This document shows positions 1 through 32,045 of a stretch of DNA of 32,045 bases, piece after piece. The notes beneath the pieces were generated by a model. That model was not told the DNA's origin. It worked only from the letters and a program-made list of their open reading frames with translations, and made no database searches. This DNA comes from Anaerolineae bacterium (GTDB lineage Bacteria; Chloroflexota; Anaerolineae; J102): contig JALXCB010000199.1 in NCBI GenBank assembly GCA_026991225.1, forward strand, positions 1 to 32,045, in the 5' to 3' direction. A program made the position numbers and the translations under genes. How positions within the stretch are numbered: position 1 is the first letter of the stretch; every line of letters starts with the position of its first letter.

Positions 1-594
1 ACCCCGCCCCCCATCCGCATCAGCCCCCTCGCATTCAGCGAGCAGGTGGATGGTCTGTGGGCGTTCGGGCAGATGACCCTGGCCGGGGAAACGCCGCTGG
101 AGGGGGTGATTGTCCAGGTCGATCTCATGGATGAGGAGGGCGCCGCGGTGGCCAGCGCGCAAGCGCCCCTCCTGCAAGGGATGCTCGCGCCCGGCGAGGA
201 GGCGGGATTCGTCGTGCGTTTTCTACCCCGGCCCCCCGCCTTCGACAGCTACCAGAGCCGGGTCATCAGCGCCAAACCCGCCCACGCGGCTTACTACCAC
301 CGCGATCTGGCTGTGCGCAACGTGTTGATCCAGGACGCGGGCGAGACGGTCTACACCCTCTCCGGCGAGGTGGCAAACACAGGGACGGATCCCGCATACG
401 AGGTGAGGGTGATCATCACCCTGCTGGATGATCAGGGCCAGGTAGTCGGGTTGCGCGAAGTCCCCACCGTTCCTCCTGATATTCAACCAGGTGAAAGCGC
501 CTTTTTCTCCGCTGAACTGCTTCCCATCCACATGCCTGTGGCCGATTACCGCCTGCTGGCGGAAGGCCATCGCAAGTTGACGCCCGATGAGTAA
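1..594 (+). CDS. Protein with tandem FxLYD-like beta domains, 5'-truncated by window edge
   Basis: The frame is open from base 1, so the N-terminus lies outside the window; a GTG at 46 is only an internal codon. The visible part holds two similar beta-rich units. The first contains 'GVIVQVDLMDEEG' and 'LAPGEEAGFVVRF'; the second contains 'LSGEVANTGTDPAYEVRVII', 'LLDDQGQVVG' and 'IQPGESAFFSAEL'. This pattern (new strand, 'N.G...A..V.V.v.l.D..G.vv', then 'l.pGe...F') is typical of FxLYD/DUF3426-like domains found in exported bacterial proteins. No catalytic residues are apparent. The stop overlaps the plsC start by 8 bp (587-594), so the two are likely translationally coupled. The molecular role is unknown. 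Confidence 0.75.
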   Translation, partial: TPPPIRISPLAFSEQVDGLWAFGQMTLAGETPLEGVIVQVDLMDEEGAAVASAQAPLLQGMLAPGEEAGFVVRFLPRPPAFDSYQSRVISAKPAHAAYYHRDLAVRNVLIQDAGETVYTLSGEVANTGTDPAYEVRVIITLLDDQGQVVGLREVPTVPPDIQPGESAFFSAELLPIHMPVADYRLLAEGHRKLTPDE

Positions 595-1252
595 CCCATC
601 GTCACCGGCTATCAAGACCCCTTTCGGCTGGACATTCGCGCAACACGTCCTGCGTGTGCTGCTGCGTCTGTTGGTGAAGCTGGACGTGCAGGGGCTGGAG
701 CACATGCCCGATCACGGCCCGGCCATCATCACGCCCAACCACATTGGCTGGCTGGACGTGGTGCTCATGCCCGCGTTCAGCAAGGTTCCGCCGGTCACCT
801 TCGCTGCCGAGAAATGGGGACGCGCGCCCCTGGTGAATCACCTGTTTCGTCACTTCGGCCAGGCCATCTTCGTCAACCGCGGCGCGCCCGACAAGCGGGC
901 GTTGAAAGCGGCCATGGAGGTGCTGAAACAAGGGGGCGTGTTGGGCCTGGCTCCTGAGGGCACCCGCTCCCACGACGGCATCCTGCGCAAGGGGCATGAT
1001 GGCGCGGCCTGGCTTGCCAGCCGCACCGACGCCACCATCATCCCCATCGCCATGTGGGGGCATGAGAACGTCATTCGGGGACATTGGCTGCGCCTGCGGC
1101 GCCCGGAAGTGCATTTTCATGTGGGCGAGCCCTACAAGCTGCCGCCCGAAGCCCGCAAGGCCCGCAGCCGGGAGATGAAAGTCTACACCGAGATGATCAT
1201 GCGCCGCATCGCGGCCATGCTGCCGCCCGAACGGAGAGGCTACTATGCCTGA
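587..1252 (+). CDS. plsC: 1-acyl-sn-glycerol-3-phosphate acyltransferase (PlsC family)
   Basis: A 221-residue lysophospholipid acyltransferase that would transfer an acyl chain to lysophosphatidate, or a related lysolipid, at the membrane. The family motifs are clear: motif I N51-H52-x4-D57 (catalytic HX4D), 'FVNR' near residue 95, and motif III 'PEGTRS' at 123-128, which binds the glycerol phosphate. Length is normal for the short bacterial PlsC form. The N-terminal stretch around residues 18-32 is amphipathic to hydrophobic and could contact the membrane. The ATG at 587 overlaps the preceding stop, and the next gene starts at 1245 inside the plsC end, so this looks like a tightly packed operon. 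The exact lipid substrate cannot be read from the sequence. Confidence 0.9.
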   Translation: MSNPSSPAIKTPFGWTFAQHVLRVLLRLLVKLDVQGLEHMPDHGPAIITPNHIGWLDVVLMPAFSKVPPVTFAAEKWGRAPLVNHLFRHFGQAIFVNRGAPDKRALKAAMEVLKQGGVLGLAPEGTRSHDGILRKGHDGAAWLASRTDATIIPIAMWGHENVIRGHWLRLRRPEVHFHVGEPYKLPPEARKARSREMKVYTEMIMRRIAAMLPPERRGYYA

Positions 1253-1727
1253 GGGCGCTTCCTTCGAGCGCATGTGCCCTTATTTGCGAGGCCGCCAGGG
1301 GCTTGATCCCAGCCCCCAGCCCGGCGCAGACAATCTCTGTCTGCTGGCTTCCTCCATCCATCTGCCCCTCTCCCACCAGCGCGAGTATTGTCTCAGCGGG
1401 CGCTTCGCAAGCTGTTCCCGCTATCAACGCCAGTGGGGACGCCCCATCCCCCGCTACGTGCGGGGAGCCCAACCCATCCGCGTCCGGCCCGCCACGCCCA
1501 CCCCGCCCCTCAAAACCCTGCCCTGGCGGCAGCCCTGGTTCGCCGCCGCGGTCCGGTGGCTGATCTTCATCGCTCTGTTTCTGCTGTTCATGTTTCTCTG
1601 GCGGGCGCGCATGAGCGAGACCCCGCCTTTCGTCCTCGAACGAGAGCGCATCCCCACGCCCGTCATCGAGGCCACGCCCACCATCCCCCCGCCCTACCTG
1701 CCTCCCACCGTCGGCCCGCCGGGATGA
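1245..1727 (+). CDS. Small single-pass membrane protein with four-cysteine motif
   Basis: A 160-residue protein starting at an ATG that overlaps the end of plsC by 8 bp. It has four cysteines near the N-terminus (C11, C32, C49, C57) in the frame 'CPYL...C...HQREYCL...C..Y', then a Pro/Arg-rich linker, one transmembrane helix at about residues 99-119 ('WLIFIALFLLFMFLW'), and a Pro/Thr-rich tail. I associate this cysteine pattern ('CP.L', then 'Q..YCL.G....C..Y') with Chloroflexota proteins, where it often precedes LysM or Pro-rich regions; it may bind a metal or form disulfides. There is no signal peptide, and orientation in the membrane is uncertain. Function unknown. Confidence 0.65.
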   Translation: MPEGASFERMCPYLRGRQGLDPSPQPGADNLCLLASSIHLPLSHQREYCLSGRFASCSRYQRQWGRPIPRYVRGAQPIRVRPATPTPPLKTLPWRQPWFAAAVRWLIFIALFLLFMFLWRARMSETPPFVLERERIPTPVIEATPTIPPPYLPPTVGPPG

Positions 1728-1732
1728 CAGGA

Positions 1733-2602
1733 TTACTGATGACTGGTGACTGATGACTGATCACTGATAAAGCGGGTCAATCGCACCCACGCGGGGATAT
1801 CCAGCTCCTGCGCCCGGGCCTTGGGGCTCAGCCCGGCCGCCTGCAGCGCCTCCGCCATCTGCGCCGGGGACAGACCCAGGCCCGCGGCCAGGCTGTTGCG
1901 CAGGGTCTTGCGCTTCTGCCCGAATCCGGCCCGCACGACCCGGAAGAACGCCTCCCGCAGCGCATCGGGCACCAGGGGCTGCGCCCGCACGTCCAGCCGC
2001 AGCACCGCGGAGTGCACCTTGGGCGGGGGCGTGAACGCGCCGGGCGGCAGCTTGCGCACGATGGTGGGTTCGGCGTAGACCTGGACGGAGACCGCGAGCA
2101 GGCTCATCTGCGGAGGCCGGGCGACAATGCGGCGGGCCACGTCCAGTTGCAGGGTGAAGACCAGGCGCTCGGGCCGGGGTTCGGCTTCGAGATAGTGGCG
2201 CAGCAGGGGCGAGGTGATGTAGTAGGGGATGTTGCCCAGCACGAAGTAGGGAGCCAGCCCGCCCGTGCGCTCCAGCAACTCGCGCGGGCTCAGCTTGAGC
2301 GCGTCGCCGTGGATGACATGCACCTGCTCCCAATCTGCGTACAGCGCCCCCAGCATCTCCGCCAACCGCGCATCCAGCTCCACCGCGATGAGCCGCCCCA
2401 CGCGCGGGGCCAACGCCGCGGTCAGCGCGCCCGGCCCGGGCCCCACCTCGATGACCACGGCATCGGGCGGCAGGTCCGCCGCGTCCACGATGCTATCGAG
2501 GATGTTGGGGTCGGTGAGGAAGTGTTGGCCCAGGCCCTTGCGGGGTTTCAGCCCCAGTTCTTTGAGTTGGAGCAGCAGGGTGGGCGGGCGTTGCGAATCC
2601 AT
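1733..2602 (-). CDS. ksgA: 16S rRNA (adenine1518-N6/adenine1519-N6)-dimethyltransferase
   Basis: KsgA/RsmA dimethylates two adjacent adenines in the 3'-terminal helix 45 of 16S rRNA, using SAM, during late 30S maturation. From the ATG at 2602 the protein has 289 residues. Motifs are 'GQHFL' (25-29), SAM-binding 'EVGPGPG' (52-58), acidic 'VELD' after strand 2, and the catalytic 'NIPYYI' (124-129). The basic 'FGQKRKTLRN' segment of the C-terminal domain is also present. A TTG at 2614 would add four residues but has no advantage; I prefer the ATG although no strong Shine-Dalgarno precedes either. The extreme C-terminus ('DQSSVTSHQ') is encoded by a heptamer repeat, so the ancestral protein probably ended earlier, after 'FIS'. 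It follows the hepT gene by only about 15 bp. Confidence 0.93.
   Translation of the reverse strand: MDSQRPPTLLLQLKELGLKPRKGLGQHFLTDPNILDSIVDAADLPPDAVVIEVGPGPGALTAALAPRVGRLIAVELDARLAEMLGALYADWEQVHVIHGDALKLSPRELLERTGGLAPYFVLGNIPYYITSPLLRHYLEAEPRPERLVFTLQLDVARRIVARPPQMSLLAVSVQVYAEPTIVRKLPPGAFTPPPKVHSAVLRLDVRAQPLVPDALREAFFRVVRAGFGQKRKTLRNSLAAGLGLSPAQMAEALQAAGLSPKARAQELDIPAWVRLTRFISDQSSVTSHQ
1735..1769. repeat. Heptamer array, ACTGATN x5
   Basis: Five tandem 7-mers (ACTGATG, ACTGGTG, ACTGATG, ACTGATC, ACTGATA). The same heptamer array recurs near 9488, 13250, 27374 and 27544. Here it forms the last codons of ksgA on the other strand. Confidence 0.8.
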
Positions 2603-2617
2603 GGGACGTTGCAAAGT

Positions 2618-3046
2618 CTACTCGCCAGACAAATAGCGCTCAATTTCCTCGGCGAAAGCTTCGAAATCCCCCAGACGCCGTTTCAGAATGCCATAAACCC
2701 GTTCGTCATCGATGCGCGTGTAATCATGGACGATGAGATTTCGAAATCCTACCATTTGTTTCAGCCGAAGCGTCAGTTCTGAAGAAAGAATGCCCGCCTG
2801 ATGCAAAATCTCAAAGGTCTCCCGATAGGTCGAGGCGGGGGGCAGCCCCTCGATGCTGATGATCCGTTGGCTGACATCGAAACAGACCTCGATCGCGACT
2901 TGCAGGGAGCGCTCGACCGCTTTTTTCAAACGTTGATTGCGTTGATAAGCATGTAGATTGGGCGTTGCATCTCGTTCTTGTTTGAGATAGGCGACTTCTT
3001 CAGCCAGGCGTTTCAGTCGGTTTGTAATGATGCCGTTGACGCTCAC
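2618..3046 (-). CDS. hepT: HepT-like ribonuclease toxin (DUF86)
   Basis: A HEPN-domain RNase of the HepT/DUF86 family, 142 residues. The catalytic HEPN motif RX4HXY is present as R102-NLIV-H107-D-Y109. In studied MNT-HepT modules the partner nucleotidyltransferase silences the toxin by adding AMP to the motif tyrosine, here expected to be Y109. I choose the GTG at 3046 because GGAGGG lies 8 bases upstream (3055-3060) and the residues after it match the usual HepT start; an ATG at 3091 would add 15 residues of unlikely sequence. The gene overlaps the end of the MNT gene by 47 bp, indicating coupled expression. Whether toxin activity is retained cannot be seen. Confidence 0.85.
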   Translation of the reverse strand: MSVNGIITNRLKRLAEEVAYLKQERDATPNLHAYQRNQRLKKAVERSLQVAIEVCFDVSQRIISIEGLPPASTYRETFEILHQAGILSSELTLRLKQMVGFRNLIVHDYTRIDDERVYGILKRRLGDFEAFAEEIERYLSGE

Positions 3047-3527
3047 CGAATCGTCCCTCCCGAATGTCTTGATGCAGGATGCGCTCGGCAAATTCCCGCA
3101 AGGGCTGCTGATCGAAATAGAACTTGAAGGTTCGCACCTCGAATTCCACGCGTTCGGCCTGGTGGGCGGGATGCTCGTACAGCAGCCGCCCCGCGGTCAG
3201 CACCTGGAATCGCAAAAGAAGAGGCGCCCGGTGTAAAAATGTCACGTCCAACCGTCGCCCCTCCACAAAGGTTTCCAACGCCTCTATCAGACTTATTTCC
3301 CGCTCGAATTCAGCCATGACCTGATCGAGGTCGGGTTCTTCCTCCTCCCGCCGGGGGGACGCGGCCAACAGAATCGCCAGATCGATATCGGAATCGGGCC
3401 GCGCGCGGCCCTGGGCCAACGAACCAAAGAGATACGCTGCGATGACGTCAGGCTGGGCGGCCAGAAAATCGATCAGGCCCGCCCGATCCAGGCCAGGCGT
3501 GGGATGGTCAGGCGGCAATTTGAGCAT
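3000..3527 (-). CDS. mntA: MNT-family nucleotidyltransferase antitoxin
   Basis: A minimal nucleotidyltransferase of 175 residues, expected to be the antitoxin of the adjacent HepT. The polymerase-beta-type active site is intact: GSX10DXD with G35-S36 and D47-I-D49, plus a third acidic residue in 'RRLDVTFL'. The protein is longer than the smallest MNT proteins and has a C-terminal helical part ('VEFEVRTFKFYFDQQPLREF'). Known members AMPylate a tyrosine of HepT and so block its RNase activity (type VII-like system). The start is the ATG at 3527; another ATG lies at 3532. The gene precedes hepT in the same transcript with a 47-bp overlap. The system is isolated between housekeeping and repeat regions. 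Confidence 0.88.
   Translation of the reverse strand: MLKLPPDHPTPGLDRAGLIDFLAAQPDVIAAYLFGSLAQGRARPDSDIDLAILLAASPRREEEEPDLDQVMAEFEREISLIEALETFVEGRRLDVTFLHRAPLLLRFQVLTAGRLLYEHPAHQAERVEFEVRTFKFYFDQQPLREFAERILHQDIREGRFGERQRHHYKPTETPG
3055..3060 (-). promoter_or_regulatory. Shine-Dalgarno site of hepT
   Basis: GGAGGG read on the minus strand, 8 bases before the GTG at 3046. It decides the start of hepT and lies inside the coding region of the MNT gene. Confidence 0.7.
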
Positions 3528-3558
3528 GGCATGATGGTAGCATAAAGTGAGCGGGATG

Positions 3559-3590
3559 AAAAAAGCGGCGGGCCGGAGGCCGCGCCGCTT
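3559..3590 (-). terminator. Rho-independent terminator of the DUF2892 gene
   Basis: On the minus strand AAGCGGCG pairs with CGCCGCTT, with an inner GGCC/GGCC stem, followed by a run of six T. It sits 23 bp beyond the stop of the DUF2892 gene and separates it from mntA. Confidence 0.85.
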
Positions 3591-3612
3591 GGGATGGAAC
3601 GTTGAGCAAGTG

Positions 3613-3822
3613 TTATGCTTCGCCTTTGGTGTTGATTTTCAACACGGAGTACAGGGCGCAATAGCCGATGGCTCCGGTGATGAGCAGGATCGCACCCACG
3701 ACCAGAGCCACGATGCTCCAGAGGCCGAATCGGGGCTCGACGACAGCCCAGCCGACATAGAGCAGGACGATTCCGAGGATCACGCGGATAATGCGATCCC
3801 ACATGCCTTCATTTGCTTGCAT
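3613..3822 (-). CDS. DUF2892 (YgaP-type) small membrane protein
   Basis: A 69-residue inner-membrane protein with two predicted helices ('IIRVILGIVLLYVGWAVV' and 'WSIVALVVGAILLITGAIGYC') separated by a short loop. The Asn-Gly-x-x-Asp-Arg/x-x-Arg start ('NEGMWDRIIRVILG') and the 'TGxxGxCxLYxxL' end ('TGAIGYCALYSVLKI') are the hallmarks of the DUF2892 family; in some proteins this domain is fused to rhodanese. No enzymatic function is known for the stand-alone form. The start is set by a strong Shine-Dalgarno GGGAGG at 3828-3833, five bases before the ATG at 3822; an upstream in-frame ATG at 3882 is less likely. It is monocistronic, ending in the terminator at 3559-3590. Confidence 0.85.
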   Translation of the reverse strand: MQANEGMWDRIIRVILGIVLLYVGWAVVEPRFGLWSIVALVVGAILLITGAIGYCALYSVLKINTKGEA

Positions 3823-3827
3823 AAGAA

Positions 3828-3833
3828 CCTCCC
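3828..3833 (-). promoter_or_regulatory. Shine-Dalgarno site of the DUF2892 gene
   Basis: GGGAGG on the minus strand, five bases before the ATG at 3822, which it selects over the ATG at 3882. Confidence 0.75.
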
Positions 3834-3887
3834 GAGAATGATGAATTGAGAAAAAAGTCAGGGCGAGTTCTCGCCATGTCACTTTAA

Positions 3888-4041
3888 GTAACTGCTAACG
3901 TACTCGATTTCAGGCCACAAGAAGCCACGAAGGCTCGAAGTTTTTCGAAGACGCGAAGGGGAAAATAAAGAAAAATACGTCGTGCCTTCGTTTTCTTCGT
4001 GTCTTCGTGGCAAAAAGCGGCGGTGCGACCTTAGCAGTTAC
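3888..4041 (+). mobile_element. 154-bp MITE, copy 1
   Basis: A non-coding element of exactly 154 bp with perfect 11-bp terminal inverted repeats, GTAACTGCTAA at the left and TTAGCAGTTAC at the right. It is flanked by a perfect 8-bp direct duplication CACTTTAA (3880-3887 and 4042-4049). The interior is itself nearly palindromic, built on words such as GCCACGAAGGC and CTTCGTGTCTTCGTGGC. A second copy of the same length lies inverted at 8097-8250. No transposase is encoded; a partner element elsewhere must have moved it. Ends starting GTAA and 8-bp duplications are what I recall for the IS66 family, so that is the first candidate, but this link is inference. Confidence 0.88.
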
Positions 4042-4090
4042 CACTTTAAACTAAACGTATTTTGAAATCAGGTGTTTTCGGCCTCGGCCA

Positions 4091-4213
4091 CCCGGAGCTG
4101 AAGCTCCGGGCTACGAAACGACGCCGGGTGAACCCGGCTTCCTGCGGCGCGCGACATGCGCCATAGCCCCATTTATGGGGCGTCGTTCTTAGCCCGCAGG
4201 TTCACCTGCGGGC
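4091..4213 (+). repeat. Hairpin-array repeat with TGAA loops, copy 1
   Basis: A 123-bp unit of consecutive perfect hairpins: CCCGGAGC-TGAA-GCTCCGGG, GCCGGG-TGAA-CCCGGC, GCCCCAT-TT-ATGGGGC and CCCGCAGG-TTCA-CCTGCGGG. A nearly identical inverted copy (about five differences) is at 21133-21255, and a shortened, diverged one at 29438-29475. It lies in the non-coding gap of about 680 bp before lepA together with MITE copy 1; I see no gene there. Confidence 0.8.
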
Positions 4214-4409
4214 GGCGGCGCGGCCAGAGAATCGCCTTTCATGGATGATCCAATGCAAACCAAAAGCCTTGGTTTCAATTTGCTTTCACTTTAGAATATA
4301 CGAGGATCGCTGCATCATGTCAAGCGAATTTGAACAAAATCGGCCATTTCTTATGAAAATCTGATGAATGTTCGGGGTTGGAGCATCGGAATTGGGGATA
4401 TCACGGCGG

Positions 4410-4440
4410 TTATCGCATTTTCGCGAAAACAAAGTATAAT
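4410..4440 (+). promoter_or_regulatory. Probable lepA promoter with palindromic spacer
   Basis: A consensus -10 box TATAAT is at 4435-4440, 60 bases before the lepA ATG. No good -35 is seen (TTATCG at 4410 gives a 19-bp spacer). The spacer contains the perfect 12-bp palindrome TTTTCGCGAAAA (4418-4429), which could be an operator. Confidence 0.5.
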
Positions 4441-4499
4441 TGTTTGTTGAGGCGTTTTCGCCCGTATTCCCGCCAGGCTTGTTCAATTGATTCAAACCC

Positions 4500-6305
4500 A
4501 TGAACCCCGACCGCATCCGCAATTTCTCCATCATCGCCCATATCGACCACGGCAAATCCACCCTGGCCGACCGCTTGCTCCAGATTACCGGCGCTGTCTC
4601 CGAGCGCGAGCTCCAGGACCAGATGCTGGACAGCATGGATCTGGAGCGGGAAAAGGGCGTCACCATCAAAGCGTCCGCGGTGCGGATGCTCTACACCGCG
4701 TCCGACGGCGAGACCTACGAACTCAACCTCATCGACACGCCCGGACATGTGGATTTCAGCTATGAGGTGTCGCGGGCGTTGAAGGCGTGCGAGGGCGCGC
4801 TCCTGGTGGTGGACGCCACCCAGGGCATCGAGGCTCAAACCCTGGCCAATCTCTACAAGGCCCTGGAACTTGACCTGGAGATCATCCCCGTCATCAACAA
4901 AATCGATCTGCTCGCGGCCCGGCCTGACGAAGTCGCTCAGGAGATCGAAGACCTGCTGGGCGTGGACGCGCTGGATATCCCACGGGTTTCGGCCAAAGAG
5001 GGCACCAACGTCGAGCAGGTGCTGGAGGCCATCGTCGAACAAATCCCGCCTCCCCAGGGCGATCCCGACGCGCCCCTCCAGGCCCTTATCTTCGACAGTC
5101 ACTACGACCCCTACAAAGGCGTCATCGCCTATGTGCGGGTGTTCCATGGCCGCATCCGCAAGCGTGACCTGCTCCAGCTCATGTCCACGGGCGCGGAAGT
5201 GCAACCCATTGAAATCGGGATTTTCTCCCCCAGGATGACGCCCGTGGAGGAGCTGGCCGCCGGGGATGTGGGTTATGTGGCCACGGGCCTGAAAAGCGTG
5301 CAGGAATGCCGCGTGGGCGACACCATCACCCTGGCCGCGAATCCCGCGCCCGAACCCCTGCCTGGCTTCGAGCCCATGAAGCCCATGGTCTTCGCGGGCG
5401 TCTATCCCGCCGAGGCCGACGACTACAACCTGCTGCGAGATGCACTGGAAAAGCTCCAGCTCAACGATGCCTCCCTGGTCTTCCAGCCCGAGACCTCCCA
5501 GGCCCTGGGGTTTGGCTTCCGCTGCGGCTTTTTGGGCCTCTTCCACATGGAGATCATCCAGGAGCGTCTGGAGCGAGAATACGGCCTGGACCTGGTCTTC
5601 ACTGCGCCTTCGGTCGAATATCAGGTCACCCTCACCGACGGCAGCGAAATCGTCATCGACAGCCCGGCCGAACTGCCCGAGCCCAACCATATCGAGGAAA
5701 TCCGCGAGCCCTGGGTCCAGATCGACATCATCACCCCCACCGATTACATCGGCACGGTCATGGACCTGGTCATCAACCGTCGGGGCGAGTTCAAAAACCA
5801 GGAATACCTGGACGCCCGCCGCGTCCAGCTCAGCTACACCATTCCCCTCACCGAAATCCTGGTGGATTTCTACAACGAGCTCAAGGCCCGCACCCGCGGC
5901 TACGCCTCGCTGGACTATCACTTCCACGAATACCGTCCGGCCAAGATGGTCAAACTCGACCTGCTGGTGGCGGGCCAACCCGTGGACGCGCTCTCCATCA
6001 TCGTGCACGAAGACCAGGCCTATCAGAAGGGCCAGAAACTGGTCTCCAAGATGAAGAAAGTCATTCCCCGTCAGCAATTCGACGTAGCCATCCAGGCTGC
6101 CATCGGCAACCGCATCATCAGCCGGGCCAATGTCAAGGCCCTGCGCAAAAACGTGCTGGCCAAATGCTACGGCGGCGACGTCACCCGCAAGCGCAAGCTG
6201 CTGGAAAAGCAGAAAAAAGGCAAGAAGCGCATGAAGATGATCGGCTCCGTGCAGGTGCCGCAAGAGGCATTTATGGCCGTATTGCAGTTGGATGATGACA
6301 AATGA
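4500..6305 (+). CDS. lepA: Elongation factor 4 (LepA), ribosomal back-translocase GTPase
   Basis: A complete 601-residue LepA, the usual length. EF-4 is a GTPase that acts on translating or initiating ribosomes and affects 30S biogenesis and elongation under stress. The G-domain motifs are G1 'AHIDHGKS' (13-20), G3 'DTPGH' (79-83, with catalytic H83) and G4 'NKID' (133-136). The EF-G-like domains III and V follow ('[16 protein letters not shown]'), then the LepA-specific C-terminal domain ('[24 protein letters not shown]'), whose basic residues contact tRNA. The ATG at 4500 matches the conserved start, and no Shine-Dalgarno is visible. It seems to be transcribed alone from the TATAAT promoter about 60 bp upstream. 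Confidence 0.97.
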
Positions 6306-6397
6306 GTGATTCGAGTTCGAGACCATGACTCGGAAGCGCTATTTCGATTTCCTCCCTGTCATCGACATGTTCCAACGGGCCTATTTTTTGAAACTCC

Positions 6398-6426
6398 TTG
6401 CCAAAGGATGAGGAAACCCTGATACT
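6398..6426 (+). promoter_or_regulatory. Possible promoter directly before the methyltransferase
   Basis: TTGCCA (6398-6403), a 17-bp spacer and GATACT (6421-6426). The -10 abuts the ATG at 6427, so transcription would begin just inside the annotated start; either the box is fortuitous or an upstream promoter is used. A weak GAGGA lies at 6410-6414. Confidence 0.3.
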
Positions 6427-7434
6427 ATGTCTAAACATCGTGCACCTCGCAATCGCACGATTACCCTTTCGCCCGAGGAAAGGGAACGTTTCCGCGCCCG
6501 CTTATTGCGCCTAAATGGGCCGACCTCCATTGACGCTGTGCGTGATCAGACGATTTGTCAGGACGCCTTGGTCGCCTTGAAGTGGCTGCCTGATGATTCA
6601 GTGGACCTGGTTTTCGCAGACCCCCCTTATAACCAGACCAAGAAATTCAATGCCGTCTCCTTCCGAGAGATGTCTCTGGAAGCCTACGAAACCTGGCTGC
6701 TTTCCTGGATTCCCGAAATCAAACGCATTCTCAAACCCACGGGCGCCTTCTATATCTGTGGCGATTGGCGTTCCTCGACCGCCATTCACCGCGTTCTAGA
6801 GCGTTATTTTATCGTCCGCAATCGCATCACCTGGGAACGTGAAAAGGGAAGAGGAGCGAGAAAGAATTGGAAAAACAGCTCCGAGGATATCTGGTTTGCC
6901 ACCATGTCCCGTGATTACACATTCCACGTGGATGATGTCAAACTGATGCGCCGCGTCATCGCGCCTTATCGGGATGCCAATGGACAACCCAAGGACTGGC
7001 AGGAGAACATCGATGGACGATTTCGATTGACATATCCATCCAATTTGTGGACCGATATTACGGTTCCGTTCTGGTCTATGCCCGAAAACACCGAACATCC
7101 CACCCAAAAGCCGGAAAAACTCCTGGCAAAAATCATCTTGGCCAGCAGCAATCCAGGCGATATTGTGCTAGACCCCTTTTTGGGCTCAGGAACGACCTCT
7201 GTGGTCGCCAAAAAGTTGGGACGACACTATATCGGTATCGAAATAGACGAAACTTATTGTTGTCTGGCGGAAAAACGTTTGGACATGGCGGAAAAAGACC
7301 CTTCGATTCAGGGATATGCCAATGGTGTCTTCTGGGAAAGAAATTCACTGCCCCAACAGCAAAAATCCAGGAGGTCGAAAGGGCATACTGCAAAACAGCC
7401 ATTGTTGTTTACTGATCTGGAGAAGGTGGAATGA
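6427..7434 (+). CDS. Type II DNA methyltransferase, beta-type order (DPPY)
   Basis: A 335-residue amino-methyltransferase that should protect host DNA at the recognition site of the adjacent nuclease. Catalytic motif IV 'DPPY' (65-68) precedes the SAM-binding motifs: 'HPTQKPEKLLAKII' (motif X) and 'LDPFLGSGTT' (motif I, about 248-257). This IV-then-I order is the beta-group arrangement, and DPPY suggests N6-adenine, though N4-cytosine cannot be excluded. 'WEREKGRGARKNWKNSSEDI' may belong to the target-recognition part. Base composition is clearly richer in A+T than lepA or the next large gene, consistent with horizontal acquisition. The stop overlaps the next ATG (ATGA). The target sequence cannot be deduced. 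Confidence 0.9.
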   Translation: MSKHRAPRNRTITLSPEERERFRARLLRLNGPTSIDAVRDQTICQDALVALKWLPDDSVDLVFADPPYNQTKKFNAVSFREMSLEAYETWLLSWIPEIKRILKPTGAFYICGDWRSSTAIHRVLERYFIVRNRITWEREKGRGARKNWKNSSEDIWFATMSRDYTFHVDDVKLMRRVIAPYRDANGQPKDWQENIDGRFRLTYPSNLWTDITVPFWSMPENTEHPTQKPEKLLAKIILASSNPGDIVLDPFLGSGTTSVVAKKLGRHYIGIEIDETYCCLAEKRLDMAEKDPSIQGYANGVFWERNSLPQQQKSRRSKGHTAKQPLLFTDLEKVE

Positions 7435-8090
7435 AGAGCGCCATTTTTTATAGCGACGCCTATCATCAGATTGAGAACCGGGTCAAGGATTTCATCAATA
7501 GGCATCCAGCATTTCTGTCATCTCGGTCCATGGACAGCCCGCGAGCGGTGGGGGACGCCATCGAGTCCATTATTCGGGATGAGTTCGATCAAATCTTGGG
7601 CGATCTCAGTCAGGAATACTCGGCGCAATTCGCCCGGCGAGCAATGGCCGATATCGCCTTTACTGATCACGAGGGGCTGTATTACATTGTCGATGTCAAG
7701 ACCCATTGCACCGATACCCGTTTCAACATGCCCAATTTGACCTCGGTACAGCGTTTGGCTCGATTTTATGAAGATGATTCCAACTATTTTGTCATTCTCC
7801 TGATCGAATATCATATTGAAACGCGTCCGGTTGTCACCAATGTCATCTTTGTCCCCATTGAATTCCTGGGGTGGGATTGCTTGACGATTGGCGCTTTGGG
7901 ATGGGGGCAAATCCAGATCGCCAACGCCAAGCACATCACGATAAACGCCGGTTACTCTCGTAAGCGATGGATGCTCGAACTTTGTGATGCTGTTCTGGCC
8001 TTTTATCCGCGCGAGATCGCCAAAATCCAGGAACGCATATCTTATTTCGAGAAAGTTCGTGAATTTTGGCAATCGAAGGAAAAAGACTGA
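7431..8090 (+). CDS. Probable type II restriction endonuclease, PD-(D/E)XK fold
   Basis: A 219-residue protein translationally coupled to the methyltransferase by an ATGA overlap. A PD-(D/E)XK nuclease core is readable: D74 in 'MADIAF', then after 13 residues D88-V-K90 in 'YYIVDVKTH', with E45 in the preceding helix ('GDAIESIIRDEF') as a likely extra metal ligand. Length fits a stand-alone type II enzyme. Context (partner methyltransferase, shared low-GC composition) strongly supports a restriction role. I do not recognise a named specificity family. The stop codon TGA (8088-8090) lies at the edge of the 8-bp target duplication of MITE copy 2, so the element landed immediately behind the gene without damaging it. 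Confidence 0.8.
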   Translation: MKSAIFYSDAYHQIENRVKDFINRHPAFLSSRSMDSPRAVGDAIESIIRDEFDQILGDLSQEYSAQFARRAMADIAFTDHEGLYYIVDVKTHCTDTRFNMPNLTSVQRLARFYEDDSNYFVILLIEYHIETRPVVTNVIFVPIEFLGWDCLTIGALGWGQIQIANAKHITINAGYSRKRWMLELCDAVLAFYPREIAKIQERISYFEKVREFWQSKEKD

Positions 8091-8096
8091 TTAAAT

Positions 8097-8250
8097 GTAA
8101 CTACTAAGGTATCGCGACCACTTTTTGCCACGAAGACACGAAGAAAAGCGAAGGCACGACGTATTTTTCATTATTTTTCCTTCGTGTCTTCGAAAAACTT
8201 CGAGCCTTCGTGGCTTTTGGTGGTCTAAAGTCAAGTACGTTAGCAGTTAC
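8097..8250 (-). mobile_element. 154-bp MITE, copy 2 (inverted)
   Basis: Same element as at 3888-4041 in opposite orientation, again exactly 154 bp. On the plus strand it begins GTAACTACTAA (one mismatch to the other end) and ends TTAGCAGTTAC. It is flanked by a perfect 8-bp duplication GATTAAAT (8089-8096 and 8251-8258). Removing the element and one duplication would leave the restriction gene stop about 18 bp from the ATG of the DUF2298 gene. Confidence 0.9.
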
Positions 8251-8270
8251 GATTAAATCCATCAAATACC

Positions 8271-11200
8271 ATGACCACGATTCGCCGCCTCTTCCCTTAC
8301 CTCCTCCTCGCCCTCATCTTGCTGGTGGGGTTTGCGTTGCGCACGTTCAACGTGGATTGGGCCGACGGGCAGCTTCCCCATCCCGACGAGCGCTCCACCG
8401 TCGCTTTCTTCGCGCCTACCATCCACTGGCCCGAGGACGCCTCCCTCATCCTCGACGTGGACCACTCCCCGCTCAATCCCTTCAATGACCCGGGCAGCGG
8501 CCGCAAGCGCTCCTACACCTACGGGCACTTCCCCCTCTACCTGCTGGTGATCACGGCCCGCCAGACCCCGAAACTGGCCCCGCTGGCCGAAAAGCTGGGC
8601 GCGCCCGAAAAGATCGTGACGATGATGCAGCAGGCGGATGGCGTGCCCGGTTACGCCTGGGTGGGCCGGGTGTTGGTGGCCATCTTCGACACGCTGACCA
8701 TCCTCTTCCTGTTCCTCATCGGCAAACGTCTGTGGGGCGTGCACGCGGGCCTGCTGGCCGCGGCCTTTGCCGCGTTCACCGTCCAGCAGATTCAACTGTC
8801 CCACTTCTTCGCGGTGGATCCCATCTCCGCTGCGTTCGTGGTCATCACCATCTACTTCGCCATCAAGATGCTGGACACGGGCGGCTGGGGATATACTTTG
8901 CTCACGGGCGTCATGGCGGGGCTGGCCGTGGCGTCCAAGTTCAGCGCCATGCCCGTGCTGGCCGCGCCCGTCATCGCGGGCGGGCTGCTCACCTGGCGGC
9001 AGGCGAAGTCGGATGATAGGACGAAGACGCCCGGCTGGTTGCTGGCCGCGGCCGCGTTGGTCGTCGCGTTTATCGCATTTTTCGTCACCTCGCCCTTCGC
9101 CATCCTCGATTGGAAATCCTTCCACCAGTTCGTGATCAAAGAACAGGGTGCCATGGTCCGGGGCGAGGCCGATCTCCCCTACACTCGCCAGTATCGGGGC
9201 ACGACGCCCTATCTCTACTTCATCGAACAGCAGGTGTTGTGGGGCATGGGCATCCTGCTGGGGCTGGTGGGATGGTTGGGATTTGGCTGGGCCATGGTGC
9301 GAGCCATCCTGGGCAGGGCCCAGGCTGGCGTGTGGATCATCCTGGCCTGGCTGGTTCCCTACTTCTTGGTTACGGGCGGTTTTCTGGCCAAATTCAATCG
9401 CTACATGGCGCCGGTGGATCCATTGTTGAGTCTGTTGGGGGCGGGGATGCTGTGGTCGCTGGCGGTGTGGGTGGCAGGAAGGAAGAGTAATCAGTTATCA
9501 GTAATCAGTGATCCGTCTTCAGAGGAAGAAGGACAGAACGACGCACACTCAATACCCAATACCCAATATCCTAATCCTAATCCTGATCCTGATCCTGATC
9601 CTGATCCCAATCCCCCCATCGCTGAACCCATCCCCGAATCCGTGTACACCGCGCCCGAACGTCGGGCCAAGCGTCTCTTCTGGGCCATGGGGCTGATCGT
9701 GCTCATCCCCACCATCCTCTGGGCCCTGGCCTTCGTCAATGGCGTCTATCGCACCGAACACCCATTCATCACCGCGTCCAAGTGGATGTATGCAAACATC
9801 CCCGACGGCAGCACGATTATCACTGAGCACTGGGAGGAGGGCATGCCCCTGAACCTGCCCATTCCGGGCGGGTATCCGGCCGCGCACGACTGGAAGAGCG
9901 TGACCATGCCCATGTATGAGGAGGACACGCCGCAGAAGTTCGAGATCATCAAGCAAAACATGCGGGAAGGGGATTATTACGTGCTGGCCACGAAACGGCT
10001 CTACGGCGCCCTACCCCACCTGCCCCAACGCTATCCCATGAGCATCGAGTTCTACAAGCTGCTGTTCGAGGGCAAGCTGGGCTATGAGCTGGTGGGCGAT
10101 TTCCACACCTACCCCAAGTTGCTCGGCATCGAAATTCCCGACCAGAGTGCGGACGAAAGCTTCTGGGTCTACGACCATCCCCGCACGCTCATCTTCAAGA
10201 AGGTGCGGGACCTGAGCGATGAGGAATGGGATCAGCTTCTGGGCGGGCTGTGGGAAAAGGCCATTCCCTACTACACGGGGGATGAGAAGTCGGGCGGGCT
10301 GTTGAGCAAGCTGACCTTGGGCCTGCTGGGGGGCAAAAAGCAGCCTGGGGAGCCGAAAGAAGAGAAAAATTTGCTCCTGGATCAACCCGTGGACACGCTG
10401 CCCGACGTGGGGCGGGTGGCCTGGAACCCACTGCGGGAGAGCAGTCTGGCTTCGGTGATCGTCTGGTGGCTGGCGCTGCTGGGATTGCAGATACTGGCCT
10501 GGCCCGTGGCCTTCACGGTCTTCGGCAGCCTGCGGGACCGGGGCTACGCGTTCGCGCGGGCGCTGGGGCTCATTCTTCTGGCCTGGGTGAGCTGGATGCT
10601 GGCCTCCTCCCACCTCCTCATCAACAACCTCCTGCCGTATATCATCGCTCTCGTCCTGCTGGCGTTGCTGTCCTTCCTGCTGTGGCGGCGGCAGCGGGAA
10701 GCCATGGCCGCGTTCTGGCGGGAGCGACGGGGACTCATTCTCATCCTGGAAGGCGTATTCACCGCGGCCTTCCTCTTCTTCGTATTCATCCGCCTGCTGA
10801 ATCCCGACCTGTGGCAGCCCTGGTTCGGGGGCGAGAAGTTCATGGAGTTTGCGTTCCTGAATGCGGTGTTGAAGACGCCCTACTTCCCGCCCTACGATCC
10901 CTACTACGCGGGCGGGATCATGAATTACTATTACTATGGCTACCAGCTCCTGGCCGTCCTCATCAAATTGACGGGGTTGAAGCCCACCATTGCCTTCAAT
11001 CTGGCCATCCCCACCCTCTTCGCCCTGACCTTTACGGGCGTGTTCAGCCTGGCCTACACCCTGGCGCCCCGACTGCGGGGCCGGGCGCAATCCTGGCAGG
11101 ATGGGCTGGGCGCGGGGCTGCTGGCGGGCGTCATCGTGGCGGTGATGAGCAATCTGGAGGGCGGCCTGGCTCTCATTCGTAATCTGGCGCAGGTCAGCCC

Positions 11201-13157
11201 CAGCCAGTTTACCGCCACCTTTCCCGGGCTGCAGACCCTGGTGCGGGCCGCGGCCGCCATTCCCGCGGTGTTGGCGGGCAACGTGCAGCCTCCCACCTAC
11301 AACTACTGGGATATCTCCCGCGTCATCCCGTATACTATCAACGAATTCCCCTACTGGTCCTTCCTCTTCGCGGACCTGCATCCGCACATGATGGGGATTC
11401 CCTTTACCGTGTTGTTCCTGGCGCTGGCATATCAGTTGCTGGCGAATGGCTCGCGAAGCGAGAGGACAGTATTCAGTGTTCAGTATTCAGTGTTCAGTGA
11501 GCAGGGGGCGGATGCGTCACTGAACACTGAACACTCATCTCCCCAAGAGGAGTCGTCCCTGCCCGATGCCGCAATTCCCTCATCTGAGGATACATCTTCA
11601 TCTTCACTGAACACTGAAAACTCCACCCCTTCGCCCGAGCTGGAACTCCCATCTCGTCCCTGGGCCGCGTTTCTGCTCATGCCTTTCGTGCTGGGCGCGA
11701 TTGGGGCCACGAACACCTGGGACCTGCCCACTTACCTGGGGCTGGGCGCATTGGTCTGGCTGCTGCGAGAGTGGCGGATGCAAAGACGCATTCGCCTGAT
11801 CCGCACCCTTCTCTTCATCCTCTACCTGGCGGGCGCGTCCATTCTCCTCTACCTGCCCTTCTACAGTCACTACACCACCGTTTTCCAGACGGGCGTGGCC
11901 CTGACTTATGCCAAGACGGATCCGGGCGCGTGGCTGCGCATCTGGGGCTTTTTCGTCTTCGTCGCCATCAGCTATTTCGTGGTGATGCTGATTTATCGCC
12001 CGGGCGACGTGCTGGGCCTGGCCTGGCTCTCGGGCCTGTTCCGCCACTTCGATCGCAGCGCCCGCTTTCTCGATCACTTCGAGGCACTGGTCGCCCGCCG
12101 CTGGGATTTGCCCTTCACGCAGGCGGTGATGGCGCTGACCGTGGTGGCCGCGGGCGTGCTGGCTGCATTTGGCTATTGGGTCATCGCCCTGCTGCTGGCG
12201 CTGGTGGTTTTCATCGGATTGTTCCTTTTCCGGCAGAAGGCCGACCCCGCGGATCAGTTCGTCAATGCGCTCTTCTTCACGGGCCTGCTGATTCTGTTGG
12301 GCGTGGAGATCGTCTATCTCAAAGATTTCCTGTGCGGCTGCGGGCCCGGTTTCTTCAGCAAAACCCACGGCGAATGGTATCGCATGAACACGCTATTCAA
12401 GTTCTACATCCAGGCGTGGGTGATCCTGGGCGTGGCCGCGGGCGCGGCCTTGCCCTGGATGGTGGATCTCACGCAAAGGCGCAAAGGCGCAAAGGGGGAA
12501 AAGGGCGCGTCGGTCTGGCGCTGGGTGTGGCTAATTACGCTAGGGGTTTTGTTTGCGCTGGGGCTGGTGTTCCTGGTTCTGGGAACGAAAAGCCGGGTCA
12601 ATGACCGGTTCCCTGGCCCGCGGCCCCCTCGCAACACCCTGGACGGCATGGCTTACATGACCGTAGGCCGTTATAACTGGCCCGATAACAGTCACACCAT
12701 CGAACTGAAGTACGACTATGACGCCATCCGCTGGCTGCAAGAGCATGTGACGGGGACGCCCGTAGTGGCGGAAGCGCCTGCCAGTTGGTATGAGGTGAAC
12801 GGACGCAGTGTGGGTTACGATTATTATCGGGCGGGCGGGCTGCGCGTCGGCTCCATGACGGGCCTGCCCATCCTGCTGGGCCAGCATCAGGGGGAACAGC
12901 GTTACGGCTGGCAGGTGGGCCAGCGGGAGCAGATCGCCCGCGAGTTCTGGCAGACCACCGACCTGAACCGCCTGCGTCAGCTCATCGACCAGCTTCACAT
13001 CGATTACGTCTACGTAGGCCAGCTCGAACGCATCCTCTTCTCCCCCGAACAGCTGGCCAAGTTCGACGCGCTGGTGCAATCGGGCGAGGCCGAGGTCGTC
13101 TACCAGAATCCCGGGGTGACTATCTATCGCATCATACGGTGGGAACAGTCACCATGA
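8271..13157 (+). CDS. Giant GT-C/DUF2298 (Chlor_Arch_YYY) membrane protein
   Basis: A 1628-residue polytopic membrane protein. The N-terminal half is GT-C glycosyltransferase-like: an initial helix ('YLLLALILLVGFALRTF') is followed by an extracytoplasmic loop with the acidic 'HPDER' pair typical of lipid-phosphate-sugar-dependent enzymes, then many helices. The second half, from about residue 730, repeats this design and carries the run of tyrosines 'MNYYYYGYQ' (about 884-892) that names the Chlor_Arch_YYY/DUF2298 domain, known in Chloroflexota and archaea. A soluble C-terminal part follows from about 1450. The likely role is transfer of sugars to proteins or lipids outside the membrane; donor and acceptor are unknown. 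Three loops (about residues 406-450, 1063-1123 and 1401-1411) are encoded by short tandem repeats like those between genes. No Shine-Dalgarno precedes the ATG. Confidence 0.88.
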   Translation: MTTIRRLFPYLLLALILLVGFALRTFNVDWADGQLPHPDERSTVAFFAPTIHWPEDASLILDVDHSPLNPFNDPGSGRKRSYTYGHFPLYLLVITARQTPKLAPLAEKLGAPEKIVTMMQQADGVPGYAWVGRVLVAIFDTLTILFLFLIGKRLWGVHAGLLAAAFAAFTVQQIQLSHFFAVDPISAAFVVITIYFAIKMLDTGGWGYTLLTGVMAGLAVASKFSAMPVLAAPVIAGGLLTWRQAKSDDRTKTPGWLLAAAALVVAFIAFFVTSPFAILDWKSFHQFVIKEQGAMVRGEADLPYTRQYRGTTPYLYFIEQQVLWGMGILLGLVGWLGFGWAMVRAILGRAQAGVWIILAWLVPYFLVTGGFLAKFNRYMAPVDPLLSLLGAGMLWSLAVWVAGRKSNQLSVISDPSSEEEGQNDAHSIPNTQYPNPNPDPDPDPDPNPPIAEPIPESVYTAPERRAKRLFWAMGLIVLIPTILWALAFVNGVYRTEHPFITASKWMYANIPDGSTIITEHWEEGMPLNLPIPGGYPAAHDWKSVTMPMYEEDTPQKFEIIKQNMREGDYYVLATKRLYGALPHLPQRYPMSIEFYKLLFEGKLGYELVGDFHTYPKLLGIEIPDQSADESFWVYDHPRTLIFKKVRDLSDEEWDQLLGGLWEKAIPYYTGDEKSGGLLSKLTLGLLGGKKQPGEPKEEKNLLLDQPVDTLPDVGRVAWNPLRESSLASVIVWWLALLGLQILAWPVAFTVFGSLRDRGYAFARALGLILLAWVSWMLASSHLLINNLLPYIIALVLLALLSFLLWRRQREAMAAFWRERRGLILILEGVFTAAFLFFVFIRLLNPDLWQPWFGGEKFMEFAFLNAVLKTPYFPPYDPYYAGGIMNYYYYGYQLLAVLIKLTGLKPTIAFNLAIPTLFALTFTGVFSLAYTLAPRLRGRAQSWQDGLGAGLLAGVIVAVMSNLEGGLALIRNLAQVSPSQFTATFPGLQTLVRAAAAIPAVLAGNVQPPTYNYWDISRVIPYTINEFPYWSFLFADLHPHMMGIPFTVLFLALAYQLLANGSRSERTVFSVQYSVFSEQGADASLNTEHSSPQEESSLPDAAIPSSEDTSSSSLNTENSTPSPELELPSRPWAAFLLMPFVLGAIGATNTWDLPTYLGLGALVWLLREWRMQRRIRLIRTLLFILYLAGASILLYLPFYSHYTTVFQTGVALTYAKTDPGAWLRIWGFFVFVAISYFVVMLIYRPGDVLGLAWLSGLFRHFDRSARFLDHFEALVARRWDLPFTQAVMALTVVAAGVLAAFGYWVIALLLALVVFIGLFLFRQKADPADQFVNALFFTGLLILLGVEIVYLKDFLCGCGPGFFSKTHGEWYRMNTLFKFYIQAWVILGVAAGAALPWMVDLTQRRKGAKGEKGASVWRWVWLITLGVLFALGLVFLVLGTKSRVNDRFPGPRPPRNTLDGMAYMTVGRYNWPDNSHTIELKYDYDAIRWLQEHVTGTPVVAEAPASWYEVNGRSVGYDYYRAGGLRVGSMTGLPILLGQHQGEQRYGWQVGQREQIAREFWQTTDLNRLRQLIDQLHIDYVYVGQLERILFSPEQLAKFDALVQSGEAEVVYQNPGVTIYRIIRWEQSP
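9488..9513. repeat. In-gene heptamer array (TCAGTNA)
   Basis: TCAGTTA, TCAGTAA, TCAGTGA: the reverse complement of the ACTGATN heptamers found between genes elsewhere. It encodes 'SNQLSVISD' in a loop of the DUF2298 protein. Confidence 0.75.
9550..9615. repeat. In-gene CAATACC heptamers and ATCCYR hexamers
   Basis: CAATACC-type heptamers followed by (ATCCTA)2 (ATCCTG)4 ATCCCA (9568-9609). Translated as 'NPNPDPDPDPDPNPP' in the same hydrophilic loop. The hexamer matches the array in the signal peptide at 18915-18968, read there in another frame. Confidence 0.85.
11467..11620. repeat. In-gene CAGTRTT / ACTGAAC heptamers
   Basis: CAGTATT and CAGTGTT alternate four times (11467-11494), then the complementary ACTGAAC units occur at 11519-11532 and 11606-11619. 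The two sets can pair with each other. They encode a Ser/Glu-rich loop ('FSVQYSVFSEQ', 'SLNTEHSS', 'SLNTENST'). Confidence 0.8.
12471..12498. repeat. In-gene GCAAAGGC repeat
   Basis: ACGCAAAGGCGCAAAGGCGCAAAG, encoding 'TQRRKGAKGEKG' between two predicted membrane helices. I recognise this word as a common intergenic repeat type. Confidence 0.6.
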
Positions 13158-13204
13158 GCGTCGGCTCACCACATAACGACGAAAATAAAAATGCAGTTTG
13201 CCGG

Positions 13205-13285
13205 TATGCAGGCAGCAAGTGGCAGGTGGCAGGTGGAGAGAGCGCAGATTCCTACTGATTACTGATCACTGATAACTGATTACTC
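13205..13285. repeat. Intergenic GGCAGGT and ACTGATN arrays
   Basis: GCAAGTGGCAGGTGGCAGGTGG is followed by ACTGATT, ACTGATC, ACTGATA, ACTGATT. The first word recurs inverted at about 21309-21330. This fills most of the 162-bp gap; no promoter stands out. Confidence 0.7.
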
Positions 13286-13307
13286 TATTTACGGAACAAT
13301 TGTCAGC

Positions 13308-13313
13308 AAGGAG
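13308..13313 (+). promoter_or_regulatory. Shine-Dalgarno site of the pRiA4b-like gene
   Basis: AAGGAG, 6-7 bases before the ATG at 13320, fixing that start. Confidence 0.7.
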
Positions 13314-13319
13314 ATATCC

Positions 13320-14666
13320 ATGTCCCAACAAAATGAAATCACCTTTCGCGAGGTCATCCAGCGGGTCGTTTCGGAATTAACCGGGCCTATCTCCATGGAT
13401 GAATTCGTCCGCCGCGTGCTGGAAATCCGGCCTTCGATAGCGAAAAACCCCCGCCAATCGGTTACTCAGGTCCTTTGGGAACATGAGGGCACGATTTTGA
13501 CGCGTCTTGATAGGAACACCATCGTCCCCTTGCATGCGGTGATGCCGGGCGTACGATTTCGTTGGCTGCTGTCGAGAGAGGAAGCCGAACAAGGAGCGCT
13601 GCGCCTTAACCCCACCTTTTTCGGTTATCTGCCGCGAAGCGCGGATCCCGCCTCCATGCTCTCCCTTATTGATGAACATGGAAAGGAGATAAAAGTCCGG
13701 AGGGCCGCACTGCAGACGGATTTGAGAAAGGAAATAGAGGAACTCGCCGAAAATCTCCCCATCCCCGTAGACGACATACCCGATGAAATCCTCCAAAATA
13801 CGTATCCTGCCTTGGATCTGGCAGACTGGATGCGAGCGCATCAAGTCGAAGAGGGAGACAGCATCTTGTTTACGATTGTTGAATGGGGCGAGACGCGCCG
13901 CGCTTTCCAGATCGCCCATGAACCTTATGCTCAGATAGAGCCTCATTTCGAACACATTTTTGAACAAAGCCGCCTGATGGAATCGACGCTCTTCGATATG
14001 CTGGAACACGAACATGATGAGGCCCTTTGGATGCACCACGCGATCCCGCGGATGCACGTGATCCTCGATGGTCCTCGAGACCTGCCCGGACTTCATTGGA
14101 CAACAGCGGTCATCGCCGGAAACCGCATGCTGTTTGACGATTTGTTTATCTTCTATGCCGATTCCCGGCGCGGGCTGGCTATGTTGGGTGTGGACTCAGT
14201 TCTCGACCTCTACCACGAAGATGCTGAAGCGCCTCAAGAAACAAATCGAGTGTTACGATTCAAAGTATGGTATCGACGCAAAAAATCCCGATGGGAACGG
14301 ATTGAGATTCGAGAGGATCAGACGTTTTATGAGTTGGATGCCATCATCCGACTGGCCTTTGACCATGACCCCGGCGATCACTTGGGCGGGTTTTGGAAAT
14401 GGATTCGACGGGATGAAACCAAACGCTTTCGGAAAGTTTCTGTGGGCGTAGTCTATCCCTTCTTCCCTGATGCTACTGCCATTAATGACCGGACTCTTTC
14501 TGAGTTAAGGCTAGAAGTGGGCGACCAGTTGCTCTATGTCTATGACTTCGGCGATTGGGTGGAACACATTCTGGAGTTAGAAGCCATCGAAGAGCTTGAG
14601 CCGAAGGTCACCTATCCCCGGGTGCTTCCCAAGCCCCGTGGACGCGGTCGCAAGCGGGTTTCATAA
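13320..14666 (+). CDS. pRiA4b ORF-3-like domain protein with N-terminal winged-helix region
   Basis: A 448-residue protein. The C-terminal part (about 315-430) has the plasmid pRiA4b ORF-3-like pattern: 'LRFKVWYRRKKSRWERIEI' with 'TFYELDAIIRLAF' and 'GDQLLYVYDFGDWVEHILELE', the last being the strongest signature. The N-terminal 100 residues ('VIQRVVSELTGPISMDEFVRRVLEIRP', 'QVLWEHEGTILTRLDRNTIVPL') look like a winged helix related to HARE-HTH. The family is common on plasmids and as passenger genes of mobile elements, but its function is unknown; DNA or nucleic-acid binding is a reasonable inference. It has a good Shine-Dalgarno, and its composition is more A+T-rich than the preceding gene. 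It is convergent with the next gene. No transposase is nearby. Confidence 0.8.
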   Translation: MSQQNEITFREVIQRVVSELTGPISMDEFVRRVLEIRPSIAKNPRQSVTQVLWEHEGTILTRLDRNTIVPLHAVMPGVRFRWLLSREEAEQGALRLNPTFFGYLPRSADPASMLSLIDEHGKEIKVRRAALQTDLRKEIEELAENLPIPVDDIPDEILQNTYPALDLADWMRAHQVEEGDSILFTIVEWGETRRAFQIAHEPYAQIEPHFEHIFEQSRLMESTLFDMLEHEHDEALWMHHAIPRMHVILDGPRDLPGLHWTTAVIAGNRMLFDDLFIFYADSRRGLAMLGVDSVLDLYHEDAEAPQETNRVLRFKVWYRRKKSRWERIEIREDQTFYELDAIIRLAFDHDPGDHLGGFWKWIRRDETKRFRKVSVGVVYPFFPDATAINDRTLSELRLEVGDQLLYVYDFGDWVEHILELEAIEELEPKVTYPRVLPKPRGRGRKRVS

Positions 14667-14765
14667 GGCGATTCAGGGTGGCATCTTCACATAGCAGGCG
14701 CCACGAGCGGTAGCTCGCCGATACGGACGAAAATGACGGGGTGCGCAGCCCCGTAAACTGGTAGA

Positions 14766-14825
14766 CCAGGAAACCAGGGAAACCGGGCCGATTCGCTCAT
14801 TCGCCCGGTCTACTGGTTTTCCTGG
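14766..14825. repeat. Imperfect inverted repeat between convergent genes
   Basis: Arms of 23 bp (14766-14788 and 14803-14825; about four mismatches) starting CCAGGAAA and ending CCGGGC, with a 14-base centre. It lies between two gene ends and may act as a weak bidirectional terminator, although no T-run follows. Confidence 0.55.
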
Positions 14826-14835
14826 TTCGCCAACG

Positions 14836-16065
14836 CTATTTCCCAAGTGAACGTTTTTCGTTCCACGGCCAAAACAGGGTCAGGGCCATCACTGCGGCCA
14901 GCACAATAATGACGCTTGCCCAGGCGGCGATGGCCAGGAATGTGCGCCCCGAAAGGGGCAGCCAGGGCGCGAAGCCCCCTGCCAGCAACGCCAGCCACAT
15001 CAGACCCACCCCAAGCATCCACAAACCTTCCATCCAGCGCCGTCGCGTCTCATTTCCAAATTGGGCGATGAGCAGGCCCATCAAAGCGCTGGAGGCCCAC
15101 ACCAACAACATATCGTGCAGATAGAAGATGCGCAGCGCGCCCACGCCCCATTGCCAGACGGCAGGGACGAACATCATTACGGCGGCCCCTATCTGCACCA
15201 CCAACCCCAGCATCCCGAATCTCACCAGCCGGGGCAGAACGCCCCAATTCCGCCAGAATTGCCAGAGATACAGGGCTACGAACGCCGCCACAACCAGGTT
15301 TGCCAGCGCCGCCAGCCAATACATGGCCGGGGTGAGCATGTCGGGCGGCATGCCCAGCAGGAAGGTGGGGATGATGAATAGCGCCAGGGAAGCGACGGGC
15401 AACCAACGTCCGGGCGTCACATCTTTTTCGCCCAACCGGGCCCAAATGGCCCCAAAGAGGGCCAGCAGCAGCCATCCCGAGGTGAACAGATCCAGGAAAA
15501 GATGCAGGAAGAGATGCTTTACAAAGGGATTTTCGATCTTCATCGCCAATAACGCTGGCTCGGCCATGGCGCCCAAGCTGGCGAGAAAGAGCAAAATCAC
15601 CGCCCAATTCCACAAGCGCAAGGCCAGAGCGCGCTCTTTGACGCCATGCACCATCCGGACGTATAACCCCATGAACCAGAACCAGGTCAGGCCCGCAAAA
15701 CCGGCGCTCATCGCGCCCAGGGGCAGTTGGGCTGAGCCAATGGTTGTGGATTTGTAGCCGTTGGGCCAGAACGCGGGAAGTTGGAGGAGGGAGAAGATGA
15801 AGGTGGCGGCCATCTGCCAACGTACGCCGCGAGGCAGCTTGCGCCCCGTCAATCCTGGTAGATGATGCCAGATGAGCGCCATCAACGCCAGGATAGTCCA
15901 ACCGAACATGGTATGGCTGTGGGCGTGCACGACGTTTCGGATTTCACCCCAGCCCGCGGGCATGCCGTAGACCAGCGCAAACCGCAAAAGCGAGCCCGTG
16001 GATCCTGCCAGGACCAGAATCAAAATGGCGAGAAACGCATATTTGCGAAAGAAGGTTCGAGGCAT
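14836..16065 (-). CDS. Polytopic membrane protein, distantly haem-copper oxidase subunit I-like
   Basis: A 409-residue protein with about 11-12 predicted membrane helices and no signal peptide beyond the first helix ('FLAILILVLAGSTGSLLRFAL'). The first loop and second helix hold a histidine cluster 'VVHAHSHTMFGWTILALMALIWHH' (H47, H49, H51, H67, H68), and later helices hold 'HLFLHLFLDLFTSGWLL' and 'IFYLHDMLLVW'. An 'AHSH...GW' pair in helix 2 is reminiscent of short, divergent relatives of cbb3-type oxidase or nitric oxide reductase subunit I. The classical copper-binding histidine set is not obvious, so haem binding without oxidase activity is possible. No partner subunits are adjacent. The assignment is tentative. 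Confidence 0.55.
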   Translation of the reverse strand: MPRTFFRKYAFLAILILVLAGSTGSLLRFALVYGMPAGWGEIRNVVHAHSHTMFGWTILALMALIWHHLPGLTGRKLPRGVRWQMAATFIFSLLQLPAFWPNGYKSTTIGSAQLPLGAMSAGFAGLTWFWFMGLYVRMVHGVKERALALRLWNWAVILLFLASLGAMAEPALLAMKIENPFVKHLFLHLFLDLFTSGWLLLALFGAIWARLGEKDVTPGRWLPVASLALFIIPTFLLGMPPDMLTPAMYWLAALANLVVAAFVALYLWQFWRNWGVLPRLVRFGMLGLVVQIGAAVMMFVPAVWQWGVGALRIFYLHDMLLVWASSALMGLLIAQFGNETRRRWMEGLWMLGVGLMWLALLAGGFAPWLPLSGRTFLAIAAWASVIIVLAAVMALTLFWPWNEKRSLGK

Positions 16066-16143
16066 GATGTGTCGTTGGCGTCTGTGAAGAAGTGGGAGGC
16101 CAAAGAAAGGGAGCGTGCGTGGAAAACGCTGCGCTCCTGCTAT

Positions 16144-16293
16144 GAAAATAGAGCCACGAAGGCGCGAAGGAAAGCGAAGGCACGAAGAAAAAAGACTGAA
16201 GACTAAAGATTATCTGCGGAAATCAGCGTTGCATCTGCGTCATCTGCGTTCTTATTTTCATCGGTATCGGCGCGCCGCCGCGCGTGGTGCCTG
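16144..16293 (+). repeat. 150-bp direct repeat, unit A
   Basis: First of two 150-bp units with about five differences, 356 bp apart. It contains CGAAGGCACGAAG and TGCGTCATCTGCGTTC words. A short word, CCTGCTATGAAAATAGA, stands at its start (16136-16152) and again at its end (16290-16306), as if tandemly duplicated. The whole gap 16066-16703 is repetitive and has no convincing gene. Confidence 0.85.
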
Positions 16294-16375
16294 CTATGAA
16301 AATAGAATGATCGCTGGTTGCGGAAGGATCGCCAGGCCCGCGTTGGCCGAGGCGGCAACGGGCGAGATGCGTCAA

Positions 16376-16461
16376 ACGTGAAACGTGACGGTCTCACGCA
16401 TCACGTTTCACTCGTCACGGCATTGGCTTCCCGCGCCAACCTGGCCGCGGGGCGTTTTCAT
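16376..16461. repeat. ACGTGAA-type heptamers and shared 26-bp word
   Basis: Complementary ACGTGAA and TCACGTT units, followed by a 26-bp word (16436-16461) whose near-perfect inverse is at 31675-31700. Related heptamers occur at 21915-21940. Confidence 0.65.
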
Positions 16462-16499
16462 CGGTATCGGCGCGGTCACGCCCGCCGTCGGACTGCTTT

Positions 16500-16649
16500 G
16501 AAAATAGAGCCCCGAAGGCGCGAAGGAAAGCGAAGGCACGAAGAAAAAAGACTGAAGACTAAAGATTATCTGCGGAAATCAGCGTTGCATTTGCGTCATC
16601 TGCGTTCTCATTTTCATCGGTATCGGCGCGCTGCCGCGCGTGGCGCCTG
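16500..16649 (+). repeat. 150-bp direct repeat, unit B
   Basis: Second unit, same orientation as 16144-16293 and same length. It ends 55 bp beyond the 3' end of the protoglobin gene. Confidence 0.85.
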
Positions 16650-16703
16650 GTTTATGGGGCTACGCGCCATGGATATCGGTGCGAGCGACCCGCGCTACGT
16701 GCG

Positions 16704-17627
16704 TTATCGCCCAGGTGGGAAGAAGGCGATGACATCGCCCGCGTGGATGGGCTGATCGAAGCCGCCATGATAGCGCACCTCCTTGCCATTCAAGAGAATG
16801 CGCCAATAAGGTCCCTCGCGCGGGATATACACCTTCTCGAAGTCGGTGGCCCAGGTGGCTTCGACGTCATCCTCGGGCGCTCGCCATTCCACCACGAAGA
16901 ACTCTTCTCGCAACCGGGGATGGTAGTTGAAGAACTTGCGCAGCACGTCGGCCAGAGTGTCATCGCTATGGGCGTGGATGACCTGTTCTTCCATGCCGGC
17001 GATGGCCTGCAATTTGCCATAGAGCTTGGCGGTGACGGTGATGGGACCTTCGTCTACAGCCCTCGCCGCGTTGTAGCCCGCCAGCATCTGGTAATTTTGT
17101 AGCATCAGATATTTGTTCCATCCGCCGATGGCCGCCGCGGCCAGCTCGCGATCATGGCCATAATGGAGGATGCGATCCGCGAAAAACGCCTGAACCATGG
17201 AAACAGCGCCCATCACCCATTGCGGGGGCGTGTGGATGCCGCGCGGGCCGTGCCCTGCATGGAGGATGCCTGCATGGAAAAGATAATCTGCGAACTCGTC
17301 ACTCATGTCCACCCCCACAGCCCGGGCGATCCAGGTGGCGAAAAACTGCCGCCGCTCCTCCAGATGCTCCTCATCCATCTCCTGCTCCCAACCGAGGATG
17401 GATGCCGTTTCGTCGAAAGATGCCAGATAGTCATAGGCCCCCACAACGAACTCCGCCGCATCGCGCAACAGCGTCTCCGATGTGCGCCGCATGATAATGA
17501 TGGTCTGTTCATCGTCCAACCCCAGATAGGCGATCAGCCGTCGCCACATGTGCAGGGGATCGTCCAATCCCGTCAGTTCCATGGGATATTCACGGGCCTG
17601 GGTTTGAGGGGAAAGGCTTTCTAACAT
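16704..17627 (-). CDS. Protoglobin fused to a MoaD/ThiS-like domain
   Basis: A 307-residue two-domain protein. Residues about 25-190 form a protoglobin-type sensor globin; H123 in 'AGILHAGHGPRGIHTPPQWVMGA' is the likely proximal haem ligand, in the place of 'IG..H...G.PP.WY..A' in relatives. Residues about 196-307 resemble a MoaD/ThiS ubiquitin fold: 'ITVTAKLYGKLQAIAG', 'TLADVLRKFF', 'ILLNGKEVRYHGG' and 'AGDVIAFFPPGR'. MoaD and ThiS normally finish with Gly-Gly, which carries the sulfur; here the chain stops at Pro-Pro-Gly-Arg, so sulfur transfer is unlikely and a binding or scaffold role is more plausible. A Shine-Dalgarno (GAGGTG) precedes the ATG at 17627, and a TATAAT promoter lies upstream. 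It probably senses O2, NO or CO; the output is unknown. Confidence 0.75.
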   Translation of the reverse strand: MLESLSPQTQAREYPMELTGLDDPLHMWRRLIAYLGLDDEQTIIIMRRTSETLLRDAAEFVVGAYDYLASFDETASILGWEQEMDEEHLEERRQFFATWIARAVGVDMSDEFADYLFHAGILHAGHGPRGIHTPPQWVMGAVSMVQAFFADRILHYGHDRELAAAAIGGWNKYLMLQNYQMLAGYNAARAVDEGPITVTAKLYGKLQAIAGMEEQVIHAHSDDTLADVLRKFFNYHPRLREEFFVVEWRAPEDDVEATWATDFEKVYIPREGPYWRILLNGKEVRYHGGFDQPIHAGDVIAFFPPGR

Positions 17628-17672
17628 AAGTCACCTCGAGGACAAGGAATGAAGCGAGGATGCTTGATCGAT

Positions 17673-17701
17673 ATTATATTGGATGCCCCGAAAAAGGAAA
17701 A
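17673..17701 (-). promoter_or_regulatory. Promoter of the protoglobin fusion gene
   Basis: Read on the minus strand: TTTTCC (17701-17696), a 17-bp spacer, and consensus TATAAT (17678-17673), about 46 bp before the ATG, leaving room for a Shine-Dalgarno leader. Confidence 0.6.
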
Positions 17702-17725
17702 CGTTGCACCTCGTTGCGATGGGAG

Positions 17726-17917
17726 TTACGAAGTCAGAAGTTGATCGATCGGTTCGATGATCATTCTGGCGTAGATTTCTCCCATCCGTTCGGGAGAGAA
17801 AGGCATGTCATTGCGTAGCCACCATTTGACCAGGGCAATGGTTGAGGCGACAACGTGATTGGCCAGGATGGCAGCGGGAATGCTGGGGGTGTAGCGGGCA
17901 ATTTCCCTTTGTGCCAT
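17726..17917 (-). pseudogene. C-terminal remnant of a TetR-family regulator
   Basis: A 63-residue open stretch, 'ARYTPSIPAAILANHVVAS' then 'IALVKWWLRNDMPFSPERM', ending in 'IIEPIDQLLTS'. It matches the last two helices of TetR C-terminal ligand domains ('..l.a.l.ll.wWl..gmp.spe.m...'). The DNA-binding helix-turn-helix and the rest of the ligand domain are missing. Upstream of the remnant the sequence turns into a repeat that ends in the MITE terminus TTAGTAGTTAC (17956-17966), so the gene was probably cut by insertion or deletion at a repeat. It is not expected to be functional. Confidence 0.6.
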
Positions 17918-17966
17918 TGTGTCTTAGTGTTCTTAGTGGTTTTCGGGTGATGACCTTAGTAGTTAC
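17905..17966 (+). mobile_element. Left-truncated, diverged MITE copy
   Basis: It ends with CCTTAGTAGTTAC, as MITE copies 1 and 2 do, preceded by a CTTAGTGTTCTTAGTGG stretch that parallels CTTCGTGTCTTCGTGG of those copies. No matching left terminus is present where a 154-bp element would place it. Confidence 0.5.
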
Positions 17967-18022
17967 CCCCAATGAGATATTCCACTCTGGGCGCTGTGGG
18001 GGTGGTTGGCGACCATGGAGGA

Positions 18023-18051
18023 TTGCTCAAAACAGGGAAAGCCGCGATAAT
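18023..18051 (+). promoter_or_regulatory. Promoter giving a leaderless ABC permease mRNA
   Basis: TTGCTC (18023-18028), a 17-bp spacer and GATAAT (18046-18051). The expected transcription start, about 7 bases after the -10, coincides with the ATG at 18058, and no Shine-Dalgarno exists. Confidence 0.6.
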
Positions 18052-18057
18052 ACGCGC

Positions 18058-18855
18058 ATGACCAACCTCCCCCGTTCATTGTCACAGAACCCGCGCGTCC
18101 TGCGCCTGGCCCGCATCTTGTTGGGCGCGAGCTCGCTGGCGTTGTTCCTGTTGCTGTGGGAGGGGTTGGTGCGATGGCAGGATTATCCCCCCTACATCCT
18201 GCCCGGCCCTGGCGACGTTTGGGCTCGGTTTCTGGCCGCAGCCGCGGACGGCAGCCTGGCCCGGCACGCCAGCATCACCCTGGTGGAGGTGCTGGGCGGG
18301 CTGGTCCTGGGCGTGAGCGTGGCCACCCTGTTGGGGTATCTGCTGGCCAAATCCCCGCTGCTGGACCAGCTCGTCTCGCCCTACATCGTGGCCCTGCAAG
18401 CCTTCCCCGTCGTGGCCCTGGCTCCTCTGCTGGTCATCTGGATCGAGGACAGCCTCATCCGCACTATGATCGTGGCCGCGCTGGTGCTCTTCTTTCCGGT
18501 GCTGGTGAACATCATCGCCGGTCTGCGTTCGGTGGAGCCGGAACTGGTGGCCATGATGCGATCGTTGCAAGCCACCCGCTGGCAAATGTTCATCAAACTG
18601 GAAGCGCCTTTCGCCCTGCCCGTGCTGCTGGCGGGCCTGAAGATTGGCGCCACCCTGGCGGTCATCGGCGCGGTCATCGGCGAATTCGTGGGCGCAGACC
18701 GGGGCCTGGGCTTCCTCATCAACCTGGCCCAGGGCCTGCTGGACACGCCGCTCATGTTCGTGGCTCTCTTCACCCTGGCCGCCATCGCCCTGGGCCTGTA
18801 TGGCCTGGTCAGCCTGCTGGAACGCCATCTCCTGGCCTGGAAACGAGCCGTCTGA
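18058..18855 (+). CDS. ABC importer permease (SsuC/ThiX/TauC-like)
   Basis: A 265-residue inner-membrane permease of the nitrate/sulfonate/pyrimidine-precursor importer family (BPD_transp_1). It has about six helices and the cytoplasmic EAA-like loop 'EPELVAMMRSLQATRWQMFI' followed by 'LPVLLAGLKIGATLAVIGAV', which docks on the ATPase. The start at 18058 follows the promoter directly; a longer frame upstream (from 17842) runs through repeat sequence and is rejected. It is the first gene of an operon with the binding lipoprotein (29-bp gap) and the ATPase (7-bp gap). The substrate is not determined by this subunit. Confidence 0.88.
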   Translation: MTNLPRSLSQNPRVLRLARILLGASSLALFLLLWEGLVRWQDYPPYILPGPGDVWARFLAAAADGSLARHASITLVEVLGGLVLGVSVATLLGYLLAKSPLLDQLVSPYIVALQAFPVVALAPLLVIWIEDSLIRTMIVAALVLFFPVLVNIIAGLRSVEPELVAMMRSLQATRWQMFIKLEAPFALPVLLAGLKIGATLAVIGAVIGEFVGADRGLGFLINLAQGLLDTPLMFVALFTLAAIALGLYGLVSLLERHLLAWKRAV

Positions 18856-18884
18856 ACCCCTCGATCGATACCCAATCCTACGAT

Positions 18885-19949
18885 ATGAACGACAACCGCT
18901 TCGCATTCTCTCCAATCCTGATCCCAATCCCAATCCCAATCCCAATCCCAATCCCAATCCTGATCCTGGTCCTTTTTCTGTCCGCCTGCGGCGCGCCGGA
19001 GAGGACGACGCCCACATCCACACAGACGTCCGCCCCCATCGCTCTGGGAGTGGGCTATATTCCCAGTGTGCAGTTCGCCCCTCTCTACGTCGCCATCGAC
19101 AAGGGCTATTTTGCGGACGAAGGCCTGACTGTTTCCCTGGAATATGGCTACGAGACCGATTACATGAAGCTTCTGGCCCTGGGCAAACGGGAATTCATCA
19201 TCGCCAGCGGAGACGTGGTTATCCTGGCCCGGGCCCAGAAACTGCCCGTGAGCTATGTGGCGGAATGGTATACGAAATACCCGGTGGTCGTTTTCTCGCC
19301 CCAGGAAAAAGGCATCGAAGCGCCTGAAAACCTGGTTGGGAAGACGGTGGGGATCCCCGGCCTGTTCGGCGCGAGTTATGTGGGCTGGAAGGCGTTGGTC
19401 TACGCCGCACGCCTGCCCGAAGACAAGATCATCCTCAAGACCGTGGGCTTCAACCAGACCGCGGCGTTGCAACAAGGACAGGTGGATGCGGCCGTGGATT
19501 ACGCGGCCAACGGGCCGGTGCAATTCCAGGTCCAGGGTATCCCGGCCAACGTCATCGTGGTGGATGACTACATGCATCTGCCCAGCAATGGCCTGGTCAC
19601 CAGCGAGAAGGTCATGGCCGAGCATCCCGATCGGGTGGAGGGCATGGTGCGGGCGTTGCTGCGCGGCGTCGCTTTCACCCTGGCGAATCCCGATGAGGCT
19701 TTCCAGATCAGCCTGAAACATGTGCCTGAGGCGAAGCAAAACATCGCGATGAGCCGGGCCATCTTCGACGCGTCTCTGCCTTACTGGACGCCCAAATCGC
19801 CCGACGCGTTGGGCCGCACCGACCCCGCCATCTGGCCCGAGACCGCGCAATTTCTGGCCGATGCGGGCTTCACCGAGACGCCTGTGCCCACCGACGGCAT
19901 TTGGACCAACGACTTTGTGGAGAAGGCGGGCGTGACGCTCACGCCCTGA
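18885..19949 (+). CDS. Substrate-binding lipoprotein, NMT1/SsuA/RibY-like, with (Ile-Pro)n signal peptide
   Basis: A 354-residue exported binding protein. The N-terminus is a lipoprotein signal with lipobox L32-S-A-C35. Its hydrophobic core is an unusual Ile-Pro alternation (residues 13-25) encoded by a hexamer array. The mature part starts with a Ser/Thr linker, then the NMT1-type fold: 'ALGVGYIPSVQFAPLYVAID', 'GYFADEGLTVSLEYG', 'LGKREFIIASGD', 'GKTVGIPGLFGASYVGW', 'VDAAVDYAANGPVQF'. Relatives bind thiamine-pyrimidine precursors (ThiY), riboflavin (RibY of Chloroflexus) or sulfonates (SsuA). 'GYIPSVQFAPLY' fits the ThiY/RibY side best, but I cannot fix the ligand, and no TPP or FMN riboswitch was seen upstream. 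Cysteine 35 anchors it to the membrane near the permease. Confidence 0.88.
   Translation: MNDNRFAFSPILIPIPIPIPIPIPILILVLFLSACGAPERTTPTSTQTSAPIALGVGYIPSVQFAPLYVAIDKGYFADEGLTVSLEYGYETDYMKLLALGKREFIIASGDVVILARAQKLPVSYVAEWYTKYPVVVFSPQEKGIEAPENLVGKTVGIPGLFGASYVGWKALVYAARLPEDKIILKTVGFNQTAALQQGQVDAAVDYAANGPVQFQVQGIPANVIVVDDYMHLPSNGLVTSEKVMAEHPDRVEGMVRALLRGVAFTLANPDEAFQISLKHVPEAKQNIAMSRAIFDASLPYWTPKSPDALGRTDPAIWPETAQFLADAGFTETPVPTDGIWTNDFVEKAGVTLTP
18915..18968. repeat. Hexamer microsatellite in a signal peptide (telomere-like, G4-capable)
   Basis: Nine tandem units: ATCCTG, ATCCCA x6, ATCCTG x2. On the minus strand this is (TGGGAT)6, with six GGG runs separated by three bases, a strong G-quadruplex pattern. 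In frame it encodes Ile-Pro pairs; gain or loss of a unit adds or removes two residues without frameshift. Confidence 0.95.
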
Positions 19950-19956
19950 CGCTCCC

Positions 19957-20739
19957 ATGCTCCTGACCCTGGAACACGTTTCCAAATCCTTTGGCGACCC
20001 GGCCGATCCCTTGCACGCCCTGCAAGATATTTCGTTTCAGATGAGGCGGGGAGAGTTCGTGTGCCTGGTCGGGCCCAGCGGCAGCGGCAAATCGACCTTG
20101 CTGCGGCTCATCGCCGGGCTGCTGCGCCCAAGCTCGGGCCAGATTTTGTTGGGTGATGAGCCCATCCGCGGACCCAACCCGCGGGTGGGCATTGTCTTCC
20201 AGGCCAGCAACCTTATGCCCTGGCGCACCGTGCTGGACAACGTGGCCCTGCCCCTGGAGCTGCGGGGCGAGTCCAAAGCCCGGCGATATGAAATCGCGCG
20301 GGCGCAGATCGCGCTGGTGGCCCTGAATGGCTTCGAGCATCACTATCCGCATCAGCTTTCGGGCGGGATGCAGCAACGCGCGGCCATCGCCCGCACCCTG
20401 GTGCAAAACCCCGAACTCATGCTGCTGGACGAACCCTTCGGCGCACTGGACGCGCTCACCCGCGAATATCTCAACCAGGAGCTGCTGCGCATCCACCGGG
20501 CCGAGAACGTGACCATTCTCATGGTCACCCACGCCATCCACGAGGCGGTGTGGCTGGCCGATCGCGTCCTCGTGCTCTCCCAGCGCCCGGGCGTGCTCAA
20601 AGCCGACATCCCCATCCCACTCCCCCGCCCCCGCACCGAGGCCCTGTTCACCGATTCCCGCTATCTGACCCTGGTCAAGCAGGTGCGGGCGCACATCGAC
20701 CGCCCTACCGTGGCGGGCCTGTCATCGAAAATGCCATAA
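19957..20739 (+). CDS. ABC importer ATPase (SsuB/ThiZ/TauB-like)
   Basis: A 260-residue ATP-binding subunit that powers the permease encoded two genes upstream. Motifs are complete: Walker A 'GPSGSGKST' (39-47), Q-loop 'VFQASNLMPWRTV', signature 'LSGGMQQR' (about 133-140), Walker B 'LMLLDEPFGALD', and the H-switch in 'VTHAIHEAV'. The tail 'IPIPLPRPRTE' is typical of the nitrate/sulfonate/taurine subfamily. It starts 7 bp after the lipoprotein stop, in the order permease, binding protein, ATPase. No terminator follows within the next 100 bp. Confidence 0.93.
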   Translation: MLLTLEHVSKSFGDPADPLHALQDISFQMRRGEFVCLVGPSGSGKSTLLRLIAGLLRPSSGQILLGDEPIRGPNPRVGIVFQASNLMPWRTVLDNVALPLELRGESKARRYEIARAQIALVALNGFEHHYPHQLSGGMQQRAAIARTLVQNPELMLLDEPFGALDALTREYLNQELLRIHRAENVTILMVTHAIHEAVWLADRVLVLSQRPGVLKADIPIPLPRPRTEALFTDSRYLTLVKQVRAHIDRPTVAGLSSKMP

Positions 20740-20771
20740 ACTGAACGCTGGAAATCGAGCTAAAAGTGGTA

Positions 20772-20800
20772 TTGCGCAAGCGCAGCCCATTTGGTAGACT
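20772..20800 (+). promoter_or_regulatory. Promoter of the DUF2281 antitoxin-like gene
   Basis: TTGCGC (20772-20777), a 17-bp spacer, TAGACT (20795-20800), about 42 bp upstream of the ATG at 20843. Confidence 0.6.
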
Positions 20801-20842
20801 AATGCAGCAACCGGCTACATTGAGACTTTTCAGAGAACGAGT

Positions 20843-21103
20843 ATGGCGCAAAGTGCTGTCCTAAAAAAATTTAATGTCCTTCCGCCCGAAGCGCAACAAC
20901 AGGTTCTGGATTTTATCGCTATTCTCGAAAAGCGTTACCGAACAAAGGCGGGAAGACAAGCGCGCGTTCCGCTGACTGAAGAAGCGTTCGTGGGCATATG
21001 GAAAAGTCGCTTAGATAGGCAGGATAGCGCCGCCTGGGTAAGGGCGCTGCGAGAGAGCGAGTGGGGCCTGGCTCTTCTGCCTTATCCTCCAAACCAAATA
21101 TAG
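20843..21103 (+). CDS. Orphan DUF2281 antitoxin-like protein
   Basis: An 86-residue protein with the DUF2281 pattern: 'LKKFNVLPPEAQQQVLDFIAILEKRY', then the tail 'FVGIWKSRLDRQDSAAWVRALRESEW' typical of VapB-like antitoxins that wrap around PIN toxins. In most loci a PIN-domain vapC follows within a few bases. Here the tail runs into non-family residues ('GLALLPYPPNQI') and the next sequence is a palindromic repeat element starting at 21107, with no PIN gene. The toxin partner therefore seems to have been lost or displaced. The gene has its own promoter. It could be a relic or a stand-alone anti-addiction gene. Confidence 0.7.
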   Translation: MAQSAVLKKFNVLPPEAQQQVLDFIAILEKRYRTKAGRQARVPLTEEAFVGIWKSRLDRQDSAAWVRALRESEWGLALLPYPPNQI

Positions 21104-21106
21104 CTT

Positions 21107-21279
21107 GACAATGTCATATTCGCGCTCAAACACCCGCAGGTTCACCTGCGGGCTAAAAACGACGCCCCATGAATGGGGCTACGGTGCATGTCGCGCGCCG
21201 CAGGAAGCCGGGTTCACCCGGCGTCGTTTCGTAGCCCGGAGCTTCAGCTCCGGGCGGGACCGGGAAATGTGACATTGTC
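21107..21279 (-). repeat. Hairpin-array repeat, copy 2, framed by 14-bp inverted repeats
   Basis: 21133-21255 is the inverted, nearly identical copy of 4091-4213. Around it stand 14-bp inverted words: GACAATGTCATATT (21107-21120) and AATGTGACATTGTC (21266-21279), with one mismatch. The rest of the gap to 21344 holds only a GGCAGG/CCTGCC repeat. Confidence 0.8.
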
Positions 21280-21344
21280 GAAATATAGTGGCAGGCCCGC
21301 GTCCGCAGAACCTGCCACTTGCAACCTGCTACCCGCAGATCGCA

Positions 21345-21875
21345 TCACTTCCACTTGATGGTGCAGCCGACGGGCGGGGTTTCGGCCACGGGCGGCTCCT
21401 CGCCCGCCAGCAACGCGGCGATGGCGTCCCGCAGATAGTGATGCTGCACCGCGTCCGGGTCCTCGAAGTTGTCGTCCACCGCGCCGTGATAACGCAGCAC
21501 GCGGTCTTGGTCGAAGACGAAGGCCTCGGGCGTGCGGGTGGCACCATAGGCCCGGGCCACCTCCTGGGTCTCATCCCACAGGTAGGGGAAGTTGTAGCCT
21601 TTGGCTTGGGCCCGCTTTTTCATCTCCTCGAAGCTGTCGGCCGGATATTTCACCGGATCGTTGGCGTTGATCATGGCGAATTTCACGCCCTGGGGCTTGA
21701 ACCGGGCCTGAAACTGGATGATGCGGTCCTCCCAGGCCTGGGCGTAGGGGCAATGGTTGCAACTGAAGATGACCACGAGCACGGGCCGGTCGTTCCAGTC
21801 GGAGAGGCTGTGCATATGGCCGTCGGTGCAGGGTAAAGTGAAATCGATGGCTTGGTCTCCGATGCGAAGCGGCAT
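21345..21875 (-). CDS. Thioredoxin-fold redox protein (AhpC/TSA-like, CNHC motif)
   Basis: A 176-residue protein of the redoxin/AhpC-TSA superfamily. It opens with 'LRIGDQAIDFTLPCTDGHMHSL', and the active site is C39-N-H-C42 in 'VIFSCNHCPYAQAWEDR', a hallmark of the 'CNHCP' thioredoxin-like group. The typical 'DETQEVARAYGATRTPEAFV' with its cis-proline ('RTPE') follows. It is probably a cytoplasmic thiol oxidoreductase or peroxidase; no signal peptide is seen. The start at 21875 is set by AAGGAGG (21881-21887), five bases upstream. A longer in-frame start at 21968 passes through repeat sequence and is rejected. Confidence 0.88.
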   Translation of the reverse strand: MPLRIGDQAIDFTLPCTDGHMHSLSDWNDRPVLVVIFSCNHCPYAQAWEDRIIQFQARFKPQGVKFAMINANDPVKYPADSFEEMKKRAQAKGYNFPYLWDETQEVARAYGATRTPEAFVFDQDRVLRYHGAVDDNFEDPDAVQHHYLRDAIAALLAGEEPPVAETPPVGCTIKWK

Positions 21876-21880
21876 AAAAA

Positions 21881-21887
21881 CCTCCTT
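21881..21887 (-). promoter_or_regulatory. Shine-Dalgarno site of the CNHC redox gene
   Basis: AAGGAGG on the minus strand, five bases before the ATG at 21875; the strongest ribosome site in the window, and it decides the start. Confidence 0.8.
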
Positions 21888-21914
21888 GAAATGGGATGGG
21901 GAGAGAAACGACGC

Positions 21915-22165
21915 TTGATGCGTGAAACGTGATGCGTAAGCCCTGGCGTTTGTAGAACGCAGAAGCATCGGATATTATTTTCCAACACGGATAGGAAAAA
22001 ACACGGATAATCATCAGAGGGAGTCTTCATTTTATTGATTTTTATCCGTGTTGCCTGATTGTCCGTGTTGAATGAGGAGGGCGTCTTAGCAGTTACGATG
22101 CTTTTGAGATTTTTTTCGTGTCTTTGGCTCCTTCGCGTCTTCGTGGCTATATCCTTACGAGACGG
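21915..22165. repeat. Mosaic of repeats, including a MITE end
   Basis: The 300-bp gap holds GCGTGAAACGTGATGCGTAA heptamers (21919-21938), an inverted repeat of AACACGGATA / TATCCGTGTT (about 21983-22070), the MITE terminus TTAGCAGTTAC (22086-22096) and a TTCGCGTCTTCGTGGC word. No gene is apparent. Confidence 0.6.
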
Positions 22166-22177
22166 CGTTCTTTCCAT

Positions 22178-22498
22178 CTATTTTCGAACCATCGCCTTGC
22201 GTAAGGCCCGGCGGATCATCTCGGGCGAGGGCAGGGGCGAGATGCGCCCGTCGTCCCAACGATAGACGCGGCAGGTAAGGGCTGCGGGCGCGTCGGGCGG
22301 GGGAGGGTCGATATCCTGGCCGTCGATGAGGATGGTGGGGGAGCCGACGAAATGCCAGGCCCGGGCCTGGGCCTCCGTCTCCATCTTGTGGATGGCGATG
22401 GGCGCGTCGACGCCTTCTTCGGCCATGACTTGCTTCAGTCGGGCCAGGGTTTGCTCGTGCGAGGGGCAGTCTTCGTAGTAGAGAAAGTCGATTTTCAT
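22178..22498 (-). CDS. Small thioredoxin-like protein with single active-site cysteine
   Basis: A 106-residue protein with a thioredoxin-like fold: 'IDFLYYEDCPSHEQTLARL' carries C11 where thioredoxins have CxxC, 'VGSPTILIDGQDI' supplies the cis-proline (P54), and C76 lies in 'LTCRVYRWDDG'. Similar small proteins occur near mercury or redox genes and in many actinobacterial and Chloroflexota genomes ('YYEDCPSH...GSPT...DG.D'). With one N-terminal cysteine a monothiol mechanism, or pairing of C11 with C76, is possible. The promoter TAGACG-17-TATAGT ends six bases before the ATG, so the mRNA is probably leaderless. Confidence 0.75.
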   Translation of the reverse strand: MKIDFLYYEDCPSHEQTLARLKQVMAEEGVDAPIAIHKMETEAQARAWHFVGSPTILIDGQDIDPPPPDAPAALTCRVYRWDDGRISPLPSPEMIRRALRKAMVRK

Positions 22499-22504
22499 GG
22501 AGAC

Positions 22505-22533
22505 ACTATACCACGCCGCGCCCCGACCGTCTA
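22505..22533 (-). promoter_or_regulatory. Promoter giving a leaderless thioredoxin-like mRNA
   Basis: Minus strand: TAGACG (22533-22528), a 17-bp spacer, TATAGT (22510-22505), then six bases to the ATG at 22498. The expected start point is the A of the ATG. Confidence 0.6.
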
Positions 22534-22537
22534 TCAT

Positions 22538-22779
22538 CCCCCTTACAGTGTGCGTTTCGGAATGGGAGCGCACGCATGGCGATCCATTCGACTCAAGTCG
22601 TAACCCCGTAGGCCTACGGTCAGTGGACGGCGCAGGCCGTCCATTTTCGTGGCGAAAACGGGTCGACGCAGGTCGACCCCTGGCGTGAAACGCCTCGATG
22701 GGCACGAGTTTACTCAGCCAGTGCTGCATAGCAGCCCAGAAAAAACGCCCCGAAATTGAAACGCCCCCTTACAGTGTGG
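22538..22779. repeat. Hairpin cluster bounded by 15-bp direct repeats
   Basis: CCCCCTTACAGTGTG stands at 22538-22552 and again at about 22764-22779, just before the stop of the permease gene. Between them five perfect hairpins occur in under 90 bp (22606-22694): CCGTAGGCCTACGG; TGGACGG with CGCAGG loop; TTTTCG-TGG-CGAAAA; GGGTCGA with the same CGCAGG loop; and GGCGT-GAA-ACGCC. No coding sequence is seen in this 280-bp gap. Confidence 0.75.
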
Positions 22780-23595
22780 CTAATACTGGGCCAGGTTGCC
22801 TTTGACCTGGGCCTGCTTCAGTGCCCAGACCAGGGCCGCAACGCCCGCGGGCATGAGCGCCAGAGAGAATCCCGTCAGCGCCAGGATGGAGGGCGTCAGT
22901 TGGGCGAAGGAAGCGCCGTTGAGGAGCGCCCCCCGTAGTCCCGCCAGGGCGTAGGTGTGGGGCAGGAGCAGGGAGAGTTTTTGCACCGGTTGGGGCAGGA
23001 TTTGCGGCGGGAAATAGACGCCCGAGAGCAGCGCGGCCGCGGCCTCCACCGCCCATGAGACGGCGTTCCCCCGCTTGAACACCAGGATCAGGGCCGCGCC
23101 CATCAGACCCAGGCCGCTGATGGCGACGCTGGCGAGCAGGGCGACGACCAACGCCCCCAACACGTTCGCTCCCGCCAGCGGAGCGCCCAAAACCAGCCCC
23201 AACAGCAGATAAAGCAGCGTCTCGCCTAACGCGTACAGGTAGGGCCACAGGTTGGCGCCGAAGACGAGCAGAGGCAGGGGGACGGGCAGCAGGGCCTGGG
23301 CCTCCAGCGTGCCCATCTGTTGCGCCTCGGTGAGCATCCCCGCATAGCCGCTGAGGCTGATGCTGAACAGGCGCATGAACGCAAGGCCGATGAGCGCATA
23401 CGCGAAATAGCCGCCCTGATAATTCTCCAGCCCCGGCTGGGGGCCGGTGACCAGCTTGCTGATGAAATAAAACACCGCCACCTGAAACAACGTGCTGAGG
23501 AAGCGCAGCACGAAGGCCAGGCGGTAGGTGAGCGCGATATGCACATCCCGCCGGAAGGTCTCCCACAGCATGGCGGGCCAATGTCTAACGCCCAT
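22780..23595 (-). CDS. ABC-2 type transporter permease
   Basis: A 271-residue inner-membrane permease with about six helices ('AFVLRFLSTLFQVAVFYFI', 'GYFAYALIGLAFMRLFSI', 'LPLLVFGANLWPYLYAL', 'AISGLGLMGAALILVF' and others) and the ABC-2 hallmark near the end, 'SGVYFPPQILPQPVQKLSLLLPHTYALAGLRGALL'-like spacing (prolines before and after 'P..V..LS...P.TYAL'). It is the membrane part of an exporter whose ATPase is encoded immediately upstream. I place the start at 23595 because the ATG overlaps the ATPase end by 11 bp; a longer frame from 23721 has no membrane-protein character. The transported substrate is unknown; it may be a lipid, polysaccharide or drug. Confidence 0.88.
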   Translation of the reverse strand: MGVRHWPAMLWETFRRDVHIALTYRLAFVLRFLSTLFQVAVFYFISKLVTGPQPGLENYQGGYFAYALIGLAFMRLFSISLSGYAGMLTEAQQMGTLEAQALLPVPLPLLVFGANLWPYLYALGETLLYLLLGLVLGAPLAGANVLGALVVALLASVAISGLGLMGAALILVFKRGNAVSWAVEAAAALLSGVYFPPQILPQPVQKLSLLLPHTYALAGLRGALLNGASFAQLTPSILALTGFSLALMPAGVAALVWALKQAQVKGNLAQY

Positions 23596-24373
23596 ACTCC
23601 GTCTCCCTGCCGGTGACATGCTCATACAGCCGGGCCAGGGCCGCGGTGCGGGTTTCGGGCTGGGGCAGTCCGGCCTGAGCGAGGAGCTCTTCGGGCGCGC
23701 CATGGGCCAGCAGGCGGCCATGGTTCAGGATGAGAACGCGGCGGGCGAAGGGGGCCACCGCGCCCAGTCGATGGGTGGAGAGGAGCACGCTGGCCTGGGG
23801 CTGTTCTTGCAGATACATCCCCAGCAGGTGCATGAAATCCCCGGCCGCGGCCGGGTCCAGGCTGCGGGTGGGTTCATCCAGCAAAAGGATGGTGGGGCGA
23901 TGGAAGAGGGCCCGGGCCAGGGCCAATCGTCCCCGTTGTCCGCTGGAAAGGCTCCCCACCCGACGGTGGATGAATGCCTCCATCCCCAGCGTCGCCGCCA
24001 GTTCGGCCAAACGCCGTTGAAACGCCCGCCCGCGAATGCCATAGCCGGCCGCGAAGAAGCGCAGGTTTTCGCGACTATCCAGCCGCCAGAAGAAACTGCG
24101 ATCCGGATCGGTGATGACGCCAATGTGCGCCCGCACCGCCCGGCTTTGGGACAATGGCCGCCCCGCCACCCAGGCTTCCCCCGCATCGGGGCGCAGCAAG
24201 GTGGCCAGGATTTTGAACAGGGTGGTCTTGCCCGCGCCGTTGGGCCCCAGCAACACCGTCATCTCCCCGGCGTCGATCTGAAAATGGATGGGGTGCAGGG
24301 CCTGAACGGGGGGCTTGCCGGGGTAGGTCTTGGCGAGGCCCTCCACGCGAATGGCGGGATGCCTGTGGTTCAT
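23585..24373 (-). CDS. ABC exporter ATP-binding protein
   Basis: A 262-residue ATPase. Walker A is 'GPNGAGKTT' (43-51), the signature is 'LSSGQ' (142-146), Walker B is 'ILLLDEPT' (162-169), and 'LLSTHRL' holds the switch histidine. The 'PNGAGKTT' and 'LSSGQ' forms are typical of exporter (ABC-2, DrrA/CcmA-like) subunits. The region after Walker A ('VITDPDRSFFWRLDSRENLRFF') is like that of polysaccharide or lipid exporters. It overlaps the upstream gene by ATGA (24370-24373) and the permease gene by 11 bp, so all three should be co-translated. Confidence 0.92.
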   Translation of the reverse strand: MNHRHPAIRVEGLAKTYPGKPPVQALHPIHFQIDAGEMTVLLGPNGAGKTTLFKILATLLRPDAGEAWVAGRPLSQSRAVRAHIGVITDPDRSFFWRLDSRENLRFFAAGYGIRGRAFQRRLAELAATLGMEAFIHRRVGSLSSGQRGRLALARALFHRPTILLLDEPTRSLDPAAAGDFMHLLGMYLQEQPQASVLLSTHRLGAVAPFARRVLILNHGRLLAHGAPEELLAQAGLPQPETRTAALARLYEHVTGRETEYGR

Positions 24374-27360
24374 GCTTCATCCACCAGCAGGACGCATTCG
24401 TGGGTGCGGCCATCCACCTTCAAGGTCATAGGACGTTCCAGCCGGGCGTTGGCCACATAGTCGGTTTCCTCCACGACGGGCAACGAGCGCAGCCATTCCC
24501 AGTGAATGCCTTCGCCGTTTTGACCCGAAATGTTGATATACCCAATGCCCTGGGTGGTGATATTGTGGAAGAAATGGGAGCCCTGCGACGGCTCCACCCG
24601 GAAATCATCATACACAGCCTCGACGATGGCCCCTACGCCCGAGATATCGGCCCAACGCACGGGGATGCCCAGCCAGCGGTCGGAGGTGCCCCATCGACCG
24701 GGGCCAATGAGCAGATAGGGGCGTCCCTCCTTGATCAATCGGGCGTTCATACGACCGATTTCCTCGGCGATCTGCATCGTTTTGCCGATGTCGAAGGTCT
24801 CGGGCTTGACGTAGACGATATCCCGCATCTCGCGGTTGACGAAGTTGCCCAGGGCGTGGGAAGAAAAACATTTGGCCCGGCGGCGATCCGCTTCCGTGAT
24901 GTCCACCGGCCCCAGCTCCGCCCGCGCGGTCATGGGGCGCAGTTGCAGAAAGGCGAATTCGGGCGGCTCCTTTTTCGTCAGCTTCAGGTCCACCGAAAAT
25001 TCCATCTCCACTTCCGCCCCCATGCCCTGTTTGCCCAGCTCCAGCGCGTCCACCAGGATATCGGGCAGGGGGAATTGTCGATATTTGAGCACGTTGGCGA
25101 AGGTGAGCACCCGATAGCCGGGGATCATGACCGTGTCGCGGATGCGATGCTCCGCAGGCACGTAGGTGCTGGAGAGATATTGGACGGGGGGTTCGTCCAG
25201 TGCGTCGCTCACGTCCCGCCGCACCAGATTCTCCGATTCGGTGATGTCCAACGCGTGGTAATCCTCCCCCATCTTCAGGGCGTAGAAATGGGTTTGGGCG
25301 TTCTTGAGGATGTCATCCACCGAGGATAGCTGGGGTTGAATGTGCGGGTAACGGGGACAGAAACGCAGGGTGCGTTCGCCCTCGACCACGGCCCGGCCCA
25401 GGCCCAGGGCGATGGTGGCGATGCCGTCCTCGGGCTTCATGCGGGCGAAGGGATAGTAGTTGTAGGATTGGGCCACGCCCGAGATGGCGGGATAGAAGAA
25501 GTCGCCATACCGATCCCCCACCAGCCGCTGAATCACCACCGCCATCTTCTCTTCCTCGATGCGGCGCCCGATGCGGCGGGAGAAGGCTTTGGGGCCGCGA
25601 AAGTAGGTGGAGGCGTAGACGAGTTTGACCGCGTGGATGAGGTGCTCCAGCCGCCGTTCCAGGCTGGGGTGTTCGTTGGGGAGCATGTAGGTGCGATAGA
25701 GGCCGGCGTAGGCCTGGAATTGGGCGTCTTCCAGCAGGCTGGAGGAGCGCACGGCCAGGGGATAGCGCACCTGAGAGAGGAAGGCCCGCAGGTCGTTCTC
25801 CGCCCATTTGGGAAAGATGCCCCACATGAAGCGGGCGGAGATCTCCTGATCGCTCAGGTCCGCCTCCGCCAGATAACCCAGGCGGTTGGCTTCGATGAAC
25901 TCGTCGAAGACTTCGGTGGTGATGACCAGGGTCTGGGGCACATCCAGCAGGATATCCTTGTATTTCTGTCGGAACTCGCGGTGTTCGTTCATCAAGGCCA
26001 GCCAGAACGCGAGGCCGCGGGCTTTGCCCCCCAGCGATCCCTGTCCGATCTTGAAGAAATCGGTGACCAGATCGAAATCGTCCGCGGCGAAATCGACCAC
26101 GACGCCCCGCTGGCGGGCCCGGCGGCGGGCGTGGATGAGCCGCACCAGGAAATCGCGCATGGCCTCGATGCTCTCGAAGTCATCCAGACGCAGATCGCGC
26201 AGCTTGGCGCCCAACACCGTTTCGGTGCGGGTGAAAAGCCAGCGGGAAAAGTCGTTGCGCTCGGCGTGAAAGCGCAGGGATTCCGCCGGAACCGTTTGCA
26301 GCGCCTTTTCCATGCTGCGCAAGTCCGAGGCCCGGGCCACCTCCTGGCCGTTGGGCAGGCGGAAGATGAAATCGCCGAAGGCCAGGCTGTGGATGAAAAA
26401 GGCGTGCAGGTCCTCTCGCACGCGCGGCGAGGTTTTGTTCAGAAAAGCGGCCTGCAATTTGCGGGCGTGACGCTCGTTGTTTGGATCCACGCTGGTGAGC
26501 ATGAGCGCGATATCGAATCGATCCTGGCGGATCATGCGCAGGAGATCGACGCCCGCTTTCGGGTCCAACACGCCGTTGCGGGGGAATTCGACATCGGAGA
26601 TAACGCCCAGAATGTAAGGTTCGAACTGGCGATAGATAGCCACAGCCTCTTCGTAGGTCTCGGCCACGAGGATTTTGGGCCGGGCCCGCATGACCAGCAG
26701 GCGATGCTCCTCGTTCAGCTTGCCTTCCAGCACCTTGCGGGTCTGGCTGACCACCTCTTTGTAGAGAATGGGCAGGATAGTGGAGAGATGCAGGGGCGAG
26801 TTTTCCACGAAGAGGATGATACGCACGCCCGCCAGTTGCGTGTCCTGCGGCGCGTTGCGCCTGTCCTCCTCGCTCTTGACGATGGCGACCAGCAGTTCGG
26901 TGTTCCCCGTCCATACAAAAGCCCGATCGATGACCCGCGGCTGGCCGGGCGCATGGAACGCGGTCGGGTCCAGCATGACGCTGTGGGAGATGAGCACCAC
27001 GGCGATGTCGGGGTCCCGGGCCTTGATCTCTTTGGCGAAGGCCAGCGCGTCCATGTCCGCAATGCGGGGCATGGTGATGACCATCTGATAGCGTTTTTCC
27101 TCCAGCCGTTTGAACGCTTCTTCAGCGGTGGAAACCCAGTGCAATTGCGGGGGATGACTCAGATTCAGCCCCCGATATTCATTGATGATATGCTCCGACA
27201 GCCGCCCATCCTCCTCCATAATCCAGGCGTCGTAAGGGCTGGAGACCAGGAGAATGCGTCGCACCTTCCAGGACATCAATTCATGATAGATTTTGAAGCT
27301 CGACTCCAGGTCACTGACCTCGTCGATGAGCTTCTCCAAATCTAATTTCGTATATCTCAT
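24370..27360 (-). CDS. PEP/pyruvate-binding (PPDK N-domain) protein with two receiver-like domains
   Basis: A 996-residue protein. Residues about 30-160 ('RRILLVSSPYDAWIMEE', 'QMVITMPRIADMDALAFAKEI') and about 180-310 ('VRIILFVENSPLHLSTILPIL', 'GVISDVEFPRNGVLDPKAG') look like response-regulator receiver folds. From about 435 it carries the ATP-grasp PEP/pyruvate-binding domain of pyruvate phosphate dikinase: 'GQGSLGGKARGLAFWL', 'YPLAVRSSSLLEDAQFQAYAGLY' and the later 'GPGRWGTSDRWLGIPV'. The phosphohistidine swivel domain (GG.TSH) is not seen, so it is not a complete PEP synthase. Such ~1000-residue proteins occur in several phyla and are uncharacterised; nucleotide-dependent phosphotransfer or signalling is inferred. 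The ATG at 27360 is preferred over a GTG at 27375 that lies in a repeat. It is the first gene of an operon with an ABC exporter. Confidence 0.85.
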   Translation of the reverse strand: MRYTKLDLEKLIDEVSDLESSFKIYHELMSWKVRRILLVSSPYDAWIMEEDGRLSEHIINEYRGLNLSHPPQLHWVSTAEEAFKRLEEKRYQMVITMPRIADMDALAFAKEIKARDPDIAVVLISHSVMLDPTAFHAPGQPRVIDRAFVWTGNTELLVAIVKSEEDRRNAPQDTQLAGVRIILFVENSPLHLSTILPILYKEVVSQTRKVLEGKLNEEHRLLVMRARPKILVAETYEEAVAIYRQFEPYILGVISDVEFPRNGVLDPKAGVDLLRMIRQDRFDIALMLTSVDPNNERHARKLQAAFLNKTSPRVREDLHAFFIHSLAFGDFIFRLPNGQEVARASDLRSMEKALQTVPAESLRFHAERNDFSRWLFTRTETVLGAKLRDLRLDDFESIEAMRDFLVRLIHARRRARQRGVVVDFAADDFDLVTDFFKIGQGSLGGKARGLAFWLALMNEHREFRQKYKDILLDVPQTLVITTEVFDEFIEANRLGYLAEADLSDQEISARFMWGIFPKWAENDLRAFLSQVRYPLAVRSSSLLEDAQFQAYAGLYRTYMLPNEHPSLERRLEHLIHAVKLVYASTYFRGPKAFSRRIGRRIEEEKMAVVIQRLVGDRYGDFFYPAISGVAQSYNYYPFARMKPEDGIATIALGLGRAVVEGERTLRFCPRYPHIQPQLSSVDDILKNAQTHFYALKMGEDYHALDITESENLVRRDVSDALDEPPVQYLSSTYVPAEHRIRDTVMIPGYRVLTFANVLKYRQFPLPDILVDALELGKQGMGAEVEMEFSVDLKLTKKEPPEFAFLQLRPMTARAELGPVDITEADRRRAKCFSSHALGNFVNREMRDIVYVKPETFDIGKTMQIAEEIGRMNARLIKEGRPYLLIGPGRWGTSDRWLGIPVRWADISGVGAIVEAVYDDFRVEPSQGSHFFHNITTQGIGYINISGQNGEGIHWEWLRSLPVVEETDYVANARLERPMTLKVDGRTHECVLLVDEA

Positions 27361-27373
27361 AAGTCCACGTTCC

Positions 27374-27562
27374 ACTGATTACTGATCACTGGATGCACTG
27401 CAAAAAGATTTTTCAACACGGAGACACGGAGGACACAGAGAAAAAAAAGGGGGTTCACGGAGAAAATTCTCTCCAAACCTTATCTTTTTCCTTCTCCGTG
27501 CTCTCTGTGTCTCCGTGGTTAAGGTTTTTTCAGGAAAGCCATTACTGATTACTGATCACTGG
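27374..27562. repeat. Inverted-repeat element between 19-bp direct repeats
   Basis: ACTGATTACTGATCACTGG occurs at 27374-27392 and identically at 27544-27562. Between them an imperfect palindrome is built from CACGGAGACACGGAGG on the left and CTCTGTGTCTCCGTGG on the right. The heptamers also make up the DNA just before the ATG of the PEP-binding gene. Confidence 0.8.
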
Positions 27563-27618
27563 CTATTATGCCCCAGGCCCTAATTCATGCCAAAAACACC
27601 GGACAAGAACGATAGGAT

Positions 27619-27648
27619 TTGGGCAAACCGAGGCGTGTATGGTATATT
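27619..27648 (+). promoter_or_regulatory. Candidate gdhA promoter
   Basis: TTGGGC (27619-27624), an 18-bp spacer, TATATT (27643-27648). It would start a leader of about 330 bases before the gdhA ATG. Confidence 0.45.
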
Positions 27649-27654
27649 ACGCCT

Positions 27655-27960
27655 GTCTGACGCACTTTGCTTCCCCACATCTCGTGCGTCGAAAGTGTAG
27701 CGTGACAATGACGTTTCGCTTGATGCCCAACTTTTCTGTGCGAACTGAATACGCCCTCCTTTGGAAATGCCATGACGGCATCCTTCCAGAGATGACGCGC
27801 ACCCTGCCATCGGCCCTATCGAGGCGGGTGTTTTCGCGTATGCGAAACGTCTCCATATTTCACTCCCCTTTGTCGAATCGAAAACCTGCCGCCTCGGGTC
27901 GTATGACGCCCTGACCGGCGGGTTTTCTTTTTCAAAATCCCTTTCTCAATCCTCATTCAA
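27655..27960 (+). ncRNA. Structured gdhA leader with terminator/antiterminator switch (candidate riboswitch)
   Basis: The leader holds several near-perfect helices: GACGCAC/GTGCGTC (27659-27665 with 27684-27690); GGAA-ATGCC/GGCAT-TTCC (27763-27787, two-base bulge, loop ATGAC); TTTCGC-GTAT-GCGAAA (27832-27847). A long antiterminator is possible: CGAGGCGG (27820-27827) pairs with CCGCCTCG (27889-27896), and G-TTTTCG (27830-27836) continues with CGAAAA-C (27879-27885). That pairing takes up the entire 5' arm of the intrinsic terminator at 27880-27933 and excludes the TTTCGC hairpin. This is the usual layout of a riboswitch or attenuator. I do not recognise any known riboswitch class, and no leader peptide with a codon run is evident. 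No protein-coding gene is supported here. Confidence 0.6.
27880..27933 (+). terminator. Intrinsic terminator in the gdhA leader
   Basis: GAAAACCTGCCG (27880-27891) pairs with CGGCGGGTTTTC (27916-27927) over 12 bp with one G-U, enclosing a smaller GGG-CGT/ACG-CCC hairpin, and a run TTTTCTTTTT overlaps the 3' arm. It sits about 50 bp before the ATG, so it would stop transcription ahead of gdhA unless the antiterminator forms. Confidence 0.75.
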
Positions 27961-27983
27961 CAGTGTAAAAAGGAGACAAACAA

Positions 27984-29333
27984 ATGGACGCTTTCCTGGA
28001 ATACGTGAAAGCCCGGGATCCCAACCAGCCCGAATTTTTTGAAGCGGTGATGGAGGTGTATGAGTCCATCAAACCGGCGCTGGATCGCCATCCCGAATAT
28101 CGCCAGGCCAAGCTCCTGGAGCGCATCGTCGAGCCCGAACGCGTGGTCATGTTCCGCGTCCCCTGGATGGATGATGCGGGCGAGATCCATGTGAACCGCG
28201 GCTTCCGTATCGAAATGAACAGCGCCATCGGCCCCTACAAAGGCGGTTTGCGCTTCCATCCTTCTGTCAACCTCAGCATCCTCAAGTTCCTGGCCTTCGA
28301 GCAGGTGTTCAAGAATGCGCTGACCACGCTGCCCATGGGCGGCGGCAAGGGCGGCTCCGACTTCGACCCCAAGGGCAAGTCAGACGCCGAAGTCATGCGC
28401 TTCTGCCAGAGCTTCATGCTGGAGCTGTTCCGTCATATCGGCCCGAACACCGACGTGCCCGCGGGCGATATCGGCGTGGGTGGTCGTGAGATCGGCTTCC
28501 TCTTCGGCATGTACAAGAAGATTCGCAACGAGTTCACCGGCGTGCTCACGGGCAAGGGCCTGAACTGGGGCGGCAGCCTCATCCGGCCCGAGGCCACCGG
28601 CTATGGCGCGGTCTACTTCGCCAATGAAATGCTGAAGACCCGCAATCTGACCATGGAAGGTAAGGTGGCTCTGGTTTCGGGCGCGGGCAATGTGGCCCAG
28701 TACACCATCGAAAAGCTCCTCGATTTCGGCGCCAAGCCGGTCACTGCCTCCGACTCCAATGGCTACATCTACGACGAGGAAGGCATCGACCGCGAGAAGC
28801 TGGACTTCATCATGTGGCTGAAGAACGTGAAGCGCGGGCGCATCAAGGAGTATGCGGAGAAATACCCCAACGCCGTGTACACGCCCGTGGACCCCAGCCT
28901 GGATTACAACCCGCTGTGGAATCACAAGGCGGACATGGCCTTCCCCAGCGCCACCCAGAACGAGATCAATGGCAAGGACGCCCAGCATCTCGTGGACAAT
29001 GGCGTCTTCCTGGTGGCCGAAGGCGCGAACATGCCTTCCACCCCCGAAGCTATCGAAATCTACAAGCAGCACAATATCCTCTACGGCCCGGCCAAAGCGG
29101 CCAACGCCGGCGGCGTGGCGGTCTCGGGCCTGGAAATGTCGCAGAACAGCATTCGCTTGCAATGGCCTCGCGAGGAAGTGGATCGCAAGCTGCACGAGAT
29201 TATGAAAGCCATTCACCGCCAGGCGTGGGAAACCGCGGAAGCTTATGGCGTTCCCGGCGACCTGCAGGTGGGCGCGAATATCGCTGGCTTCGTCAAGGTG
29301 GCGGACGCCATGCTGGACCAGGGTCTCGTCTAA
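27984..29333 (+). CDS. gdhA: Glutamate dehydrogenase, NADP-type
   Basis: A 449-residue hexameric-type glutamate dehydrogenase that interconverts 2-oxoglutarate plus ammonia and glutamate. The dehydrogenase domain has 'PYKGGLRFHPSVNLS', the catalytic lysine region 'LPMGGGKGGSDFDPKG' (K122) and 'DVPAGDIGVGGREIG'. The Rossmann nucleotide fold is marked by 'ALVSGAGNVAQYTIEKL'. Length and the 'GKGLNWGGSLIRPEATGYG' stretch match the NADP-dependent anabolic enzymes of bacteria (GdhA). A strong Shine-Dalgarno AAGGAGA lies at 27969-27975, nine bases from the ATG. The gene is monocistronic, bounded by the regulated leader and a perfect terminator (29358-29390). Regulation by nitrogen or energy status through the leader is an inference. 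Confidence 0.96.
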   Translation: MDAFLEYVKARDPNQPEFFEAVMEVYESIKPALDRHPEYRQAKLLERIVEPERVVMFRVPWMDDAGEIHVNRGFRIEMNSAIGPYKGGLRFHPSVNLSILKFLAFEQVFKNALTTLPMGGGKGGSDFDPKGKSDAEVMRFCQSFMLELFRHIGPNTDVPAGDIGVGGREIGFLFGMYKKIRNEFTGVLTGKGLNWGGSLIRPEATGYGAVYFANEMLKTRNLTMEGKVALVSGAGNVAQYTIEKLLDFGAKPVTASDSNGYIYDEEGIDREKLDFIMWLKNVKRGRIKEYAEKYPNAVYTPVDPSLDYNPLWNHKADMAFPSATQNEINGKDAQHLVDNGVFLVAEGANMPSTPEAIEIYKQHNILYGPAKAANAGGVAVSGLEMSQNSIRLQWPREEVDRKLHEIMKAIHRQAWETAEAYGVPGDLQVGANIAGFVKVADAMLDQGLV

Positions 29334-29357
29334 ACCCCGGTCTTGACAGCGACTCCC

Positions 29358-29390
29358 AAGCCCCTGCCCGTCTTGGGCGGGGGCTTTTTC
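29358..29390 (+). terminator. Rho-independent terminator of gdhA
   Basis: AGCCCCTGCCC (29359-29369) pairs with GGGCGGGGGCT (29375-29385) around a GTCTT loop, followed by TTTTC. It stands 24 bp after the gdhA stop. Confidence 0.93.
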
Positions 29391-29437
29391 TTGCCTGTTT
29401 TGGGTGTGGCCCAGATTATTGGCGCGTTGCGCCCGGC

Positions 29438-29475
29438 GCCCCGGAGGTGAACCTCCGGGCTAGAAACAATGCCCC
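29438..29475 (+). repeat. Shortened hairpin-array repeat, TGAA loop
   Basis: CCCGGAGG-TGAA-CCTCCGGG (29440-29459), followed by CTAGAAACAATGCCCC, parallels the beginning of the element at 4091 (CCCGGAGC-TGAA-GCTCCGGG then CTACGAAACGACGCC). The stem differs by a compensatory pair while the loop is unchanged. Confidence 0.65.
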
Positions 29476-29521
29476 CTCAAGGGAGCTTTCATAGCCAGCG
29501 CACCCTCTTGCATTCCACCGT

Positions 29522-29550
29522 TTGCCCTGTTACTGCTATTCGGTTATACT
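29522..29550 (+). promoter_or_regulatory. Promoter of the AbrB-PIN module
   Basis: TTGCCC (29522-29527), a 17-bp spacer, TATACT (29545-29550); the ATG is 35 bp downstream, with AGGAGA at 29573-29578 as ribosome site. Confidence 0.7.
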
Positions 29551-29585
29551 GTAATTCAGAAATTCAGCATCCAGGAGAACGAGTC

Positions 29586-29843
29586 ATGTCAACCACAGCG
29601 ACATTACAGATATCCCAGCGAGGGGTGATTACCATCCCCAAGTCATTGCGGGAAGCCTATGGGTTGCGTCCCGGCGACACGCTGACGCTCATCGATCTGG
29701 GCGGCGTGTTCGTCCTGAACCCGCATCGATCCGAAATCGACGTCCTGGCCGACAAAATCAAAGCTCAATGGGATGAAGATGGTGTGACGTTGGAAGCGCT
29801 TTTGCGCGCGTTGGAGGAGGAACGGGAGCGTGGAGAAGGTTGA
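29586..29843 (+). CDS. AbrB/MazE-type antitoxin
   Basis: An 85-residue DNA-binding antitoxin. Its SpoVT/AbrB swapped-hairpin fold is clear: 'ATLQISQRGVITIPKSLREAYGLRPGDTLTLIDLGGVFVLNP', with the invariant 'RG.ITIPK..R...GL.PGD'. The acidic helical tail ('ALLRALEEERERGEG') should wrap around and block the toxin encoded next. The start at 29586 is set by AGGAGA seven bases upstream; longer frames enter repeat DNA. The gene overlaps the PIN gene by 14 bp. Such antitoxins usually repress their own promoter (29522-29550). Confidence 0.88.
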   Translation: MSTTATLQISQRGVITIPKSLREAYGLRPGDTLTLIDLGGVFVLNPHRSEIDVLADKIKAQWDEDGVTLEALLRALEEERERGEG

Positions 29844-30285
29844 ATGGCGCATCTTTCTCGACACCAGCGTCCTTTTTGCTGCCGTATACTCGGAGACCGG
29901 AGCAGCACGGGTGATATTGAAGCTGGGAGAGGCTGAGGCGATTTCGCTTTGGATCGGGCCATCGGTATTGAAAGAGATGGAGGCTGTGCTGGCGAGGAAA
30001 TCCCCCAAAAGCAAAGGCTTGTTTGCTCTCTTGCTACATCGGGCCCGGGTGCAAATCGGCCCGGAGCCTGATGCTGATTCGTTGCGCTTGTCGTCGCTGC
30101 TGATCGATTACGCTCTGGACGCCCGGGTGCTGGCCGAGGCGATAGCCATTCAGTCGGATTATTTTGTTTCCTTCGACCGTAAGCATCTGGTGGGAAATGA
30201 GAAACTGGACACGGCGCCTTTGGTTGTGGGGACGCCCGGGGATTTTCTGGCATGGTATCGCACGCAGTTGGCGGGAAGAGCCTGA
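29830..30285 (+). CDS. PIN-domain ribonuclease toxin (VapC-like)
   Basis: A 151-residue PIN-domain protein forming a type II toxin-antitoxin pair with the AbrB protein. Acidic active-site residues are D11 ('IFLDTSVLFAA'), E49 ('PSVLKEMEAVL'), D97 ('ALDARVLAEAI') and D116 ('DYFVSFDRKHL'), the usual four of the PIN_3-like group. It starts at a GTG (29830), since the nearby ATG at 29844 is in another frame; GGAGGAGG lies at about 29813-29820. The target, probably tRNA, rRNA or mRNA, is unknown. Confidence 0.86.
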   Translation: MEKVEWRIFLDTSVLFAAVYSETGAARVILKLGEAEAISLWIGPSVLKEMEAVLARKSPKSKGLFALLLHRARVQIGPEPDADSLRLSSLLIDYALDARVLAEAIAIQSDYFVSFDRKHLVGNEKLDTAPLVVGTPGDFLAWYRTQLAGRA

Positions 30286-30290
30286 CAATC

Positions 30291-30320
30291 TTGCCCCGCG
30301 CGGCCGTGTTCTGCTAGACT
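30291..30320 (+). promoter_or_regulatory. Promoter of the Ig-like lipoprotein gene
   Basis: TTGCCC (30291-30296), an 18-bp spacer, TAGACT (30315-30320), then eight bases to the ATG at 30329. Transcription should start within one or two bases of the ATG; no Shine-Dalgarno is present. Confidence 0.6.
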
Positions 30321-30328
30321 GATCCCCC

Positions 30329-31654
30329 ATGAAACGCATTTCCCTCGCCTTATTCGTCCTGACCCTTGCCGCGCTGGCCCTGACCGCCTGCGGTTCCACC
30401 GGGCCTATCCTGGCCAACGCCCGCATCGAGCCCGAAACCATCAGCCCCAACGCGGATGGAACGGCCGACGTGGCGCGCATCTCATACACCATCCGTCGCC
30501 CCAGCGAGATATCTATTTACTTCGAAGATGAAGCGGGCAATCGCTATTATTTCCGTCAGAACAAACACCGGGGAGCTCGCGATTATAACGTCCTTTGGGG
30601 CGGCGTCATCGAAAAACACATCTTCCTGGACCCCGACCACATCATCGACGCGTATATCGGCCAGGTGCTGCCCGATGGCCGGTATCAGTGGGTCATCGAG
30701 GCGACCGACGCGCGGGGCTTCACCGACCGGGCCGAAGGCGTCATCACCATCCAGGATGCCGACACAGAGATGCCCGAGTTCGAGAACTTCGCGGTGAACC
30801 CTGAGGTCATCACCCCCAACCAGGACGGCATCGACGACCGGGCCTCCATCACCTACTGGCTGACCAAAGAGGTGGAGGAGATTCAGGTTTACCTGATGAA
30901 CCCCCACGACAAGGAAAATCCCAATCGCAAGTACCCCTTAGAGCCCACCGAGCGCAAAGTGGAGCCCACCGAGGCGGGCTATCACTTCTACGATTACGAC
31001 GGCGGCATCGACAAGGGCGCGGACCCGCCCCCTGACGGCGATTATCTCGTCGTAGCCGAGGCCTGGGACAAGGTGGGCAATCACAATATCATCACAGGCA
31101 CGCTCACCATCAAGGATGGCGGCTACCCGCGGGCGCAGATCGTCGGCGGGAAGATTACGATGGTCGGGCCTTTCGACAGCGGCTACAAGCTGAACATTCC
31201 CCTGGGCGGGAAGATGATCTTCACGGCCACCATCGAAAATTATGGCCGGGTGCCCATCCGCACCGCGGGCCCGTGGCCGGGCGCGGTGTACAAAGCCAGC
31301 GAAAACTACAACACCCTGGCCTATCAGGAAAACGAACCAAGCTGGTTCGAACAGTCGGGCACGTGGCGCTTTGGCCTGAATTACCAGTCCAACTTCGGGC
31401 AGGACTGGCCCTTCCGCTTCGCGGTGGGGCGCAAGGATGAGGACCTGCGTTGTGAGATCATCGATGGTCGGGAACAGTGTTTCCTGGACCCGGGCGAACG
31501 GGGGCTGGTTTATGGCACGATCATCTGGGATATCATCCCGCCCCGCAACCCCTTCCGCATCTGGGGCGGCCTGCTGCACGAGGACGTGCGCATCGAGAAC
31601 AATTTCGCGGATGTGCACGAGATCGAGATCGCGAATCCCAAGCAGGCGCCATGA
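30329..31654 (+). CDS. Lipoprotein with FlgD-type Ig-like repeats
   Basis: A 441-residue exported lipoprotein. The signal peptide 'MKRISLALFVLTLAALALTAC' ends at lipobox L18-T-A-C21. Two FlgD-Ig-like modules follow, each opening with the calcium-site-like 'ISPNADGTADVARISYTI' (about 44-61) or 'ITPNQDGIDDRASITYWL' (about 157-174) and closing with 'DGRYQWVIEATDARG' or 'DGDYLVVAEAWDKVGN'. The C-terminal part ('IPLGGKMIFTATIENYGRVPIRT') resembles a CARDB/Ig-like fold. These modules serve extracellular assembly or adhesion; no enzyme site is seen. It probably stands alone, with a promoter that yields a nearly leaderless message. Confidence 0.82.
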   Translation: MKRISLALFVLTLAALALTACGSTGPILANARIEPETISPNADGTADVARISYTIRRPSEISIYFEDEAGNRYYFRQNKHRGARDYNVLWGGVIEKHIFLDPDHIIDAYIGQVLPDGRYQWVIEATDARGFTDRAEGVITIQDADTEMPEFENFAVNPEVITPNQDGIDDRASITYWLTKEVEEIQVYLMNPHDKENPNRKYPLEPTERKVEPTEAGYHFYDYDGGIDKGADPPPDGDYLVVAEAWDKVGNHNIITGTLTIKDGGYPRAQIVGGKITMVGPFDSGYKLNIPLGGKMIFTATIENYGRVPIRTAGPWPGAVYKASENYNTLAYQENEPSWFEQSGTWRFGLNYQSNFGQDWPFRFAVGRKDEDLRCEIIDGREQCFLDPGERGLVYGTIIWDIIPPRNPFRIWGGLLHEDVRIENNFADVHEIEIANPKQAP

Positions 31655-31674
31655 GCAACGGCTCGTCAATACAA

Positions 31675-31775
31675 ATGAAAACGCCTCGCGGCCAGGTTGG
31701 CGGGCCGTGGAACGTGATGTGTGATGCGTAATGCGTAACGCTCTCACGTTTCACGTTTTCACGCATCACGCTCGT
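31675..31775. repeat. Intergenic repeat, inverted partner of 16376-16461
   Basis: 31675-31700 is the reverse complement of 16436-16461 with one difference. GTGATGCGTAATGCGTAACG and TCACGTTTTCACGCATCACG heptamers follow. Together with a CTATTTTCAT word at about 31828 this fills the 190-bp gap between the lipoprotein gene and the gene end at 31845. Confidence 0.7.
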
Positions 31776-31844
31776 TGCAGACTCGCTCAACGTGGGTTTC
31801 GAGTTGCTTTTGCAAACCAACGCAACGCTATTTTCATGGCAGGG

Positions 31845-32045
31845 CTATGGGAGTGAGGGAAGCCAGATGCGTTGGGTCGCGTCGGGCGACAGATAGCGAT
31901 AGGCCTGCAGGCCCGCGTCGCCGCCATTGAAAAACACCCACTCGTCCGTGGCGGCCAGGGCGTGGAAATGCGGATGATAGAGATTGAAGGTTCGGTGACT
32001 GAGAACCGTCGCGGCTTGTTCCCGCGGGCGGTCTGGCTGGCGAAT
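31845..32045 (-). CDS. C-terminal end of an unidentified protein, cut by the right edge
   Basis: Reading the minus strand from the window edge gives an uninterrupted 66-codon frame that ends at TAG (31847-31845). The translation includes 'VLSHRTFNLYHPHFHALAAT', 'DEWVFFNGGDAGLQAYRYL' and 'DATQRIWLPSLP'. Codon composition is like that of the neighbouring genes. The 'NLYHPHFHALAATDEWVFF' segment looks like one strand-turn-strand blade of a beta-propeller or similar beta repeat, but this is a guess. The start lies beyond the window and the function is unknown. Confidence 0.6.
   Translation of the reverse strand: MRQPDRPREQAATVLSHRTFNLYHPHFHALAATDEWVFFNGGDAGLQAYRYLSPDATQRIWLPSLP

Follow-up and report, generated by a model that had tools for sequence, protein, structure and literature searches.

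The leader of gdhA in the 32,045-nt window (the whole stretch of DNA analysed) might be a translation-coupled transcription attenuator resembling that of E. coli pyrBI, a reading to which sequence and comparison with relatives give about an even chance. That the leader and its intrinsic terminator constitute a regulated leader is well supported. The gdhA gene (27984-29333, plus strand) encodes an NADP-specific glutamate dehydrogenase of 449 aa (NCBIfam NF006929, 742 bits), an enzyme at the meeting point of carbon and nitrogen metabolism. The Shine-Dalgarno sequence of gdhA is AAAGGAGA (-8.9 kcal/mol), and a strong Shine-Dalgarno precedes gdhA in all 14 leaders compared. The leader (27655-27983, plus strand; 329 nt) is a single copy in the genome and lies between an extended -10 promoter and gdhA. 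This promoter lies at 27620-27648 (plus strand), with a -35-like TGGGCA separated by 17 bp from an extended -10 element, (TG)GTATATT. The alignment showed similar promoter elements at the same position in the relatives. With a promoter at this site, transcripts would be expected to start near 27655, ahead of the leader. The leader folds at -105.8 kcal/mol, compared with -84.0 ± 5.3 kcal/mol for 100 dinucleotide shuffles (z = -4.1), none of which was as good. The original prediction had described a leader of about 330 bases with clear hairpins and an intrinsic terminator before gdhA, and all of these elements were recovered in place.

Fourteen gdhA leaders were compared, of which the genus supplied nine, other genera of the same family four (L091-L094), and a different family one (L107). 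Full-length alignment was possible for ten of them, namely the window, L083-L090, and L107. Along the alignment, the promoter elements are followed by a hairpin (P1), a nearly invariant ATG block, a divergent stretch, a further hairpin (P4) with a TTTTCGCG tail, and the terminator. Within the class Anaerolineae, gdhA of the window type is almost entirely confined to one family. The leader lies directly before gdhA in all 14 genomes, and is absent from the family genomes where no gdhA was found. L107 comes from a genome placed in another family (G358, family f38); its gdhA is 89% identical and has the same kind of leader, which reflects either transfer of gene and leader together or bin contamination. 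One member of the genus (L096, genome G010) carries a second gdhA, 81% identical; its contig ends about 87 nt upstream of gdhA, and the short stretch readable there resembles that upstream of gdhA in L092. L002 (JALSPL010000184.1, an Anaerolineae MAG) is apparently the same locus as L089.

Comparative analysis showed that the hairpins P1, P3, and P4 covary. P1, the 5' hairpin (27659-27690, plus strand; GACGCAC...GTGCGTC), is paired in 92.9% of cells across the ten alignable leaders. P3 (TTTGGAAATGCC-ATGAC-GGCATCCTTCCAGA; 27760-27790, plus strand) contains compensatory changes at four of its five inner pairs, and P4 (CACCCTGCC...GGCGGGTG; 27800-27830, plus strand) covaries in the ten leaders. 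When the three hairpins are taken together in this set, 93.5% of cells are paired, versus 29-52% when the pairing is slid. Eight of the 20 pairs have changed on both sides, which was reached by no shuffle. Nine of the ten aligned leaders share an identical 3' strand of P4; in L091-L094, no P4 can be recognised. The local fold TTTCGC-GTAT-GCGAAA given in the original prediction (P5; 27832-27847, plus strand) is also present by direct reading. An alternative pairing that had been overlooked joins GACGTTTCGC (27710-27719) with GCGAAACGTC (27842-27851) over 10 bp, and is preferred by MFE in this genome. Base-pair probabilities showed that this pairing is dominant in L082, L087, L088, and L089, partial in L086, and absent or weak in the others; being strong in four leaders only, it was rejected as a family feature.

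The intrinsic terminator (27880-27933, plus strand) consists of a stem at 27882-27925 (-23.8 kcal/mol) followed by TCTTTTTC. T-tailed terminator hairpins of -20 to -33 kcal/mol occur in ten leaders, with arms that differ in sequence. Of the remaining leaders, L091 has a candidate lying further upstream, L093 a large candidate, and L092 a weak one according to an automatic terminator search, which returned no candidate for L094. By this search, a clear terminator is absent in L092 and L094, which would need Rho or translational coupling.

An unannotated upstream open reading frame (uORF) of 68 codons covers most of the leader (27708-27914, plus strand), and had also been overlooked. It starts with the ATG at 27708, and its stop codon (TGA, 27912-27914) falls within the terminator hairpin. 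Where the terminator is clear and aligned (ten leaders), it starts 155-194 nt after the beginning of the uORF, and the frame closes either beyond the hairpin or within it, 16 nt or more from its start. All 14 leaders keep the frame open, over 62-97 codons, and nearly all of the other frames close earlier; in L092 and L093 the uORF runs as far as the start codon of gdhA. For a single leader, the probability that chance would give an open frame of this length is 0.02-0.22. This value is too high for one leader to carry the case, which rests on the leader set. For the distant and nearly independent L091-L094, the chance of the open frame is 0.11, 0.07, 0.04, and 0.14, respectively. Neutral simulation on the tree of nine leaders, where L107 sits on a saturated branch (4.3 substitutions per site), gave P = 0.003 for codons 5-30 being kept free of stops; this became P = 0.0135 with the tree halved and P = 0.0535 with the tree quartered. 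Peptide-level selection was not detected in codons 5-30, and the uORF peptide matched no NCBIfam model. Changes are spread evenly over codon positions 1, 2, and 3 (506:508:522), and codons 2-4 vary at positions 1 and 2 only (T/A/M/V, F/S, and R/C). These two patterns indicate that nucleotides and frame openness, not the peptide, are kept. Selection thus appears to act on the RNA and on the openness of the frame, and being translated is apparently what is selected.

Conservation within the leader is highest at the start block of the uORF (GCGTGACAATGACGTTTCGC; 27700-27719, plus strand). This block holds the uORF ATG, and is kept in all 14 leaders with the consensus RCGWRACAAUGRYGUYUYGC. A Shine-Dalgarno before the uORF is absent in 13 of the 14, and without one the frame may be poorly translated. 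An 8-bp hairpin (P2) can form in the start block, its 6-nt loop holding the AUG. P2 pairing occurs in 85.7% of cells, but with so little variation at most of its pairs, covariation is hardly informative. Base-pair probabilities favour P2 strongly in some leaders only, and this putative hairpin is not proven. Among 396 genomes searched in the class, 14 have the start block before gdhA, in one copy each. Five other matches in the class lie inside long coding frames, a reversed-pattern control gave three, and a 400-genome sample of the phylum added one match in an mraZ-rsmH-like region. These matches away from gdhA were judged to be chance, the reversed control being about as frequent. The start block was not found before 79 gdhA genes from a protein search, nearly all from other phyla, nor by eye before three distant gdhA genes of the class (L108-L110).

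These features are best explained by the following translation-coupled mechanism. Transcription would begin near 27655. If the uORF were not translated, P1, P3, P4, and the terminator would fold, RNA polymerase would halt near 27930, and gdhA would be off by default. Ribosomes initiating at the AUG at 27708 would trail the polymerase along the uORF to the 5' arm of the terminator, about 170 nt in. A translating ribosome there would prevent the terminator hairpin from closing, and gdhA would be transcribed. The amino acids of the uORF would be irrelevant, and the control point would probably be initiation at the conserved start block lacking a Shine-Dalgarno, via some protein, RNA, or metabolite. 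In E. coli, intrinsic terminators late in the coding region or adjoining the stop codon are repressed by the following ribosome, whereas terminators in the first 100 bp of the coding region are not (PMC4824070). At 155-194 nt into the uORF, the gdhA terminators are located where a ribosome should repress them, which would make termination the default and read-through the result of translation. Translation of the uORF, its raising of gdhA expression, and the role of the start block as sensor are thus predictions from the arrangement of the leader. A more specific proposal is tentative and probably not correct as a whole: the start block might be a new kind of regulatory start site, with an AUG that lacks a Shine-Dalgarno and possibly sits in a hairpin loop; a regulator linked to nitrogen, perhaps GdhA, would control its use, and a single initiation event on a frame with an irrelevant peptide would then decide gdhA transcription.

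The attenuator model does not require conservation as high as that of P4 and its TTTTCGCG tail. The high conservation of this region and of the start block at the nucleotide level speaks for a protein that would bind the start block or P3-P4 and set the terminator directly. GdhA itself is a candidate binder, because the start block occurs only before gdhA, in one copy per genome and with no convincing copy elsewhere. This explanation is nevertheless unlikely, as it gives no reason for a frame that stays open through the terminator in 14 of 14 leaders.

The original prediction had instead proposed a riboswitch with three mutually exclusive helices as its platform, in which an antiterminator strand (the 3' strand of P4 plus TTTTCG; 27820-27836, plus strand) pairs with the 5' arm of the terminator. 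Such pairing does exist in the window: CGAGGCGGGTGTTTTCG pairs with CGAAAACCTGCC of the arm at -18.6 kcal/mol, and four of 300 shuffles were as good. In the window, L083, and L084 the duplex clearly outperforms shuffled arms, and in L090 it does so to a lesser degree. In the other six of the ten leaders (L085-L089 and L107) it reaches -8.4 to -13.8 kcal/mol, and 45-106 of 300 shuffled arms were as good, so that it stands at shuffle level there. As the terminator arm drifts, the antiterminator strand remains unchanged in nine of the ten aligned leaders, and the helix is therefore not kept by compensation. The absence of compensatory changes in the relatives speaks directly against the antiterminator, and leaves the platform of three exclusive helices unsupported. 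The remark that no known aptamer could be recognised agrees with Rfam, which gave no accepted family for the leader at the gathering threshold or at E up to 10. The only hits, both rejected, were a snoRNA on the opposite strand (E 9.3) and, below threshold, Ms_IGR-7 (22.9 bits, cut-off 45), whose match tracks the terminator hairpin. A metabolite riboswitch built on P4, the antiterminator, and the terminator is therefore very doubtful. It fits the covariation of P1, P3, and P4 and the alternative pairings in the window, but not the loss of the antiterminator in relatives, the lack of an Rfam match, or the unrecognisable P4 of L091-L094. Between the start block and P4, the leaders also diverge strongly and share no conserved aptamer-like core. 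Conservation instead peaks at the start block of a uORF running across the proposed switch, a pattern that suggests translation-coupled attenuation.

Classical attenuation by a stalled ribosome, in which a ribosome paused on the 5' arm of P4 would free the antiterminator strand, is equally doubtful. The uORF ATG and P4 (CACCCTG) are 92 nt apart in L107 and eight genus leaders, and 93 nt apart in L085; the 3' strand of P4 is also shared with the antiterminator, and both points speak for this mechanism. However, there are no conserved control codons or peptide, and the antiterminator is weak in most relatives. A free-standing small RNA gene, located by chance before gdhA, would account for the separate promoter and terminator, but is highly improbable given that the element always lies directly before gdhA in 14 genomes and is missing from the family genomes where no gdhA was found. 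Least credible is a DNA operator, with the dyad GCGWRAC-6-GTYTYGC bound by a repressor about 45-65 bp after the transcription start; the start block is an imperfect inverted repeat, but its half-sites match only partly as DNA, its G-T changes are more in keeping with wobble pairing in RNA, and an operator offers no explanation for the open uORF.

Several other features were observed around the gdhA locus and elsewhere in the window. Just upstream of the gdhA promoter, two identical ACTGATTACTGATCACTGG copies (27374 and 27544) flank a dyad formed by CACGGAGACACGGAGG (27417) and its near reverse complement (27502); this region (27374-27562) resembles an intergenic repeat of a small mobile or REP-like kind. 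Divergent from gdhA on the minus strand (24370-27375) is a gene for a protein of 1001 aa, which has a weak receiver-like stretch besides an N-terminal PEP-synthase/PPDK (ATP-binding) domain. Downstream of gdhA (29586-30285), a MazE/AbrB-type antitoxin is followed by a PIN-domain protein (Pfam PF04014 and PF13470), a probable toxin-antitoxin pair. Short tandem dipeptide tracts (PNPNPDPDPDPD and IPIPIPIPIP) occur at about 9500-9650 and 18800-18900, in a membrane protein and a lipoprotein signal region.

A literature search of titles and abstracts (gdhA with riboswitch, attenuator, or Chloroflexi) found no report of gdhA leader control in Chloroflexota. Among known systems, the glnA RNA and Downstream-peptide glutamine riboswitches are likewise leaders of nitrogen metabolism, but the gdhA leader matched neither at E up to 10. 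The trp/his-type attenuators share with it a leader ORF, alternative hairpins, and an intrinsic terminator. They differ in that the gdhA uORF runs through the terminator, and shows no control-codon run, conserved peptide, or conserved antiterminator. No cluster of codons for a regulated amino acid was found in the uORF; Glu and Gln make up 3.5% and 2.8% of uORF residues, without shared runs. The closest anatomy is that of E. coli pyrBI, where coupled translation of pyrL prevents the terminator (PMC5021804). An intrinsic terminator lies between the leader ORF start and the main gene in ten gdhA leaders, and the leader frame runs into or past it, being open in all 14 and having its stop in or beyond the hairpin in those ten; a pyrBI-like function is predicted from these features. 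The two systems differ in gene and signal, and also in the length of the leader frame (135 bp in pyrL, 62-97 codons here). A UTP-type pause tract was not identified in the gdhA leader, which has a conserved start block lacking a Shine-Dalgarno and covarying hairpins inside the uORF. If the translation-coupled reading is true, it would add a leader-ORF attenuator that needs translation of a frame whose peptide drifts freely, with the conserved start site as the likely sensor. As in pyrBI, the leader frame enters the intrinsic terminator, the peptide would not be the signal, and a ribosome close behind the polymerase would block terminator formation.
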